Shown here piece after piece: positions 1 to 64,000 of a DNA stretch of 64,000 nucleotides (positions are counted from its first letter, which is position 1; every line of letters begins with the position of its first letter). The translations under genes and the position numbers were made by a program. The notes under the pieces were generated by a model that worked only from the letters and a program-made list of their open reading frames with translations, did not search any database and was not told where the DNA came from. This DNA comes from Holophagae bacterium (GTDB lineage Bacteria; Acidobacteriota; Holophagae; Acanthopleuribacterales; Acanthopleuribacteraceae), in contig JAJCXM010000008.1 of assembly GCA_029263455.1 (NCBI GenBank), forward strand, positions 558,001-622,000. The letters run 5' to 3'.

Positions 1-983
1 TGGTTACCTTCGACGAGCACGCTGAAGCCAGGCCCATCGCCAAGTGTGCGAAACAATGTAGACGCAAATTCTTCCATGAATCCGAAAGGGGGGATGCTAC
101 GTTCAACAATGGCACGTTCACCATTGGCTCTAAATGCAGTCATCCTGACCAGCAAGAGACTGTCAGAAACGTTGTTTACAACAAGGATCGACTCGAACTG
201 AGCGTTATTGGAAATCCACGGCATGAGCAAATCTTTATAGGGAACATGGGTATCCAAACCCACGGCGCTGCCAATGGCTGGCTCTGCTTGTTGATTGAAA
301 ACAAACGCTGAACCCACCAAGGGTTCGTTGGACTCCGCTGTCATCATCACATTTTCGGCGTTTTCAAGTAGATTGTTTGCGACGGCGGCGAAGGGGCGGA
401 AGGGAAGCGTTTGCGTCAGCGTCTTACTGGTAATTTCTACACCGGCATGATTGTAAAACCTCAAGAGAATGTCGGCTGCTTGGTTACCGATGTTTACGAT
501 CACCGGTGCAGATGTCAAACCTTCGGTTGTTGGTAGATATGAAAACAATAATTTCCTGCCGCTATACCTTTTGTTTCGAGTCATATCGTCAGGTTTAAGC
601 TTGATGGCCGTCCCTTGTGACGGTGACCGCCCACTGGCAGCTTCCAAATTGTTGGTTACCCATCCACCCGTGAGCGTGGAGCTAAGCGACTTGGCTACGA
701 TGCAAAAGCCAGAACCGTCACCCAAGTCTGGGAACATCTCGCCAGCCTCTTCTTCAAAGAGTGCAAAAGCTGGTACTTGTCGCACTACCTTACTTGAGGT
801 GTGTGGCAGCGGAGATCCAGTTGCTCGAAAGGCTTGAAACTCGACCTCGGCTGCTTCAACGCCAAAATTATTAATGGTGACAATCGACTCGAATTGCGTG
901 TTTTTAGACACCCAGGGAAATACAAGCGTTGTCTCTTGAATCCAAATACAGGGCGCTAACAACGCCAACAGGGCTGTGCACAA
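1..983 (-). CDS. Repeat-containing exported protein (partial, 3' end beyond left edge)
   Basis: No stop occurs before the left edge, so only about the first 327 residues are seen. An in-frame TAA lies at 1002-1004 and the first usable start is TTG at 983, with GGAGG (992-996) 8 nt upstream. The N-terminus is hydrophobic, like a signal peptide or lipid anchor (MCTALLALLAPC, Cys12). Two copies of a module are visible: a block beginning FPWVSKNTQFESI at residue 22 returns as MPWISNNAQFESI near residue 254, a period of about 232 residues, each followed by an AFRA(T/N)G strand and a later LGDG(S/P)GF turn. Such beta-rich tandem modules suggest a cell-surface or secreted protein; I recognise no family. 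It is the last visible gene of a minus-strand series with the SRPBCC and PQQ genes upstream. Confidence 0.75.
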   Translation of the reverse strand, partial: MCTALLALLAPCIWIQETTLVFPWVSKNTQFESIVTINNFGVEAAEVEFQAFRATGSPLPHTSSKVVRQVPAFALFEEEAGEMFPDLGDGSGFCIVAKSLSSTLTGGWVTNNLEAASGRSPSQGTAIKLKPDDMTRNKRYSGRKLLFSYLPTTEGLTSAPVIVNIGNQAADILLRFYNHAGVEITSKTLTQTLPFRPFAAVANNLLENAENVMMTAESNEPLVGSAFVFNQQAEPAIGSAVGLDTHVPYKDLLMPWISNNAQFESILVVNNVSDSLLLVRMTAFRANGERAIVERSIPPFGFMEEFASTLFRTLGDGPGFSVLVEGN

Positions 984-1048
984 AGAACTGGCCTCCGGTT
1001 TTTAGGTTGAATCTTGGTTGGTTTTGGTAGAACGTATTTTTTGGCTTT

Positions 1049-1480
1049 TTAAACGGTGCTCTCAAAATGGTGTTTCATGTCGGCTAAGAGGGCAACATAA
1101 ATGGGATTGCATAACGCTCCAACATCACCAACACTGGACTGCCAAGCCGATGACCAGACGATAAAACAACTGTCATCGTTGGATACCGAGTGAACGCAAA
1201 CCTGACCAATATATCCCGAGACTTGATCCTTGGATACGGCACCGGGCCCGTCATCAATGGAATAGCGGAATGTTTGACTTATGTTGTCAATCGCCTGCAG
1301 GGTTTCGTGAAACGCACCATTGAGGATTCGTTGTGCACCGATTTCTGTGCCTTTCTTTTTGCCGACAACTTCACACGAAGAAACGACATTATTAGCCCAT
1401 GACGCATTGTGGAAGTCTTTGATTCCGTCCCAAACTCTTCTTGCAGGTGCCTGGATGACGATCGAGTGATAACAACTCAT
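1049..1480 (-). CDS. SRPBCC (START/Bet v1-like) family protein
   Basis: A 143-residue single-domain protein. The N-terminal pattern of a beta strand with Ser/Ile alternation, then an APARRVWDGIKDFHN helix and W29, is typical of polyketide-cyclase/MxaD-like SRPBCC proteins, which form a helix-grip cavity for hydrophobic ligands. The central YSIDDGPG and C-terminal helix (LLADMKHHFE) complete the fold. The ATG at 1480 has AAGGTG four bases upstream. It lies 24 nt downstream of the PQQ propeller gene and 65 nt upstream of the exported repeat protein, so the three are probably co-transcribed. The ligand is unknown and the family assignment rests on the N-terminal pattern and length. Confidence 0.7.
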   Translation of the reverse strand: MSCYHSIVIQAPARRVWDGIKDFHNASWANNVVSSCEVVGKKKGTEIGAQRILNGAFHETLQAIDNISQTFRYSIDDGPGAVSKDQVSGYIGQVCVHSVSNDDSCFIVWSSAWQSSVGDVGALCNPIYVALLADMKHHFESTV

Positions 1481-1504
1481 GATTCACCTTCTTTATCTCT
1501 ATTG

Positions 1505-2677
1505 CTACAGGTCGACTGCCGCCAAATGCGTCAGTGTTCTGACAAATAATTTGCGGTTAGCATAACTAGCATACGTCAATGAACCTTTTTCCACTACTTT
1601 GACATGTTGCTGCATGACATATCCTTTGTCATTCACTTTGCCTATCTGTACTTTGCCTGAAGCAAGCCAAAGGACGAGCTGGTCTCCCAACAATAACGTA
1701 GACCCTTTGCCTGTCCGCTCTTTCCAAAGACGTTCGCCTGTTGTTCGGTCGAGTGCTGTCAGGAAATCACCCTTATAACCAATTAACAAATCGTCTATGA
1801 CGACAGGAACGTCAAAACCCAATTCTAATAGTTCGTTTTGCCACAGCTCCTGCGCCCGATATTGTGCTTTCTCGCTCACGAGCTTGAAGGCCACGAAACC
1901 GCCGCCACGGTCGATTAGAAAGGTGTCTTCGGACAATGGCAACGTTTGAATTCCGTTGGCATTTTCATGGCGCCACAACAGCGATCCGTTTGTGGCATCA
2001 AATCCACTAATGTGGGTAGAGGATGGGACCATCAAATGTGTACGCCCCGCCAAATTCAGGAGCGATGGACTTTGGTAGTCCATGGCATCATTGCCAGCCG
2101 TCCACTTTATGGCGCCAGTGTTCTTTTCAAAAGCAGCGATACTCTTGCCATCAGGGTTGCCAACGACTACCACAAGAGAATCCCCTACGACGAGCGGCGA
2201 GCAACTAAATCCATGCAGCGGCTTTTTTCCGCCCAAATCGTTCGCTAAGTGATGTTGCCACTTTACAGCGCCACTCTTTGCCTCAACGGCAAGAAGTTCA
2301 CCGGCTGTACCCAAACAATAGAGCATCCCCCCGTACAATGCGGGTGTGCTGATCGGTCCGTCCTGGCTACCTCCGACGTGTATGTAGCGAGCGGCATAGT
2401 CTGTCTTCCATTGTCGGGTGCCTGAAGCAATATCGAAAGCGGCAATGACATCGCAGTCGCCATCAGAATACATGGTGTAAAGGTGCTCATTGCCGACCGC
2501 AATACCAGAGTAACCAGAGCCTAATTCAATCCGCCACGCGAGTGCCAACGAAGATTCGCTGGTTTCAAATGATGAAACGGAGCCTGTACGATTTGGCCCT
2601 AAGAATTGAGGCCAATTCTCCGAAGCGAGTGCACCGAGCGAAATCAAAAGAAGACTTACAAAGCCAAATCGTTTCAC
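1505..2677 (-). CDS. Exported PQQ-like beta-propeller protein
   Basis: The 390-residue product starts with GTG at 2677, with AAGGAG six bases upstream. A signal peptide (MKRFGFVSLLLISLGALAS) is followed by the WPQFLGPNRTGS opening that characterises the PQQ-repeat/BamB-like quinoprotein propellers common in Acidobacteria and Planctomycetes. Repeats of the form (I/V)AAFDxxSGxxxW (AAFDIASGTRQW, AVEAKSGAVKW, AAFEKNTGAIKW, GFDATNGSLLW, ALDRTTGERLW) recur about every 45 residues and make the blades. No dehydrogenase catalytic residues are apparent, so a scaffold or sensor role is likelier than an enzyme. It heads the minus-strand unit. Confidence 0.85.
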   Translation of the reverse strand: MKRFGFVSLLLISLGALASENWPQFLGPNRTGSVSSFETSESSLALAWRIELGSGYSGIAVGNEHLYTMYSDGDCDVIAAFDIASGTRQWKTDYAARYIHVGGSQDGPISTPALYGGMLYCLGTAGELLAVEAKSGAVKWQHHLANDLGGKKPLHGFSCSPLVVGDSLVVVVGNPDGKSIAAFEKNTGAIKWTAGNDAMDYQSPSLLNLAGRTHLMVPSSTHISGFDATNGSLLWRHENANGIQTLPLSEDTFLIDRGGGFVAFKLVSEKAQYRAQELWQNELLELGFDVPVVIDDLLIGYKGDFLTALDRTTGERLWKERTGKGSTLLLGDQLVLWLASGKVQIGKVNDKGYVMQQHVKVVEKGSLTYASYANRKLFVRTLTHLAAVDL

Positions 2678-2885
2678 CTTGAACTCCTTGCTGTTCGTGA
2701 ATCGAATATGGCATGTCTGATCTTAACTTGAAAGGTAATTCATGTGGCTAGTCAGCGTTCTCCCAACCTATGCGGCAACAGAAACAAGGTGCAACTCGAA
2801 TCGACTAATCAAATAGCGTGACTTAGATTTGTCCAGTTTGGACTATGATCTTAGTCTGTAATAAGGGTGGGAGGCGTAGATCGAT

Positions 2886-3317
2886 TTGGCTGGATATTCT
2901 GGAACACCTCTAATCAAGAAGTTAGGCATTAAGAGCCAAATGCGGGTTCTAACAATCCAAGATCCGGGCATCTTGCTCGATTTGCTCGGACCGTTGCCGC
3001 TCGGATGTAGCACGACCGAAGACCCAGCACTTGGATTTGATGTGGCGGTCGTGTTCGGCACCCAACGCGAACAACTTCAGCAATCATTCTCACTAGCCGT
3101 CAGCCACTTGGCACCGACGTCTTGTATTTGGTGTGCTTGGCCAAAAAAGGCGAGCAAATTGCCGACTGATGTTAATTTTGGTGTCGTGCAACGCATGGGA
3201 CTTGACGTAGGTCTGGTGGATATTAAGAACTGCGCAGTTGATGAAGTGTGGTCTGGCCTGAAATTTGTCGTACGTAAAACGAATCGTGAGAATTGGAATC
3301 CAGGAGCCGTTTCTTGA
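2886..3317 (+). CDS. DUF3052 family protein
   Basis: A 143-residue product beginning MAGYSGTPLIKKLGIK, the hallmark opening of DUF3052 proteins (small, function unknown, often near two-component or stress genes). The central DVAVVFGTQREQL and the SCIWCAWPKKASKLPTDVN segment with its WPK motif also match that family. The start codon is TTG at 2886, with GGGAGG 11 nt upstream. No better start fits, because the conserved GYSGTPL motif begins at residue 3. The stop overlaps the next gene by 25 nt, implying coupled translation with the membrane protein downstream. Confidence 0.85.
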   Translation: MAGYSGTPLIKKLGIKSQMRVLTIQDPGILLDLLGPLPLGCSTTEDPALGFDVAVVFGTQREQLQQSFSLAVSHLAPTSCIWCAWPKKASKLPTDVNFGVVQRMGLDVGLVDIKNCAVDEVWSGLKFVVRKTNRENWNPGAVS

Positions 3318-3835
3318 AGCCGCAAAAATGGGCCAGTCAGAGTTTAGGTGGTGTCACTATACCTATGGCGTTGATTATGACGTGGATGCCAATAGGTGTC
3401 GCTTCGAACATGACACACCTTGAAATAGATAAATGTTTCTGGTGTTTGCCAGTCGTCTTTGTACTCATTTCAATCTGGCTGATCGGTGCTTTAGGCGGAA
3501 AGATTGATATTCATGCCGTTCGAATGCGTGATTTGGTCACTCTTTCATTGATCCTGTCAATCGCGACAGGGCTGGGATGGTTTTCGCCGATTGGCATTTG
3601 GCAAGTCATCTTTGCGGTGGGCGCTTCAGCTTTGTGTGTGGCATTGGCTGGTTATTGGTTTGGAAGTTGGTCGTTGCTGGCACTTGCTGTCGCTCTATTT
3701 GTTTTGAGTGGCGTTGCTAAAGTGGGTTTTTGGCCGCCCAGATCGGTGGTCCCATGGCTTGTTTTGATTTCGTTCGTCGCCCTTTTTGTCGTTTGGCTGG
3801 AATCAAGTCGTCGCCCTAAGCGACAAGACCTCTGA
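3293..3835 (+). CDS. Small multi-pass membrane protein of unknown function
   Basis: Up to 180 residues starting at TTG 3293. An alternative ATG at 3365 (MALIMTWMPIG) would give 156 residues and avoid the overlap with the DUF3052 gene; neither has a strong Shine-Dalgarno site. The sequence is dominated by about five hydrophobic segments (near residues 43-60, 70-85, 96-120, 124-138, 148-166) and ends in a basic tail, SSRRPKRQDL, likely cytoplasmic. No family motif was recognised. Its position directly behind the DUF3052 gene suggests one transcript. Confidence 0.6.
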   Translation: MESRSRFLKPQKWASQSLGGVTIPMALIMTWMPIGVASNMTHLEIDKCFWCLPVVFVLISIWLIGALGGKIDIHAVRMRDLVTLSLILSIATGLGWFSPIGIWQVIFAVGASALCVALAGYWFGSWSLLALAVALFVLSGVAKVGFWPPRSVVPWLVLISFVALFVVWLESSRRPKRQDL

Positions 3836-4031
3836 AGTTTATGGTCGAACGAGAGATGCTTGTTACGAACTAAGAGATCCGATCTGCACGTGCCACACAA
3901 ATGAATGGAAATTCTCTGAGTCACGACGATCTGGCAGCTAGTCTATTTCTAACTATTGAAAAATGCTGGGCCAGTTCAGGCCAATTACATGTGAGCATGT
4001 TAAGGTGTCCGATTGACCCTCGAAGTGTGTG

Positions 4032-4037
4032 TATAAT
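4032..4037 (+). promoter_or_regulatory. Probable -10 hexamer upstream of the S9 peptidase
   Basis: A perfect TATAAT lies 35 nt before the GTG start of the peptidase, with an AGGAGG ribosome site in between. The only -35-like sequence, TTGACC at 4013-4018, is spaced by just 13 nt, so the -35 is uncertain. The rest of the 237-bp gap between 3836 and 4072 holds nothing else I can support. Confidence 0.45.
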
Positions 4038-4072
4038 TCTTGAGTTTCGCGAACCGTATCAGGAGGTAGCTT

Positions 4073-6046
4073 GTGTTTCGAATTATCTGTGTGAGTCTAT
4101 TTGTCAGTCTTGTTTGGGGTGCTGAACCGCGTGCGATGACCTTTGAAGATATGTTCACCATGAATAGGATCTCTCAAGTTGCGCTCTCGCCCGTAAGCCA
4201 CAAGGTACTTTTTCGTGTGCAAAAAGCTGATATTGAAGCGAATAAACTAAATAGCCAAGTCTACCTATTGGACTTGGAAAGCAGAAAAATGAAATCCATG
4301 ACACCTATTGGAGAATCACATAGTTCACCGGTCTGGCGTCCCGATGGCCAAGGTTATGTTTATAGTTCGGCAGGCCTTTTCTACATCAATGAATTGGATG
4401 GTAGCCCCCCGTATTTAGTGTGCCAAACGAGAGGTGGCGGCCCCGTTTTTTCACCTGACGGCAAGAAACTCTTATTTACGGCTTCAGTTACGGTGGCCGA
4501 CTATGGTGATCACAGTGGAAAATTAATTGAGTCGCTGATGTTTCGACATTGGAACGAATGGACTGATCACGAACGGACACACTTGTTTCTGGTTGATGCG
4601 GCTCCTAATTCTGTAGCAAAGGACATCACGCCACACGCTAGTTGGGTGCCACCTATTTCCTTGGGCACCAACCACGACTATTCATTTTCGCCTGACGGCA
4701 AAGAAGTGGTTTATGTCACCAATGCAGAAGAGATGGTGGCCGCTAGTACAAACAACGACCTTTTTGTGGTCGATCTGCAATCCGGGGAGCATCGTCAGAT
4801 AACGACAAGTAAAGGTGGCGATGCGGGACCTGTTTATTCACCTGATGGGCGCTATATCGCCTTTGAATCCATGGAACGCGCCGGGTTTGAAGCCGACCAA
4901 TCGGTCATCTCACTTTATGACCGCCAATCTAAACAAGTGACCAAACTCAGTACAAGTTTCGATTATTCGTGCCATAACTTAACCTGGTCACCAAATAGTA
5001 AGAACCTATACTTCACCGCACAAGTTAAAGGAGCTAGGTCGATTTATCAAATCGATTTGGCCGGTAAAAGTAAACGGCTGACGGAGGTTTTTGGGGACGG
5101 CGCACCTTCTGTTAGCAAAGACGGTAAGTCGCTGGTATTCACGCGAGAAGCGACCCACATGCCTGCTGAATTGATGTGGATGAACCTCAAAACGCTTAAA
5201 ACAGAGCAGGTGACGAGCATTAATGCAGCCTTATTAGCAGAGCTGGATATGCAACCTTGGGAAGAGTTCTGGTTTGATTCTCCGAACGGAGACAAAGTGC
5301 AGGGATTCGTGGTTAAACCACCCGGATTTGATGAGCAGCAACGTTATCCGCTGATCTATCTGATTCACGGTGGGCCTCAGGGTATGTGGAGTAATATTTT
5401 TCACTATCGATGGAATGCTCAAATGTTTGCCGCACCTGGCTATGTTGCCGTGATGGTTAACCCCCACGGATCAAAAGGCTACGGTCAACCGTTCTGTGAT
5501 GCCGTTACGACGGATTGGGGTGGCCTGCCTTACGAAGACCTGATGAAGGGTTTTGATGTGGCGCTCCAACGTTTCCCCTATATTGATCCTGACCGAGCCG
5601 GCGCTGCTGGCGCTTCTTATGGTGGTTATATGGTCGATTGGATTGCCGTCCATGATAACCCTTTCAAAGCTCTGGTATCTCATAATGGCGTGTACAACTT
5701 GCCGTCCATGTACGGAGCCACCGAAGAGTTATGGTTTCCAGAGTGGGAGTTTGGCGGAACCTATTACGAGAATCCTGAACTCTATGAGAAGTGGTCACCT
5801 CATCGCTACGCGAATAAACTCGATACGCCCATGCTCGTGATCCATAGTGAACTGGACTATCGTGTTCCTCTCAACCAAGGCATGGAACTCTTTACGGCTC
5901 TTCAACGTCAGGGCGTTCCGTCGCAGTGGCTATATTTTCCTGACGAGGACCACTTTGTCGCGGCGCCAAAAAACGCTCGCATGTGGTGGTCAACTGTAAA
6001 TAGTTGGTTTGAAAAGTATTTAGGGACCGGTTCGCAAACATTCTGA
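4073..6046 (+). CDS. S9 family (prolyl oligopeptidase-like) exported serine peptidase
   Basis: A 657-residue secreted peptidase. GTG at 4073 follows AGGAGG with ideal spacing, and a signal peptide (FRIICVSLFVSLVWGAEP) comes first. Residues of about 30-390 are a TolB/WD-like propeller with repeated SPDGK motifs (FSPDGKKLLF, FSPDGKEVVY, YSPDGRYIAF) that gates the active site. The C-terminal alpha/beta-hydrolase domain carries the nucleophile elbow GASYGGY with Ser515, the acid Asp595 in SELDYRVP and His627 in DEDHF. This order matches acylaminoacyl-peptidase/dipeptidyl-peptidase-like S9C enzymes that cleave short peptides in the periplasm. It appears monocistronic. Confidence 0.93.
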   Translation: MFRIICVSLFVSLVWGAEPRAMTFEDMFTMNRISQVALSPVSHKVLFRVQKADIEANKLNSQVYLLDLESRKMKSMTPIGESHSSPVWRPDGQGYVYSSAGLFYINELDGSPPYLVCQTRGGGPVFSPDGKKLLFTASVTVADYGDHSGKLIESLMFRHWNEWTDHERTHLFLVDAAPNSVAKDITPHASWVPPISLGTNHDYSFSPDGKEVVYVTNAEEMVAASTNNDLFVVDLQSGEHRQITTSKGGDAGPVYSPDGRYIAFESMERAGFEADQSVISLYDRQSKQVTKLSTSFDYSCHNLTWSPNSKNLYFTAQVKGARSIYQIDLAGKSKRLTEVFGDGAPSVSKDGKSLVFTREATHMPAELMWMNLKTLKTEQVTSINAALLAELDMQPWEEFWFDSPNGDKVQGFVVKPPGFDEQQRYPLIYLIHGGPQGMWSNIFHYRWNAQMFAAPGYVAVMVNPHGSKGYGQPFCDAVTTDWGGLPYEDLMKGFDVALQRFPYIDPDRAGAAGASYGGYMVDWIAVHDNPFKALVSHNGVYNLPSMYGATEELWFPEWEFGGTYYENPELYEKWSPHRYANKLDTPMLVIHSELDYRVPLNQGMELFTALQRQGVPSQWLYFPDEDHFVAAPKNARMWWSTVNSWFEKYLGTGSQTF

Positions 6047-6110
6047 CACTTAGATCATGTGTTTTTCTGACGACAGGGGATGGTCTACAAAGGGCATGCG
6101 CTAGAATAGA

Positions 6111-6132
6111 CGACGTGGCAAACGCCACGTCG
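6111..6132. other. Perfect 9-bp inverted repeat between peptidase and ppk1 genes
   Basis: CGACGTGGC and GCCACGTCG are separated by the 4-nt AAAC. It lies 65 nt after the peptidase stop and 28 nt before the ppk1 start. Only a weak T-rich tract (ATATTTTAG) follows, so it could be an imperfect terminator for the peptidase or, as a palindrome just after a TAGAAT -10-like hexamer (6102-6107), an operator for ppk1. Confidence 0.5.
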
Positions 6133-6159
6133 AATCGAATATTTTAGTTGGATTGACTC

Positions 6160-8337
6160 ATGATCAAAGCTGCTGTTGTAACCGGGGCCCCAGACATACT
6201 CCCAGAGGATTTTGCGGACCTAAATAATCCACGCCTATATTTGAATCGAGAATTGACCTGGCTCAATTTCAATCGCCGTGTCTTGCATGAAGCAGAAAAT
6301 GAAGAAACCCTCTTACTTGAACGTTTGAAGTTTGTTGCCATTGTTTGTTCAAATATGGACGAATTCTTTATGAAGAGGATGGGTGGTTTAAAGCAACAAG
6401 TGGGTGCTGGCGTCATGGAACTGTCGATTGACGGCCGTACGCCTTTGGAACAGATTAGGGAATGTCATAATGTGATTCGAGAGATTGATCATGTGAAGAG
6501 CGAACTTTACGAGCGACTGATTGAGGGGCTCGCGCAGTTTGGCATTCAAATGCTCAGTCCCAGTGAATTAACAGAAACTGAACTTCAAGATCTTCGCAGC
6601 TATTATTTCGACAATATATTCCCGCTGGTGACGCCCCAGGGCATTGATCCTGCCCACCCATTCCCGTTCATCAGCAACTTGTCACTAAACTTGTTGGTCG
6701 CCCTGAGACATCCGCGCAGCCAGGATGTGTCGCTGGCCCGCGTAAAAGTACCCGTGGGCCCCGATGTACCTCGTTTTTTGAAAGTAGGTGATACGTTCCG
6801 TTTTGTGAAGATCGAAGATGTAATGGCTCAGAATTTGGATTTACTATTTCCAAAGATGGAAGTTCTAAGCTGCGAGACCTTTCGTGTGACACGCAACGCG
6901 GTTACAGAGTTGGATGAGGATCAAGCTGACGACCTCTTATCCATGATTGAAACGGAGTTACGGTATCGTAAATTTGCTTCCGTGGTGCGCCTTCAAGTTG
7001 AACCCCACATGCTGCCAAATCATCGCGGTATGTTAGCGGCAGAGTTGGGTTTAGATGAAAACCTTGACGTGTTTGAAGTCGAAGGGATGATAGGGAAATC
7101 AGGTCTAATGGAGATCTGGGGCTTGGATATTCCGGAGCTAAAAGACCCACCACACCATCCCATCGACCATCCGAGAACGCAATACACGACAAATATCTTC
7201 CACAATATCCGCCGTAACGGCGATATTCTGCTGGTTCACCCTTATGAGTCCTTTTCTACATCCGTAGAGAAATTCCTCGAGCAGGCTTCTGAAGATCCAA
7301 AGGTTCGCGCCATCAAGATGACGCTATACCGAACGGCAAAGCGTTCCAAGGTTATTTCGAACCTCATCAATGCTGCGCGCAACGGTAAGCAGGTTGCGGT
7401 GGTCGTTGAACTTAAAGCACGTTTTGATGAAGCCGCCAATATTCGTTGGGCGTCCCAGCTTGAAGAGGCCGGTATCCATGTCACCTACGGGGTTGTGGGA
7501 CTAAAGACCCACACTAAAGTGGTACTGGTTGTACGCCGGGACTACGACGGCATTCGCCGTTACGCACATATTGGTACCGGAAACTACAATTCGGTCACGG
7601 CACGAATTTACACGGATTTCGGCATGCTGACCTGTGATGATGCTATTGGCGAAGATCTTACCGAGCTATTTAACTACCTAACCACCGGCTACACTCCGAG
7701 TCGCAATTACAAACGTGTCGTTGTAGCGCCTGGCGACATGAAATCTCACCTTATTAACCTGATTCAGCGTGAAATTAAGATGCACACGCCCGAACAGCCA
7801 GGATTGATAAGGATCAAGATGAATGCTCTGGAAGATCCTGATATTACTCGGCATCTGTATCGCGCGGGTCAGGCTGGTGTTAGAGTCGACCTCATTGTGC
7901 GAGACACCTGTCGCTTAAGACCAAGCATTAAGGGGCTTTCGGAGTCGATTCGCGTTATCAGTATCATCGGCAGATTCTTGGAGCATTCGCGCGTTATTCA
8001 TTTTCAGTTAGGCGGCGAGAATCTCTATTTCATCGGCTCGGCGGACTGCATGAAACGCAATTTGGAGAGTCGTGTTGAGGTGTTTACGCCGATTGCCGAC
8101 CTACGCCTGAAGAAAGAACTAGATAGAATCCTGACTTGGCAACTCCAGGCGGAGGTTGGTGTCTGGGAGATGCAGTCGGATGGTAGTTACCTAAAGAGAG
8201 AGCCGTCATCGGATCAAGCTGTTCACAGTCAAAAAACGATGATTGAAGTCGCACGTAAACGCGCGCTAGCCGTTACGCGACCCAAGCGATTGAAATCAAA
8301 AGGAAAAACACGCCGGGCTTTTTGGTCGGCTTACTAA
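6160..8337 (+). CDS. ppk: Polyphosphate kinase 1
   Basis: The 725-residue enzyme reversibly transfers the terminal phosphate of ATP to inorganic polyphosphate. The N-terminal domain opens with LYLNRELTWLNFNRRVLHEA; later come HPYESF, the IKMTLYRT strand and KTHTKVVLVV. His451 corresponds to the autophosphorylated histidine (E. coli H435), and His609 in LEHSRVIHF to the second essential one (H592). HIGTGNYN and GSADCMKRNLESRVE are also conserved. The length fits the family (about 690-730), with a slightly extended basic C-terminus. It is followed after only 10 nt by sixA, so polyphosphate metabolism is paired with a phosphohistidine phosphatase. Confidence 0.97.
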   Translation: MIKAAVVTGAPDILPEDFADLNNPRLYLNRELTWLNFNRRVLHEAENEETLLLERLKFVAIVCSNMDEFFMKRMGGLKQQVGAGVMELSIDGRTPLEQIRECHNVIREIDHVKSELYERLIEGLAQFGIQMLSPSELTETELQDLRSYYFDNIFPLVTPQGIDPAHPFPFISNLSLNLLVALRHPRSQDVSLARVKVPVGPDVPRFLKVGDTFRFVKIEDVMAQNLDLLFPKMEVLSCETFRVTRNAVTELDEDQADDLLSMIETELRYRKFASVVRLQVEPHMLPNHRGMLAAELGLDENLDVFEVEGMIGKSGLMEIWGLDIPELKDPPHHPIDHPRTQYTTNIFHNIRRNGDILLVHPYESFSTSVEKFLEQASEDPKVRAIKMTLYRTAKRSKVISNLINAARNGKQVAVVVELKARFDEAANIRWASQLEEAGIHVTYGVVGLKTHTKVVLVVRRDYDGIRRYAHIGTGNYNSVTARIYTDFGMLTCDDAIGEDLTELFNYLTTGYTPSRNYKRVVVAPGDMKSHLINLIQREIKMHTPEQPGLIRIKMNALEDPDITRHLYRAGQAGVRVDLIVRDTCRLRPSIKGLSESIRVISIIGRFLEHSRVIHFQLGGENLYFIGSADCMKRNLESRVEVFTPIADLRLKKELDRILTWQLQAEVGVWEMQSDGSYLKREPSSDQAVHSQKTMIEVARKRALAVTRPKRLKSKGKTRRAFWSAY

Positions 8338-8347
8338 ATACTTTTTG

Positions 8348-8863
8348 ATGGCTAGAACCTACACTTTGTTGCTGACTCGACACGCGAAGTCATCGTGGTC
8401 GCATGTGGATTTGCCAGATTTTGAAAGACCTCTCAACGATCGGGGTCGGCGCGCCGCAAAACGTATGGGCACCCATCTTCGCACAAAAAACTTAGCGCCA
8501 GATTTGGTAGTGTCATCACCATCGGTACGCACACGTGAGACGCTGGCGTTGTTTGAATCCGGTATGGCTGCGGAACTCAAGGTCGAGTTTGACGACCGTC
8601 TCTACTTCGGCACGTTTGAAGATCTTAAGATAGTTGTCGAATCGGCTCTAAAAAGGAACTGCTCAAACGTCTTAATACTGGGACACAACCCCGGCCTGGA
8701 GTGGCTGCTGAGAAGCATCTGCCCTGATTCGATAGCCGAATTGAATTACAAGAAATTACTACCAACTTGTTCAGTCGCTCAAATTCAGTTTTCAGGTCAG
8801 TTGGGCAGTTCCGTATTTGGATCGGGAGACTTAATAGCAATTCATCGTGCAAAACTTATTTAA
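8348..8863 (+). CDS. sixA: SixA-type phosphohistidine phosphatase
   Basis: A histidine-phosphatase-superfamily protein of about 171 residues. The catalytic RHAKSSW motif at the N-terminus replaces the RHG of phosphoglycerate mutases, as in SixA. DFERPLNDRGRRAAKRMG, SSPSVRTRETL and GHNPGLEWLL (second catalytic His) follow in family order. SixA removes phosphate from histidine phosphotransfer proteins. ATG at 8348 is preferred over the TTG one codon upstream. Lying 10 nt behind ppk1, it is probably co-transcribed with it. The stop is convergent with pssA, 5 nt away. Confidence 0.92.
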   Translation: MARTYTLLLTRHAKSSWSHVDLPDFERPLNDRGRRAAKRMGTHLRTKNLAPDLVVSSPSVRTRETLALFESGMAAELKVEFDDRLYFGTFEDLKIVVESALKRNCSNVLILGHNPGLEWLLRSICPDSIAELNYKKLLPTCSVAQIQFSGQLGSSVFGSGDLIAIHRAKLI

Positions 8864-8867
8864 AAGA

Positions 8868-9668
8868 TTAGTCCGATGTTTGAACTGGCGTTTCCGTTTG
8901 TGGGGTAGGGCGGGTTACCTTGCGCAATAGAGCTCGACCATACATGGCGACCAGGTAATAAAGTGCCACGGCTGTCATGTAAATGATGAAATGAAACAGG
9001 ATCAACGCATGGAAGAAGGCGAAGACGGTGAAATTTGTGGACTTATTTTGATATTTGCGAAACCAAAATTGATCAAATGTGTCGAATTTGAGTGCCGAGA
9101 TCATCGACAAACTTAATATGACAAGAAAAACCACGCTGACTGGAAAGGCGTTTTCGAAAGCGAACATGCTCTCGATTCGATCGCTATTGAAAAATTGCTG
9201 ACCAGCAAACCAACGCTCTAACGGCACCCAAATGGCGATTACCACAGCGGCTGCAGGGACCGGCATGCCGGTAAAAAATGACTTTCCGTAGATCGAGGCG
9301 GTTATGTTGAAGCGAGCCAAGCGGATTGCTCCGCATAAGAGGAACATGATTGGAAGCAGGACAAATAGCTGATCAACTTGCTGGTCATGAATGAAATATC
9401 GGTAATAGATAACCGCAGGAGCAACGCCAAAGGCTACTAAATCTGACATTGAGTCGTACTGAATACCAAACTCACTAGCTGTATTTGTGAGTCGGGCAAC
9501 TTTACCGTCCAATCCATCTAGTATCGAAGCCACCAGAACCAAATAACTGGAAATCCATAAGCGATCATCAAGCGCAAACAAAATCGCAGCGAAACCGCTG
9601 ATCATTGAAAAACTTGTGATCAAACTCGGGAAAATGATTTTGACGTTTCGACGCGGGCGCTTTACCAT
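8868..9668 (-). CDS. pssA: CDP-diacylglycerol--serine O-phosphatidyltransferase
   Basis: An integral membrane enzyme condensing CDP-diacylglycerol with serine to make phosphatidylserine, the precursor of phosphatidylethanolamine. The CDP-alcohol phosphotransferase motif is complete: DGLDGKVAR at residues 51-59, then FGIQYDSMSD with the metal- and CDP-binding aspartates. The N-terminal LITSFSMISGFAAI is typical of PssA type I, and about seven hydrophobic segments follow. ATG at 9668 has AGGAG five bases upstream, better than the TTG at 9689. The C-terminus ends in a basic/Thr-rich tail. Divergent from argS. Confidence 0.92.
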   Translation of the reverse strand: MVKRPRRNVKIIFPSLITSFSMISGFAAILFALDDRLWISSYLVLVASILDGLDGKVARLTNTASEFGIQYDSMSDLVAFGVAPAVIYYRYFIHDQQVDQLFVLLPIMFLLCGAIRLARFNITASIYGKSFFTGMPVPAAAVVIAIWVPLERWFAGQQFFNSDRIESMFAFENAFPVSVVFLVILSLSMISALKFDTFDQFWFRKYQNKSTNFTVFAFFHALILFHFIIYMTAVALYYLVAMYGRALLRKVTRPTPQTETPVQTSD

Positions 9669-9809
9669 TTCGACTCCTATTGCAATCAAGTGCCATCTTA
9701 GCGCGGAACGTAGCCCACTGTCATGCTCCGCTGCATGACTGGACGAGAACCTGTGGTTTTGCTACATTCTTGCGTTCGGTCTAGCAGCTGCATGACATAA
9801 GGAGTCCGT

Positions 9810-11933
9810 ATGCAATACGATCACGAATTTGGCGATTTGCTTCATCAAGCCCTAGTCAAATTGCAGCATGCGGATGCGTTGTCTTTGGACGATGTGCGCA
9901 TGACCATTGAAGAACCCAAAGACGCATCACTTGGTGATCTCGCTTTTCCTTGCTTTCGCTTAGCACGTGTTTTTCGCAAGGCGCCTCAGGCGATTGCGGA
10001 AAATCTGGTTGGGGTAATAAGTGATTTAATGGTTGATCACTCTCTTTTTGAACGGATTCAGGCTGTCGGTCCCTATATTAATGTGAATATTAATAAATCA
10101 AATCTTGCCGCATCGTTGATTCCCACTATTTTGGACGGAAGTCTTTTGGCACCCATACCGTCGCAAAACGTTCGGGTTATGATTGAGTATTCTCAACCCA
10201 ATACACACAAGGCATTTCACGTCGGACATACCCGCAATGCAGCATTAGGTGACGCGTTGATACGGATCCACCGTTGGTGCGGCTTCGACGTTGTCGCCGC
10301 TAATTACATAGGCGATGTTGGCGCCCATATTGCCAAATGCTTGTGGTATCTGGAAACACAATATCAAGGCCCTATTCCGGCTAGCCACCGTGGAGAGTTC
10401 CTTGGAGATATGTATACAAAGGCGATCGAGCTCTTGGACTTCTCGCTGCTTAGCGATTGTCCCATGCTCAAGGTATTTTCCGCCACCGTGACCAGCAAGA
10501 CACAGCATCCAATCCGTGAAGATTGGTGTGTGGTCAAAGTGCGGTTTGGGCAACAGAATAAACAAGTCGTGTGCGCCGGATCTGGTTTTGAAGTAGGGTA
10601 CGTGGTTGCTTACGCCAGCGTCGGAGCACGAGTTGGTTCGCGACGAATGGCCATGGTTGATAAAGAAGGTGTGCAAAGCGAAGGTATGATCTTGAGCTTT
10701 GCCGAAATGGGCATTTCCGAAGACCGCCAGGCAATTTATTGTTTTGACAAAAATACCCAAGATGGCGTTGCTGTTGCCGATCTATTTGCGATTCAGGGCG
10801 CGGTGCCAGATGGCGAGTCGGTTTCCGGAATAATGACCCAACGCCTCGATGGCGTATCGCATACGCTTAAGAAACTCGAGTCAGGAGACCCAAAAACACA
10901 CAAACTCTGGGAAGAAACACGTGAGTGGTCTATGGCAGAGTTTCATGCAATTTATGCCTGGCTGGATTGTCAGTTCGATCACTTTTTTTATGAATCCGAT
11001 GTGGGTGACGAAGGCAAAAAGATCGTGCAAGAGTACTTGGAGAAAGGCGTGTTTGTTCACTCTCAAGGGGCCGTTGGTGCGGATTTGGAGCGCTTTGGGT
11101 TGCCATTTCTGTTGCTACGCAAATCGGATGGGACTGGCTTATATGCGACTAAAGATTTAGCGCTGGCTCGCCGCAAATTTGATGATTTTCATGTTGATGA
11201 GTCCATTTATGTGGTCGACGCGTCTCAATCTCTTCATTTTCAACAGGTCTTTAAGACACTTGAGTTGATGGGCTTTGAAAAAGCTAAGTTGTGTTATCAC
11301 TTGGCTTATGGCCTGGTCGTTCTACCTGATGGCAAAATGAGCTCGCGAAAAGGCAACGTCATTCTTTTCTCGCAGTTAAAGGCGAAATTGGACCAAGAGA
11401 TTCGCAATGACTTCTTAAACAAGTACGTTGATGATTGGTCAAGTGAGGAAATCGAGGCCGCTTCTCGTGCCATCTCAATCGCTACCGTTAAATACGGAAT
11501 GTTAAGCCAAGACCACGGTAAAAACATCGTGTTTGACCTTAAGGAATGGACATCACAATCCGGCAACACGGGTCCTTATCTGATGTATGCATATGCCAGA
11601 ACACAATCCATAGCGCGGAAATTGAATGAACACGACGTTGCTGCGGTTGATTTTTCATTGCTGACCCATGAATCCGAGGGTGCTCTTATCCATCATCTGG
11701 CCAAGTTTAATGACACGGTTGAGTTGGCTAGGAAAGAACATAAACCGCGAGAAATATGCGCTTATTTGTATGACTTGGCTAGAGCCTTCAGTCGCATGTT
11801 CGACCATTGCTCTGTCTTACATGCTGAAACATCAAGCTTACGAACAACACGCGCTCAACTGGTCGCCGCGACTGGCGAAGTCCTCAAAACCGGTTTGGGC
11901 CTGCTGGGCATTTCAACCCTCGACCGCATGTAA
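9810..11933 (+). CDS. argS: Arginyl-tRNA synthetase with an inserted PheT/EMAP-like tRNA-binding domain
   Basis: A class I synthetase charging tRNA-Arg. The N-terminal Add-1 domain spans residues 1-95, followed by the signature HVGH (137-140), NYIGDVGAH, GLYATKDLALARRKF, the KMSSRK loop (509-514) and a C-terminal DALR anticodon-binding helical domain from about residue 590. At 707 residues it is some 130 longer than the family norm. The excess sits between the post-HVGH helices and KLESGDPKTHKLW: residues about 218-335 contain TQHP, VVKVRFG, QVVCAGSG, VGYVVAYASVGARV and VQSEGMILSFAEMGIS, the pattern of the tRNA-binding OB fold at the N-terminus of PheRS beta. The reading frame is intact. AAGGAG precedes the ATG by 5 nt. 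Confidence 0.95.
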   Translation: MQYDHEFGDLLHQALVKLQHADALSLDDVRMTIEEPKDASLGDLAFPCFRLARVFRKAPQAIAENLVGVISDLMVDHSLFERIQAVGPYINVNINKSNLAASLIPTILDGSLLAPIPSQNVRVMIEYSQPNTHKAFHVGHTRNAALGDALIRIHRWCGFDVVAANYIGDVGAHIAKCLWYLETQYQGPIPASHRGEFLGDMYTKAIELLDFSLLSDCPMLKVFSATVTSKTQHPIREDWCVVKVRFGQQNKQVVCAGSGFEVGYVVAYASVGARVGSRRMAMVDKEGVQSEGMILSFAEMGISEDRQAIYCFDKNTQDGVAVADLFAIQGAVPDGESVSGIMTQRLDGVSHTLKKLESGDPKTHKLWEETREWSMAEFHAIYAWLDCQFDHFFYESDVGDEGKKIVQEYLEKGVFVHSQGAVGADLERFGLPFLLLRKSDGTGLYATKDLALARRKFDDFHVDESIYVVDASQSLHFQQVFKTLELMGFEKAKLCYHLAYGLVVLPDGKMSSRKGNVILFSQLKAKLDQEIRNDFLNKYVDDWSSEEIEAASRAISIATVKYGMLSQDHGKNIVFDLKEWTSQSGNTGPYLMYAYARTQSIARKLNEHDVAAVDFSLLTHESEGALIHHLAKFNDTVELARKEHKPREICAYLYDLARAFSRMFDHCSVLHAETSSLRTTRAQLVAATGEVLKTGLGLLGISTLDRM

Positions 11934-11950
11934 GTGCATGTTTTTGCACT
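11933..11950 (+). terminator. Weak hairpin after argS
   Basis: AGTGCA and TGCACT flank a 6-nt U-rich loop immediately at the argS stop codon, followed by AATACGCCTTTTAG. The stem is short and the T tract poor, so this is a tentative terminator. Confidence 0.3.
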
Positions 11951-12031
11951 AATACGCCTTTTAGGTGGGTATTGGGCCCGTGTCTTTAGTCTTTTGATTC
12001 TATAAGTTCTTTGTTTTAAGCATGATACGCT

Positions 12032-12048
12032 TTGGTATTGAATTTGCT
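12032..12048 (+). promoter_or_regulatory. Candidate sigma-54 (-24/-12) promoter for the minor pilin operon
   Basis: The sequence has GG at 12034-12035, exactly ten bases, then GC at 12046-12047 within ATTTGCTG, the invariant spacing of RpoN promoters. The predicted start near 12059 leaves a 15-nt leader that still contains GGAGGTG before the ATG at 12074. The -24 box is only partly consensus (TTGGTA for TTGGCA). A similar element precedes the major pilin. Confidence 0.4.
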
Positions 12049-12073
12049 GTTGAGCAGACGGAGGTGACTGCCC

Positions 12074-12655
12074 ATGAAACGTGCATTTAGCTTAATAGAG
12101 CTGGCCATTGTTTTGCTGCTGATTGCCATTTTGCTCGTAGTTGGCTACAGGCTGTCAACTTCAGTGCTGCGCCAATCTAATCTGACGTCTGAGTTAGTGG
12201 CGCTCAAAGGTGCCATCCAACAGGCGCGTGGCAACGCGATCGCGAATTCGGTACCCGTACGAGTTAGTTTTGTCAACGATACGATTCTGGCCGAGGCTGA
12301 CTTCGATCGTGATGGCTCGTTTGGTGATCGGATAGAGGAGTTAGTGGTTGGTGAAGACGTCGGTGTAGGCGTGGTGTTTAATTACCGCGGTGTAAATCAC
12401 ACGACGGTGGCATCGGGCGATGTCGGTGCGATTTCGCACTGGAGTGGCCATGCAGACGATATAGACGACTTTCCTAATGGAACTTTTATTGTGTCGCCGA
12501 CGGGTTTGATCCGATCGGCAGCGGGGAATCCTATTCAGGGAGCCTATTATTTAATTACGGATGACCAATTTGCTGGTGCCTTATACGTTTCCACTTTAGG
12601 CGACGTGAAAATGGGTATTAAGGAAGCGACCGGGGTTTGGGAGTGGACAGACTAA
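12074..12655 (+). CDS. Type IV pilus minor pilin, GspH/FimT family
   Basis: A 193-residue prepilin. The leader MKRA precedes FSLIELAIVLLLIAILLVVGY: cleavage after Ala4, then N-methylated Phe and Glu5 of the mature chain, as prepilin peptidase requires. Ala in place of the usual Gly at -1 recurs in this window's other pilins. The ALKGAIQQARGNAIANSVPVRV stretch is typical of GspH/FimT. GGAGGTG lies just upstream of the ATG. It is first of five co-directional pilus assembly genes and its TAA overlaps the next ATG (TAATG). These minor pilins prime pilus assembly at the inner membrane. Confidence 0.9.
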   Translation: MKRAFSLIELAIVLLLIAILLVVGYRLSTSVLRQSNLTSELVALKGAIQQARGNAIANSVPVRVSFVNDTILAEADFDRDGSFGDRIEELVVGEDVGVGVVFNYRGVNHTTVASGDVGAISHWSGHADDIDDFPNGTFIVSPTGLIRSAAGNPIQGAYYLITDDQFAGALYVSTLGDVKMGIKEATGVWEWTD

Positions 12656-13131
12656 TGCGAAACCGAGGATTTTCTCTAATCGAAGTAATGATTTCAATGG
12701 CCATTCTATTGGTTGGCTTAGTTGGCTTGGCGGTGGCCTTTCAACGATCCATCGCACAGACGACAAGTTCGCGTAGCGACACGTCGGCGATGTTGATTGC
12801 GCAGTCGATTCTAGACGAACTAGATGGCCACTCATTTCAAGATATTCCCACGATTGTCGATACCATTGGCGACGAATATCAAGCTGACTTTCATGGCAGG
12901 TTCATGTCGGACCCGTCAAGTACTGACTTGTACTTCACGCCAACCGTTGTGGTGACAGAAGCAAACCAGAACCTAATTAGGTTGGAAATCAGGGTTAATT
13001 GGGTTGGCTGGCGAGATGAATTTGACCGTGGTGGGTATGGAAAGGACACGGATGCGACAGCAAACGCGTTCGTTCTGAATGCCACCATTTCTAGAAATTA
13101 CGGCGAACAGGCAATTGGGGCAGGTAGCTGA
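12655..13131 (+). CDS. Type IV pilus minor pilin, PilV-like
   Basis: Starts at the ATG overlapping the preceding stop (TAATG at 12653). A canonical leader MRNRG is followed by FSLIEVMISMAILLVGLVGL, with the Gly-Phe cleavage site and Glu at +5. The 158-residue size and the LIAQSILDEL helix after the transmembrane segment fit PilV/GspI-type minor pilins, which form the tip complex with PilW and PilX. Its TGA overlaps the following ATG, so gspH-like, pilV and pilW are translationally coupled. Confidence 0.87.
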   Translation: MRNRGFSLIEVMISMAILLVGLVGLAVAFQRSIAQTTSSRSDTSAMLIAQSILDELDGHSFQDIPTIVDTIGDEYQADFHGRFMSDPSSTDLYFTPTVVVTEANQNLIRLEIRVNWVGWRDEFDRGGYGKDTDATANAFVLNATISRNYGEQAIGAGS

Positions 13132-14417
13132 TGGAGATTAACGTGAAACAAAAAGCATTCTCTCTACTTGAGGTTCTCTTGGGCCTAGCCTTGTCCTTAA
13201 TCGTTATTGCAGGTGTTGCGGCGCTTTTCTCTGGCATCAATTCCGGCGTGCGTAATTCCGCGCGTAGTTCCGACTTGACGAATAACGTTCGTGGCGTGTT
13301 CCAGATACTTCAACACGATGTATACATGGCAAGCCGAGGTATCGGCGACCTGAACCTGTACCAATTTCATTTCAACAATCCCAACGTCAGCAACGAGAAC
13401 CTCTTTTATGGGTTAGCCAATTTGCACGACGATGACGGCGACTCCGAGCTAGAAGTCCAGTATTTTGACTACGACTTTTCGTCCGGAGCTGGAAACCCAA
13501 CCTTTGCAGTGGACTGGCCCGGGTCAACGGGCGGTGAACTGTGGCCTTCGGATATTCCGGAAGTTAACTTGATGAGCACCATTGACGGCGACCCCGCAAT
13601 AGGATCTATCGCGGTTGGCGATGTCTTCGTTTTTTATCGCTCCAATGCTCTATTTGAACTTGGCATTGAGCAGTTAGTCGAAAACTTGCAAGCTGGCCCT
13701 TATTTCGATGAACGCACGCCAGAAGATGGCGGCTTAGGCAATGGTGGATTTATTGTCCAAGTATCCAGTGTCGAAGCGACTGCCCCCGAGAGCCCTTACA
13801 ATTGTGACGGTGCACCTGGCGGTTACCTCTCAGCGGCGCGTGTTCAATTTGGTGGTCCCAGCTTTTCGAGTGATCTATCGGCGAATCCCGTATTAACAAA
13901 TTACACGGAACCCATTAACGATCAAAAATGCCCGGTTTCCTTCTTCCGCGATGATCTTGCTGCCTCCGGGTGGGTAAGACCTGCCAGTGGACTGTGGCTG
14001 GCTCGCAAAGTGGGCAGTGGCGCGAATTATCATCGCATTACGTATTCCGTACAAAACGAAACCCTGATTCGAACAGAAAATGGTCAACCCGTCATTCTGG
14101 CCTCTAATGTGAAAGAGTTCATAATTGAGGCAGGCATGGATATTCGCCCTTTGCAGGGTGACGACTGGGACGGCGCCGTTTCTGTCTTGGAACCGGATTT
14201 TTGGATTACAAACATGGACACATTGGCTGGCGACCGAGAGCAATCTAGAGCTTATCTGGGCAGACACGCTTTGGCAGTTCGCACCTCGATCACCTTCGAG
14301 TCACTTTTTGATGATCTGACCGATAGCGCAGCCGGTGGAACTGGAAGAACAAAAACACGCACGCTATCGAATCAGTTTCGAATAAAAAATCAACACTTGC
14401 CGTTGCGCAACCGCTAA
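13131..14417 (+). CDS. Type IV pilus minor pilin, PilW-like
   Basis: A 428-residue protein with the prepilin signature KQKAFSLLEVLLGLALSLIVIAG and the ARSSDLTNNVRGVFQILQHDVYMASRG segment typical of PilW/GspJ. ATG at 13131 overlaps the pilV stop; GTG at 13143 is an alternative giving a shorter leader (MKQKA). The large C-terminal globular domain is Asp/Gly-rich and longer than many PilW proteins. It is expected to sit in the pilus-tip priming complex with PilV, PilX and the PilY1-like adhesin encoded downstream. Confidence 0.85.
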   Translation: MEINVKQKAFSLLEVLLGLALSLIVIAGVAALFSGINSGVRNSARSSDLTNNVRGVFQILQHDVYMASRGIGDLNLYQFHFNNPNVSNENLFYGLANLHDDDGDSELEVQYFDYDFSSGAGNPTFAVDWPGSTGGELWPSDIPEVNLMSTIDGDPAIGSIAVGDVFVFYRSNALFELGIEQLVENLQAGPYFDERTPEDGGLGNGGFIVQVSSVEATAPESPYNCDGAPGGYLSAARVQFGGPSFSSDLSANPVLTNYTEPINDQKCPVSFFRDDLAASGWVRPASGLWLARKVGSGANYHRITYSVQNETLIRTENGQPVILASNVKEFIIEAGMDIRPLQGDDWDGAVSVLEPDFWITNMDTLAGDREQSRAYLGRHALAVRTSITFESLFDDLTDSAAGGTGRTKTRTLSNQFRIKNQHLPLRNR

Positions 14418-14430
14418 GAAAGGAGACGAC

Positions 14431-15144
14431 ATGCCTTCACGCTACTACGAACGAGGTGCAACATTAGTTGTCGTCCTCTTATGCCTCTTAATTTTTATGG
14501 TAATGATTATGGGCTTCACCTTTGATGCTCGCTCCCAATCCGTCCTTAATGCGGGCGTCAAGCTTCACAATTATTATCGGGTTTCTGGCGAGCAGGTGCT
14601 TAATGACGTGCGAGCAAACTTAGCCGATTACTGGGTGCAAACGACTACTGCCGGCGGCATTGTTGATAAGGACACGGCAGATAAATGGCGATTTGGTTCG
14701 CTGTTACAAGGTGACTTTAGCTTAGGCGGTGCTCCGTCAGAGTACGGTATCTTATTCTCTGAGGGGTCCTTGCAGCAAAATGCCGGAATCCTAGATTTGG
14801 ACTATAAAGTCTACGTGGCTAACAACGCCGATGACGCATCTTTTTATCTGACAGGTGTACAGCCTGTTGACGGTCTCGACTTAACCATCGACCAGAATTG
14901 GGACACGGATGGCAAAATTGTCATGACCGTGCAAATTTTCCAAAGCGGCGATGCTATGCCCTTGTCCACCGTTTCACATCTGATCGCAGTAAGTGGCTGG
15001 GACTTTATCCAGAGTGCCGGCAACGTGGGCTCTGAAGGCAGTAACTATGAACAAGACAATACCGGGCGCGGCAGCATGGGTCAAAACGATACGCTTGATC
15101 TGTTTGAAGATGTTAATCAAGACATGACCGCGTGGCTACCGTGA
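14431..15144 (+). CDS. PilX-like pilus assembly protein
   Basis: A 237-residue protein with a short basic N-terminus (MPSRYYERGA) and one hydrophobic helix TLVVVLLCLLIFMVMIMGFT, the PilX_N arrangement of GspK-like minor pilins in which Glu5 is absent. The following SVLNAGVKLHNYYRVSGEQVL helix also fits. AAGGAG is found upstream of the ATG. It sits between pilW and the pilY1-like gene, exactly where pilX lies in the Pseudomonas fimU-pilVWXY1E cluster. The rest of the chain is not alignable by eye. Confidence 0.75.
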   Translation: MPSRYYERGATLVVVLLCLLIFMVMIMGFTFDARSQSVLNAGVKLHNYYRVSGEQVLNDVRANLADYWVQTTTAGGIVDKDTADKWRFGSLLQGDFSLGGAPSEYGILFSEGSLQQNAGILDLDYKVYVANNADDASFYLTGVQPVDGLDLTIDQNWDTDGKIVMTVQIFQSGDAMPLSTVSHLIAVSGWDFIQSAGNVGSEGSNYEQDNTGRGSMGQNDTLDLFEDVNQDMTAWLP

Positions 15145-15161
15145 ACAACAAGGAGTTCATC

Positions 15162-18100
15162 ATGAAAAACATTTTAGGCGTAATCACGATTCTACTAGCG
15201 ACTTCTTGTTTGTTGGCCCAGGACGCCACGCCGCGATGCGCAGCTGATTCGGTTAGTTATAACGATGGCGGATTCTCAGATGCTGATTTCGTGGGCGGCG
15301 GACAGGGTCTGCTTTTTGGCGACTCATTGACACCCGACGCTGGCGGAGCCGTAAACACAGAGCAAGTTGTCTTCCCTACAGATCAACCTTTTGTGGTTGA
15401 TTACCTGAGTGAGGGTGCTGGCGCAAACCATCTGCTTGGCTTTTTCTTTTTTGACATTGATACCAACAAGAATGGTTTCCCCGATTTCTACGAAGTTGGG
15501 CCCAATGACGATTTAGATGGGGATGGCCTCATTAACTCCGAGGATGATGACATTGACGGTGACGGCATCTTGAATGCGGCCGATGATGCTAGCGCTGCTG
15601 GCGTTACAATATCTTCAGATCCTGCACTTTTTCGCAATGGCCCCGCCGCTGCAGCTGCGGGCTCTACGCCAGGTGACTATTGGGAGTTTGTACCCAGTAA
15701 CCGCAATGCGGCGCTTGAATTTGAACATCCTGGTGCCTATCTCTATGTCGATGACGACAACAACGGCACGCCTGATGTTATGCAGTACACAACCGGAGGC
15801 AATCGCGTTCCACCTATGGCCTTAAATAAGACCTATTCAGCTCGTCATGCCGTAAAAAATGACAATGATTTTCCTGGCCTGTTGGGTCGCTGGTTCTATT
15901 CAGGGACAGGTGCCGGCGGCGATATCCACTGGACTGGTTCAACTATATTTAAGTTGGCTGACGACGATGGCGGCACGGGTGTGAGGGGCGAGTATACGGC
16001 CGGAGCGCCTTACGGAATCACTGATATTTACGACAGTGCTAACGCTGAACCGGACTACAACATTTACAACACAACCAATCCGGCCTCGACGCTCATTCCA
16101 AACGAAGCCAAATTCACTGATAATCGTGGACGACCGGCATGGCGCTATCGCTGGTACGAAGGCAATGTATCAGGCGGACGCGAATATGTGTTCTTCCTGG
16201 TTGTCTTTTATCCCAGTGGCTCTTCAAACGTTAACGTCTACTACTCAAAATCAGGCTTTAACCAAGACACCTATGACGGACATACGGGCTTAGCGCCAGA
16301 TGGCGATGCCTATGGCGGCAGTAGTTTCACGAATTGGATGCCACGGCATCAAAACGTGGGCGACCACAACCTATTGGCTCAAGATGTTTTTGGCTTGGAT
16401 TGGAATCAAGTGGTTGATACGACACAAGGTACGCCACCGGTAGCCTTTAACGCCGCCAATCAAGACTGGGTTGATAAGTGGGAAAACTACACGACATCAA
16501 GACGTGTGGTTCAGTACCGCTCCCTTTCTAACTGGTTTAACGCCACGCCAGTTGATGCAAATACGATTATCAATGGCCGCTATAACATTGACATGTCGGC
16601 TGAAACCAGCGGCGGTTTGGTTCGTGTAATCAATGGCAACATGGCCCATATGCTGGTGGGCGCACCTGAAGGAGATCCAGAGGCCTGGTTGCTAGGTTGG
16701 GAGGATTTGTTCGGCGGTGGTGACATTGACTATGAAGATGTCGTTTTCTATGTGAAACGTGAAGCATCGGGTATAGCTCAGTCACTTAATGTCGCCAGCT
16801 CACTTGACCAATATGAGGATGTTTCCATCACCTCAATAGAATTCACATACGTAGATAATTTCACGGACGATCTATGGGGCACCGAAGGTACCTATATTAA
16901 TTACGCTTACCGTTTAGCAAGTAACCAAGACTGGATTTATCTACTTGGTGGCGAACATCTCCGAACACCTGACGTTTTTACAACAACACTAGATAACGGC
17001 CAGGTCACAAGACATGTGGTCATTAACCTAGATCAAGAAGGTGCACGTGAGCTTTACTGGAAAGTGGAAATGAAGACGGCCGACACCGACTCCTTCGTTC
17101 CCGAAGTACACGTGGCAGATGTAGGTTTCGAAGCCCTTGTTCACGACATGTTCTTTAACTCCGCTGTCATTGCCAGCTCCAATGTCGACTACTTTGGTGC
17201 CTATGAATCTCCTCGCTTGAGTTGGCGCGAAAGAGGGAAAAATCGCGGCCACGTTTATGGCATGCTTGCCTTTAATCATGGTGTGGTACCTACTACAAAT
17301 AGTTTACCTGGCGGTTTCGATTTTCTGGCTGAGTCTGAAAATGACCCCAGTTCAACCGGTGTTCTGACTTGGGATGCTGGTATTGCTATGCGAGATCAGA
17401 CGAACCGCAGAATCTATGCGTTTACGAATTCTGGCATTGGCGGCATAACCCGTCGTGATTTTGTGCCAATACTGGACTCTGCCGTCATCAATGAAATGGA
17501 ACTTTCATCTGATATTTTGGATGGCAAAATGGTTGACAACTTCCACAATCCCGCATCCAGCACGTTAGAGCCGGTTCAAGCAGCAGCCTGGTTGGTTGCT
17601 TGGGTGCACGGTTTCCACGGAGCTGTTACTGATGGCGTTAATGTCATACCCGGATATCCACGCGAATGGAAATTGGGCGGCATAAGCCGGTCGACGATCG
17701 CCGTAATGCGCGCACCTGGTATTGCCACAACTTGGCTTCAAGGCTCGGCTGTGCCCACCGCAATAAAACAAGACTACTCAGACTGGATCAACGAACCTGC
17801 CCAAAAGACGACGCCGACGCGACTATTAGTGGGTAGTGAAGCAGGTATGATCCATGCCCTTGATGCAGGTCGATGGGTGGGCAGAAAATGCGACCCACTC
17901 CATATATTTGGTGATGGTTGTTATTTGGACTACGGAACGGGCGAAGAAGTCTGGGGTATGGTTCCAAGTAACTTGCTAGAGGATATGAAGTTCAACAAAA
18001 CAGGGCGCCAGTCCGTCACCGCCAAAATTGACACCACACCGATCGTGGGTGTGATCAGAGAAGGCAATGAATGGCGCCGGCTGGCCGTGATCGCTCAAGG

Positions 18101-19094
18101 CGAAAACGGCGGTAGCGAGAATGGTCGTGTTGGCAACATGGTTTGGGCAATGGATGTGACATCCGTCGATAACCCTGTTCCGTTGTGGGAATACACCCAT
18201 GCTGCAATGAATAATATTATTCACCCGCTTGCCATGGGTTGGGCTGAACTGAGTGGCGGACCGGAGTGGATTGTGGCCGTTAACTCTGGCGTATCACCTA
18301 TTACTAACGCGACACCACATATGTATGTTCTTAATGCGTATGAAGGTACAGAAATTTTCACCAAGGCGGTAGGATCAGATGGCCACTCAATGGCAGGCGC
18401 ACCTGCATTGATTGATGCCGATGACAACGGCTATATCGATTGGGCCTATGCGTCCACATCTGAAGGCATCTTGGTCGCTCAATCACTCAAGAATCCGAGC
18501 GTTACTCATACAGTAAGCGTGCCCAACGCACGCTTCTTCTTAACGCCAAACACGGAACCATTGGGCAACGGAAAAGTGTTGGTGGTGGCTGTAAGCGGCG
18601 ACAGTCCTCTTGTCGACGATGAGACATCAACCAGAAATAGATTGGTCGCCTATCGCCATGACACATCAGACGCTGCGCCCCTGGTTTGGGAATACTTAGG
18701 TGATTTTGAGTTTCCTGCCGGACATAAGGCGTTTGCAAGACCTAGACTGGTTGACGGTCAATTGGTACTCGCAACCACAACGGGCGAGACTTTCAGTTTC
18801 TGTGACCCGGATCCCAGTGATCCAGGCAACCTCTATCTGTTCAGAAATGTGTTTGCTCTAGATGATATTGATCCTGGTGATCCAGACGGAACGGGACTGC
18901 AATACATTGAAGGATTTGGATCGGTTCTGGCCCCAATTACGGTGACCAACGGTGTTATCCGAACCCATCAAAGTAGTCGCGCTGCCTTCAGACCGGATGG
19001 TAAATTCGGTCAACCTGACGAATACATTATTAGTATCGGTAATGTGTTTGGTGTTGTGGGATGGTCTGAACCTTTCCTCGACGGTAACTTCTAA
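15162..19094 (+). CDS. pilY1: PilY1-like type IV pilus tip adhesin
   Basis: A secreted protein of about 1,310 residues. ATG at 15162 has AAGGAG six bases upstream and opens a signal peptide (KNILGVITILLATSCLLAQ); the frame runs on 10 codons further upstream but overlaps pilX. Acidic calcium-type repeats, DIDTNKNG (from residue 98) and DLDGDGLINSEDDDIDGDGI, resemble thrombospondin type 3. A DUF4114-like block GWEDLFGGGDIDYEDVVFYV lies near 510-530. From about residue 880 the PilC/PilY1 propeller follows: LLVGSEAGMIHALDAG, GEEVWGMVPSNLL, VWAMDVTS and the calcium site DADDNGYID near 1085. PilY1 works with minor pilins in adhesion, pilus extension and mechanosensing. A strong terminator follows. 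Confidence 0.87.
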   Translation: MKNILGVITILLATSCLLAQDATPRCAADSVSYNDGGFSDADFVGGGQGLLFGDSLTPDAGGAVNTEQVVFPTDQPFVVDYLSEGAGANHLLGFFFFDIDTNKNGFPDFYEVGPNDDLDGDGLINSEDDDIDGDGILNAADDASAAGVTISSDPALFRNGPAAAAAGSTPGDYWEFVPSNRNAALEFEHPGAYLYVDDDNNGTPDVMQYTTGGNRVPPMALNKTYSARHAVKNDNDFPGLLGRWFYSGTGAGGDIHWTGSTIFKLADDDGGTGVRGEYTAGAPYGITDIYDSANAEPDYNIYNTTNPASTLIPNEAKFTDNRGRPAWRYRWYEGNVSGGREYVFFLVVFYPSGSSNVNVYYSKSGFNQDTYDGHTGLAPDGDAYGGSSFTNWMPRHQNVGDHNLLAQDVFGLDWNQVVDTTQGTPPVAFNAANQDWVDKWENYTTSRRVVQYRSLSNWFNATPVDANTIINGRYNIDMSAETSGGLVRVINGNMAHMLVGAPEGDPEAWLLGWEDLFGGGDIDYEDVVFYVKREASGIAQSLNVASSLDQYEDVSITSIEFTYVDNFTDDLWGTEGTYINYAYRLASNQDWIYLLGGEHLRTPDVFTTTLDNGQVTRHVVINLDQEGARELYWKVEMKTADTDSFVPEVHVADVGFEALVHDMFFNSAVIASSNVDYFGAYESPRLSWRERGKNRGHVYGMLAFNHGVVPTTNSLPGGFDFLAESENDPSSTGVLTWDAGIAMRDQTNRRIYAFTNSGIGGITRRDFVPILDSAVINEMELSSDILDGKMVDNFHNPASSTLEPVQAAAWLVAWVHGFHGAVTDGVNVIPGYPREWKLGGISRSTIAVMRAPGIATTWLQGSAVPTAIKQDYSDWINEPAQKTTPTRLLVGSEAGMIHALDAGRWVGRKCDPLHIFGDGCYLDYGTGEEVWGMVPSNLLEDMKFNKTGRQSVTAKIDTTPIVGVIREGNEWRRLAVIAQGENGGSENGRVGNMVWAMDVTSVDNPVPLWEYTHAAMNNIIHPLAMGWAELSGGPEWIVAVNSGVSPITNATPHMYVLNAYEGTEIFTKAVGSDGHSMAGAPALIDADDNGYIDWAYASTSEGILVAQSLKNPSVTHTVSVPNARFFLTPNTEPLGNGKVLVVAVSGDSPLVDDETSTRNRLVAYRHDTSDAAPLVWEYLGDFEFPAGHKAFARPRLVDGQLVLATTTGETFSFCDPDPSDPGNLYLFRNVFALDDIDPGDPDGTGLQYIEGFGSVLAPITVTNGVIRTHQSSRAAFRPDGKFGQPDEYIISIGNVFGVVGWSEPFLDGNF

Positions 19095-19114
19095 CGATTG
19101 TGACTCCTCGGGTT

Positions 19115-19160
19115 CAGGGTTAGGTGATATTTAGGTATCACCTACCCTGCCCCTTTTTTT
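19115..19160 (+). terminator. Rho-independent terminator after pilY1-like gene
   Basis: A 9-bp perfect stem, TAGGTGATA / TATCACCTA with loop TTTAGG, extends past a single bulged T with CAGGG / CCCTG to about 14 bp and is followed by CCCC and seven T residues. It closes the minor pilin operon and ends only 15 nt before the next start codon. Confidence 0.85.
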
Positions 19161-19175
19161 GCTAGGATTAAATTC

Positions 19176-19754
19176 ATGACCTGTATCGCTGCTTGTTTTT
19201 TTGGTCTCTTACTTCAAGTACGACCCAAAGTTTATGCCGTTCCCAAATACGCCGTTAAATCCGAAGTGAAAACCCTTCAGGAAGGTGTTTGGCCCGGTTC
19301 ACCAGTTGGAGAAAATGGTGAGTCACAAGCGGAATTTGTCAGACACGAATATGTGCCAACGGCACTGAGATTATTGGTAAGAGCGGACTGTAGTACCGAT
19401 ATCAACAATCTGGATCTAATTGAGCGCGCCAAAAGTACGACGACAGATAACTCGCCAGTTGGGCAAATTGACTGGGGACGTATTTCTAACGATCAAGTTG
19501 TTTTTTATGGCGTTTTTTGCACCGTCACTCGCACTACGCGAGTTAACATGACGGCCAATGAAGGTAAGTACATGATTGATCGACATACGATTGATGAAGT
19601 TCCGAAGTGGGAAGTGCGCCGAATAAATATGGCAAAGTTGGGAGGGACTTGCGTCGACGAGCGTAAGTTGGTCCAGCGAGACTTGGCTGCCGGTGTCATG
19701 AATATGTTGAATCAGATATCCGGCGACACCATTAGGTCGCGCAATTTTAATTAG
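19176..19754 (+). CDS. Hypothetical protein with hydrophobic N-terminus
   Basis: A 192-residue protein not recognised. The first 15 residues (TCIAACFFGLLLQV) are hydrophobic and may be a short signal sequence. The body has a VPTALRLLVRADCSTD strand and a Cys pair region (FCTVTRTTRV, GGTCVDERKL). It starts 15 nt after the operon terminator. AGGA lies 8 nt before the ATG and overlaps a possible extended -10 element, TG-C-TAGGAT (19160-19168), so it either depends on read-through or is transcribed almost leaderless. It sits where pilE would lie in Pseudomonas pilus clusters but shows no prepilin leader. Confidence 0.6.
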   Translation: MTCIAACFFGLLLQVRPKVYAVPKYAVKSEVKTLQEGVWPGSPVGENGESQAEFVRHEYVPTALRLLVRADCSTDINNLDLIERAKSTTTDNSPVGQIDWGRISNDQVVFYGVFCTVTRTTRVNMTANEGKYMIDRHTIDEVPKWEVRRINMAKLGGTCVDERKLVQRDLAAGVMNMLNQISGDTIRSRNFN

Positions 19755-19847
19755 TCTCTTACACGCCCGATTCGATTCTCTAAGGGCTTCCTAGGTTTGC
19801 AGTTATCGATGGTGTAGGATGTTATAAATTTTTGCCGCGGCGGTGCC

Positions 19848-20555
19848 ATGCGATTACTTAGTGTCGTCATTCCTGTTTATAACGAATGCGAAACGGTTGC
19901 TGATCTTACTTCCAAGGTGCGGGCAATCGACCTGCGCGATATTGGGTTTGAGATAGAGATCATCATCGTCGATGACGGATCAACAGATGGTACTCGAGAT
20001 ATCTTGCCCAACCTGGAATCGCCCGGCACAAGTATCGTTTTTCATGAAGTCAATCAAGGTAAGGGTGCTGCCTTGAGGACAGGATTCCAAAGAGCGAGCG
20101 GTGATTTTGTTGTTGTTCAAGACGCTGACCTTGAATACGATCCTTCCGAATTTCGGATACTCTTAGAACCGGTTATAGAGAATGGCGCTGATGTGGTGTT
20201 TGGAAGTCGATTTCAAACCGGCAACAGACATCGCGTTCTATATTTTTGGCACTCGATTGGCAATAGATTCTTGACGCTTGTTTCCAATATGTTCACCAAC
20301 ATTAATCTGAGTGATATGGAAACCTGTTACAAACTTATGCGCCGGTCTTTAGTTGCTAAGTTGGACCTCAAAGAGAATCGGTTTGGGTTTGAGCCGGAAA
20401 TAACAGCCAAGTTGGCGAGAATCAAAGGCATCAAAATTTATGAGGTCGGTGTTTCCTACGCCGGTCGCACCTATGATGAAGGCAAGAAAATTGGTTGGAG
20501 AGACGGCGTAAGGGCACTCTATTGCATTCTTAAATACAATATCTGGTCGCGGTAG
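19848..20555 (+). CDS. Family 2 glycosyltransferase (DPM1-like)
   Basis: A 235-residue soluble GT-A enzyme. Motifs in order: LLSVVIPVYNECETV, IIIVDDGSTDGTRDIL, HEVNQGKGAALRTGF, the metal-binding VVQDADLEYDP and GSRFQTGN. This is the dolichyl/undecaprenyl-phosphate mannose (or glucose) synthase subgroup, which charges polyprenyl phosphate with a sugar for later use by periplasmic GT-C enzymes. No C-terminal membrane segments are present, as in DPM1 itself. Its neighbour on the opposite strand is a GT-C-like TPR membrane protein that could use such a donor. The nucleotide sugar cannot be told from sequence. Confidence 0.88.
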   Translation: MRLLSVVIPVYNECETVADLTSKVRAIDLRDIGFEIEIIIVDDGSTDGTRDILPNLESPGTSIVFHEVNQGKGAALRTGFQRASGDFVVVQDADLEYDPSEFRILLEPVIENGADVVFGSRFQTGNRHRVLYFWHSIGNRFLTLVSNMFTNINLSDMETCYKLMRRSLVAKLDLKENRFGFEPEITAKLARIKGIKIYEVGVSYAGRTYDEGKKIGWRDGVRALYCILKYNIWSR

Positions 20556-20562
20556 ACGGTCT

Positions 20563-22431
20563 TTAGAATGCCTCGATAACCCTCAAGTAAGCCGGAGGTA
20601 GTCCCGGGGTCTGATTCAGGACGCCGGACCAGTTATTGGCCTCGTATGGATCTATGGCTGACCACAAGTGCGCGAGGGCATGCTGTATTTGCGGACTAGG
20701 GCTAGCCATTTCGAAGTCTTCAATCCATTGCCATCGTTCATTAAGGTCCATACTTTTGATCTCAGCTGCAATGGCTTTTGCAACGTGGTTTGAAACGGGC
20801 TCGTTGATCAAGTCGCTGAGGTCACAATTTGCCAGTTGGTTTGCATTAAGCCACCATTTCTCGTATTCCAGATTAGGCCTAACGCTTAAGAGAATTGAGA
20901 GCGAGAGCTTCACATCTTGATAATTTAGTTGATTCACCATCAGGCCAATTCCCTGCTCAACTATTTCTGGCTGACGCTCTCCTAAGTAAATAGCTTGAGC
21001 ATATGCATTGGCCGCCTCCGCGTTATTGCCCATCATAGCCTCGGCCAGTCCGGCTATAGACCACAGTTCACTCCACGCCGAAGTAATATGGATGCCTTTA
21101 TGTGAGGCAGCTAAACAATCGTGCCACTGCTGTTTATCTCGATGATAGAGGGCCACACGTTTCCACGTGCGAGCGCTATCCGGGGCATATTGAACGTGTT
21201 TCGCTAGAAAAACTTCATAGTCTGACCAAATCAAATTACGCGAGAAAGTGCGCAACGGTAACATCGCAACCCAGACAACACAAAGGGCACCCAGAATTCT
21301 ATTGAACTTCGTTATTTTGAGCCGCTGAGAGAATAACAAGGTTATGCCTAACGACATGAATACGAGCGGCATGTAAAGGGTTCGCTCACCAAATATTGTT
21401 CCTATGACGACCACGTAATTTGAGGTGACAAAATAGCTTGAGGCGAGCGCTGTTATGGTGAAAAAGGCGGACTTCTTTTTGTGAACCCATATCCAGCCGA
21501 CTAGCAATGTGCTGAATATGAAAAAAAGAACGACAAGGTACGATCGAAAATCCGAAGCGCCGACGACAAGAGGGATTTGATCATAGGAATAGTCGACTGA
21601 TTGGGGGTAGGGGAGAATAAATAGAGCCAACGCCTTGATGTTCACCCAACCAGCCGTCAACAACTGTTGCGAGCCGTTAGCCTGAATAATGGGATTGTCA
21701 ATAAATGAAGGCGGTTCACCGAACACGACGCCACCTCTCATTAGGAGCCTTATGAGCAGTGCCAAAGGCAGGGCAAGCCAGTTGACTAACTGTTGCCTGA
21801 ACGCCTCCCGAAATTGGTAGTTTGTGTTTGAGCCTCGCAAACACAAGTCGCATAGGAAAAGAGCCGCTAGGATACTAATACCGCTTTCCTTACATAGCGA
21901 TGCCGCCACACAAGACAGGATGCATAAACATCTAAATTGCCACTTAGTCCTAACGTTGGCGTCACGTCGATTGAGGTCGGCCTGCCAAGCCAACAAGGCA
22001 AAGAGCAGAGCGAGCAGATCGGCCCGGCCAGTGACGTTTGCAACAGACTCAGTGGCCAACGGATGCACGCAGAAAATGAAGGCGGTGATTTGAGCGATTC
22101 TCAAATTGAATAGCCGCCTAAAAATTAGATAGACCATCATTCCATTGCATAAGTGCAATAGTAAGTTCAGGCCTTTCAAGGGAAGGATTCGATTACCAGT
22201 CGTTTGGACTTGTGCCCAATAACTCAAGTAAGTTAAGGGACGATATTCGCTTGTTTCTGCAAATGGATATGCGTGACCCATCAAGAAGAGCTGCGACCAG
22301 CCATTGGGGTGTTGGACCGCATCGTTGTTCAAGACAAAGCCGAAATCTAATCCAGGGTGACCTGAAAGCGCACGGACATATATCGCAACGACGATTCCAG
22401 CTGCTAGCGCAAGGACAATTGTGTTCTTAAT
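20563..22431 (-). CDS. GT-C-like multi-pass membrane protein with C-terminal TPRs
   Basis: About 622 residues if translation begins at the non-standard ATT at 22431; the first conventional start, TTG at 22332, gives 589. The 33 extra codons encode a good first transmembrane helix (NTIVLALAAGIVVAIYV) and the LDFGFVLNNDAV loop that open this TMTC/DUF1736-like family, and no ATG, GTG or TTG precedes them before an in-frame TAA (22435-22437). About ten further helices follow, with HPLATESVANVTGRADLLALLF characteristic of TPR-coupled membrane glycosyltransferases, then TPR-type helices (VALYHRDKQQWHDCLAASHKG). Likely transfers a sugar from a polyprenyl donor on the periplasmic face. It directly follows the second pilin gene. 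Confidence 0.78.
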   Translation of the reverse strand: MKNTIVLALAAGIVVAIYVRALSGHPGLDFGFVLNNDAVQHPNGWSQLFLMGHAYPFAETSEYRPLTYLSYWAQVQTTGNRILPLKGLNLLLHLCNGMMVYLIFRRLFNLRIAQITAFIFCVHPLATESVANVTGRADLLALLFALLAWQADLNRRDANVRTKWQFRCLCILSCVAASLCKESGISILAALFLCDLCLRGSNTNYQFREAFRQQLVNWLALPLALLIRLLMRGGVVFGEPPSFIDNPIIQANGSQQLLTAGWVNIKALALFILPYPQSVDYSYDQIPLVVGASDFRSYLVVLFFIFSTLLVGWIWVHKKKSAFFTITALASSYFVTSNYVVVIGTIFGERTLYMPLVFMSLGITLLFSQRLKITKFNRILGALCVVWVAMLPLRTFSRNLIWSDYEVFLAKHVQYAPDSARTWKRVALYHRDKQQWHDCLAASHKGIHITSAWSELWSIAGLAEAMMGNNAEAANAYAQAIYLGERQPEIVEQGIGLMVNQLNYQDVKLSLSILLSVRPNLEYEKWWLNANQLANCDLSDLINEPVSNHVAKAIAAEIKSMDLNERWQWIEDFEMASPSPQIQHALAHLWSAIDPYEANNWSGVLNQTPGLPPAYLRVIEAF

Positions 22432-22438
22432 GTTTTAC

Positions 22439-22900
22439 CTAGATAATGCTGCCAGTTAAATTGGTGGTACGCACGTATTTTGTGTTTGCACTATCTGTAA
22501 TTTGAAATAACAAGCCATGCCCAGAACGATTGGCTAACAAGGTAAAGTTAAAGCCGCTTAGGCATGATGGGCTAGTTGCCTGGTAAGTCACGACGACGGT
22601 CAAGTCATTTGGTGATGCGGAGCCCGCATAGGACCATCGACCAGCACCGGGCAAAACAATAGCTAACTCGCCCTCGATATCTGTCGTGTCTGTCCAGTTT
22701 TTGCCTGGCGCGTTGTAGTCGTTAGCAGAAATATCTCCGCCCATAGATGTTTTTATGTCCGCCAATGCCTTAAGTGGCTCGCTCGCTTTGGTCTTGCAAG
22801 TGAAATCCTGATATAAAGGCAATGCAATTGCTGCGAGAATGGCAATGATCGCAATCACGACCATGAGCTCGATCAGCGAAAATGCTTTATTGTGTTTCAT
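22439..22900 (-). CDS. Type IV pilin, second tandem copy
   Basis: A 153-residue prepilin starting at ATG 22900 (MKHNKA, then [32 protein letters not shown]). It shares the whole N-terminal helix, the VLPGAGRWS block and the C-terminal [12 protein letters not shown] with the neighbouring pilin, but the middle differs. Cys35 and Cys113 could form a disulfide. Unlike its twin it has four N-X-S/T sequons (Asn68, 118, 124, 147). A terminator-like hairpin lies between the two pilins and no clear promoter follows it, so expression probably depends on read-through. Its TAG precedes the next gene by only 7 nt. Confidence 0.9.
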   Translation of the reverse strand: MKHNKAFSLIELMVVIAIIAILAAIALPLYQDFTCKTKASEPLKALADIKTSMGGDISANDYNAPGKNWTDTTDIEGELAIVLPGAGRWSYAGSASPNDLTVVVTYQATSPSCLSGFNFTLLANRSGHGLLFQITDSANTKYVRTTNLTGSII

Positions 22901-22949
22901 TTTTCCCGTCCCCTTTTGCCCCATTCTTTCAGTGCTGCGTCCTATAATG

Positions 22950-22989
22950 AAAAAACCGCCGCCCCCCACCGTGGTGAGAGACAGCGGTT
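22950..22989 (-). terminator. Strong terminator or attenuator hairpin between the tandem pilins
   Basis: On the minus strand AACCGCTGTCTCTCAC can pair along its full 16 bases (including five G-U pairs) with GTGGGGGGCGGCGGTT around the loop CACG, followed by a run of T. It lies 35 nt after the first pilin stop and 50 nt before the second pilin start, so it should reduce transcription of the second pilin and downstream gene relative to the first. Confidence 0.8.
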
Positions 22990-23023
22990 CCCCGTATGAA
23001 TCCTTATAATCCTAAGATTAGGT

Positions 23024-23482
23024 TTACAGAATCGCACCTGTGAGGTTGGTGGTTCTAACATACTTCGTGTTTGCGGTTTGTGTAACTTGGAATCTTAGGC
23101 CGTCATTGCCTTTGTTGGCAAGTAGGTCAAAGCTGAAGCCACTCAAGCAAGCAGGGCTAGACGCTGAGTAAGTTGCAGTCAAAGTTACATCGTTTGGTGC
23201 GGCGGTACCGGACCAAGACCAGCGGCCTGCGCCTGGCAGTACAGCTGAAGTTGTTGATGCGATATTTGTTTGGGTAGTCCAATCAAAAATGGTGTTGTCA
23301 TAGTCGATACCTTGGAAAGGACCGGCTAATGCGGCTTTAATGTCGGCCAATGCCTTCAGCGGCTCACTTGCTTTTGTTTTGCAGGTAAAGTCTTGATAGA
23401 GAGGCAATGCAATTGCAGCCAAAATAGCGATGATCGCGATAACAACCATCAATTCGATTAACGAGAATGCGCGGTTTCTCAT
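23024..23482 (-). CDS. pilA: Type IV major-type pilin, first tandem copy
   Basis: A 152-residue prepilin: leader MRNRA, mature chain [24 protein letters not shown], a PilA/PilE-type helix with Glu+5. Cys34 (just after the helix) and Cys112 (SPACLSGF) are its only cysteines, so any intrachain disulfide ties the helix base to the C-terminal sheet. One sequon, Asn146-Leu-Thr, lies near the C-terminus. ATG at 23482 has AGGAGG 11 nt upstream. First in the gene pair, with a sigma-54 promoter, TGTCA repeats upstream and a terminator downstream, it looks like the main pilus subunit. The symbol reflects role, not proven orthology. Confidence 0.93.
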
Positions 23483-23564
23483 AATATAAGTTTCCTCCTG
23501 GAAGATTCGTCCCGACTGCGCTTTAAGGTTTAAGCCCGTCTGCACGTCAGTTGGCTACTTATAA

Positions 23565-23580
23565 AGCAAGATGGAGGCCA
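23565..23580 (-). promoter_or_regulatory. Sigma-54 (-24/-12) promoter of the pilin gene
   Basis: On the minus strand TGGCCTCCATCTTGCT has GG, ten bases, then GC inside TTGCT, matching the RpoN consensus in spacing and the -12 box. The transcription start would fall near 23553, giving a leader of about 70 nt ahead of the AGGAGG site. Sigma-54 pilin promoters controlled by PilR are established in Pseudomonas and Moraxella; a GAFTGA-type activator is encoded about 5 kb away. Confidence 0.7.
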
Positions 23581-23638
23581 TTCGTTGGATGTTTGGGTTT
23601 TTGTTGTCAACACGCTGGAAACAAACGTTATATGAAAG

Positions 23639-23723
23639 TGACAAGCTCCTGGTCGTGCCAGCGAAATCAGGTGGGCTGACAAAAAACGTCGGCAGCCTGT
23701 CGATGCCCAGCATGACAGTGACA
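23639..23723 (-). promoter_or_regulatory. Array of four TGTCA repeats, candidate activator binding region
   Basis: On the minus strand TGTCA occurs at 23713-23717, 23719-23723, 23677-23681 and 23639-23643, all in one orientation and 59-143 bp upstream of the -24 box. PilR of Pseudomonas binds clustered (C/G)TGTC sites upstream of pilA, so these are plausible enhancer sites. Inference from pattern only. Confidence 0.5.
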
Positions 23724-23730
23724 AAGGTTG

Positions 23731-25890
23731 TCAGTCATGGTCGGTGCTCAGTACAATGTCTAATTTAGTACCAGAAATGACGTCTTCAACCATTACTAGT
23801 ACTGTGGCGACTGAATGATCACACGCAAACTGATAGGGTTCGGTGACTTTTAGTGAATCAATAAGGTAAGGTGCTGGTAGATCCGTGGCCCAACGCCATT
23901 GATGGTCTACAACATCCAGTAAGTGATTAATACGTCGCTTAGAGAAAAGGGTTTCTAGCGAGTACGTCACACGCACCTGATCACAGTCGCAAGCGAGATT
24001 GCCTACGATCACAGCACTTTGGACTCGCTTGTATAAGCTTACCTTGGGCAATAGTCGCATCGCTCTTGATTGACCTTGCACGACAGTCACCTTGCGAGGT
24101 TCGTTCGAGACGAATATGGGCATCAGACCGCAAGCGGCCTCGTCAGGATTAGCCGTGTTCCAATTGAGGTTAAAGAGTAGGGAGCTTTGAAGATCGGTAC
24201 TTAATAGCAGGCCATCAGGGTTGGCTCCAACGATCGGGTTTTTCGAAAAGGGTGGCTTTTGTTTGAACGCGCAAATCAGGTACTCGGGTCTAAATATTGC
24301 GACATGACCCACTTGAAAGCGATCGAGAGTCTGACTTAATTCATTTGCGGATTCGGCCCACCAGGCGTCTTTAACGATTTGGTCAACGGGATCGGGAAAA
24401 TTAAAAGGATCAATGACGACTGGTTGCTTGGCCAAAATACGAATTTGGTGGCTGCTTCCCCAAGAAGCCAGAACCGTCGGAGTGGCGTTGCTTGGTGCGG
24501 TGACGTGTTCGGCCATCCATTGAGACAATTGCACCCTTGGATAGGCCATGGTCGCGATATTGCGCCGTGCTTGTCGGTCAAAGAAGCCTTGATTGATAAT
24601 CCAAGGTGCCAAAGCGATGGACACCAAAACCCCGATCAAGATTCGGCTTTTGCGGTGTTTGACCCATTTATGAAATGTTTGGCTTGAGCCCATGCGCCAA
24701 ATCGCAAAACAGAGTCCAGCTAGAACAACAAAGCTTGCAGCGCGAAAATGTCGACTCTCTGTCATGGCGAATAGCGAAAAGAATGCGAAATAGGCTTGTA
24801 TGATGCTCTGTTTTTTTGCGATAAAACGATGCTGGAGCCACAAGATGGTGAGTAACAACGATAGCAAAACAAGCAGTCTAATCATCGGCGTTGAAGCCAA
24901 TAGCTCGACATTTAGAAGTGAAGATTCCTCTGCAACACTGACGCGGCCATTGTGAAAAAGTCGCATCGACAAAGTCGACCAGCGGTCAATTAGCGTAATA
25001 CCTAAGACAGCGATGCCACACAAAATCGATCCCAGCATCTGCCAGCGACAATCTTTTTGGCAGCCGTATAAGAACCAACCGGCCGCTGCCCAAACTAATA
25101 TATGGAAGAGCGACAAGAGTAAAGGGTCCAGATGGAAAGCCAACGGCTGTGTTTCGAGCAGAAAACGCCAGATATGGCCGATTACGGCAATAGCTGCAGG
25201 CCCGACAAACCAAAGCCAAGGTAGCTGACCGGCTTGACTCGTCTTCCATGACATAGCCTGGTCAATACAGAGTAGAACCAATACGAAGCTCATATAGAGC
25301 GAGCCCTCGGGGGCAAGCCAAGTTGCCAAAGCAAAACCTGTGCACCAGGAAAAACTTGATCGCGAAACAAAGGCATGGAGGATGAATGCCATTGCTAGCG
25401 CTACGATGCCGTGGTGGTCAACATTACCGAAGTAACTGACGTACGTGGTGCCAGCTCCGAGCATACATAACAATGCTGCCAAGAACGCGATTGCATCATT
25501 CCTGGTCAGAATCATCATTGAACGATAAATTAGGATCACACTGAGGCAAGCGACCAGCAACGGAATCCAACCCAGGCGGAGATAGAGTGCTGATAAGTCG
25601 GTTGTAGACGAGCTGATCTTGGCTGCAGTTGCATATACCAACGTCAACAATGGTGGCCAATGCACGCGCAGTCCAAGGGGCGCGTGCTCGAAGGGATCGA
25701 TCGAAGAGACCTTGGGATAGCTACTTTCAACACATTGTTGGACACGAAACAAATGATATAGAACATCGTTATCGCTGGCGGCCATCAGCAATGGATCTGA
25801 GTCCGATGGTAAGCGCCACATGACGGACCCTAGCAGCAGGACCAGTAGCGTGACCCCATGCCTGATTTCTGTTCGACCCATGTTTGTCAC
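23731..25890 (-). CDS. STT3/PglB-like oligosaccharyltransferase-type membrane protein
   Basis: A 719-residue GT-C fold protein: about 11-13 hydrophobic segments to roughly residue 430, then a periplasmic domain. The first loop has an acidic D40-N-D42 and LYHLFRV, matching the D-x-D...YHLR motif of STT3, and RVHWPPLLTLVY matches the following (Y/H)WPPLF segment of bacterial STT3-like proteins. GNVDHHG (D158-H159-H160) is the second loop motif of that group. WWAESANEL near residue 510 may stand for the WWD region but is not identical. Such enzymes transfer lipid-linked glycans to Asn sequons. The start ATG overlaps the VKOR stop (ATGA). Lying upstream of the pilins, it is a candidate pilin glycosyltransferase. 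Confidence 0.72.
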   Translation of the reverse strand: MTNMGRTEIRHGVTLLVLLLGSVMWRLPSDSDPLLMAASDNDVLYHLFRVQQCVESSYPKVSSIDPFEHAPLGLRVHWPPLLTLVYATAAKISSSTTDLSALYLRLGWIPLLVACLSVILIYRSMMILTRNDAIAFLAALLCMLGAGTTYVSYFGNVDHHGIVALAMAFILHAFVSRSSFSWCTGFALATWLAPEGSLYMSFVLVLLCIDQAMSWKTSQAGQLPWLWFVGPAAIAVIGHIWRFLLETQPLAFHLDPLLLSLFHILVWAAAGWFLYGCQKDCRWQMLGSILCGIAVLGITLIDRWSTLSMRLFHNGRVSVAEESSLLNVELLASTPMIRLLVLLSLLLTILWLQHRFIAKKQSIIQAYFAFFSLFAMTESRHFRAASFVVLAGLCFAIWRMGSSQTFHKWVKHRKSRILIGVLVSIALAPWIINQGFFDRQARRNIATMAYPRVQLSQWMAEHVTAPSNATPTVLASWGSSHQIRILAKQPVVIDPFNFPDPVDQIVKDAWWAESANELSQTLDRFQVGHVAIFRPEYLICAFKQKPPFSKNPIVGANPDGLLLSTDLQSSLLFNLNWNTANPDEAACGLMPIFVSNEPRKVTVVQGQSRAMRLLPKVSLYKRVQSAVIVGNLACDCDQVRVTYSLETLFSKRRINHLLDVVDHQWRWATDLPAPYLIDSLKVTEPYQFACDHSVATVLVMVEDVISGTKLDIVLSTDHD

Positions 25891-26369
25891 TTAACTCGTA
25901 ATTCCGACAAAAATCCTGTAAGCGAATGAGCAAATGACTTGAGTGACTTATGCCAAACGACTTGTATCAATAACAGCACAAAATTGACGGCGTAAATGCT
26001 AAGACAGACGATGCAAAAACTACCGATGATCCACGCAGAAACGGCTGCCAGATAAATTGAGAACAAACACATCATGACCATTAGTGGGGCGCTGTATTTT
26101 AGAACATCAGGATCAGGTTTCCGTCGACCGTTAGCTATTAATGCCATCAATGCAAGGTAAGATGCCATGCCGTAAGCGGCAACGGGCACGCCCATAACTT
26201 CGCTTGCTGGATGAAGCGCGACAGCATCGCAATTGAAAGATTCATTGAGATTGCAGAAACTCTTGAAATCTGGATCGAATCGCAAGGCATAGTGATGAAA
26301 TAGCGAGTAAGCCGAAGCCAGCAACCCAATCATCGCCAATGCGAGGGTGATTCGCGCGCACAACGACAT
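25887..26369 (-). CDS. Vitamin K epoxide reductase (VKOR) family protein
   Basis: A 160-residue four-helix membrane protein. The loop pair Cys39...Cys47 (FCNLNESFNCD), the SEVMGVPVAAYG motif with the quinone-site serine, and the active-site C118-I-V-C121 are all present. Bacterial VKOR re-oxidises a thioredoxin-like partner and passes electrons to quinone, replacing DsbB in disulfide formation. It overlaps the STT3-like gene by 4 nt, so the two are co-translated, and is divergent from a CPHC thioredoxin fusion that could be its partner. Confidence 0.92.
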   Translation of the reverse strand: MSLCARITLALAMIGLLASAYSLFHHYALRFDPDFKSFCNLNESFNCDAVALHPASEVMGVPVAAYGMASYLALMALIANGRRKPDPDVLKYSAPLMVMMCLFSIYLAAVSAWIIGSFCIVCLSIYAVNFVLLLIQVVWHKSLKSFAHSLTGFLSELRVK

Positions 26370-26431
26370 GGCTAACCTCCTAGCGAATGTATTCTATCCT
26401 GCCTTTCGAAGCGCTGCTAATATTGTCGGTT

Positions 26432-27550
26432 ATGAAACGGCCAAGTCGGTTTTTTGTGTACGTGTTGCTAAGTGTTGCCATTGTTGCACCCCTTTCATGG
26501 TGGTCTATTGGCCATCAAAAGGGGTTACACAGCAATATTCCAAAAATGCGCAATGCAGTCACCGCTTCAGCACCGACCATCCTCTATTTCCATCGCCATG
26601 GTTGCCCACATTGTGCGGTTGCCAATCCGATTATGGCCGAACTACAGCAGCGCTATGAAACGACAGGATGGGTAGTCGTCGAAGTCACCTCGTCCATGCC
26701 CGAGGACATCAAACAAATGTACCGTTCGTGGTTAACAGCCGTGAATTATAAGGTGCACGTCACCCCGTTGATTGTTGTGGGCGCGGGCTCTCAGTCAGCG
26801 GCTATATTTCCTGGATTTGGTGAGGAAGTGGCCGGCCGAGAAATGGTGGAGAACGCCATCAGAGCGCGCTTAGGGTTAGCGCCCGTCGATCTTGGGTTGA
26901 GTTCAATCAAGATACCGCTTCTTGGTACCTGGATTGCCGATGATGAAACGCCTTCAGCGGTGGCCCGGGTCTGTGGCGTCTTAAGCGGGTTTCATGTTTT
27001 GGCATTGGTCTGGTTCTTGATTGCCTTGATCAGCTTCGGCGCGGATAAACGTCAACAGACTATTTTAGTGATTGCATACGTCGGGTCAGCCATGTGGGCA
27101 GAATACATGGGTTGGTTGATTTATCCGTGGCGGGGAGATCATCTTACGGGGCTCAGTGTCATCAGGCTTGTTTTTGGAATTCTTTTGGCCATTGTTTCTT
27201 GTTCGTGTCTTTACCGATTCGTCAATAACCAAACTCAGTTTCAGCGCCACTCGTGGTGGCTGGTTGTGATTGGCTTGCTGTTATTTCATTCAATTGACCA
27301 AATAATGACAAATTGGACGATGCATATTCAGCGCTCATTTGCGGATGGTCAGCTTGTGACTTACTTTGGCACCGCGGGCCTAGTGCATATTTTGTTGGCT
27401 GGGATTCCCATAATCTATGTGATGACTCTTAAATTGACTACCCGCGATGTGCGGCTCGTATGCCTCTTAATTGGTTTGTTCGTAGGGCAAGCTGCCATGA
27501 TTTTGCTGTTCGCTCGTCAATTTTCAGGATATGGGCCGTTCTGGAACTGA
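26432..27550 (+). CDS. CPHC thioredoxin-like domain fused to a multi-pass membrane domain
   Basis: About 372 residues from the ATG at 26432 (MKRPSRFFVYVLLSVAIVAP, a signal anchor); the frame also allows ATG at 26387. Residues about 48-150 are a thioredoxin-like domain with YFHRHGCPHCAVA: Cys58-Pro-His-Cys61 is the DsbA-type dithiol, and HVTPLIVV supplies the cis-proline. From about residue 175 there are six or seven transmembrane helices that I cannot place in a family (WAEYMGWLIYPWRG, FHSIDQIMTNWTMHIQR). Its divergent neighbour is VKOR, suggesting a joint oxidative-folding role for exported pilins. No strong ribosome site is seen at either start. Confidence 0.7.
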   Translation: MKRPSRFFVYVLLSVAIVAPLSWWSIGHQKGLHSNIPKMRNAVTASAPTILYFHRHGCPHCAVANPIMAELQQRYETTGWVVVEVTSSMPEDIKQMYRSWLTAVNYKVHVTPLIVVGAGSQSAAIFPGFGEEVAGREMVENAIRARLGLAPVDLGLSSIKIPLLGTWIADDETPSAVARVCGVLSGFHVLALVWFLIALISFGADKRQQTILVIAYVGSAMWAEYMGWLIYPWRGDHLTGLSVIRLVFGILLAIVSCSCLYRFVNNQTQFQRHSWWLVVIGLLLFHSIDQIMTNWTMHIQRSFADGQLVTYFGTAGLVHILLAGIPIIYVMTLKLTTRDVRLVCLLIGLFVGQAAMILLFARQFSGYGPFWN

Positions 27551-27672
27551 TGGCTAAGCTATTTAGTTCGCGTTTACACCTGAGCTCTGGGTAAGAATTG
27601 AGCTTGAGGGTACAATCATGCAAACGAGTTAAATCGTAAGCTGATTGCTTTACTCTGTTAAAGGACCGTGGC

Positions 27673-28926
27673 GTGCGTATACAACCGATACATATTTTGG
27701 TTTTGGGATTGATATTCGCTGTCATTTTTGTCGCATCGATAGCGGGTCTCAGGTTAGTCAAGATCTTCTTTAGACGCTGGAATAAGGGTGAAGAACTGCC
27801 GACGAGTGACCATTTGTTAGTGGGCGCTTTGAGAGAGCAAGTTGCTCATGTTAGAGCGACTGAGAATCAGCTCAATGAGAGTAGGCAAGCATACAGGGAT
27901 CTTTTTACGTTATATCAGACAATTATGGAGCAAATGCCACTCGGACTGATTGAGATGGACGAATCATGGCGCATCAACTATGCAAACCCGGCGGCGACGC
28001 ACCTGCTGGCCACGCTCAAAGAATCGTCTAACCTTCGTGAGGCCTCACCTGAACTATTTGAAAGACTCAATTCTCTTCGTAGCGAAGGTAAAGTACATGC
28101 TCAGATTGAGCTGTCATGTCCTAACCTGTTAAATCGAGTTCTGATGGTTTCATTGACTGAATTGCCCAACAGCCGCTGGCTGAGTACGATGTCCGATCAA
28201 ACAGAATTGAACCATCTTGAGCAAAGGTTACAGGCCAACCGCGAACTGACCCTGATGGGTGAAATGGCCTCGGGCATTGCACATGAGGTCAAGAATGTTT
28301 TAGGCGTGATCTTGGCTCGAACTCAAATGATGAGGCTCGAAAGCGACGAAGAGAGCGAGCACCTAACGGCTATTACCGACGAATCTGAGCGGCTCGTAAA
28401 AGTTGCACGCCAGTTTATGAATAGTTCGCGCGATGAGCAGCCTGAATGTGTCAGGGTTAAGCTCTCGCAATGGTTTGACGAAATGGCTGCCACCTGGGCG
28501 ACACGTGGTCACGGCGATGGCCTTGTTTTCGAGAATAACTGTCCTCACATCGATGTCGTATTTTGGGACCCGGTAATGCTGTCACTTGCCATAAACAACC
28601 TGATTGACAATGCCATTGACGCCAACGCTCTTGTGGCCCAAAACGATAAGGTGGTGGTAAATCTTAGGGCTATCCAAGGAGATGTTTGTATACAGGTCGT
28701 CGATTCTGGGCCAGGATTCACGCAGAATGTGCAAGAGAAGTTATTTGTGCCGTTTGTGACGAGCAAAGCTCAGGGTACGGGTTTGGGCTTGTTCCATTCA
28801 AGGAACATCGTGCTGGCCCACGGTGGACGAATCGAAGTCAGCCAAAAGCCAACCAGAGTGTCTTGCTACCTACCCGTTGACAATGAGATCGGAGTCGATT
28901 TCCACCATGGGAATGAAGATGCATAG
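27673..28926 (+). CDS. Sensor histidine kinase (NtrB/PilS-type)
   Basis: A 417-residue kinase. GTG at 27673 follows AAAGGA. One N-terminal transmembrane helix (IHILVLGLIFAVIFVASIAGL), a short coiled segment, a PAS-like domain (MEQMPLGLIEMDESWRINYANPAA, residues about 90-190), HisKA with GEMASGIAHEVKN (phosphoacceptor His204) and a HATPase domain with NNLIDNAIDA, DSGPGF and GTGLGL. Canonical PilS has six transmembrane helices; this has one. It abuts the NtrC-type regulator gene and likely phosphorylates its product. Placement beside the pilus genes suggests a PilS role. Confidence 0.9.
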   Translation: MRIQPIHILVLGLIFAVIFVASIAGLRLVKIFFRRWNKGEELPTSDHLLVGALREQVAHVRATENQLNESRQAYRDLFTLYQTIMEQMPLGLIEMDESWRINYANPAATHLLATLKESSNLREASPELFERLNSLRSEGKVHAQIELSCPNLLNRVLMVSLTELPNSRWLSTMSDQTELNHLEQRLQANRELTLMGEMASGIAHEVKNVLGVILARTQMMRLESDEESEHLTAITDESERLVKVARQFMNSSRDEQPECVRVKLSQWFDEMAATWATRGHGDGLVFENNCPHIDVVFWDPVMLSLAINNLIDNAIDANALVAQNDKVVVNLRAIQGDVCIQVVDSGPGFTQNVQEKLFVPFVTSKAQGTGLGLFHSRNIVLAHGGRIEVSQKPTRVSCYLPVDNEIGVDFHHGNEDA

Positions 28927-30268
28927 CATATTACTCGTTGAAGATCGTGCAGGACTGCGCGAAGCATATTTGTCATTTCTACGGAAAAATGCATTCATGG
29001 TCACGGCTGTCGCTAGTGCAGAGGAAGCGGAGCGCCTACTTAACGAACGTGAATTCGATATTCTATTGCTTGATTACATGTTGCCTGGCATGAATGGCAT
29101 GGAATTTTTGCAGCGGGTCAAGTCTCAAGAGAAAGAATTGATTGTCATTTTGATGACTGCATTTGGAGAGGTCAAGCTAGCCGTCAAAGCGATGCAGTCT
29201 GGTGCATTTGACTTCCTGGAGAAACCTATTGATCTTGAATATCTCTTGATCGTTTTGGAGCGCGCTAAGTCGATTCATTCACAAGGCCAGCGAGTGGCCC
29301 TTCAAGAACATGTCGAATCGAGAAAAGATCGCTCCATTATTGGTGACTCTGCCGTTATGAAAGAGGTTTTGGGCTTAGTCGATCAGGTGGCTGTTTCTCA
29401 CGCAACTTGCCTGGTATTAGGTGAATCCGGAACCGGAAAAGAGCTGTTCGCACGCCGTATACATGACAAAAGCAAACGGATGCAGGGCCCATTTCTGGCG
29501 GTGAACTGTTCCGCCTTGCCTCGTGACTTGATTGAAAGCGAATTGTTCGGATACGAGAAGGGTGCATTTACCGGTGCACACGGCCGCAAGCCTGGACTGA
29601 TTGAGCTTGCAGATGGTGGGACGCTGTTCCTTGACGAAATCGGCGATATGCCAACGGATTTGCAACCCAAATTGTTGCGTTTCATCCAAGAAGGGGAGTT
29701 TCGTCGTGTTGGTGGTCAAAAAGTCGTCAAAGCCGATGTACGACTAGTGTGTGCGACGAACCGCAATCTGGCTGTGGCATTGCGAGAGGGTTCATTTCGA
29801 GAGGACCTCTACTTCAGGATTTCTGTCTTTCCAATTGAGCTTCCGCCGTTAAGAGATCGTATCGAAGATATACCTTTGTTGGCTCAACATTTTGTCAACA
29901 AAGCGGGACCTGCTAGTGAAATACCGGCACCAGTTATCAGATTGTTGCGTAGTTATTCTTGGCCTGGAAATGTGCGTGAATTACAAAATATTATGGAACG
30001 AGCTGCTATTTTGAGTCGTGGCCGCAATCTTAAGCCGACTGATTTCCCAACGAATCTGACTGACGAACGAGTGGCTGCTGCCTTTCATATCGATTTGTCA
30101 GTGACCTATAAGGAGAACTTTGCAAGGCTCTCTTCTGAAATGGAACGCCAAATGATCCAACTTTTGATGCGAGAACTGAATGGTAAGAAATCTGCGGTTG
30201 CGGCGCGTTTGGGGTTGTCATCAAAAACGTTAACGCACAAATTGAAAATCTATGGAATCACGGACTGA
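28919..30268 (+). CDS. Sigma-54-dependent response regulator (NtrC/PilR-type)
   Basis: About 449 residues from ATG 28919, which has GGGA six bases upstream; ATG 28913 or 28907 are alternatives. The start overlaps the kinase gene by 8 nt. Receiver domain with phosphoacceptor Asp52 in LLLDYMLPGMNG, an AAA+ domain with Walker A GESGTGKE and an intact GAFTGA loop (YEKGAFTGAHGRK), and a C-terminal Fis-type helix-turn-helix (KKSAVAARLGLSSKTLTHKL). GAFTGA contacts sigma-54, so this activates RpoN promoters; the pilin promoter near 23.57 kb is the obvious local target. Its stop overlaps the convergent membrane gene by 11 nt. Confidence 0.93.
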   Translation: MHSILLVEDRAGLREAYLSFLRKNAFMVTAVASAEEAERLLNEREFDILLLDYMLPGMNGMEFLQRVKSQEKELIVILMTAFGEVKLAVKAMQSGAFDFLEKPIDLEYLLIVLERAKSIHSQGQRVALQEHVESRKDRSIIGDSAVMKEVLGLVDQVAVSHATCLVLGESGTGKELFARRIHDKSKRMQGPFLAVNCSALPRDLIESELFGYEKGAFTGAHGRKPGLIELADGGTLFLDEIGDMPTDLQPKLLRFIQEGEFRRVGGQKVVKADVRLVCATNRNLAVALREGSFREDLYFRISVFPIELPPLRDRIEDIPLLAQHFVNKAGPASEIPAPVIRLLRSYSWPGNVRELQNIMERAAILSRGRNLKPTDFPTNLTDERVAAAFHIDLSVTYKENFARLSSEMERQMIQLLMRELNGKKSAVAARLGLSSKTLTHKLKIYGITD

Positions 30269-30938
30269 CTTTTCTCTTAAAGTTCAATAGCAACAGACCA
30301 CCACATTGTAGCCCCAGCATCCAGATCATTGGCCAGGATATGCCAGCCTCAATGAGGATACTATCGGCCAGTTGTTGTGATGCCAAAATGGGCGGGACAA
30401 TCCAGCTTAGATGCGAAACCCATTGAATGACGACCGAATCGAGGTAACTGGCCACATAATCTCGTAAATAAGGTAAGAAGCCACCCAGGATCCAGCTGAT
30501 CGCCCAAACCATGCAGGCCATGGCTGGGCCGCTAACGCGAACGAGCAGCGCCGCCCAGAGCAACAAAGTAAATTCCAATAAACACAAGAGCAGCATGAAT
30601 ATCAGGACCGAGCTGGAAAACCCGGCCCCGCGAATTAACGCCGCAAGAATAATAGGTAGGATCAATAAGCTCGGCATCAAACTGGTGGATATTCGATCTG
30701 ATAACGTGATTTTTTCACTTACCATGGCCACGCCAAGGGGAAGCAAGGCTATTAAAGGTACATACAGACTGGTGATTGCCGCAAGTAGATCTGGTAAGCC
30801 AAATTGGGGGGTCAGCTCGGTGCCGAGAACGGTCAATCCCCCTGACGAAAAATCCATCACAGTGAACACGACAATGGTTGGCAGCAAACTGGAAATGGCG
30901 CAAACGCTCCAGACCCAAATCAATCTATGGCGCTTCAT
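30258..30938 (-). CDS. Multi-pass membrane protein, ABC-2 permease-like
   Basis: About 226 residues from ATG 30938, which has GGAGG six bases upstream; a longer reading to 30983 lacks support. Six hydrophobic segments and a long first periplasmic loop resemble ABC-2-type permeases, but no ATP-binding partner is encoded nearby, so the assignment is weak. It overlaps the preceding small membrane gene by 14 nt and converges on the response regulator gene, overlapping it by 11 nt. Confidence 0.6.
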   Translation of the reverse strand: MKRHRLIWVWSVCAISSLLPTIVVFTVMDFSSGGLTVLGTELTPQFGLPDLLAAITSLYVPLIALLPLGVAMVSEKITLSDRISTSLMPSLLILPIILAALIRGAGFSSSVLIFMLLLCLLEFTLLLWAALLVRVSGPAMACMVWAISWILGGFLPYLRDYVASYLDSVVIQWVSHLSWIVPPILASQQLADSILIEAGISWPMIWMLGLQCGGLLLLNFKRKVSP

Positions 30939-31284
30939 GATGATCCTCCCACTTTCTTTGGCGAAAGACGATGATGACAACAATTGCTACCGAGATAAGG
31001 GCGTAGCTCAATACGTGTCTGGACGGACCGCGAAGTAGAGCAAACACGGGTGGCGGAGTCACGATTAACATGATGACCCACCAAGGAATTAGCCTGCGTG
31101 GCGCATTGAGGTAAGCCCAGAGCCCGCTTGCCAACAAGATCATGGTTAAGGATTGTCCTAGGAGCTGAATCTCCTGATCGTTGAAACGGGGTGCAGCATT
31201 ATGATATTCCGCCCAGCCTGTTAATAGGAGACTAAGAACAGTGAGTGCACATGCGTTGATTAAGATTTTTTTCTTGATGGCCAT
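30925..31284 (-). CDS. Small membrane protein of unknown function
   Basis: About 119 residues from the ATG at 31284 (MAIKKKILINACALTVLSLLL), chosen because a basic N-terminus leads into the first helix; the frame extends to 31407. Four hydrophobic segments (near residues 8-20, 44-55, 66-78, 92-106) and a charged C-terminal tail RQRKWEDHHEAP. No family recognised. It overlaps the ABC-2-like gene by 14 nt and is divergent from xseA, so the two membrane genes form one small operon. Confidence 0.55.
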   Translation of the reverse strand: MAIKKKILINACALTVLSLLLTGWAEYHNAAPRFNDQEIQLLGQSLTMILLASGLWAYLNAPRRLIPWWVIMLIVTPPPVFALLRGPSRHVLSYALISVAIVVIIVFRQRKWEDHHEAP

Positions 31285-31434
31285 GGCTGCCCATTTTACG
31301 AAAGTCACAAGCAACAAGCCATAGAAGCTTATCTTGTTAGTCAAATGGGCGCAGACTGGCTTCAACGCGTGCGCAGATCGAATTGGCTTGGCGGCGATTG
31401 ACGGCACTTGGGCAGTCAGTTAGCATGGGGGGCC

Positions 31435-32820
31435 ATGAATCATCAGGCGGGACAGCTCCGCGACAAACCCATGACAGTCAGCCAATTGACGTCCATGATT
31501 AAGAGCCATTTAGAACCCGAATTTCCTCAATTGTGGATGATGGGTGAAATTTCTAACTTTTCGAGGGCTAGTTCCGGTCACCTCTACTTTAGCCTTAAAG
31601 ATAAGGGTGCTCAGATTAGGGCCACCATGTGGCGCTCTCAAGCTCAGGCCCTGAGTATCAACCCCAAAGATGGCCTGGAAGTGATCGTTCAGGGTGGCGT
31701 CAATGTTTACGCACCACGTGGTGAATATTCGCTGATGGTAACCAAAATGGAAGAAGTGGGATTAGGTCGTCTACGACAGGCTTTTGACGAATTGAAGTTA
31801 AAGCTACATAAAGAAGGCCTGTTTGATGTCGATCGCAAGAAAACGCTGCCTATGATGCCAAAACGCGTTGGCGTTGTTACGTCGCCTACGGGTGCCGCCT
31901 TCCGAGATATTGTCCGTGTAATGCGAAAACGTTATGCGGGTGTCCATATCCTTCTTTATCCGGTTCGGGTGCAAGGGGAGAGCGCTGCTGGCGAAATTGC
32001 CAATGCCATCGCAATATTGGATCAACAATATTCCTGCGATGTGTTGATTGTTGGGCGTGGAGGGGGTTCAGAAGAAGACTTGTGGGCATTCAACGAGGAA
32101 GTCGTTGCCCGCGCCATCGCTGCCTGTCAGACACCCATAATTAGCGCTGTTGGGCACGAAGTGGATATTACGATAGCGGATTTTACGGCTGATGTGAGAG
32201 CTGCTACTCCTTCTCACGCAGCTGAATTGGTCGTCAAGAGCCTCACAGAGTACAGCCAGATGATACGCATCCAAGTCAAGAATTTGGATCAGTTAATGGC
32301 CCGTAGTTTGACGCGGCTGCGAATGAAAATACATCGCCTTGAAACTCATCCTAGTTTCGAGCGCCTGAGGTCCAAGATTAACGACTCGCAAAGGCGATTA
32401 TTGGACTTGGAGTTTCGGCTTGATAAGGGACTTAAGACATGGTTGAGCGAACGAGTACGGCGTCTCGAACAGGCCAGTCATGGGTTACGACCCGACCGGC
32501 TCAAGCATCTCGGAATCCAATTAGGCGATCGACTGCTTAATTCAGGCGTCAATTTGGAGCGTAACATCGAGCGCATTCAGGCAGGCTACCAGCAACGAGT
32601 GAGCATCGCCAATTCAAGGCTGCACGACTTATCGCCACAACGTATACTGGACCGTGGCTACGCTGTCGTTTACGACCATAAAGGCGAGCTTGTCAAAGCT
32701 AGGACTGAAGTGAAACCTGGAGAGGTGATTCGGGTCCAGCTAGCTCATGACCATTTGCATGCACGCGTGGTTGAACAAGATCGCGCCGAACAGACCAACC
32801 TATTTGAAGGGGAAGGCTAA
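31435..32820 (+). CDS. xseA: Exodeoxyribonuclease VII large subunit
   Basis: About 461 residues. ATG 31435 is preceded by a GGGGGG tract; TTG 31408 is less likely. The N-terminal OB fold carries MTVSQLTSMIKSHLE, MGEISNFSRASSGHLYFSLKD and ATMW, followed by the catalytic domain (PKRVGVVTSPTGAAFRDI, VGRGGGSEEDLWAFN, ISAVGHEVDITIADF) and a coiled-coil region binding XseB. The enzyme degrades single-stranded DNA to oligonucleotides. xseB follows after 5 nt, then ispA and dxs, a gene order common in bacteria. Confidence 0.96.
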   Translation: MNHQAGQLRDKPMTVSQLTSMIKSHLEPEFPQLWMMGEISNFSRASSGHLYFSLKDKGAQIRATMWRSQAQALSINPKDGLEVIVQGGVNVYAPRGEYSLMVTKMEEVGLGRLRQAFDELKLKLHKEGLFDVDRKKTLPMMPKRVGVVTSPTGAAFRDIVRVMRKRYAGVHILLYPVRVQGESAAGEIANAIAILDQQYSCDVLIVGRGGGSEEDLWAFNEEVVARAIAACQTPIISAVGHEVDITIADFTADVRAATPSHAAELVVKSLTEYSQMIRIQVKNLDQLMARSLTRLRMKIHRLETHPSFERLRSKINDSQRRLLDLEFRLDKGLKTWLSERVRRLEQASHGLRPDRLKHLGIQLGDRLLNSGVNLERNIERIQAGYQQRVSIANSRLHDLSPQRILDRGYAVVYDHKGELVKARTEVKPGEVIRVQLAHDHLHARVVEQDRAEQTNLFEGEG

Positions 32821-32825
32821 TAACT

Positions 32826-33074
32826 ATGTCGCAACGCAAGTCTAATAAACAACCTACGTTCGAAGAAAAGTTAGTTAAGTTGGAAGCCATCGTGCTGGAG
32901 ATGGACAACGAGGACATCCCCCTTGAGAAAGCTATGGCTCTGTATGAAGAGGGCATTAAGTTACGAAGCGACCTGGTCAAATGGTTAGGTGAGGCGCAGG
33001 AAAAGATCGAGATCCTATCACGCCAAGCAAACGGAGAAATGCAAGCCCAACCCTTTGAGGAAAACACGCCATGA
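32826..33074 (+). CDS. xseB: Exodeoxyribonuclease VII small subunit
   Basis: An 82-residue helical protein with the signature TFEEKLVKLEAIVLEMDNEDIPLEKAM split across its two antiparallel helices, followed by YEEGIKL and an acidic tail. Six or so copies decorate the XseA coiled coil. GGAAGG precedes the ATG. Its TGA overlaps the ispA ATG by 4 nt, giving coupled translation. Confidence 0.96.
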   Translation: MSQRKSNKQPTFEEKLVKLEAIVLEMDNEDIPLEKAMALYEEGIKLRSDLVKWLGEAQEKIEILSRQANGEMQAQPFEENTP

Positions 33075-33955
33075 AACATCCGTTGATAGATCAACTTGTC
33101 GATCGAGTTGATGATGCGCTGGTTAACTATTTTCGAGATAAGGACTTAACTTGTCACCCGCTTGATCGGGCCATGGAGTATTCGGTATTGGCGGGCGGAA
33201 AACGGATGCGGCCACTTCTAACGTTGGTTGCTTGTTATGAATTAGGTGGCTCGCTAGATGAGGCGATCGCGTTTTCGCTTGCCCCTGAACTTCTCCATAC
33301 TTACTCCCTGATACATGACGACCTGCCTTCCATGGACGATGATGACATGCGACGTGGGAAGCCCACCAACCATAAAGTGTTTGGCGAAGCTAATGCCATC
33401 CTGGCTGGAGACGCATTACAAACAGAAGCCATACAAATCATTGCGAGCGCACCGCATTCCCATTTAGATGACGAAAAGCGAATTACGATGATTAAGGAGC
33501 TGTGTCTCGCTAGCGGTCGACGAGGAATGGTAGCCGGTCAAGTGATGGATATGGAGGCGGCCGGAAAAGAAATGGACGTCGATCGTCTGGTCAAACTTCA
33601 TCAACGCAAAACCGGTGCGCTTATTCGATATAGCGTGAGATTGGGTGCAATGCTTGGCAACGCGGACGAAAGTCAGCTCTTAGACTTAACCGCCTATGGA
33701 CAATCGTTGGGATTATTGTTTCAGGTGGTCGACGATTTGTTGGATGTAGAAGGCGATTCGGGGTTATTGGGAAAAACGGCCGGTAAGGATGTCGATCAAA
33801 ACAAAGCTACCTTTCCTAAGCTCATAGGCCTCGAAGCATCGCGAAAATTCGCTGATGGCTTGCTGGACGAAGCGCTTCAAGCCTTGACAAGATTGCCACA
33901 ACAAGAGAAGTTATTGGGGTCGCTGGCAAATTATGTCCGCCACAGGGAGTATTAA
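33071..33955 (+). CDS. ispA: Polyprenyl (geranyl/farnesyl) diphosphate synthase
   Basis: A 294-residue head-to-tail prenyltransferase building C10-C15 (or longer) isoprenoid diphosphates. The first aspartate-rich motif is in LIHDDLPSMDDDDMRRG with the two-residue insert typical of bacterial FPP synthases, the second in FQVVDDLLDVEGD; GGKRMRP and KTGALIRY are also conserved. It overlaps xseB by 4 nt and is 2 nt from dxs, so precursor and chain-forming steps are co-expressed. Product chain length cannot be fixed by eye. Confidence 0.95.
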   Translation: MKHPLIDQLVDRVDDALVNYFRDKDLTCHPLDRAMEYSVLAGGKRMRPLLTLVACYELGGSLDEAIAFSLAPELLHTYSLIHDDLPSMDDDDMRRGKPTNHKVFGEANAILAGDALQTEAIQIIASAPHSHLDDEKRITMIKELCLASGRRGMVAGQVMDMEAAGKEMDVDRLVKLHQRKTGALIRYSVRLGAMLGNADESQLLDLTAYGQSLGLLFQVVDDLLDVEGDSGLLGKTAGKDVDQNKATFPKLIGLEASRKFADGLLDEALQALTRLPQQEKLLGSLANYVRHREY

Positions 33956-33957
33956 GT

Positions 33958-35916
33958 ATGGCTGAATCGGTTCTAGACTTTTTTGAAAGAAACGTTTTTG
34001 GTGAAGGTGAAGCGAAGGCGTTCCCGCTTTTGCACCGTATTGACTCGCCTCGAGACGTCAAAGATGTACCTTTTGAGTCGCTCCCGCAATTGAGCCGCGA
34101 AGTTCGCGACTATATTATTCAAACGCTTTCTCGGACAGGGGGCCATCTTGGTTCAAATCTGGGCACGGTTGAATTGGCTATTGCTCTCAATTACGTGTTC
34201 AATTTCTTGAATGATCGTGTGGTTTGGGATGTTGGCCACCAAGCGTATCCTCACAAGATCCTCACGGGCAGAAGACAAAGATTTGATCGCTTAAGGCAAT
34301 ATGGTGGGATCTCTGGATTCTTGAAGATCGATGAAAGTCCTTACGATCATTTTGGCGCGGGTCACGCTTCAACGTCGATCTCGGCGGCCTTAGGCATGGC
34401 TGTTGCTCGCGATTTGAATAATGAAGACCATGCATGCATTGCCGTCATTGGTGACGGGGCGATGACCGGTGGGATGGCATTCGAAGCTTTGAATCAGCTG
34501 GGATACCTTAAGAAGCGCATGATTGTTATTCTTAACGATAACGACATGTCCATTTCGGCGAATGTCGGTGCCATGAGCGGCTACCTGAATCAAATTATTT
34601 CTGGTCAGTTTTATACGCGGACTCGGGAACGTATTGAAAAATCGATCAAGGCGATTCCCGGAATTGGCGACAGTATTGCCAAACGTGCTCACCAACTCGA
34701 ACACATCGTAAAGACAATGCTCGTACCAGGGTCTCTGTTTCAAGAACTGGGCTACCATTATGTGGGGCCAATTAACGGACATCATGTCGACCAATTGGTG
34801 CGCGTTTTTGAGCAATATAAGAACTTTGATGGTCCGGTTCTTATCCATGTGCGAACGGTGAAGGGCAAAGGATTGCCCGGCGCCGAAGAGATGTCCGAAA
34901 CCTATCACGGTGTAAAAGTAGGTTATCTGCCTAAGCGCGACTGCGTGGAGCCGGCAGATAAACCCAAGTCGAAGCCAAGTCCACCGTCATATACGTCGGT
35001 ATTCTCCAAGTCTCTCATTCAACTAGCACAAACAGACAAGCGAATTATTGGGATTACGGCTGCCATGCCAACTGGGACGGGATTGGACGCCTTTGGCAAA
35101 CAGTTCCCAGACCGTTATTTTGATGTGGGGATCGCGGAGCAGCATGCAGTGACTTTTGCTGCGGGCATGGCGACACGTGGATTAAAGCCTGTTGCTGCGA
35201 TCTATTCGACCTTTCTCCAAAGGGCCTACGATCAAGTCATCCATGACGTTTGTATTCAGCATCTTGATGTCACCTTCTGTATTGATCGAGGCGGACTTGT
35301 GGGGGCAGACGGGCCTACGCACCACGGGGTCTTTGATATCGCTTATTTGCGATTGATTCCCAATATGATTGTTATGTCACCTAAGGACGAAAATGAACTT
35401 CGTCACATGGTGGCAACGGCTATTGCCCATGATGGTCCAGCTGCAGTGCGCTACCCGCGAGGGTCTGGAATTGGAACCTCCATGGACGAGCCAATGGCGC
35501 ATCTGCCGATAGGTCGTGCGGAGGTCGTACGACAGGGTTCAGATGTTTTGTTGATAGGTTTGGGATCTATGGTTAACTACATGCTGACGGCAGCAGAGCG
35601 CCTCGCAGAAGAAGGCGTTGAAGCAACGGTTATAAATGCACGATTTGTTAAGCCACTTGATTTGGCGACGATTGCCAACCATTTACCTGAAAATGGCGCG
35701 GTTTTGACGTTGGAAGATGGCTGCTTAATGGGAGGCTTTGGGTCCGCCGTTCTTGAGGAACTACATAGTGCCGGTTATCATGACGTGCGCATTAAGAGGT
35801 TAGGTATTCAGGATCAGTTTGTGACGCACGGCGATAACAAAACGCTTCATCGTATACAGCGGCTGGATGCAGATGCTGTTTACCGTGGGGTGCAAGAATT
35901 GTTAGACTTAAGATAG
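33958..35916 (+). CDS. dxs: 1-deoxy-D-xylulose-5-phosphate synthase
   Basis: A 652-residue thiamine-diphosphate enzyme condensing pyruvate with glyceraldehyde 3-phosphate, first step of the MEP isoprenoid pathway. Features include RTGGHLGSNLG, DVGHQAYPHKILTGR, GHASTSISAALG, the ThDP motif GDGAMTGGMAFEALN, the transketolase domain with DRYFDVGIAEQHAVT and GLVGADGPTHHG, and the C-terminal domain from about residue 510. GGGAG lies 8 nt upstream of the ATG. The N-terminus is about 25 residues longer than many homologues before LPQLSREVRD. Confidence 0.97.
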   Translation: MAESVLDFFERNVFGEGEAKAFPLLHRIDSPRDVKDVPFESLPQLSREVRDYIIQTLSRTGGHLGSNLGTVELAIALNYVFNFLNDRVVWDVGHQAYPHKILTGRRQRFDRLRQYGGISGFLKIDESPYDHFGAGHASTSISAALGMAVARDLNNEDHACIAVIGDGAMTGGMAFEALNQLGYLKKRMIVILNDNDMSISANVGAMSGYLNQIISGQFYTRTRERIEKSIKAIPGIGDSIAKRAHQLEHIVKTMLVPGSLFQELGYHYVGPINGHHVDQLVRVFEQYKNFDGPVLIHVRTVKGKGLPGAEEMSETYHGVKVGYLPKRDCVEPADKPKSKPSPPSYTSVFSKSLIQLAQTDKRIIGITAAMPTGTGLDAFGKQFPDRYFDVGIAEQHAVTFAAGMATRGLKPVAAIYSTFLQRAYDQVIHDVCIQHLDVTFCIDRGGLVGADGPTHHGVFDIAYLRLIPNMIVMSPKDENELRHMVATAIAHDGPAAVRYPRGSGIGTSMDEPMAHLPIGRAEVVRQGSDVLLIGLGSMVNYMLTAAERLAEEGVEATVINARFVKPLDLATIANHLPENGAVLTLEDGCLMGGFGSAVLEELHSAGYHDVRIKRLGIQDQFVTHGDNKTLHRIQRLDADAVYRGVQELLDLR

Positions 35917-35984
35917 CATCAAGTTATTCAAAACAGTCATCGGGACGAAGATGACAGGGACGCATCGCGAGTTGGGAGAGGGAC

Positions 35985-36401
35985 GTGCCACTTAAAGTCG
36001 AAATAAGGTGCCCAAGTTGCGGGAACGCAACTAATATGGAATATGGCAAAGTCCCTGATGCCAAACTTAAAGTGACTTGTAAGAAATGTGCTGAAAAATT
36101 TGCGATGCATAAATCTGATGGAATGAATTGTCGGGTTTATTCCGAAAGAAGTAGCGAAACTGAGGACATAGAAGCCACCATTCGTGAGGATAGCGATGGC
36201 TGGACCGTCGATCATCCTGCTTGCGAAGGCATTAAATACAAGATGTCGACAATTGGTGGTCTCATTAGGTCCGGTCTGGTAAGTGCCAGGACCCCAATCC
36301 TTCCTCCCGATTCTACCAAATACTACGACGCCAAAGATTTGGTTCAATTACGCAAATACTTTGAGCAGCGTCAGCGCATTAATAAACAATTCCGAGAATG
36401 A
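35985..36401 (+). CDS. Zinc-ribbon (MJ0042-type) protein
   Basis: A 138-residue protein starting at GTG 35985. The first 36 residues form a zinc ribbon with Cys9-x2-Cys12 and Cys32-x2-Cys35 (IRCPSCGN, VTCKKCAEKF), the MJ0042 pattern often found at the N-terminus of adaptor or signalling proteins. The remainder (DGWTVDHPACEG, MSTIGGLIRSGLVSARTPILPP) resembles GYF_2/DUF4339-type modules only loosely, and no membrane segment follows. It lies 68 nt behind dxs and converges on dnaJ with 6 nt between stops. Confidence 0.75.
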   Translation: MPLKVEIRCPSCGNATNMEYGKVPDAKLKVTCKKCAEKFAMHKSDGMNCRVYSERSSETEDIEATIREDSDGWTVDHPACEGIKYKMSTIGGLIRSGLVSARTPILPPDSTKYYDAKDLVQLRKYFEQRQRINKQFRE

Positions 36402-36407
36402 ATGTGC

Positions 36408-37529
36408 TTAGTTGAAGAAGTCTTTCACTTTCTGAAACACGCTCTTATGTTCCGTAATGTGGTCTCCCTCGATTTCGGCTAATTCTTCCAAAAGCTCACG
36501 TTCGCGCTTATTGATCTTGGTTGGTGTCACGACCACGGCTTCCAAGAATAAGTCACCGAAGCGATGAGGGCGACCGACAATGGAGAAACCGGCGCGTTTC
36601 ATGCGGAACTGTTTGCCGGTTTGTGTGCCGGCCGGAACTTTCAGCGTTTCTACGCCATGCAATGTTGGAATCTCAATCTCGGTTGATAATGCGGCTTGGC
36701 TAAATGATATCGGTATGCGGGCAAAAAGATTTTCGCCTTCACGTTTGAAAAATTCGTGATCTTCCACTTTGATCACTAAGTACAAGTCACCTGCAGGGCC
36801 GCCTAGGGCGCCAGGTTCCCCTTGTCCGCGCACTTTTAGTTTCATGCCGGTGTCGACGCCTGCGGTTACTGTAACGTCCAATGGCCGTGTCTTTTCTATG
36901 TGTTTTGCGCCATGACAAGTTCCGCAGCGATCACTCGGGCTGATTGTCTGCCCTCGTCCTCCGCAGGCATGGCATGTACGGCTGATGGCAAAAAAGCCAC
37001 TTTGTACTTGGACTTGACCCATCCCTCCGCAGGTCGAGCATGTGTGGCTCTTTGCGCCCGTTTTGAGGCCGCTTCCTGTGCATGTTTCGCAAGGTTCTGC
37101 ACGATGGACTTCAACGCTCTTTTCACATCCTTCAAAGGCTTCCTGGAACGTTAATGTCAATAGCTGTTCTAGGCTGCGGCCCTGTTGTGGACGGTTTCTG
37201 GCAGATCGCCGTCTGCCGCCCGATCCAAAGCCAAAGAAATCACCAAGAATGTCTTCAAAGCCGGAGAATACGCTCTCATCAAAACCGCCAGCACCACTTC
37301 CCGCCGCGACACCTGCATGTCCGAACTGGTCATACATGCCGCGCTTCTCCGTGTCAGAAAGGATGGAGTAGGCTTCGGCAGCCTCCTTGAATAGATCCTC
37401 CGATTCCTTGTTATCAGGATTCTTGTCAGGATGATATTTAAGGGCCAATGCACGATAAGCTTTTTTGATTTCCTGTGCGCTCGCGTTGCGCTCTACACCC
37501 AAAACGGCGTAGTAATCACGTTTGGACAT
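36408..37529 (-). CDS. dnaJ: Chaperone DnaJ
   Basis: A 373-residue type I J-protein. J domain with HPD in [12 protein letters not shown], a Gly/Phe-rich linker, four CxxC zinc motifs ([32 protein letters not shown]; the last lacks the usual final Gly), then the two C-terminal substrate-binding beta domains. DnaJ delivers substrates to DnaK and stimulates its ATPase. Last gene of the hrcA-grpE-dnaK-dnaJ operon, 32 nt after dnaK. Confidence 0.97.
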
Positions 37530-37561
37530 GACTCAACCTATATAAATTGGAGTTTCGATCC

Positions 37562-39385
37562 CTACTGGCGTCTATCCGGGTTGGGATTGAACATAATGAG
37601 TTCGGATAGAACGGTGCTGATTTTGGTCACACTATCCAAGGCCTCAATGATTTGATGGTCTTCTTCCGAAGTCAGCGCTTTTTTTGCGTTCCCTAGAGTG
37701 TCGCGCACGCGTTGCGATTCGGCCTCATTGAGGTAATTCCCGTATTGGGAAAAGGTACGTTCAATGGTGTACACCATTCCCTCAAGTTTGTTGCGTTTTT
37801 TGATCGTTTCCTTGCGGCGAAGATCATCGACAGAGTGTCGTTCGGCGTTTTTGATGATTTTTTCGATTTCATCCCCAGATAAACCACTAGACGGCATGAT
37901 CTTAATCGATTGTTTCTTGTTCGAAAGCTTGTCGATCGCTGATACGTGCACGATGCCGTTTGAATCTATTTCGAAGGTGACCTCGATTTGGGGTACGCCT
38001 TTTGGAGCCGGTGGCACATCCACCAAATCGAATCGTGCCAGAGACTTGTTGTTTTCGGAAATTTCACTTTCACCTTGCAAAATATGAACACTCACCGTCG
38101 TTTGATTGTCGGCAACGGTGGTGAATACCTGCGTGCAAGAGGTTGGAATATTTGAATTCTTCTCGATCATTTTGTAGGTCAGGCCACCTTGGGTTTCGAT
38201 ACCTAGGGACAACGGCGTGACGTCAAGTAAGACGATGTCCTTAACATCGCCTTTCAAAATGGCACCTTGAATCGATGCGCCAATACCTACCACTTCGTCT
38301 GGATTCACATCCACGGTAGGTGTTGTCTTGAAGATTTCCTCAACAATGGTGTGAATAAGGGGTGTTCGCGTTTGTCCACCTACCAAGATCACTTTGTCTA
38401 ACTCCTCAACGCTGAGGTGAGCCGATGTCAACGCATCTGCGATAGGTATGCGTGCGCGTTCAACGATGGGCATGATCAGTTCGTTAAATTTTTCTCGAGT
38501 TAGTTTTAGGTTCAGATGTTTGGCGCCAGTAGCGTCGGCTGAAATAAAGGGAAGCGTGATTTCTGTTTCTTCAACACTGGATAATTCGCACTTTGCTTTT
38601 TCAGCAGCCTCTTTGAGGCGTTGCAATGCCATCTTGTCGAATTTGAGATTGATGCCCGTTTCTTCCTGAAAACTTTCAACCATCCATTCCAAAATGGCGC
38701 GATCAAAGTCCTCACCGCCCAAGAATGTATCACCTGCGGTTGACTTAACTTCAAATACACCTTCAACCATTTCCAATACCGAGATGTCGAAGGTACCTCC
38801 ACCCAAGTCAAAGACAGCAACTTTGCCGGTGAAACTCCGTTCGAGTCCATAAGCCAAGGCCGCAGCAGTCGGCTCGTTAATGATGCGTTTTACGTCGAGG
38901 CCTGCGATGGTGCCTGCATCACGAGTCGCCTGTCTCTGGGTGTCATCAAAATAGGCGGGAACCGTAATGATCGCTTCGTCAATTTCTTCGCCTAAATAGT
39001 GCTCAGCGGCTTCTTTGAGATGCTTTAGAATCATCGCGGATATTTCTTGCGGTGAGTATGTCTGGTCGTGGACCTTAACCCAAGCGTCGCCATTTGTCGC
39101 CGCTACAATTTCGTAAGGCAAATGTTCGCGCGCCTTGACTGTTTGTTCGTGGTCAAATTTGTGACCAATCAACCTCTTAACGGCAAAAACCGTATTTTTT
39201 GGGTTGGTGATTGCCTGACGTCGAGCAATGTGACCTATTAATCGTTCGCCGGTCTCGGTGAAGCCTACAACCGATGGTGTCGTTCGACTGCCTTCGCGGT
39301 TGGGAATGACACTTGGTGTGCCGCCTTCTAGGACACAAACACAACAGTTGGTGGTGCCTAAATCGATCCCGATGATTTTGCTCAT
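37562..39385 (-). CDS. dnaK: Chaperone DnaK (Hsp70), short C-terminal tail
   Basis: 607 residues from ATG 39385 ([16 protein letters not shown]), with GAGGAG six bases upstream; the longer frame to 39466 overlaps grpE. The nucleotide-binding domain contains the Gram-negative-type insert ([18 protein letters not shown]), [29 protein letters not shown] and [16 protein letters not shown]; the substrate domain has the [11 protein letters not shown] linker. The chain stops soon after the lid helices ([15 protein letters not shown]), so the usual disordered tail of about 30 residues and its EEV-type end are missing. Operon-internal, between grpE and dnaJ. Confidence 0.97.
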
Positions 39386-39395
39386 TCGAAGCTCC

Positions 39396-40097
39396 TCAGG
39401 ATTCCGATGCCGGTGATTCTGGGTTGGTGTTAGTTGCTGTCGTTTCGTCGACGAGCGGAACGGCAACTTTTACCTGCGCGGCTCGCAACAGTTTTTCTTT
39501 GTAAAGGTAACCTTTTTGGAATACCGCGGTTATCGTGTTCTCAGCGACCGCATTGGTGGGCTGCTTAGCTAGCGCTTCGTGTAAGTAGGGATCAAACAGT
39601 TGATCTGTCGTGTCGATTTCTCGGACTAAACTTGTTGATAAAAAATCTATGAACTGTTTATGAATCATCTTTACGCCCACAGCAAACGGACTCGAGGGAT
39701 CGTCGATCGCTTCCAAGGCGCGGTCAAAATTATCTACTATCTCGAGACAGTTCCTCAAAATGGACATCCGTGAGTCGTCCACACGGGTGGCCATATCGCG
39801 CTCCATCCGCCTTTTGAAATTCTCAAAGTCGGCATGGCTGCGGATATATTTGTCACGCATGACTCGATTGCCCTCTCGTAGCTGAGCGATCAATTCCACT
39901 GCGTCAGCCAAGGTCAGGTCCGATTCTCCGCCCTTGGACTCGTTTCTGTCGGGTTCAGCGGGTTCTAGTGTGACAACCGGCGCTTGTTCGTCACTTAATT
40001 CGATAGCCGACGGCTCTTCCCCACCTTCGACGTCGGAGGCAGTGTTTGTAGCACTTCCTTCAACATTGGAATCCATTTTTTGCTCCTCCAAACTCAT
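39396..40097 (-). CDS. grpE: Nucleotide exchange factor GrpE
   Basis: About 233 residues from ATG 40097, with AGGAG six bases upstream; TTG 40112 is less likely. A long acidic disordered N-terminus is followed by the dimeric coiled coil (RDKYIRSHADFENFKRRMER) and the C-terminal beta wing with FLSTSLVREIDTTDQLFDPYLHEAL. VFQKGYLYKEKLLRAAQVKV is the GrpE signature end. It releases ADP from DnaK, encoded 10 nt downstream. The Pro/Ser-rich end after VAVPLV is ordinary. Confidence 0.96.
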   Translation of the reverse strand: MSLEEQKMDSNVEGSATNTASDVEGGEEPSAIELSDEQAPVVTLEPAEPDRNESKGGESDLTLADAVELIAQLREGNRVMRDKYIRSHADFENFKRRMERDMATRVDDSRMSILRNCLEIVDNFDRALEAIDDPSSPFAVGVKMIHKQFIDFLSTSLVREIDTTDQLFDPYLHEALAKQPTNAVAENTITAVFQKGYLYKEKLLRAAQVKVAVPLVDETTATNTNPESPASES

Positions 40098-40168
40098 TCC
40101 AATCTCCTGCAATTAAATCAAACCAAGATTATAGCAGAATGATGAGTATACATCCCAATTCTTGGTCG

Positions 40169-41209
40169 TTATGAAACTTCAAACTCCTTGGAAAATTTGA
40201 ATTTCGTGTATGACAGCAATTGATAGGAGGCCAAATAAGGCATTCTTCTTGGGCCCAACACGCCGATAAAACCCAAATGTTTATTTGCTGAGCCGACGCG
40301 TGTTATGCAAATTGAAAGATCGTGATAGATAGGGTCCGTGATTTCCTGGCCGATGAAAATCCGAATGCGATCGTCATTATTAGCCAGGGCACGAGAGGCG
40401 ACAGTTTGGAATCGTGACTCGTCATCAATTAGCGAGTAAATGCGGCGCATGGCGTCGATATTCTGAAACTCCGGGGCGTCCAATATTTTTTTGAATCCAA
40501 CAAAATGTATTTCGTCCCGTTTCTGGATCTCTGCCTCCAGCGCGCGCATGATCCTAGAAGCATGCTTGAGAATTAGATCTTGTCTTTGCTCTCCCACATC
40601 TTGAGTTTGTGTTAGGGAACGACAGATATCGACTAGGCTCGAATCTGTATAGTGCGAATTGACGTAATTCTCGATCGATTTTAGAAATGACTCTGCGTAT
40701 TCGTGCTCGGGGACCGCCAAGATTTGTTTGATTGCATGGCCTCGCTGGGTAATTGCCAATGCCAAGATATGATTGACGCCGATTGGTTCAAGGACAAGGT
40801 GGCGTAATCGCCAAACGACATGCCTTGCTGGCGCATAGAAACTCAAGAGACGAGTGCGGTCATGGATGAGTTCGGCGAGTGACTTGAGGACGTCTGTGAT
40901 GTCACCGATGTCTTCAAATCGCCGATCAAAAGATTGCGTATCCCATCCGCCAATAGGTGTAAATCGAGTGGTGATCTCGTTGACATAGGTTCGATACCCT
41001 AAGTCGGTTGGCACTCGGCCGGCAGATGTGTGGGGCTGAACCAATAGACCTTGGTCGTCAAGGTCACCCAGAATGTTACGGATGGTTGCAGGCGAAAATG
41101 GAAGGACTCGAGTGCGGCTAAGCCGTGTCGATCCCACCGGTTCGCAAGTGCGATAATACACATCAACAACCTGCGACAAAACGCGTTGTGCTCGTGGATT
41201 GATAGTCAT
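40169..41209 (-). CDS. hrcA: Heat-inducible transcription repressor HrcA
   Basis: About 346 residues from the ATG at 41209 (MTINPRAQRVLSQVVDVYYRT); the open frame reaches 41659 but the extension runs back through the promoter and shows no HrcA similarity. The N-terminal winged helix carries PVGSTRLSRT, FSPATIRNILGDLDDQGLLVQPHTSAGRVPTDLGYRTYV, diagnostic of HrcA. The GAF-like domain follows, ending in GVLGPRRMPY. HrcA represses chaperone genes by binding CIRCE. First gene of hrcA-grpE-dnaK-dnaJ, with a good promoter upstream but no recognisable CIRCE. Confidence 0.95.
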   Translation of the reverse strand: MTINPRAQRVLSQVVDVYYRTCEPVGSTRLSRTRVLPFSPATIRNILGDLDDQGLLVQPHTSAGRVPTDLGYRTYVNEITTRFTPIGGWDTQSFDRRFEDIGDITDVLKSLAELIHDRTRLLSFYAPARHVVWRLRHLVLEPIGVNHILALAITQRGHAIKQILAVPEHEYAESFLKSIENYVNSHYTDSSLVDICRSLTQTQDVGEQRQDLILKHASRIMRALEAEIQKRDEIHFVGFKKILDAPEFQNIDAMRRIYSLIDDESRFQTVASRALANNDDRIRIFIGQEITDPIYHDLSICITRVGSANKHLGFIGVLGPRRMPYLASYQLLSYTKFKFSKEFEVS

Positions 41210-41230
41210 TTGAACAATCACCGTGACTCT

Positions 41231-41245
41231 GCCGCAATATGCGGC
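41231..41245. promoter_or_regulatory. Palindrome at the hrcA transcription start, possible operator
   Basis: GCCGCA and TGCGGC are separated by three bases, positioned just downstream of the hrcA -10 box. It is not a CIRCE element (which is 9-9-9 TTAGCACTC/GAGTGCTAA), but its position is that of a repressor operator or a leader hairpin. Confidence 0.4.
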
Positions 41246-41254
41246 GTTCGGCTG

Positions 41255-41284
41255 ATTATCAGGAGACTTGTTATGAATTGTCAA
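41255..41284 (-). promoter_or_regulatory. Housekeeping promoter of the hrcA operon
   Basis: On the minus strand TTGACA (41279-41284) and GATAAT (41255-41260) are separated by 18 nt, a near-consensus vegetative promoter. The start would fall near 41248, about 39 nt ahead of hrcA and next to a palindrome at 41231-41245. Confidence 0.7.
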
Positions 41285-41372
41285 CAGCTTCGACTCGTGC
41301 CGGTCGCTTGAATTTGGGGCTTGCTCATAGGAGAATGCTTGAGCCTGGACGGGAGAAGGGGCGGTAATAAGG

Positions 41373-42401
41373 TTGTCAACCTGGATTAATGGCAAAAGAA
41401 TATTGATTATTCGGTTATCTGCGCTCGGCGATGTAATCCGTACCATTCCTGCCGTGTCCCCGATGGTTGAAGCTAATCCCGATGCTTCTTTTACGTGGTT
41501 AGTCGAAGATACGTCTGCCGGACTACTTCGACGAATAAAAGGGTTGGATTTAATCGAATTGAGCCGTCGTGAAATGAAATCAGGATCTGTGCTTAGGATG
41601 ACGCGCGAATGGCGGCGCGTGCTTAGCCGGGTCAGAGAGCGACAGTTTGATCTTTCCATTGACTACCATGGCGTATTCAAGAGTGGCATCCAGGGATTTC
41701 TTGCGCGCATTCCTTTGCGTTATGGCTATCGGCGAGGTGGCAGTAAAGAGGGCAATCATTGGCTTACCAACCGTCAATTGCATTTGGGCCACCGACGTAT
41801 TTCCCGTTATCAAAGAGCGTTAGCGTTGAGTCAATTTGTTGTGGCAACGGAATTTGACCCTCACATGCCTGAAATTGAACTTACGACCGAAGAACAAATG
41901 AGGGTGAACCCTATCTTGGAAGTTCGGCCTTTGATATTGTTTCCCGGTACTTCGCATCATGGCCGTAACAAGAGGTGGCCTGCATCGTATTGGGCTCAGG
42001 TGTACAGGCGATTTTCCGAATTGGGGGCTCAATTTTCGTTTGGGCCTCAAGATCATGAACTTAGGGTTGATATTGAAGCGTGTTTGGGAAATGAGATCCG
42101 CTGTTTGCCGCCACTTTCGTTGGTGGAGTTGTCCCACGTGTTAAAGCACGCTAAGGGTCTAGTTTCCTGCGATACCGGACCCATGCATTTGGCGTCGGTT
42201 TACGGAACGCCCATTGTCGCTCTAATGGGTCCCTCAGACCCTGTACTTAATGCACCCATGCAGTCTCAGGGAATGCTTCTGCCCTCAGTACCTTGCGCGC
42301 CTTGCAGACGTAGAGACTGTCAGCTCTTGATCTGCCAGAACACAACAACACCATATCAAGTCATTAGGAAAACCGAGGAAATGTTGGCGGGCTTCCAATG
42401 A
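41373..42401 (+). CDS. Family 9 glycosyltransferase (heptosyltransferase-like), first copy
   Basis: A 342-residue GT-B enzyme. The opening RILIIRLSALGDVIRTIPAV, DYHGVFKSG, FPGTSHHGRNKRWP and the donor-site CDTGPMHLASVYGTPIVALMGPSDP are the ADP-heptose:LPS heptosyltransferase (WaaC-like) pattern. A CxxCRRRDC segment near the C-terminus is common in this family. The start is TTG 41373; TTG 41403 is an alternative that would put RLSALGDV nearer the terminus, as usual. Its stop overlaps the second GT9 gene by 4 nt, so two LPS-core sugar additions are co-expressed. Confidence 0.88.
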   Translation: MSTWINGKRILIIRLSALGDVIRTIPAVSPMVEANPDASFTWLVEDTSAGLLRRIKGLDLIELSRREMKSGSVLRMTREWRRVLSRVRERQFDLSIDYHGVFKSGIQGFLARIPLRYGYRRGGSKEGNHWLTNRQLHLGHRRISRYQRALALSQFVVATEFDPHMPEIELTTEEQMRVNPILEVRPLILFPGTSHHGRNKRWPASYWAQVYRRFSELGAQFSFGPQDHELRVDIEACLGNEIRCLPPLSLVELSHVLKHAKGLVSCDTGPMHLASVYGTPIVALMGPSDPVLNAPMQSQGMLLPSVPCAPCRRRDCQLLICQNTTTPYQVIRKTEEMLAGFQ

Positions 42402-43417
42402 AGATCTTGGTTAGATTGAATAACTGGATCGGAGATGTGGTGATGAGTATGCCGGCTGTAGCTGCGATAAGAGCCGCCTACCCGCATGCAGAGTTGACGG
42501 CCGTCGCGAGGCCATGGGTACAAGACTTAGTTGACTTTTGCCCGCAGTATTTTGACCGTATGGTGGTTTTCGACGATCAAGGTCACTTCACGGGGGCACG
42601 TGATGTTTGGATGATGGGTCAAAAACTCCGTCAAGAGCGTTTTGATCGTGGCTACGTGTTTACACGCCACCTCAAGGGTCGGCTCTTGTTGGCCATTGCT
42701 GGTGTACCAAATCGATTTTCCATGCCACTTTCACATCATTTTCTTAGTCGCATCACACAAAAGAAACACCGCTCATCTGAACACCAAAGTCACCGTTATT
42801 TGGACCTCATTCGCACGACCGGAATTGAAGTGGAAGGTGTGCCCAACTGGACGTTGAAGACCCCGCCTGATTTGTTAGATATCGCGGATCGCTGGCTCCA
42901 GGATCTTCCTCGGCCATGGGTATTCCTGCATGCGGGATCAGCTTATGGAGGAGCGAAACGCTGGCCTGCAGAACGTTACGCCGCAACCGTTCAGCGTGTG
43001 CTTGGTCGTCAAGGGGGAACGGCGGTCTTACTTGGCGTCGAGTCGGAGCGGGAGGTGAATGCCAGCATTAGCCAAGCGTTGAGCGGCCAGGTGGTGGACT
43101 TATGCGGGAAAACTAGTCTGCGCGAGACGGTGGCACTCATTGGACTGGCCGACTTGGTCCTCTCTAACGACTCTGGGCTGATGCATGTCGCGGCCGCATG
43201 GGGTCGACCACAGATCGCCATTTTTGGTCCTACCGATGAACATGCGACTCACCCTCAAAACTCGAACGCTCAAGTCTTGGTTGGTCAAGCCTATTGCCGA
43301 CCATGTTTTAGACGCGAATGCCCGATTGATCACCGCTGTATGAATAGCATCCAGGTGGATGATGCGACTAATGCCCTTTTGGCTCTAAATCCAATAAATA
43401 AACATACTAATGTTTGA
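42398..43417 (+). CDS. waaF: Family 9 glycosyltransferase (heptosyltransferase II-like)
   Basis: A 339-residue GT9 enzyme opening MKILVRLNNWIGDVVMSMPAV, the typical WaaF start, with HAGSAYGGAKRWPAERYA and SNDSGLMHVAAAWGRPQIAIFGPTDEHATHP for ADP-heptose binding, and a CRPCFRRECP cysteine cluster near the end. It adds a second heptose-type sugar to the LPS inner core on the cytoplasmic face. ATGA overlap with the preceding GT9 gene. The symbol is by similarity only; the sugar may differ in this organism. Confidence 0.88.
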   Translation: MKILVRLNNWIGDVVMSMPAVAAIRAAYPHAELTAVARPWVQDLVDFCPQYFDRMVVFDDQGHFTGARDVWMMGQKLRQERFDRGYVFTRHLKGRLLLAIAGVPNRFSMPLSHHFLSRITQKKHRSSEHQSHRYLDLIRTTGIEVEGVPNWTLKTPPDLLDIADRWLQDLPRPWVFLHAGSAYGGAKRWPAERYAATVQRVLGRQGGTAVLLGVESEREVNASISQALSGQVVDLCGKTSLRETVALIGLADLVLSNDSGLMHVAAAWGRPQIAIFGPTDEHATHPQNSNAQVLVGQAYCRPCFRRECPIDHRCMNSIQVDDATNALLALNPINKHTNV

Positions 43418-43501
43418 TAGTCAAAATGTTAAATACTTGTGCCTTGATAAATGATTATGTAGAGTTATGCCAAGTAGGTCCGTGTCCATAGGGAATAAGT
43501 A

Positions 43502-45421
43502 ATGAATTTGATGCCTAGACAAGCACTGCGTGGGTTCGCTTTTTTGGCGATCATGGCAGCGACGCCTTGTCTCGCAAACAAACAGGCCCTACGCCGCATC
43601 GATGACACTTCATTTGCGGCACTCGAGGACGGACGTGGCCTTCATTTAGATGTTCGGGTTACAGCGAGCACCGAAATGGAACAGGCCCTCAGGTTTTATA
43701 CCGGTACATTTCAGGGAAAGCCGTTACCCCTTGCAATTAAACGTGTCTCAAAAACGCGTGCCTATATCCCGTTTGAAAATTTATCGCCCGTTTATCGGCG
43801 TCAAGTCATATCCGTCCTTTGGCCTAAGAACAAACAAACCAAGAATCATTACCGCCATGTGGTTAGTTATTCTGGACACGAGACATTATGGTCAATTTCT
43901 GCCTGGCTGACAGGCAAAGGTCAAAATCACAAGGCCATTAGTCGTGCAACTGGAATCAACGGTTCCCGCATCCGTAAAGGCGTTGTGATTGAAATTCCTT
44001 TATCGCTCTTGGACGACGCCTTGATCTTCAAAACGATTGAAGATGAACAGGTGTCGGTTGATCCGGTCATAGCAAATCGTACGCCGATTCATACCACCAC
44101 AGAGATCAAGGCTGATCGCCCAATACCGAGTGCGACGAGACCGGGTAAGGTTGAACCAAAAGCACCCGCCAAGCAGCCTGTACCGCAGGTAGAATCGACG
44201 CCTATACCTGAACTTTCGGCCGAGCTGGTCGACATGCGACGGGGTTTGCGCTTTGGGACAGATGAAAAAGGCAAATATGCTGAATATCGATTGCGACGAG
44301 GTGAGGCTATCTATTCGGCCGTTGTCGTTCGTTTCTGTGGACTAGTGAGCGGTGAGGACGTCAACAGGGTTGCTGGCTTGGTTATTAAGAGAAACGGGAT
44401 TCGCGACGAGACCGATTTGCCCATCGGATACCCAATCCGCATTCCGTATGAATATCTGGAGCCTGAATTTCGCGAAGCGGATGACCCAGACTATTTGGCC
44501 TACTTTAAGAATATGCAGGAAGTTTCTCAGCTGACGACCAAGGTCGTTTCGAGAAATCTTCAGGGTGTTTATGTGATTTTGGATTCGGGTCATGGAGGTC
44601 GTGACACCGGCGCCAAATTTGGTGATGTATGGGAAGACGATTTTGTATATGACATCGTGTGCCGGGTGAAACAACGTCTTGAGAATGAAACCCAAGCGGT
44701 TGTGTTGACGACAACATTCGACCCTTCGGTTCAGTATCGGGTGCAAGATGTACCCAAGTTTAGATTGGACCACGATGAAGTTTTGCTTACTAATCCCAAG
44801 TATCCCCTCAACCATCGGCGTGTTACGACGGATGGTGTTAACTTGCGATGGATGTTTGCCAATCATAAGTTTCAGCAATTAAAAAAGCAGGGTATCAAGC
44901 CTGAGAATGTCGTTTTTGCTAGTTTTCATGCGGATTCACTGCATCACTCCATTCGTGGCGCTATGATTTATATCCCTGACGCTCTGTATTACCCAAAAAA
45001 AGTTGGGCCTCCAAGCTCGCGTTTTTCCGGTTACCAAGAGTACTCAGGCAATTCATTTTCGTTCGGCAAGGACAGTATGCAGGATGCTCAGGCACGAAGT
45101 TTAGCCTTTGCTCAGGTGTTCATTCAACAGGCTAAGCTCAGTGATATCAATGTGCATCGCTCAAAACCCATTCGTTCAGTCATTCGCAGGCATGCTCATT
45201 CTCGACCCTTCGTACCGGCCGTCTTACGTTACAACCGTATTCCTACACGTTGTTTGATTGAGGTATGCAATTTGGCGAACAAATCAGATCGAGCCCTGCT
45301 GCGGCAGCATGACTTCCGTCAAGCGATCGCAGATACCTTCGTGTCGGGACTGTATACGACCTATGGTCTTGATGTGCCACAGCTCGCTCAGAAATCGACT
45401 CAAACTAGGGCCTCAAAATAG
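43502..45421 (+). CDS. Periplasmic N-acetylmuramoyl-L-alanine amidase with LysM-like modules
   Basis: A 639-residue exported protein (signal peptide ending in MAATPCLA). Two LysM-like modules occur: residues about 120-168 (YSGHETLWSISAWL, then IRKGVVIEIP) and about 260-325 (YRLRRGEAIYSAVV, then LPIGYPIRIP). The C-terminal Amidase_3 domain from about residue 355 has zinc ligands in DSGHGGRDTG (His364), the Glu of VWEDDFVYD, FHADSLH and the catalytic Glu of CLIEVCNLAN. It cleaves the stem peptide from murein, as AmiC does in daughter-cell separation. The convergent neighbour's stop is 1 nt away. Confidence 0.88.
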   Translation: MNLMPRQALRGFAFLAIMAATPCLANKQALRRIDDTSFAALEDGRGLHLDVRVTASTEMEQALRFYTGTFQGKPLPLAIKRVSKTRAYIPFENLSPVYRRQVISVLWPKNKQTKNHYRHVVSYSGHETLWSISAWLTGKGQNHKAISRATGINGSRIRKGVVIEIPLSLLDDALIFKTIEDEQVSVDPVIANRTPIHTTTEIKADRPIPSATRPGKVEPKAPAKQPVPQVESTPIPELSAELVDMRRGLRFGTDEKGKYAEYRLRRGEAIYSAVVVRFCGLVSGEDVNRVAGLVIKRNGIRDETDLPIGYPIRIPYEYLEPEFREADDPDYLAYFKNMQEVSQLTTKVVSRNLQGVYVILDSGHGGRDTGAKFGDVWEDDFVYDIVCRVKQRLENETQAVVLTTTFDPSVQYRVQDVPKFRLDHDEVLLTNPKYPLNHRRVTTDGVNLRWMFANHKFQQLKKQGIKPENVVFASFHADSLHHSIRGAMIYIPDALYYPKKVGPPSSRFSGYQEYSGNSFSFGKDSMQDAQARSLAFAQVFIQQAKLSDINVHRSKPIRSVIRRHAHSRPFVPAVLRYNRIPTRCLIEVCNLANKSDRALLRQHDFRQAIADTFVSGLYTTYGLDVPQLAQKSTQTRASK

Positions 45422-45422
45422 G

Positions 45423-47633
45423 CTAAGCGAGCTCAAGAATTTCGCGATATCGAAATTCACTTGAAGCCAAAACAAAAATACACGTAGGTAAGGGCGCCGT
45501 TATTTCCTGCAGCTTTTGGTAGTAGTCTTCGAAATCGTCAGAAGGTCGCGCTAGCCCCATAAAGACAATATCTGCTTCACTAGATGATTCGCGTAGTATC
45601 TCGGGAAATGGCCTGCCGTCAGCTACGATCACATGTGGCTCTGCTGCAACCCTTAAATCTGTCAGCAGATCCGATAGATTCGATTTGGCAGAGGCTGCCG
45701 CGGCTTCGGTGGGGACTACCAGTTTTAGACGAATCACGGAATCACGCCATTCAAAGGATGTGCGCATCAAATAGGCGAGAATGAGCATTAAGCCACCGTT
45801 GGCTTGCAGTCCTCCCCACCAGACGTCAATGAAATGCCGGTTCCCGAGCTCCTTCTTACTTTCTCGCAAGATCAAAACATTGCGGTTGGCATTGTGGATA
45901 TGACTGATAAGTTGACAATACCTTGGACGTAACTCGGCTTGCTCGCTGGCTCCAACAAGAATCGTATCGGGAATAAGTGGGCCTAAGCCATAGGCCTCCA
46001 CCAATTTTTCCGCACCTTCAAAGATGTCAGAAGCGGTAACGAAACGCACCATGCCTTCAACGCCACGTTTCTCTAGATGTTCTTGTACCTTCTTTTCTAG
46101 TTTCGTCTGTTGGGCTGCATCTCGTGAACCACTTGGTAAGACACTTGAAATGGTCATAAACCCACGATTATGTGTCAGCGTAACGGCGATCTCGATCATC
46201 GACCAGCGCCGTGTAGGTGCCCCAGAAAGGACAAGCATGTGGGGCCGCCAGTTACGGTAGTCTTGAGAACGGCCAAAACGCATAATGCCAGCGCGTACCA
46301 TGGCCATCCAAATGCCCTGCCTGACATCGCCCCAAGTACTTTGAAGCTGTTGTCTTTCAAGCCAAAAGAAGATGGCCAAAACGACCGCTGCTGCAATTAA
46401 GGTCGCAAGGGAATTAATCAGGAACATGACGCAGATACAGCCTAATGCACCTAGTAACGACAGAGACCAGTGGACTTTGAACGCTGGCCTGAATGACGGG
46501 CTTCGCAGGAAACTTTCGATACCGGCGGCAACGTTTAAGACAAGGTATGTGGTTAAGAAAAACATGGTCAGTACCGGTGCAATCGCATCTAAATCGCCCA
46601 GCGACACGGCCGCCAAAGCCACGAAAAGCGTTAGGATGGTGCCCATTCTCGGTTCGTTGTCTGGCCCACTACCGCGACCTAAGAAACTAAGCCATCTAGG
46701 AAGCACGCCGTCCAAGGCGAGCGCCTGTAGTACTCGAGGTGCTCCCAAAATGCTACCAATGGCGCTCGATAAGGTCGCGCCCCAAACCCCTAATAAGATA
46801 GCAGGACCCCAAACGGAAATGCGCATCATGACAAGCGGTTCTGTGGTTAAGGTGTGTGCGTCAACTCGCGTTGCTAACAGCACGGGTAAAGTCATATAGA
46901 TGATGAAACCTACAATGACGGCGGCAAGCGTGCCTTTAGGGATAGATTTAGCTGGATTCTCAAGGTCACCTGACATATTGACACCGGCCATGATGCCGGT
47001 GACAGCCGGAAAGAAGACCGCAAATACGGTCCAGAAACCCGCACTTGACTCAAGGCTCGGCCACCATGCGATATCCACGGCGCTACCATCGATGGGTTTG
47101 CCAAACGCCAAGCTCAGGAGCGATAGAACGATGGCGGCCATGATGAAGTATTGGGCGCGAATCGCTGAACGTGCTGAACGAATCGCTAATACGGCCACCG
47201 CGATTGTCGTCACAATGGCTGTCATGCGCTGATTTAGCATGGGAAATGTGAGCGCGACACTCTCAGCGAATCCGACAGTGTAAAGCGCTATGGAGAGCGT
47301 CTGTGCAATATACAGAGGGATACCGACGGCTCCCCCTGATTCAATGCCCAGCGAACGGCTGATCATGTAGTAGGCGCCACCTACTCGAACGACGCGATCC
47401 GTGGCAATTTCGGACACCGAGAGCGCCGTTAATAAAGTGATGGCTGTTGATAACGCGACGATAAAGAGCGTTCCGATAAGGCCAACATTGCCTAGCACCC
47501 AGCCGAAACGCAAATACATGATGACGCCAAGAATGGTGAGGATCGAAGGCGTAAATACGCCATCAAAGGCGCCTAATCCGGATGATTTTGGCGTCACAAC
47601 CGCTTGCGGTTCAGTGGGCGTAGCTTGGCTCAT
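45423..47633 (-). CDS. SLC12-like cation-chloride cotransporter / APC permease
   Basis: About 736 residues from ATG 47633, which has AAGGG five bases upstream; the frame continues to 47678. Twelve transmembrane segments of the APC superfamily: LGAFDGVFTPSILTILGVIMYLRFGWVLG is the first-helix signature of the Na-K-Cl/K-Cl cotransporter (SLC12) family, and FPAVTGIMAGVNMSGDLENPAKSIP and GAPRVLQALALDGVLPRWL are conserved too. A cytoplasmic C-terminal domain of about 270 residues follows (residues 465 on), again SLC12-like, with DVWWGGLQANGGLMLILAYLM. Transported ions cannot be told. Probably monocistronic. Confidence 0.85.
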   Translation of the reverse strand: MSQATPTEPQAVVTPKSSGLGAFDGVFTPSILTILGVIMYLRFGWVLGNVGLIGTLFIVALSTAITLLTALSVSEIATDRVVRVGGAYYMISRSLGIESGGAVGIPLYIAQTLSIALYTVGFAESVALTFPMLNQRMTAIVTTIAVAVLAIRSARSAIRAQYFIMAAIVLSLLSLAFGKPIDGSAVDIAWWPSLESSAGFWTVFAVFFPAVTGIMAGVNMSGDLENPAKSIPKGTLAAVIVGFIIYMTLPVLLATRVDAHTLTTEPLVMMRISVWGPAILLGVWGATLSSAIGSILGAPRVLQALALDGVLPRWLSFLGRGSGPDNEPRMGTILTLFVALAAVSLGDLDAIAPVLTMFFLTTYLVLNVAAGIESFLRSPSFRPAFKVHWSLSLLGALGCICVMFLINSLATLIAAAVVLAIFFWLERQQLQSTWGDVRQGIWMAMVRAGIMRFGRSQDYRNWRPHMLVLSGAPTRRWSMIEIAVTLTHNRGFMTISSVLPSGSRDAAQQTKLEKKVQEHLEKRGVEGMVRFVTASDIFEGAEKLVEAYGLGPLIPDTILVGASEQAELRPRYCQLISHIHNANRNVLILRESKKELGNRHFIDVWWGGLQANGGLMLILAYLMRTSFEWRDSVIRLKLVVPTEAAAASAKSNLSDLLTDLRVAAEPHVIVADGRPFPEILRESSSEADIVFMGLARPSDDFEDYYQKLQEITAPLPTCIFVLASSEFRYREILELA

Positions 47634-47720
47634 GGATACCCTTTGATGGTCAGCAATATCTTCCACGTCTTGGCTCAAAGATGCCTATCATAGCAACCAA
47701 GCACGCCATATTCGAACCCA

Positions 47721-49052
47721 TTAACGCCAACACCACTCGGCGGCGTCTGCGACGGTGCTTACGTTTTGAATATCTTTGCCCTCGAGCTTGTCATCTTGTG
47801 GGCAAAGCATGTGCTTAAAACCTAGGCGGCGACATTCCTTGATGCGAACATCCGCCTGCCGGACCGCTCGCACTTCTCCAACCAAGCCAACTTCGCCAAA
47901 GCAAACAAGCCCTGTAGGTAAAGACTGGCCGCGAATCGAGGAAACCAAGGCCATGATGATTCCCAAGTCGAGTGCTGGTTCACGCACGTTGAGTCCGCCG
48001 ACGACATTGGCAAAAACATCCAAACCAGCGCTGTGAATGCCCAAGTGTTTCTCCATGACGGCCATGAGCATAGCCAATCGGTTTGAATCGATGCCGTTAG
48101 TCAGTCGCCGCGACGTGCCATAAGCTGACTGACTGGTTAGCACCTGAATTTCGATTAATAACGGCCTGCTTCCCTCGATACAAGGGACGACAACACTACC
48201 TGGCGCGTTGTCTGGTCGGTGAGCAAGTAAGACGGTGCTGGGGTTCTCGACCTCTTCGAGGCCTTTACCCGTCATGCGCCAAATCCCCATTTCGCCCGTG
48301 GGCCCAAAGCGATTCTTTTGAGCCCGAATAAGCCGAAGATCCATGTGGGTGTCGCCTTCAAAATAGAAGACACCATCGACCATATGTTCCAGCGACTTAG
48401 GGCCCGCGATGGATCCGTCTTTGGTAATGTGACCAACCAACACCACCGTCATGTTGCGAGGCTTGCAAAGCTGCAATAGACGGGCGGTCACTTCCTTTAT
48501 TTGGCTCAATGACCCGACCACATTGTCGACGTCCATCATGCCAATCGTTTGAACACTATCAATGATGACGACGTCTGGTAAACGCTTAAGGAGGATTTCT
48601 TCAATAATTTCAAAACGTGTTTCAACGAGCACCTGAAATGCCTGATCCAACTGCAAGCGATTTCCACGCATCTTCAATTGCGCCGCAGACTCTTCCGCCG
48701 ACACGTAAAGAACTTGGTATTTGCGTGCAAGGGCGTTAGCAACTTGCAGCAAAATGGTGCTTTTGCCGATGCCCGGTTCGCCACCAAGCAGAACCATCGA
48801 TCCCTGCATGAGACCGCCACCCATGACGCGGTCAAATTCTGCAATACCACATGAAATTCGTTGACCGGTTGTCGTTGTGATCGCTTGAAAGGCTAAGGTC
48901 TCTGGCAGTTTTTCAAGGTTTGCCCGTTTTTTGGATGTTTTATGTTGCTCATTGAGACTTTCCCATGAACCGCACTCTGGGCATTGACCTAGCCATTTTG
49001 CTGTCTGATAACTGCATTGTGCACAAACATATGTAGTCTTTTGTTTTGCCAT
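47721..49052 (-). CDS. radA: DNA repair protein RadA
   Basis: A 443-residue RecA-like branch-migration ATPase. N-terminal zinc finger CAQCSYQ...GQCPECGSW, Walker A GEPGIGKST, Walker B in DVVIIDSVQT, the RadA-specific KNRFGPTGEMG motif and a Lon-like C-terminal domain (LDVFANVVGGLNV, GEVGLVGEVRAV). It processes recombination intermediates with RecA. The start ATG lies at 49052, immediately before the conserved zinc finger. Confidence 0.97.
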   Translation of the reverse strand: MAKQKTTYVCAQCSYQTAKWLGQCPECGSWESLNEQHKTSKKRANLEKLPETLAFQAITTTTGQRISCGIAEFDRVMGGGLMQGSMVLLGGEPGIGKSTILLQVANALARKYQVLYVSAEESAAQLKMRGNRLQLDQAFQVLVETRFEIIEEILLKRLPDVVIIDSVQTIGMMDVDNVVGSLSQIKEVTARLLQLCKPRNMTVVLVGHITKDGSIAGPKSLEHMVDGVFYFEGDTHMDLRLIRAQKNRFGPTGEMGIWRMTGKGLEEVENPSTVLLAHRPDNAPGSVVVPCIEGSRPLLIEIQVLTSQSAYGTSRRLTNGIDSNRLAMLMAVMEKHLGIHSAGLDVFANVVGGLNVREPALDLGIIMALVSSIRGQSLPTGLVCFGEVGLVGEVRAVRQADVRIKECRRLGFKHMLCPQDDKLEGKDIQNVSTVADAAEWCWR

Positions 49053-49144
49053 GAAATGTCCGATAAGGTGATTAGGTCATTCTTGACTTGCAATCCGTTG
49101 TGTTAAATAAGCGACGGCACATCAAGCTAATAATCGAGTTATAG

Positions 49145-49150
49145 TATAAT
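49145..49150 (+). promoter_or_regulatory. Probable -10 hexamer for the lipoprotein gene
   Basis: A perfect TATAAT lies 41 nt before the TTG start at 49192. No convincing -35 is found at 16-18 nt spacing. It is the only promoter-like element in the radA/lipoprotein divergent gap. Confidence 0.4.
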
Positions 49151-49191
49151 GATTTTGTGGTTAGGGTATGTCATTTGAGGGAGGACGGCGA

Positions 49192-49782
49192 TTGAAGAAC
49201 GTGTTTTGTGTGATGATGGCAGGATTGATGTTGCTGGGTTGTGGAGATGGCGACCGACTTGCTGAGATCAATAAACTGCAAGCCGCAGGTGAAGTAAGAG
49301 AAGCCATTCAGGTCTATCGTGAATGGGTCGAATCCTCTAAAAATCCAAACGTGGAACGTGAGTATCTCAAGTTCTTATTTGAAAACAAACAGTACTTGGA
49401 TTTCAGTAAAGATGTACGCAGCTATGTCGCACGATTCCCCCAAGATGGCGAGATCATGGAATTACAATTTGAGTACTATGCTCGTCTAGCCCGAGATGCA
49501 GAGCGAACTGAACAATACGAAACGGCCATTGACTATATTGTTTCGTACTTGTTGAGTCCGGACTATTCTGATTACCGAAAATGGGAATCAAGGCAGACAA
49601 CCATCTTACGTAAATGGCTGCAGGAAGCCATCGATGAAGGCGACGTCACCGAACAAAAAAACGTGGTAGCCAAAATGATGGTTATGAACTTTGGAAATCT
49701 GGCCGAATCTGTGGCACCTGAAATCTATCAGGAGTTGGCTTCACAGGTGTCAACTGAAGAAGAAGTTAGCCCCGCTAACTAG
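49192..49782 (+). CDS. TPR-like lipoprotein of unknown function
   Basis: About 196 residues. TTG 49192 is favoured over ATG 49168, because GGGAGGA sits six bases upstream and the product then opens with a compact lipoprotein signal (KNVFCVMMAGLMLLGC; LLGC lipobox, lipidated Cys). The rest is helical with TPR-like pairs (AAGEVREAIQVYREWVE, YETAIDYIVSYLLSP) and an acidic tail. Function not recognised. Its 3' end overlaps the convergent acyltransferase by 8 nt. Confidence 0.65.
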   Translation: MKNVFCVMMAGLMLLGCGDGDRLAEINKLQAAGEVREAIQVYREWVESSKNPNVEREYLKFLFENKQYLDFSKDVRSYVARFPQDGEIMELQFEYYARLARDAERTEQYETAIDYIVSYLLSPDYSDYRKWESRQTTILRKWLQEAIDEGDVTEQKNVVAKMMVMNFGNLAESVAPEIYQELASQVSTEEEVSPAN

Positions 49783-50734
49783 CTTGCAATTGCCCTTTTT
49801 GCTTCTCGTGAGTGATGGCTAGATCTTCAAAAAACGGGTAGAAGGCATACCACTGGTCTGGATATTTCTTGATCACATCTTCTAGGCAACGTAAGTATTG
49901 ATCGAGTAATAACTTGACTCGCTGCGGTCTGGCCCCTTTTGTAGGTACATCAAGCGCAGGATAAGAGACGATTCGATAGCAGCCCGGACGTTCGTCAAAA
50001 ATAAAAAATACCGGGATAACGGGCGCTTTAGCAACAAGCGCAAGTTGATATGGACCAGCCGGAAAGGCACATGTCCGGCCAAAAAAAGTCGCCTCAATGC
50101 CCTTGTCATTAAAATCGCGGTCGCCTTGTAGAGCGATTAATTCGCCTTCTTCAATGGCGCGTAAGGCTGGCAGAGCTGAAAAGAGACTGCGGTCAACGGC
50201 AATTTCTTTGACACGGCCGTATCCCCGGAATTTGGATCGGAACTTCTCGACGACGTCAAAACGGTCACGCAAATACACAATATTGGTTGGTCGGCCTATT
50301 TGACTAACAAATAATCCCCCTAACTCCCAGTTGCCCATGTGGCCAGTAATAAGAATCGCTCCACGCCGTCCTATCTGTTCAAAAACGCGGTAGTATTCAC
50401 TGTGATTGACGATGTGATCCCAAATCTTTTCGGGTTTAGTGCGCGCATAGCGGAAAAATTCAATCCAGTATCGACTGTGATAATCCATCATTCGTAAAGC
50501 CATTTTGCGATATTCGCGTTCACTTAGGCCCGGTTTGATGACTTTGTAATTCGAAGCGACTGCTTTGAAGTAGTTGGGTTTTAGCAACGAAAACAAGCGC
50601 ATAAACATTTTTGCGATCCAGCCTGTCATTCGCGGAAATCTGACAAGCAATAAAAAACCCGGAAACCACATATCAAAAAAGATCTGATACAGACGGGTCA
50701 TTTTGGGGCCAGCACTGGCCATTTTGGATTGCAA
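49775..50734 (-). CDS. LpxL/HtrB-type lipid A acyltransferase
   Basis: A 319-residue membrane-associated acyltransferase. A hydrophobic N-terminal anchor (IFFDMWFPGFLLLV) precedes the catalytic H-x4-E in ITGHMGNWELGG (near residue 130), followed by LIALQGDRDFNDKGIEATFFGR and FPAGPYQLALVAKAPVIPVF, the second and third family motifs. These enzymes add secondary acyl chains to lipid A. The start is TTG 50734 with GAGGAG upstream; ATG 50722 is possible. Fits with the heptosyltransferases in indicating LPS. Confidence 0.87.
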   Translation of the reverse strand: MQSKMASAGPKMTRLYQIFFDMWFPGFLLLVRFPRMTGWIAKMFMRLFSLLKPNYFKAVASNYKVIKPGLSEREYRKMALRMMDYHSRYWIEFFRYARTKPEKIWDHIVNHSEYYRVFEQIGRRGAILITGHMGNWELGGLFVSQIGRPTNIVYLRDRFDVVEKFRSKFRGYGRVKEIAVDRSLFSALPALRAIEEGELIALQGDRDFNDKGIEATFFGRTCAFPAGPYQLALVAKAPVIPVFFIFDERPGCYRIVSYPALDVPTKGARPQRVKLLLDQYLRCLEDVIKKYPDQWYAFYPFFEDLAITHEKQKGQLQAS

Positions 50735-50866
50735 AGAAACTTACTCCTCGAACGCGTTACACACCTAACGACGGATTATAGCCCAGGCCTTAAACCATTT
50801 GAGCCGAACAACTGTCTTTCCTGTAACGTCGCTTAAACGGCGTAACTCAATCATAAGGAGGCCACA

Positions 50867-51451
50867 ATGAAAATCTTATTAGGGTTGTTTTGTGGCTCGG
50901 TCATCATCACATCATCTTTCTCGTTTGCCAACGAAAGGTTGGGCGCAGACTTGAGTAAAAACGAGGACATCCAATTTATTCATGACTGGAAAATGCAAGA
51001 AAAAGCCAAACAGGTCGCGCAACATTTGCAGCTAAGTGAATCCCAGGTTGTTTTGCTTAGACAAGTGAAAGCCAAAGTTGACGAGGTGAAGTTGGCCCAT
51101 AGCAACCGCGTCGAAAGTCTGAAAACAAGTGTAGAATCGGCAGCGTCAATTGCGCGCGCTCAAATCGAAAAGGAAGGCCAATTGCTTCCCGAACGCGAGC
51201 AGGAGCTCAAGAGCTTTCGTGGCGAGATTCGCAAACTGCGACGCACCTTGCGACTGGAACTAGAATTGGCCGTCCAGGACCTGGATGGTTTGCTCACATC
51301 CGAACAGCGAGATTGGCTAAAAACAAATAACCAATCTACTCGGGATCGCCCGGACCGGCACCGCCAGCGATCTGATCGTAACGCGCGACGACAGGGAAGT
51401 CACAAGTTGGTTAAGTTACTGCTCAGTGATGCCTTTATGTCGCAATTATGA
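50867..51451 (+). CDS. Periplasmic Spy/CpxP-like protein with Arg-rich tail
   Basis: A 194-residue exported helical protein: AAGGAGG before the ATG, signal peptide KILLGLFCGSVIITSSFSFA. Two LTxxQ-related motifs, LQLSESQVVLLRQ and LLTSEQRDWL, bracket a long charged helical region, the pattern of CpxP/Spy/ZraP periplasmic stress chaperones. The C-terminus is unusually basic (DRPDRHRQRSDRNARRQG). It converges on an ECF sigma factor gene with an 18-nt gap, consistent with an envelope-stress group. Assignment by motif only. Confidence 0.6.
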   Translation: MKILLGLFCGSVIITSSFSFANERLGADLSKNEDIQFIHDWKMQEKAKQVAQHLQLSESQVVLLRQVKAKVDEVKLAHSNRVESLKTSVESAASIARAQIEKEGQLLPEREQELKSFRGEIRKLRRTLRLELELAVQDLDGLLTSEQRDWLKTNNQSTRDRPDRHRQRSDRNARRQGSHKLVKLLLSDAFMSQL

Positions 51452-51469
51452 ATGTCTACTAATTGATGC

Positions 51470-52015
51470 TTAGTCGTCTCGATGAGGCGCAAGCTCGGGG
51501 AATAGAGAACGCACTAATCCTTGCAGTTTGCGCCTCGCAATCATCCAGTGGTTTCTTAACGTCGAGGGGTTCATGCCAATTGTATCTGCAGCTTCAGATG
51601 GGGTAAGACCTTCCACGGCGCATAGATAGAAGACGAGGCGCTGCTGATGAGGTAATGCGTCCATGCAGGCAACTTTGAGCTGTTCGTAATCAAGATTACA
51701 GATTGCCGTTTGAGTCAGCTCAATATCTCCCAAAGGCTCTTCTTTCTTTTTTCGCCTCAAATAGTCAATCACCATGCGGGTGGCGATGGTATATAGCCAG
51801 CGTATACAGCCTTTCTCGGCGCAGTAACGGTGCCTCGCTAGCCAGACTTTGACCCAGAAATCTTGCAAGAGATCTTCGCCATTAGTTTCACCAATTTGAT
51901 TGGCAAAAAAACGAAAAAAACGGCTGGACTCACTGTGAATCAGAGTCGCTAACGCTTGCCGGTCGTCGCGCGACACAGCAGACATCAGGTCACGAACGCT
52001 CGGCGTACTATTCAT
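51470..52015 (-). CDS. ECF-type RNA polymerase sigma factor
   Basis: A 181-residue sigma-70 family protein with only regions 2 and 4. Region 2 includes GEDLLQDFWVKVWLARHR and WLYTIATRMVIDYLRRKKK (-10 recognition); region 4 has LPHQQRLVFYLCAVEGLTPSEAADTIGMNPSTLRNH (-35 helix-turn-helix). No anti-sigma factor is adjacent. It overlaps the upstream thioredoxin lipoprotein gene by 8 nt, so the two are made together, and a CpxP-like gene converges on it. Targets are unknown. Confidence 0.9.
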   Translation of the reverse strand: MNSTPSVRDLMSAVSRDDRQALATLIHSESSRFFRFFANQIGETNGEDLLQDFWVKVWLARHRYCAEKGCIRWLYTIATRMVIDYLRRKKKEEPLGDIELTQTAICNLDYEQLKVACMDALPHQQRLVFYLCAVEGLTPSEAADTIGMNPSTLRNHWMIARRKLQGLVRSLFPELAPHRDD

Positions 52016-52427
52016 TTAATGCACGGATGAGCTGAGGTAGCACTTGATTTGAAGGTCCTTGATGAAGAAGTTCGCCCGCTTCATTATAGATGATTAAGTA
52101 AGGCAAGTCTTTTACCTGAAGGTCCACGGCAAGGGCCGACTCAAAGGAAACGATATCGAGCTTGAGGATAGCAAGCCGAGATCCATAGGTGCGTTTCAAA
52201 TCTACTAGACTGAGATCCAAGACCTTGCAGGGCGGACACCAATCAGCAAAGACGTCGAAAACCGTGTATTGTCCTTTACTTATGTGCTGGCTCAAATCGA
52301 TGGGTTCGCCATGAGTGAGCACGGGAAAACTGATCGGCTTGTCGTCACGGATATTTGGCCCAGAACAACTGATAGAAGCGCCAAGCAAAAGTGAAAGGGT
52401 TAAGACGATTTTTAGTTTCGTGCCCAT
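52008..52427 (-). CDS. Thioredoxin-like lipoprotein
   Basis: A 139-residue protein with a lipoprotein signal (LTLSLLLGASISC, lipidated Cys21) and one thioredoxin domain. FADWCPPCKVLD carries the dithiol (CPPC), and KDLPYLIIYN supplies the cis-proline. Position behind a lipobox places it on a periplasmic membrane face, where it would act as a thiol reductase. It is first in a two-gene unit overlapping the ECF sigma gene by 8 nt, so redox state and sigma activity may be linked (inference). Confidence 0.85.
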   Translation of the reverse strand: MGTKLKIVLTLSLLLGASISCSGPNIRDDKPISFPVLTHGEPIDLSQHISKGQYTVFDVFADWCPPCKVLDLSLVDLKRTYGSRLAILKLDIVSFESALAVDLQVKDLPYLIIYNEAGELLHQGPSNQVLPQLIRALNE

Positions 52428-52510
52428 TGGTAAACCTTTCAGGTTGAATCAACGACGTAGGTTATGCCCGCAATAACGTGCATTTCGCAAAAAAGAGACG
52501 CGAATCACTT

Positions 52511-52516
52511 TATAAT
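52511..52516 (+). promoter_or_regulatory. Probable -10 hexamer for the SPOR gene
   Basis: TATAAT lies 52 nt upstream of the SPOR gene ATG. There is no clear -35 at standard spacing. Confidence 0.35.
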
Positions 52517-52568
52517 AAACTAGGTAGGTAGTCTGCACCAATGCCGGTCGATGGAGTAGCTTTTTCGT

Positions 52569-53192
52569 ATGGGTGATATTTACGTCTCAAAGAAAGTGAT
52601 GATTCAAATGATCATCGCTTCCGTAATCATCAACATCTTGTTCTTACTTTTAGGCATGGTCATCGGTAAAGACGATAACCAATGGCAGGAGCCTACCGGT
52701 GCCAACTCAACGGAGCAAATAAGCAGCAGCATACAAACGATCGACAGTGAAGATCCCATCGAAATGGAAATGACTATTTTCGAACGGGATCGTGAGAGTC
52801 GGCGTAGTGATCCCATCGACGTTGATTATCTCGAAGATAAACAAACATCCAAGCCTGATGAAAAGCCTAAAGAGCCGCTTGTGGTGGAGACGAAGAAAAC
52901 CCCAGTTCCTGTGCAGAACAACTCACCGCAACAACGAGTTTCTAATCCGGTTGGCTCAGCTCAGGGTGGCTACTATATTCAGGTCGTCGCTTCCAAAGAT
53001 CGTGACAAGGTCGAGAGTATGCGGGATCAGCTGGCGCGCTCTGGCTATCGCGTTTTTATCACGCAACAAGATAATTGGGTGAAACTGCTGGTGGGCTACT
53101 TCCCGGATTCCAATGCGGCTAACGTACAAAAGAAAGAAATTGATCGGGAACTGAAGAAGGCGAAAGTCAATAGTTGGGTACGTAAACGCTAG
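52569..53192 (+). CDS. SPOR-domain membrane protein
   Basis: A 207-residue bitopic protein. A short cytoplasmic N-terminus, one transmembrane helix (MIIASVIINILFLLLGMVIG), an acidic/Pro-rich linker, then a C-terminal SPOR domain (YYIQVVASKDRDKVESMRDQL, YRVFITQ, WVKLLVGYFPD). SPOR domains bind denuded glycan strands at division septa, as in FtsN and DedD. No other division gene is adjacent, although an amidase is encoded about 7 kb upstream. Confidence 0.87.
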   Translation: MGDIYVSKKVMIQMIIASVIINILFLLLGMVIGKDDNQWQEPTGANSTEQISSSIQTIDSEDPIEMEMTIFERDRESRRSDPIDVDYLEDKQTSKPDEKPKEPLVVETKKTPVPVQNNSPQQRVSNPVGSAQGGYYIQVVASKDRDKVESMRDQLARSGYRVFITQQDNWVKLLVGYFPDSNAANVQKKEIDRELKKAKVNSWVRKR

Positions 53193-53246
53193 AAACGTTA
53201 AAGGATGCGTTAGAATGGGTGCGTTTTTCATCAATGGAGGCCGCCC

Positions 53247-56200
53247 ATGTTTGCTCTTGTACCTGTCATTCTCATTGCCGTATTAAAACCGCCTTTCGAT
53301 ACGTGTCCAGAACCAAAGCAAGCTGATAAATTCGACGGATTAGCGTGGCGAGGTATAGGCCCTGCCCTGATGAGTGGCCGAATTTCTGATGTCGTGATCC
53401 ATCCAACTCGCACCTCCACCTGGTACGTGGCAGTTGGTTCAGGCGGTATTTTCAAGACTGAAAATGCAGGAACCACCTGGCAGCCTATTTTCGATGATCA
53501 AGGCGCCTATTCCATCGGCTGCCTTACGTTAGATCCGCAAAACCACGAAACGGTTTGGGTAGGCACGGGCGAAAATGTAGGTGGCCGTCACGTTGGATTC
53601 GGCGATGGTGTGTATCGCAGTCAGGACGGCGGTAAATCATGGAAGAACATGGGTTTAAAGCGTTCTGAACATATCGGTATGATCAGAGTGGACCCTCGCG
53701 ACTCGAATAGGATTTATGTGGCCGCACAGGGTCCTCTGTGGTCGGCTGGCGGTGATCGTGGCTTGTTCATGAGTCAAGATGGTGGCCAAACGTGGGAAAA
53801 GATACTGGGGCAGGGTGAATATGTAGGTTGCAACGAAGTTCATTTGGATCCGCGAAACCCTGATGTGATCTACGCTGCGATGCACCAGCGGTATCGGAAT
53901 GTCGCTGTTTTAATGGACGGTGGTCCAGGCTCTGGTATCTTCAAATCGACGGATGCAGGTTCAACTTGGGTTCAGCTTAAGAGCGGTCTTCCCGAAGGCT
54001 CGCTGGGAAAAATAGGCATGGCGATATCACCCATGCAACCTGATGTTGTGTATGCAACGATTGAGGTCGGCGCGCGCAAAGGCGGCTTTTTCCGATCTCA
54101 AAATGGCGGTCACTCTTGGGAAAAGCGCAACGATTATTTGTCTGGCGGCACGGGTCCGCACTACTACCAAGAGATCTTCGCTAGTCCATATCAATTCGAT
54201 CGTGTCTATCAGATGGACGTTTGGATGCACGTAACCCACGACGGTGGTAAGACCTTTACCAAGTTGGGCGAAAAGAACAAACACAGTGACAATCACGCTC
54301 TGGCCTTTTCCAGCGTGAATCCTGACTATTTGCTTTCCGGTTGTGACGGTGGTCTTTACGAATCGTTCGATCAAGGCGCAACCTGGAAGTTCTTTGCCAA
54401 CCTACCAATCACACAATTCTATAAAGTGGCCGTTGACTACGATTTGCCTTTTTACAATTTGTATGGCGGAACCCAGGACAACAATACGCAGGGCGGCCCA
54501 TCGCAGACCGACAATATCAGCGGGATTCGCAATAGCGATTGGTTTGTGACCCTTTTTGGCGATGGACATCAACCAGCCGTAGATCCCGAAAACCCTGACA
54601 TTGTCTATTCGGAATGGCAGCAAGGGAATCTAGTTCGCTATGATCGTAAGAATGGTGAGATTACCTATATTCGCCCGCAACCTGCGCCCGATGAACCAGC
54701 TGAACGCTGGAACTGGGATGCGCCTATTCTTATTAGTCCGCATAATTCTGCCCGTCTCTACTATGCAAGCCACAGATTGTGGTGCAGCGAGGACCGAGGC
54801 GATTCTTGGCGTGTCTTATCGACAGACTTGTCGCGTGGCGAAGAGCGCCTGCAACAACCGGTCATGGGTCAGACTTGGGGATTTGAGGCGAACTGGGACC
54901 TTTACGCAATGTCTAATTACGGCAGCATCACCTCGCTGGCTGAATCGCCATTGCTAGAGGGCCTGCTTTATGCCGGAACAGATGATGGTCTGATTCAAGT
55001 CTCCGAGGATACTGGCAGCAATTGGAAGAAAATAGACGTTAAGAACATCCCAGGCGTTCCCGCCAATGCGTTTGTGAATGACATCAAAGCGGATTTACAT
55101 GATACCAATCGCGTTTATGTTGCCCTAGACAATCACAAGAATGGTGATTTTAGACCCATGCTCGCGGTTTCAGACGATCGCGGTAAAAAATGGAAATCCA
55201 TGGTTGGTGATCTTCCCGATAATCACTTGGTGTGGCGGATCGTTCAAGATCATGTAGATCCGAAGCTTATATTCGTTGGTACCGAATTTGGTGTGTTTTT
55301 TACGCGTAGTGATGGTGTGAATTGGAACGAGCTGAAAGGCAGCATGCCGCAGATCCCGGTGAGAGACATAACGATTCAAAAGAATGAAGATGATTTGGTG
55401 GCTGCCACTTTTGGGCGAGGCTTTTTTATCCTCGACAATATTGCGCCTCTCCGCCAAATTGACCAGAAAGTATTAGACCAAGAAGCGGTGCTGTTTTCTG
55501 TTCCAAAAGCATGGTGGTATGTGCCTCAACGTCCCCTGGCAATGGCTCCACAGGCCTATCAAGGAAGCGCATTTTTTGTGGCGCCTAATCCCGCCTTCGG
55601 AGCGGTTATCACCTATCATCTAGCAAAAGGATTCGTTTCTGCACGCGATCAAAGAATTGAAGCTGAAAAAAAGGACGGTAAGGGCAAGGTACCGAGTTGG
55701 GAAGTACTTAAGCTGGAGGAACAAGAGGATGCCCCGGCGGTCCTACTCCAGATACGCGACGATCAAGGCCAGCTAGTACGGGTACTGGAAGGTCCAGCCA
55801 AAGCCGGTTTCCATCGGGTAGCTTGGGACTTGAGGTACCCGAAGTTAGATGCCTGGAAACCTACTTCAGATGAGGACTATTTCTTGGGAGACCAGGGTTG
55901 GCTGGCCGCTCCGGGTCAATACGAAGTGCAGTTGTTTAAACGTATGAACGGGCAAACCGTGGCACTCTCAGAGCCTCAAACATTTGAGGTAAAACCCTTG
56001 CCAGGTTATGAACATCACCTTCCGGCGGACAGTCCGATTGAGGTCGCTGCCTTTTATCGCAAGATCGAAAGTCTGCAGCGTAGCTCAACCGCATTGCGAG
56101 CCCGCGTCGAAGAGACACGACTCCAGCTTACTGCGATGAAGGATGTCATTATGCGGTCAACCGCCGATCCAGCTTTACGCCAACACGTTTTGGCTATCGA

Positions 56201-56498
56201 AAAGGAGATTTATGAAATCGAGGAACGGGTGGCTGGCGATCGCATCAAGAATCGTATCGGTGAACCCGTAGCCACATCCCTAAGTGATCGTGTATTTGCT
56301 CTGTCGCTTGGTAACCTTTTTTCGACTAAGGGCCCTACAGCTAGTCACATGCAATTATACGAATTTGCAAAACAGGGGATTTCGGATGTAACGTCACAAC
56401 TCAACCATGTGAATGATGTCCTGATTCAGAAATTAGCCAGTGACATGGATGCGGCTGGGGTTCCCTGGTCTCCAGGTCGAAAAGTTGTGATGCCGTAA
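53247..56498 (+). CDS. VPS10/BNR-type beta-propeller exported protein
   Basis: A 1,083-residue exported protein; GGAGG lies six bases upstream of the ATG. A hydrophobic N-terminus precedes FDGLAWRGIGPALMSGRISDV, the standard opening of the sortilin/VPS10-like 'glycosyl hydrolase' propellers of Acidobacteria and Bacteroidetes. BNR Asp-boxes repeat throughout (SQDGGQTWEKI, STDAGSTWVQL, SQNGGHSWEKR, SEDTGSNWKKI, TWQPIF). A Trp/Tyr-rich middle and an alpha-helical C-terminal region (residues about 930-1083) follow. No hydrolase catalytic residues can be pointed to, so enzymatic activity is unproven. The next gene starts 2 nt later. Confidence 0.87.
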   Translation: MFALVPVILIAVLKPPFDTCPEPKQADKFDGLAWRGIGPALMSGRISDVVIHPTRTSTWYVAVGSGGIFKTENAGTTWQPIFDDQGAYSIGCLTLDPQNHETVWVGTGENVGGRHVGFGDGVYRSQDGGKSWKNMGLKRSEHIGMIRVDPRDSNRIYVAAQGPLWSAGGDRGLFMSQDGGQTWEKILGQGEYVGCNEVHLDPRNPDVIYAAMHQRYRNVAVLMDGGPGSGIFKSTDAGSTWVQLKSGLPEGSLGKIGMAISPMQPDVVYATIEVGARKGGFFRSQNGGHSWEKRNDYLSGGTGPHYYQEIFASPYQFDRVYQMDVWMHVTHDGGKTFTKLGEKNKHSDNHALAFSSVNPDYLLSGCDGGLYESFDQGATWKFFANLPITQFYKVAVDYDLPFYNLYGGTQDNNTQGGPSQTDNISGIRNSDWFVTLFGDGHQPAVDPENPDIVYSEWQQGNLVRYDRKNGEITYIRPQPAPDEPAERWNWDAPILISPHNSARLYYASHRLWCSEDRGDSWRVLSTDLSRGEERLQQPVMGQTWGFEANWDLYAMSNYGSITSLAESPLLEGLLYAGTDDGLIQVSEDTGSNWKKIDVKNIPGVPANAFVNDIKADLHDTNRVYVALDNHKNGDFRPMLAVSDDRGKKWKSMVGDLPDNHLVWRIVQDHVDPKLIFVGTEFGVFFTRSDGVNWNELKGSMPQIPVRDITIQKNEDDLVAATFGRGFFILDNIAPLRQIDQKVLDQEAVLFSVPKAWWYVPQRPLAMAPQAYQGSAFFVAPNPAFGAVITYHLAKGFVSARDQRIEAEKKDGKGKVPSWEVLKLEEQEDAPAVLLQIRDDQGQLVRVLEGPAKAGFHRVAWDLRYPKLDAWKPTSDEDYFLGDQGWLAAPGQYEVQLFKRMNGQTVALSEPQTFEVKPLPGYEHHLPADSPIEVAAFYRKIESLQRSSTALRARVEETRLQLTAMKDVIMRSTADPALRQHVLAIEKEIYEIEERVAGDRIKNRIGEPVATSLSDRVFALSLGNLFSTKGPTASHMQLYEFAKQGISDVTSQLNHVNDVLIQKLASDMDAAGVPWSPGRKVVMP

Positions 56499-56500
56499 GC

Positions 56501-57838
56501 ATGATTAAGCTCCTAATTGGCTTTTATCGAAGTCCAAGTAAGGCTGTGGGAAGCTTGTTGGATGGAACAAACCCTCTGCTCGCCTTAGGTGGTTTATGTG
56601 TTGCTGTGTGTTTTGTCTTTTTGGCTTTTGCCCTGCCTCTTTCTCAGTTTCAATTTGTCGTTAACCCGCAATATGAATCGGCGTTGCGCCAGTATGAACG
56701 GGAGCTTATTGAGTTAGGTGAGGATCCTAATTATGCCGCTGAATGGCTAGATGTTTCGTACTATTTACATGAACCGTTGCCGGTTGTTGGTCAATGGGGT
56801 TGGCTATTTTTTGACTTTTCTTTTCGAGCCAGCTTCTCGAAAGTCGTCACCGTCCCCTTTTGCTGGGCACCGTTCGTCATGCTCTTACTCTTCGCAAGGC
56901 GTAAATTGGGCGCGGCAGGAGAGCCCGTTTCGTTTGTCTCATTTGCCTCAAGTTCCGCAGTTGTATGGACGGCAGCCCATTTGCCATTCGCGCTAATTGG
57001 GCTCACGCTCTTGGTGATGTGGCCGAATGAATCACTCATCATGGTTTTGTTACTAGGCGCAAAGGCGGCTTTTGCAATTTTTGCCACATATCTGGTTCGC
57101 GTCGTTGGCGATTTGAGTTGGCGAGTTGCGGCAATCACCGTGACGCTCAGCATTTTGAGTGTGTTTCCTGCCATGCTGATGGATCGATCCACTTTCTTAC
57201 TTTTTTTGCCGGTAGTTTTTACTGCTTTTATGCTTTATCTCGGTGGCGGATTGAGCGATCTCAAAGGTAACGCCGGGGTAGGCGGTGATCTTAAGAAACA
57301 CTTGGCTGCGGTCAACGTGAATCCCCGCGATATCGATGCCCAACTGCAATTGGGTTCCATCTATTTACGCCGTCACCAATATGAAGATGCTGATCGTCAT
57401 TTTACGGTGGCCCTTCAAATCGACCCAACGGATCTTGATGCGTTATTCCATTTAGGTGGATTGAAACGTGCACAAGAAGAATACAGCGATGCGATCAAAC
57501 TCTACGAGCAAATACTTGAGGTCAATCCACGTCACCATCAGTGGGAGGCCTATCGTGAACTCGGAAGAACACTGTTTATGTTGGAGAATTATGCAGAAGC
57601 CAAAGAATCATTATCCAGTTATTGTAATCAACGTGGTTTTGATCCCATAGGCTTGACCTACTTAGCAGATGTTGAATTTGCATTGGGCCAAACGGCCGAA
57701 GCACAGGATCTCTACACACAGGCGATAGAAGCTGTGCACACGGCGCCCAGCTATCGAAAACATCAACTTAAGCAATGGGAACGAGAAGCCAAAAAGAAAC
57801 TAAAATCTTTGACTTCATCACAACCCAGCAAACAGTGA
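56501..57838 (+). CDS. Yip1-like membrane domain fused to TPR repeats
   Basis: A 445-residue protein. The first 250 residues contain about five or six transmembrane segments separated by a periplasmic loop, in a Yip1/DUF-like arrangement (LLIGFYRSPSKAVGSLLDGTNPL). The C-terminal part has at least four TPRs (AQLQLGSIYLRRHQYEDADRH, ALFHLGGLKRAQEEYSDAIKL, YRELGRTLFMLENYAEAKE). It would be a membrane-anchored scaffold. Starts 2 nt behind the propeller gene, so the two are probably translated from one mRNA. Confidence 0.75.
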   Translation: MIKLLIGFYRSPSKAVGSLLDGTNPLLALGGLCVAVCFVFLAFALPLSQFQFVVNPQYESALRQYERELIELGEDPNYAAEWLDVSYYLHEPLPVVGQWGWLFFDFSFRASFSKVVTVPFCWAPFVMLLLFARRKLGAAGEPVSFVSFASSSAVVWTAAHLPFALIGLTLLVMWPNESLIMVLLLGAKAAFAIFATYLVRVVGDLSWRVAAITVTLSILSVFPAMLMDRSTFLLFLPVVFTAFMLYLGGGLSDLKGNAGVGGDLKKHLAAVNVNPRDIDAQLQLGSIYLRRHQYEDADRHFTVALQIDPTDLDALFHLGGLKRAQEEYSDAIKLYEQILEVNPRHHQWEAYRELGRTLFMLENYAEAKESLSSYCNQRGFDPIGLTYLADVEFALGQTAEAQDLYTQAIEAVHTAPSYRKHQLKQWEREAKKKLKSLTSSQPSKQ

Positions 57839-57854
57839 TTTAGGAGTGATCGGC

Positions 57855-57890
57855 ATGGTCGCAGCTACCGCCGTAATAGCCAAGCAATGA
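57855..57890 (+). CDS. Possible 11-codon leader ORF
   Basis: ATG 57855 has AGGAG eight bases upstream and encodes 11 residues (MVAATAVIAKQ) ending in a TGA that overlaps the next gene's ATG (AATGA). The downstream gene has no Shine-Dalgarno site of its own, so translation of this mini-ORF may deliver ribosomes to it. Confidence 0.35.
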   Translation: MVAATAVIAKQ

Positions 57891-58630
57891 AAAAAAGAGA
57901 CTTGGTCCTTGCCCTATGTATCACCACCGTTTTTGCGGTATTAGCTGCCTGGCAGCGACAACATGTATATTTGATTCTAAGCGCCGATTTGCTGGTCGTG
58001 CTTGGCTGGATCGTATTTTGCCTACAGCGAAATCGACAACACTCTATTGCCTCGGTCAAGTTGCTAGATGAGGGGCACATAAATAACTTTGTTGAGAGGA
58101 TGGACGTGGAAATTCGCCAATTCATCCCCAGCCCCTACCGGAATATGCTCATCGTCAATCGCATGGCTGGCCTTTGTTATCTCGACCGCTGCAAAGAGGT
58201 TGTCGAAGTTCTGGAGCATACGTCAACCTGGCTATTTCACCCTATGTTTAAGCTAATTTATCTAAACAATATGCTATTCGCCCTGTGCATGAGTGATGCG
58301 GAAAGGGCGCGTGCATTCATAACTGAGCATGGCGAGACACTAAGAAACCATGGAAAGAAAGCAGTGGAGCGCTTCATATCCGGGACGCTGCGCATGTATT
58401 CTGTATTGGTTGAAGATGACAATACGCTCAAGCATGAATTGGCTAACACAGCACAGGATTCCGAGTCATTGCCGGCGAAATCCACCAACCTCTATTTACA
58501 GGCCAGGTGTGCTTGGCTTGAAGGTGACGCGGATTCGGCTGCTAACTTAATGCGACAAGCCAATGAGCTTTCACCTGAATGCCTATTTCAAGATCATCCT
58601 GAAAACAAATTCGCAATTAGATTAAGTTAG
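57887..58630 (+). CDS. Membrane protein with helical repeat region, unknown function
   Basis: A 247-residue protein with two adjacent transmembrane helices at the N-terminus (KRDLVLALCITTVFAVLAAW; LILSADLLVVLGWIVFCL) and a cytoplasmic helical region with TPR-like pairs near the C-terminus (LQARCAWLEGDADSAANLMRQ). Not recognised as a family. It lacks its own ribosome site and follows a tiny leader ORF. Third in a run with the propeller and Yip1-TPR genes. Confidence 0.6.
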   Translation: MKKRDLVLALCITTVFAVLAAWQRQHVYLILSADLLVVLGWIVFCLQRNRQHSIASVKLLDEGHINNFVERMDVEIRQFIPSPYRNMLIVNRMAGLCYLDRCKEVVEVLEHTSTWLFHPMFKLIYLNNMLFALCMSDAERARAFITEHGETLRNHGKKAVERFISGTLRMYSVLVEDDNTLKHELANTAQDSESLPAKSTNLYLQARCAWLEGDADSAANLMRQANELSPECLFQDHPENKFAIRLS

Positions 58631-58690
58631 TTTTCGAGCGGGCACATTTAACGATTTGTGCGAGTCGCACCAAAAAACCTTGGCCTATGC

Positions 58691-58705
58691 GCACTCAACG
58701 AGTGC
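58691..58705 (-). terminator. Hairpin between convergent genes
   Basis: GCACTC and GAGTGC flank a 3-nt loop, 15 nt after the minus-strand NHL gene stop. Reading on in that direction, a run of six T follows about 15-20 nt later (58671-58676), further than usual, so termination is plausible but not assured. Confidence 0.35.
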
Positions 58706-58719
58706 AGATGTCATACAAG

Positions 58720-59949
58720 TTATTGGGACACGCCTAGTTCTTTAAGCATGTTCACGGCATTGTTGTTGGCGGGATTCAGTTGCAATGATTTTTGGTAATA
58801 CTCGATTGCTTCTTTTTTATCACCTTTAACTTTGAATCCTTCAGCCAAGCTGTCCCAGGTGTTGAACGAATTCGGATAGTCTTCTGTATTTCGAGTGAAT
58901 ACTTGAATGGCATCGTCTGTCCGTCCCTGTTGTAGCAAGCTGTAGCCAATGATGTTGGTTTCGATTTGGGTGAATTTTCCTGGCCGTGATTCTTTATATG
59001 TACGATGGGCTTCGATGGCCTTCTCAATTCCGTGTGCTTTATCTGCTGCCATAAATGTTTCTGTCAAAGTCGGGAAAACGACGCGTCTTAAGGCACTTTT
59101 TGGTTGGGCTCGACTCCGCTGTATGAATGGAACGAGGTAATCGTTGATATAGAGTTCATCGCGCTTGGGGCTATAAGCAATCCCGTTTGGTGAGGAAAAA
59201 GAGGCCTCTTGACCATGACCGTCAACTGATTTGAATTGACCGTTTCCGGCAACAACCTGGACGTTGCCACTTTTCTGAACTCTATAGAGTTGATTAGATC
59301 GAAACCCAGTCACAAAAAGTTCACTGCCGACGATTACTAGATGACCAAGGCCGCTAGTTTGAATAGTCGCTAGAACACTTGCTTTTCCTTCTGGGTCTAT
59401 CTTTATGACGCGGCCGTCACTGAAATTCGCGACATAGAGAGATTCATCGCTGCCTTTTACCAAGCCATTGGGACAATTGAAAAGGTCGCTCTTAGCAATA
59501 ATCGTTAACTCCCTTTTTTGGTCCAAACGCACCACTTCGTTACCCGAACAATTACATATGGCGATATCGCGATTACTCAACTCAACGATGCCCACCGGTC
59601 CATTGAGTTCGGCCGTTAGTTGCTCGGCTGTGCCATCACGAGAAATCCTTATGGCGTTGTTGCCAAAGAAGTTGGATTGCAACAATCGTCCTTGTGAGTC
59701 GATGCTGTTACCTGATGCTCCGTAGAGGTCATCGGCGAAGACTTCAACTTGTCCTTGTGGGTCAACGCGCCATACTTTGTTGCCAAAGTCAGCGACGTAG
59801 ATATATCCAACTTGGTCGACAGCAACGCCGCCAACAGCACCGTCCAACTCGACTGCCAATGTGTCGACGTTCACCGTGTCGGACCCGATGACGGTCATTG
59901 GCAGCATGCAAATCAAAGCAAGAATCAGCAACTCGCGAACATTAATCAT
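58720..59949 (-). CDS. Exported NHL-propeller protein with C-terminal TPR pair
   Basis: About 409 residues from ATG 59949, which has AAGGA seven bases upstream; the open frame to 60078 has no support. Signal peptide (INVRELLILALICMLPMTVIG), then NHL/SMP-30-like blades (GVAVDQVGYIYVADFGNKVWRVD, NGLVKGSDESLYVANFSDGRVIKID, GIAYSPKRDELYINDYLV) and, from about residue 300, TPR-like helices (TWDSLAEGFKVKGDKKEAIEYY). SMP-30 metal ligands are not evident, so it is more likely a binding platform than a lactonase. Confidence 0.78.
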   Translation of the reverse strand: MINVRELLILALICMLPMTVIGSDTVNVDTLAVELDGAVGGVAVDQVGYIYVADFGNKVWRVDPQGQVEVFADDLYGASGNSIDSQGRLLQSNFFGNNAIRISRDGTAEQLTAELNGPVGIVELSNRDIAICNCSGNEVVRLDQKRELTIIAKSDLFNCPNGLVKGSDESLYVANFSDGRVIKIDPEGKASVLATIQTSGLGHLVIVGSELFVTGFRSNQLYRVQKSGNVQVVAGNGQFKSVDGHGQEASFSSPNGIAYSPKRDELYINDYLVPFIQRSRAQPKSALRRVVFPTLTETFMAADKAHGIEKAIEAHRTYKESRPGKFTQIETNIIGYSLLQQGRTDDAIQVFTRNTEDYPNSFNTWDSLAEGFKVKGDKKEAIEYYQKSLQLNPANNNAVNMLKELGVSQ

Positions 59950-60095
59950 TACGACGTCCTTATGAGGTTTTGATAGTGTACGGCCGTCAATGTGGAATGT
60001 TCTCTTACCGGATCCTATGCTTGACCTCGCAAACAATAACCTATTTTTGATAGGATGAATCTTGAGCCTAATAGTCAACTCAAATGTGGTGTCGG

Positions 60096-60593
60096 ATGAT
60101 TAAAAAACTATTGATAGGTTGCGGCATTATGGCTGCGCTTTTGGTCGCAATAGTGGGTGGTTTTGTTACCTATTTGGCTATACAGATCGAACGCGGCGAA
60201 ACACCCGATAATATGGTTTTGTTTGCCAATGAACTAAAACCTCCTGTCAAGTTAGCGATCGAACTAGCCATAACGCTCGATGTCGGTGAATCGGTTGAAT
60301 TCTACTATTCTTCTGCTCTTCTTGATCACCACGCGGATATGAATATTGTGACCAATAAACGGGTTATTTCGTATCAAGACGTGGAGGGTGATATTCAGCT
60401 CACCCAAGCGCGGTATCAAGACATCAAAGAAGTAGAAATTGTCGTTGAAGGATCATTCTCTATGGATACCGTTGTGTATATTACGTTGCACGAAGGCACG
60501 CCTTCATCTTTTCGCTTACTGCTTTCAGTAGAAGGGAATCGTGACCAAAGGGCATATGAATACTTGCGCAATCGTGTTGCCGAATTTCGCTAA
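60096..60593 (+). CDS. Single-pass membrane protein with PH-like domain
   Basis: About 165 residues from ATG 60096 (MIKKLLIGCGIMAALLVAIVGG, an N-terminal signal anchor); an ATG-less start at 60084 is less likely. The region with IVTNKRVISYQDVEG followed by YQDIKEVEIVVEG matches the 'TNKRV' strand pattern of bacterial PH domains. Function unknown. It converges on the phosphomannomutase gene, whose stop is adjacent. Confidence 0.55.
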   Translation: MIKKLLIGCGIMAALLVAIVGGFVTYLAIQIERGETPDNMVLFANELKPPVKLAIELAITLDVGESVEFYYSSALLDHHADMNIVTNKRVISYQDVEGDIQLTQARYQDIKEVEIVVEGSFSMDTVVYITLHEGTPSSFRLLLSVEGNRDQRAYEYLRNRVAEFR

Positions 60594-61946
60594 TTAGTGG
60601 CTATGGACGACCGCGCCCTCTCGTGTGAGCCATCCTTGAATATCCTCTAGTACTTCATCAAGCTGATCTTGCGTGCCGGCTTCTACGACGAGCCTCAGCA
60701 AGGGTTCCGTATTTGATTTTCGTAGACAGAACCACCAGTCTGCAAAATCGATTCTCAAGCCATCAATCGTTAGAGCCTTGCCTTTGGCATATCGGACCTG
60801 GGCTTGAGCAATGAGTTCGTCGGCTTTATCGGTAACAAAATTGATTTCACCAGATGGGACGTACTTTTTATAGGGCGCAATGAGTTCGGATAATGTTTTG
60901 TTTCGCTCATCCAAAATGTTCATGACCGTGATCATGGTTAAAAGGGCACTGTCTGCGTACGAAAACTCACGAAAGTAAAAATGACCAGCTAATTCGCCTC
61001 CAAACCAGCCTTTGTGTCGGCGTAACATGGCCTTCATATAGGAATGACCAACGCGACACAAGATTGGATCACCGCCGTAAGATTCAATTACTTCTTTGAC
61101 CACACGTGAACTACGAACGTCATAGACAACCGCACTGGCTCCCCGTTTCATAAGAAAATCTTCGGCAATCAGCGTCGTCAAGATATCGGCAGGCACGACT
61201 TCGCCTGTATCATCCACGAAGAAACAGCGGTCGGCGTCGCCATCAAAAGCAACACCAAAGTCGAGATTCTGCTCGCGAACGCATTTGACAAGATCCTGTA
61301 ACGTCTTGAAGTCGAGAGGGTTAGCTAGATGATTTGGGAAACTAAAATCCAAATCCCAATACAGGGCCTCAGCTTGTTGGCCAACTAACTCTAGGAAGTC
61401 ACCTATTAAATAACCACCCATGCCATTGCCACAATCGACGGCAAACTTGAATGGCCGTTTACTTACCAAGCGTTCGGCTAGAAAAGCCAGGTAACCTTCT
61501 TTGTAATCGGCATGTGAGAAACTTCCAACGACGTCGGATTTGGTCAACTCATTCGCTTCAATACGACGTTCAACTTCGTTTAAGCCATCGTCATAACCAA
61601 CAGGGATGGCGTTGTCGCGGCAAAACTTGAAACCGTTGTATTCGCCTGGATTGTGTGATGCAGTCACCATGATTGAGGCGTCGTAACCGTATGTGAATCC
61701 CGCGTAGTAAGTCATGGGCGTGGTGCACAAGCCAATATCAACGACGTCCATGCCACCCTCACGGAGACCTAAAGTGAGCGCATCCCTTAATGGAACTGAA
61801 TGGGGTCGCGCATCGCGTCCAACCACCACTTTTTTGCCAGCTCCGATCATGTTTGCGAAGGCTAAGCCGATACGTTCAGCCAAATGTTCCGTTAATATTT
61901 CGCCATAAATACCGCGAACGTCGTATGCTTTAAATATACCGGCCAT
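60594..61946 (-). CDS. manB: Phosphomannomutase/phosphoglucomutase
   Basis: A 450-residue alpha-D-phosphohexomutase that interconverts mannose (or glucose) 6- and 1-phosphate for GDP-mannose or UDP-glucose supply. The N-terminal FKAYDVRGIYGEILTE, the catalytic TASHNPGEYNG with Ser97, the metal loop FDGDADRCFFVDD, the sugar-binding GGELAGHFYFREF and the phosphate-binding RKSNTEPLLRLV loop are all present. Such precursors could feed the GT2 enzyme and LPS synthesis. Symbol by similarity; algC or pgm type is not excluded. Confidence 0.92.
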   Translation of the reverse strand: MAGIFKAYDVRGIYGEILTEHLAERIGLAFANMIGAGKKVVVGRDARPHSVPLRDALTLGLREGGMDVVDIGLCTTPMTYYAGFTYGYDASIMVTASHNPGEYNGFKFCRDNAIPVGYDDGLNEVERRIEANELTKSDVVGSFSHADYKEGYLAFLAERLVSKRPFKFAVDCGNGMGGYLIGDFLELVGQQAEALYWDLDFSFPNHLANPLDFKTLQDLVKCVREQNLDFGVAFDGDADRCFFVDDTGEVVPADILTTLIAEDFLMKRGASAVVYDVRSSRVVKEVIESYGGDPILCRVGHSYMKAMLRRHKGWFGGELAGHFYFREFSYADSALLTMITVMNILDERNKTLSELIAPYKKYVPSGEINFVTDKADELIAQAQVRYAKGKALTIDGLRIDFADWWFCLRKSNTEPLLRLVVEAGTQDQLDEVLEDIQGWLTREGAVVHSH

Positions 61947-62041
61947 TGATTCCGCCCTTGATTGATTTGATTCGATCGTGATTAACTAACCGGCCCAAGT
62001 ATAGCGACCTGGATTTTGTTCAGGCAAGTCCGGAAGGACAA

Positions 62042-63493
62042 ATGAAAGCCCATATCGAATTGCCTCAGGCCTTTGGCGCTACAACCGACCGCGATGTTTT
62101 ACAAGCTTATAGCGCTGATCCGTTACATGTTGCAATGCCTGATGCGGTCGTACGGCCCAAAAACGTAGAAGAGGTCAGTCGTATCTTGGCCTATTGCAAC
62201 GAAAAACGCATTCCTGTAACAGCGTGCGGCAACCAAACATCGCTGACCGCAGCGGCGATTACTGATCAAGGTATTCTGATGAGCAGCGAGAGGCTAGACG
62301 CGTCTTGGCGAATCGAGGAAGACACACAAATGCCTGGCCGTTGGTTGGCCTTTGTGGGTGTGGCAGCCAATTTAGCGGCATTTCAAGATGATCTAGCTGC
62401 TCAAGGTTTCTTTTACCCGCCAGATCCAACCAGCCGGGCTGAGGTTATGGTTGGAGCGACGGTGGCGACCAATGCTTCGGGTGAAGATTCATTTAAATAT
62501 GGCTCCACGCGACGATGGGTGAGGGGTTTACAGTACGTCCGTGCCGATGGCGAAGTAAGAAACGTGATGCGTGATGCTAAGCAAGTGGCCAACGGTAGCA
62601 AGAATTCATGTGGGCTTCCTATTCGCGACTCTGAAGTTGATCTTTTGATCGGTAGCGAAGGTACGCTGGGTATTCTTACGCAGGTGATTGTGGAGGTGCT
62701 TCCGAAGGTACCCGATTATGTGTCCATGCTTGTTTTTCTGAATAGCGAACAGTCTGTCTTAAGTGCGGTACAGCAAATTGTCGCTGAAGCAGGGCCCGAG
62801 CTGCGCTGCTGTGAATACATGGATAATGCGGCGCTCGATATTCTCAGAGAACACGCCGACGATTTTTCTTGTCCCGACGAAACCAATGCCGTCTTATATC
62901 TCAAAGCCGAATTTGAGGGGGATAGCAGTCTTGTGGTGGAATCTTGGTATACGCGATTTGAATCTTTGTTCTCGAAAATGGGGACCCCTCATTTAGCAGA
63001 CGCCATTCAGGTATTTGAAGATCCGCCCGGGCAACGACGGCTACGCGAATGGAGACATTTAGTGCCTGCTACCATTAATGAACGGGCCGCTCGTTTCCGT
63101 GATTTTGGCGGGGGCAAGGTGAGTTCCGACTGGTATGTTCCTGTTGATCAAATCGCTGAAATGATGGCTGAGGTACGCCGCGACCAAGGTTCAAGCAAGT
63201 GGATCGTTTTTGGGCATATTGGCAACGGTCATCCGCATTTCAATTTCATTGCAGAGGATTTGCGTCAATATCAGCACGATCGCATGTTGTTATTCAAACA
63301 TTGTGAGGCAGCAGTCAGGCGTGGAGGTGGCGTAAGCGCTGAACACGGCATTGGCAAAAAGAAAGCGAAGTTATTGGAGACACAATATAGCGCAAGCGAA
63401 GTTCAAGAGATGCTAGCGGTCAAGAAATCTTTTGATCCTAACCGTATCTTGGCGCCCGGTAACATCTTCGCGGCTCATTTGTGGCACCGTTGA
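62042..63493 (+). CDS. FAD-binding oxidase, GlcD/D-lactate dehydrogenase type
   Basis: A 483-residue flavoenzyme with GGAAGG before the ATG. FAD_binding_4 domain: VRPKNVEEVSRILAYCNEKR, VTACGNQTSLT, FFYPPDPTSRAEVMVGATVA, TNASGEDSFKYGSTRRWVRGL, IGSEGTLGILTQ. The C-terminal FAD-oxidase domain has FGHIGNGHPHFNF (metal/substrate histidines) and SAEHGIGKKKAKLL. This group oxidises 2-hydroxy acids such as D-lactate or glycolate at the membrane. No GlcE/GlcF subunits or Fe-S domain are encoded alongside, so it acts as a single chain or with partners elsewhere. Confidence 0.9.
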   Translation: MKAHIELPQAFGATTDRDVLQAYSADPLHVAMPDAVVRPKNVEEVSRILAYCNEKRIPVTACGNQTSLTAAAITDQGILMSSERLDASWRIEEDTQMPGRWLAFVGVAANLAAFQDDLAAQGFFYPPDPTSRAEVMVGATVATNASGEDSFKYGSTRRWVRGLQYVRADGEVRNVMRDAKQVANGSKNSCGLPIRDSEVDLLIGSEGTLGILTQVIVEVLPKVPDYVSMLVFLNSEQSVLSAVQQIVAEAGPELRCCEYMDNAALDILREHADDFSCPDETNAVLYLKAEFEGDSSLVVESWYTRFESLFSKMGTPHLADAIQVFEDPPGQRRLREWRHLVPATINERAARFRDFGGGKVSSDWYVPVDQIAEMMAEVRRDQGSSKWIVFGHIGNGHPHFNFIAEDLRQYQHDRMLLFKHCEAAVRRGGGVSAEHGIGKKKAKLLETQYSASEVQEMLAVKKSFDPNRILAPGNIFAAHLWHR

Positions 63494-63504
63494 CTTAGCA
63501 AGAC

Positions 63505-64000
63505 CTATTTCAAATCGACGCGCCTCAATACGGCCAACAGCACATCCACCTTAGCTTCCAGTGTAGCCATAGAACCATCATTTACGATTTCGTGGTCGGC
63601 ATGAAGTCGTTTTTCTTCATCTGTCCATTGTCGAGCCATGAGTTTGGTAGCCAAATCCTTGCTCATGCCGTCTCGGGAGACGAGCCTCTTTAGTCTTTCC
63701 TCTTTTGGGGCGGTAACCAGAATAATGCGATCGTATCGAGAAGCCGATCCAGCTTCAAGCAATAAAGCTGCCTCAACAAAGGCAAAAGGAGTTCCGGCAC
63801 GAGCCAATTCGGCGAGTTGGTTGGCTATACGCTGCCTGATCAGAGGGTGGATGATTCGATTGAGTAACGCTTGGGCTTCGGCGTCCTGAGCGATCCGGAT
63901 TCTTAGTTCTTTTCGATTTAAGCTGCCGTCCGCAAGGAGAATGTCGGGACCAAATGCGGCCGCTACTCGGCCAAGTCCGTCTTCGCCCGGCCGCACCACG
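63505..64000 (-). CDS. coaE: Dephospho-CoA kinase (partial, 5' end beyond right edge)
   Basis: The visible 165 codons lack the N-terminal P-loop (GLTGGIGSGKS), which lies beyond the right edge; the apparent GTG at 63999 is internal. What remains is diagnostic of CoaE: LNRIIHPLIRQRI, FAFVEAALLLEAG, YDRIILVTAPKEERLKRLVSRDGMS, LMARQWTDEEK and a final ADHEIVNDGSMATLEAKV. The enzyme phosphorylates dephospho-CoA to CoA. It converges on the FAD oxidase gene with an 11-nt gap. Confidence 0.92.
   Translation of the reverse strand, partial: VVRPGEDGLGRVAAAFGPDILLADGSLNRKELRIRIAQDAEAQALLNRIIHPLIRQRIANQLAELARAGTPFAFVEAALLLEAGSASRYDRIILVTAPKEERLKRLVSRDGMSKDLATKLMARQWTDEEKRLHADHEIVNDGSMATLEAKVDVLLAVLRRVDLK

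Follow-up and report, generated by a model that had tools for sequence, protein, structure and literature searches.

A PheT-type OB domain of the tRNA_bind family inserted within the catalytic domain of a bacterial arginyl-tRNA synthetase

Introduction

The argS gene examined here (positions 9810..11933, + strand, of the window, meaning the whole 64,000-nucleotide stretch of DNA that was analyzed) codes for an arginyl-tRNA synthetase (ArgRS) of 707 amino acids. A preliminary description of this DNA noted about 115 extra residues in the middle of the enzyme, and proposed that these form a tRNA-binding OB fold. The locus raises the question of what this segment is, how it came to be there, and what it might contribute to an enzyme that already carries its own domains for tRNA recognition. 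Synthetase domains are usually gained at protein termini or by way of growing connective peptides.

ArgRS requires a bound tRNA for arginine activation (PMC7373986). In Escherichia coli, ArgRS recognizes its tRNA chiefly through A20 in the D-loop, a nucleotide bound by N-terminal-domain residues that include N84 and F82 (PMC8975779, PMC9976931).

Results and Discussion

An additional domain in an otherwise ordinary ArgRS

The protein matches the ArgRS model TIGR00456 with 403.8 bits (cut-off, 261.65), and the domain profiles PF03485, PF00750, and PF05746 are all matched. The Arg_tRNA_synt_N domain (PF03485, 51 bits), which reads the D-loop and A20, spans residues 10-93 (9837..10088, + strand) and retains Y89 and N91. 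Residues 118-208 (10161..10433, + strand) make up the first catalytic half, which carries HVGH at residues 137-140 and closes with a helix at residues 194-208. The C-terminal portion (10821..11930, + strand) comprises a second hairpin helix at residues 338-358, the second catalytic half with KMSSR at residues 509-513, and the DALR domain at residues 591-707. A model of the whole protein built from 41 sequences (pLDDT 92.7, pTM 0.87) aligns with solved ArgRSs over 547 to 567 residues with Z scores of about 40. The match to the yeast enzyme in complex with tRNA (1f7u) has a Z score of 40.2 over 567 residues at 2.9 Å. Judged from this model, the protein outside the inserted domain is an ordinary ArgRS. 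A search of the source genome found one ArgRS gene, and so the insert-bearing enzyme must be the working one. Upstream of argS (window positions 4073-9689) are genes for an S9 peptidase, a polyphosphate kinase, a histidine phosphatase, and a CDP-alcohol phosphatidyltransferase, and downstream (12074-14417) is a run of pilin-like genes with the N-terminal methylation motif.

The additional segment is best delimited as residues 213-336 (10446..10817, + strand), slightly wider than the limits given originally (10461-10814, residues 218-335). We assign it as a PheT-B2-type OB domain on the basis of PF01588, the pheT_bact model, a structure model, and its absence from sister ArgRSs. In the whole-protein model, the domain sits between the two helices of the hairpin noted above, a site that we take to be the connective part between the two Rossmann halves, called Ins-1 or CP1 in structural terms. 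Among insert-bearing ArgRSs, about 120-125 residues separate the GE(F/W)LGxxYxxA helix from the EVSxxLxxLE helix. The number is 124 in the window's protein versus 4-12 in sister ArgRSs without the insert (from SAR324, Oligoflexales, Bdellovibrio, and Myxococcota). The extra length is about 112-120 residues.

The tRNA_bind profile (PF01588; curated cut-off, 27 bits) matches residues 225-319 significantly, with 28.2 bits (E = 2e-6) when the full protein is searched and 31.3-32.5 bits when the insert segment is searched alone. Positions 46-158 of TIGR00472 (pheT_bact) match the insert segment with 50.4 bits (E = 1.1e-13). Among 26 homologous inserts, PF01588 matches 25 and pheT_bact matches all. 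When the insert was modeled alone from these 26 sequences with AlphaFold2, the predicted fold was an OB barrel (pLDDT 94.7) and no other, with Z scores of 9-18 to solved members from all branches listed. In the whole-protein model, the predicted strands of the insert are at residues 222-232, 240-246, 249-255, 265-269, 282-284, and 289-291, with short helices at 297-300 and 322-325 (pLDDT 90-97). The profile and structural matches thus bear out the proposal of a PheT-type tRNA_bind OB domain inside the catalytic domain of ArgRS. A chance resemblance was rejected because 25 or all 26 of the relatives match, and because the model and the Z scores agree. An artefact of frame or assembly, or a second, normal argS, was likewise rejected since the frame is open in 7/7 genomes of the family and the genome has one ArgRS.

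The insert belongs with PheT and YtpR

The OB fold was initially likened to PheT, to MetRS, and to Trbp111/EMAPII. Only the first of these comparisons stands at the level of the branch: the PheT-B2/YtpR side is supported by the domain tree and by Z scores, and the EMAPII/Trbp111/MetRS-C side is not. A profile of the inserts searched against the PDB finds PheT at 2e-22, YtpR at 2e-18, MetRS-C at 2e-6, and Trbp111 at 6e-4. The best solved match of the insert model is PheT B2 (Z = 18.0, 117 residues, 2.5 Å, 25% identity), on which the model superposes nearly over its full length (residues 1-125 on PheT 34-156). It is followed by YtpR (3bu2; Z = 16.4), MetRS-C and Trbp111 (about 11), and EMAPII (about 9). 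The domain tree unites the 26 inserts in a clade (99/97) that falls with PheT and YtpR; a 100/99 branch parts this side from MetRS-C and the free Trbp-like proteins. It is almost certain, considering anatomy and branch together, that a complete B2-type OB domain splits the turn of the CP1/Ins-1 helical hairpin in a single-copy ArgRS, and that this domain belongs to the PheT-B2/YtpR branch rather than to the EMAPII/Trbp111/MetRS-C branch.

The B2 domain of bacterial PheRS beta resembles the insert in sequence branch, fold, extent, and the SEKELGxSxD...G tail, and is also internal, being inserted into B1. The hosts differ: PheRS is a class II synthetase, whereas ArgRS is class I. Furthermore, the basic residues of the ArgRS inserts are rearranged relative to PheT B2, and the inserts form a clade of their own. 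The window's protein is not a PheRS beta, as it matches TIGR00472 solely at positions 46-158 (50 bits versus a cut-off of 402), and the real PheT of the source genome is encoded elsewhere. YtpR and TapR (NF045760, NF045867) share the OB branch, and the YtpR model matches 26/26 inserts, but these are stand-alone proteins and the insert scores far under the curated cut-off (32 versus 100 bits). The MetRS C-terminal domain, Trbp111/CsaA, EMAPII/p43, and Arc1p have the superfamily fold in common with the insert (Z about 9-12), but are terminal or stand-alone and fall on the other side of the 100/99 split. Those MetRS-C domains and free proteins that were measured are near-neutral to basic, whereas the ArgRS inserts are acidic. 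In the domain tree (124 columns), the inserts lie as one clade beside all PheTs sampled, and no named PheT donor was singled out. The source genome also holds two more tRNA_bind domains of the other branch, one in a free protein of 132 residues and one at the MetRS C-terminus (L031:1399-1794, G000:C3; L032, G000:C4).

We rate the insert as a known domain placed in a new host and at a new site. The AARS Online survey gives AsxRS, AspRS, AsnRS, LysRS-II, MetRS, PheRS-B beta, and TyrRS as hosts of the EMAP/OB superfamily, and ArgRS is not among them (PMC11580382, Table 2). No description of a tRNA_bind domain within ArgRS was found in the open-licence literature. Compared with the ordinary bacterial enzyme (TIGR00456; E. 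coli 5yym) and the yeast enzyme (1f7u), all motifs and domains are common except the inserted OB domain, which only the window's ArgRS has.

Distribution and history of the insert

The same ArgRS of about 700 residues, aligned end to end, is present in all seven Acanthopleuribacteraceae genomes, and the named bearers in this family of Acidobacteriota include Sulfidibacter corallicola and Acanthopleuribacter pedis. In 54 other genomes searched from the same class, matches occur only as separate pieces flanking the insert, and the enzymes are of ordinary ArgRS types. One family member has a second, weak ArgRS-like match (G004:C40:4836-5201; 30% identity to query residues 71-192, in a 624-residue frame), which may come from a further ArgRS or from a different class I synthetase.

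When named genomes were scanned, this architecture also turned up in Planctomycetota (the finished genome Poly30 among them), in Bdellovibrionota, and in a handful of unplaced metagenome-assembled genomes (MAGs). We therefore rejected the view that the insert is an oddity of one family. Among the genomes sampled, the insert is carried by 2 of 396 Acidobacteriota (both from the window's genus), 9 of 369 Bdellovibrionota, and 3 or 4 of 392 Planctomycetota. The doubtful one among the planctomycetes (G444) is a weak match in an 829-residue frame and is possibly a PheT. The distribution of the insert is rare and patchy. The ArgRS of MAG HKST-UBA17 (L101:561-2686) is broken, in that homology continues past the end of the frame at 1829, which points to a frameshift or an assembly error.

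A quick ArgRS tree, computed after removal of the insert columns, groups all 26 bearers in a single clade (SH-aLRT 100). Insert presence requires 1 change on this tree versus 19.6 in shuffles, and no loss is seen inside the bearer clade. From these relationships, the domain probably entered ArgRS just once, in a single lineage, and several independent insertions are unsupported given the one bearer clade at 100 with insert columns masked. Because Acidobacteriota, Planctomycetota, and Bdellovibrionota are mixed inside this clade, horizontal transfer of the whole gene across phyla would be the simple reading. The ArgRS on a MAG contig labelled Nanoarchaeota (L143) lies close to the SAR324/Bdellovibrionota group, owing to either transfer or a binning error.

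Possible roles of the inserted domain

The preliminary description had suggested that the insert grips tRNA, possibly at the elbow. This location is made less likely by the enzyme's own N-terminal domain, which reads the D-loop (PMC8975779). Residue N91, which aligns with E. coli N84, is invariant among 41 ArgRSs, and A20 is present in 5/5 tRNA-Arg genes found in the source genome. Position 20 is instead U in those tRNAs for Phe, Asp, and Lys that were checked there. Since A20 and N91 are both kept, we rejected the idea that the insert replaces recognition of A20 and the D-loop.

In charge, the inserts differ from free Trbp-like proteins and come closer to PheT B2, which speaks against the tRNA-contact reading. 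Mean net charge is -3.3 for the inserts (-2 for the window's), -5.2 for PheT B2, and +2.4 for free Trbp-like proteins. Most of the conserved basic positions of PheT are lost in the inserts, with D238, V265, A281, D284, and E286 standing there. Other basic positions are conserved in the ArgRS inserts, namely R274, R278, and K285 (10629..10664, + strand), where lysine or arginine occurs at frequencies of 96%, 100%, and 85% in the inserts versus 15%, 0%, and 0% in PheT B2. Membership in the tRNA_bind family would suggest tRNA binding, but the acidic mean charge, the changed basic residues, and an elbow already read by the N-domain make such binding less assured.

A role in contacting tRNA-Arg falls a little short of an even chance in our assessment, and an auxiliary contact nearer to the acceptor arm would be the most likely role of the domain, again at somewhat less than even probability. 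The tRNA would be charged as usual, with the N-domain reading A20 and the DALR domain reading the anticodon, while the inserted domain would act as an auxiliary module that touches the bound tRNA-Arg from the side of the catalytic domain. The insertion site suggests a geometry in which this contact would fall on the acceptor arm or the outer body and not on the D-loop elbow. A position nearer the acceptor arm is favored because the elbow is already served by the N-domain. The ArgRS-specific basic patch (R274, R278, and K285) would stand in for the basic residues of PheT, and the domain would help productive docking of the tRNA. Given that arginine activation depends on bound tRNA (PMC7373986), a docking aid could plausibly act on catalysis. 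The explanation as a whole, which combines the anatomy, the single origin, and selection with an auxiliary tRNA-Arg contact, is in our view evenly balanced between right and wrong.

A second reading, which we consider possible at a lower level of confidence, is that the domain lies packed against the catalytic domain, or offers a docking site for a partner such as a synthetase or a translation factor, and makes no tRNA contact. The conserved arginines would then serve intramolecular or protein contacts, and R274 and R278 could equally form salt bridges with the ArgRS body. The acidic mean charge and the lost PheT basic positions are in its favor, as is the pTM of 0.87 for the whole protein, which makes loose tethering of the domain improbable. 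Similarly, B2 of PheRS interrupts another domain and forms part of a large complex. However, the domain family is tRNA_bind, and newly gained conserved basic positions are what contact with a nucleic acid would require.

A bolder form of the tRNA-contact reading is that a class II domain was recruited into a class I catalytic domain and re-tuned for tRNA-Arg, creating a third recognition site beside the anticodon and D-loop domains. Such a site might, for example, read the acceptor arm or outer body, or gate tRNA-dependent arginine activation. We regard this form as unlikely. The insert is a folded domain of one synthetase lodged in the catalytic domain of a synthetase from the opposite class. 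No second copy of the host enzyme was found as a backup, and the domain has persisted across at least three phyla. If the insert contacts tRNA-Arg, then it would represent a natural experiment in grafting a tRNA-recognition module without breaking arginine identity. If it makes no such contact, then it would be a caution against "tRNA-binding" labels given by family membership.

It is improbable that the insert is a passenger that has no function itself and is simply tolerated by a permissive loop. An unrelated insert of about 115 residues is present at the same hairpin in Thermomicrobiales ArgRSs (L094-L097, L102, L103, L105, L109, L110, L113, L128, and L141), which indicates that the site tolerates insertions and is consistent with the passenger reading. 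That insert is similar in size and site to the OB domain, but it occurs in another ArgRS clade and, judged from letters alone, is apparently helical and without PheT-like motifs. Mean pairwise identity is 40% for the OB inserts, 39% for the ArgRS N-domain, and 62-65% for the catalytic core (65% for its first half). Insert dN/dS values of 0.08-0.42 were obtained in five pairs (Nei-Gojobori method, with synonymous sites saturated in some pairs). These values exceed those of the catalytic core where both are measurable, as a passenger would predict, yet they are well below 1. Moreover, the domain and its fold are complete in all 26 bearers, which represent at least three phyla, with no loss inside their clade. 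Four residues (G287, S290, G292, and E299) are invariant across the 26 inserts, in addition to the three ArgRS-specific basic positions. These substitution patterns indicate that purifying selection maintains the inserted domain.

Finally, the PheT of the source genome (G000:C3:177978-179879, L041) lacks exactly the B2 domain, with the two B1 halves joined across the gap. PheT is cleanly without B2 in the window's genome and family while ArgRS gained a B2, and the same pairing is found in G061, G062, and G074, as would be expected if B2 had been lost from PheT and relocated to ArgRS in the same cells with a shared function. This compensation is very improbable, since PheT retains B2 in the majority of the other bearers (G063-G068, G070-G073, and G075-G079), and nearly all sampled Acidobacteriota lack PheT B2, yet only 2/396 of their genomes have the ArgRS insert. 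Relocation is thus largely refuted: the traits dissociate both ways, and therefore the loss of B2 from PheT and the ArgRS insert are independent traits. Among the 109 Acidobacteriota genomes with a PheT match, the match begins no earlier than position 127 in 106, and the 3 that match from position 1 belong to one family, f47 (G174/G191/G199).
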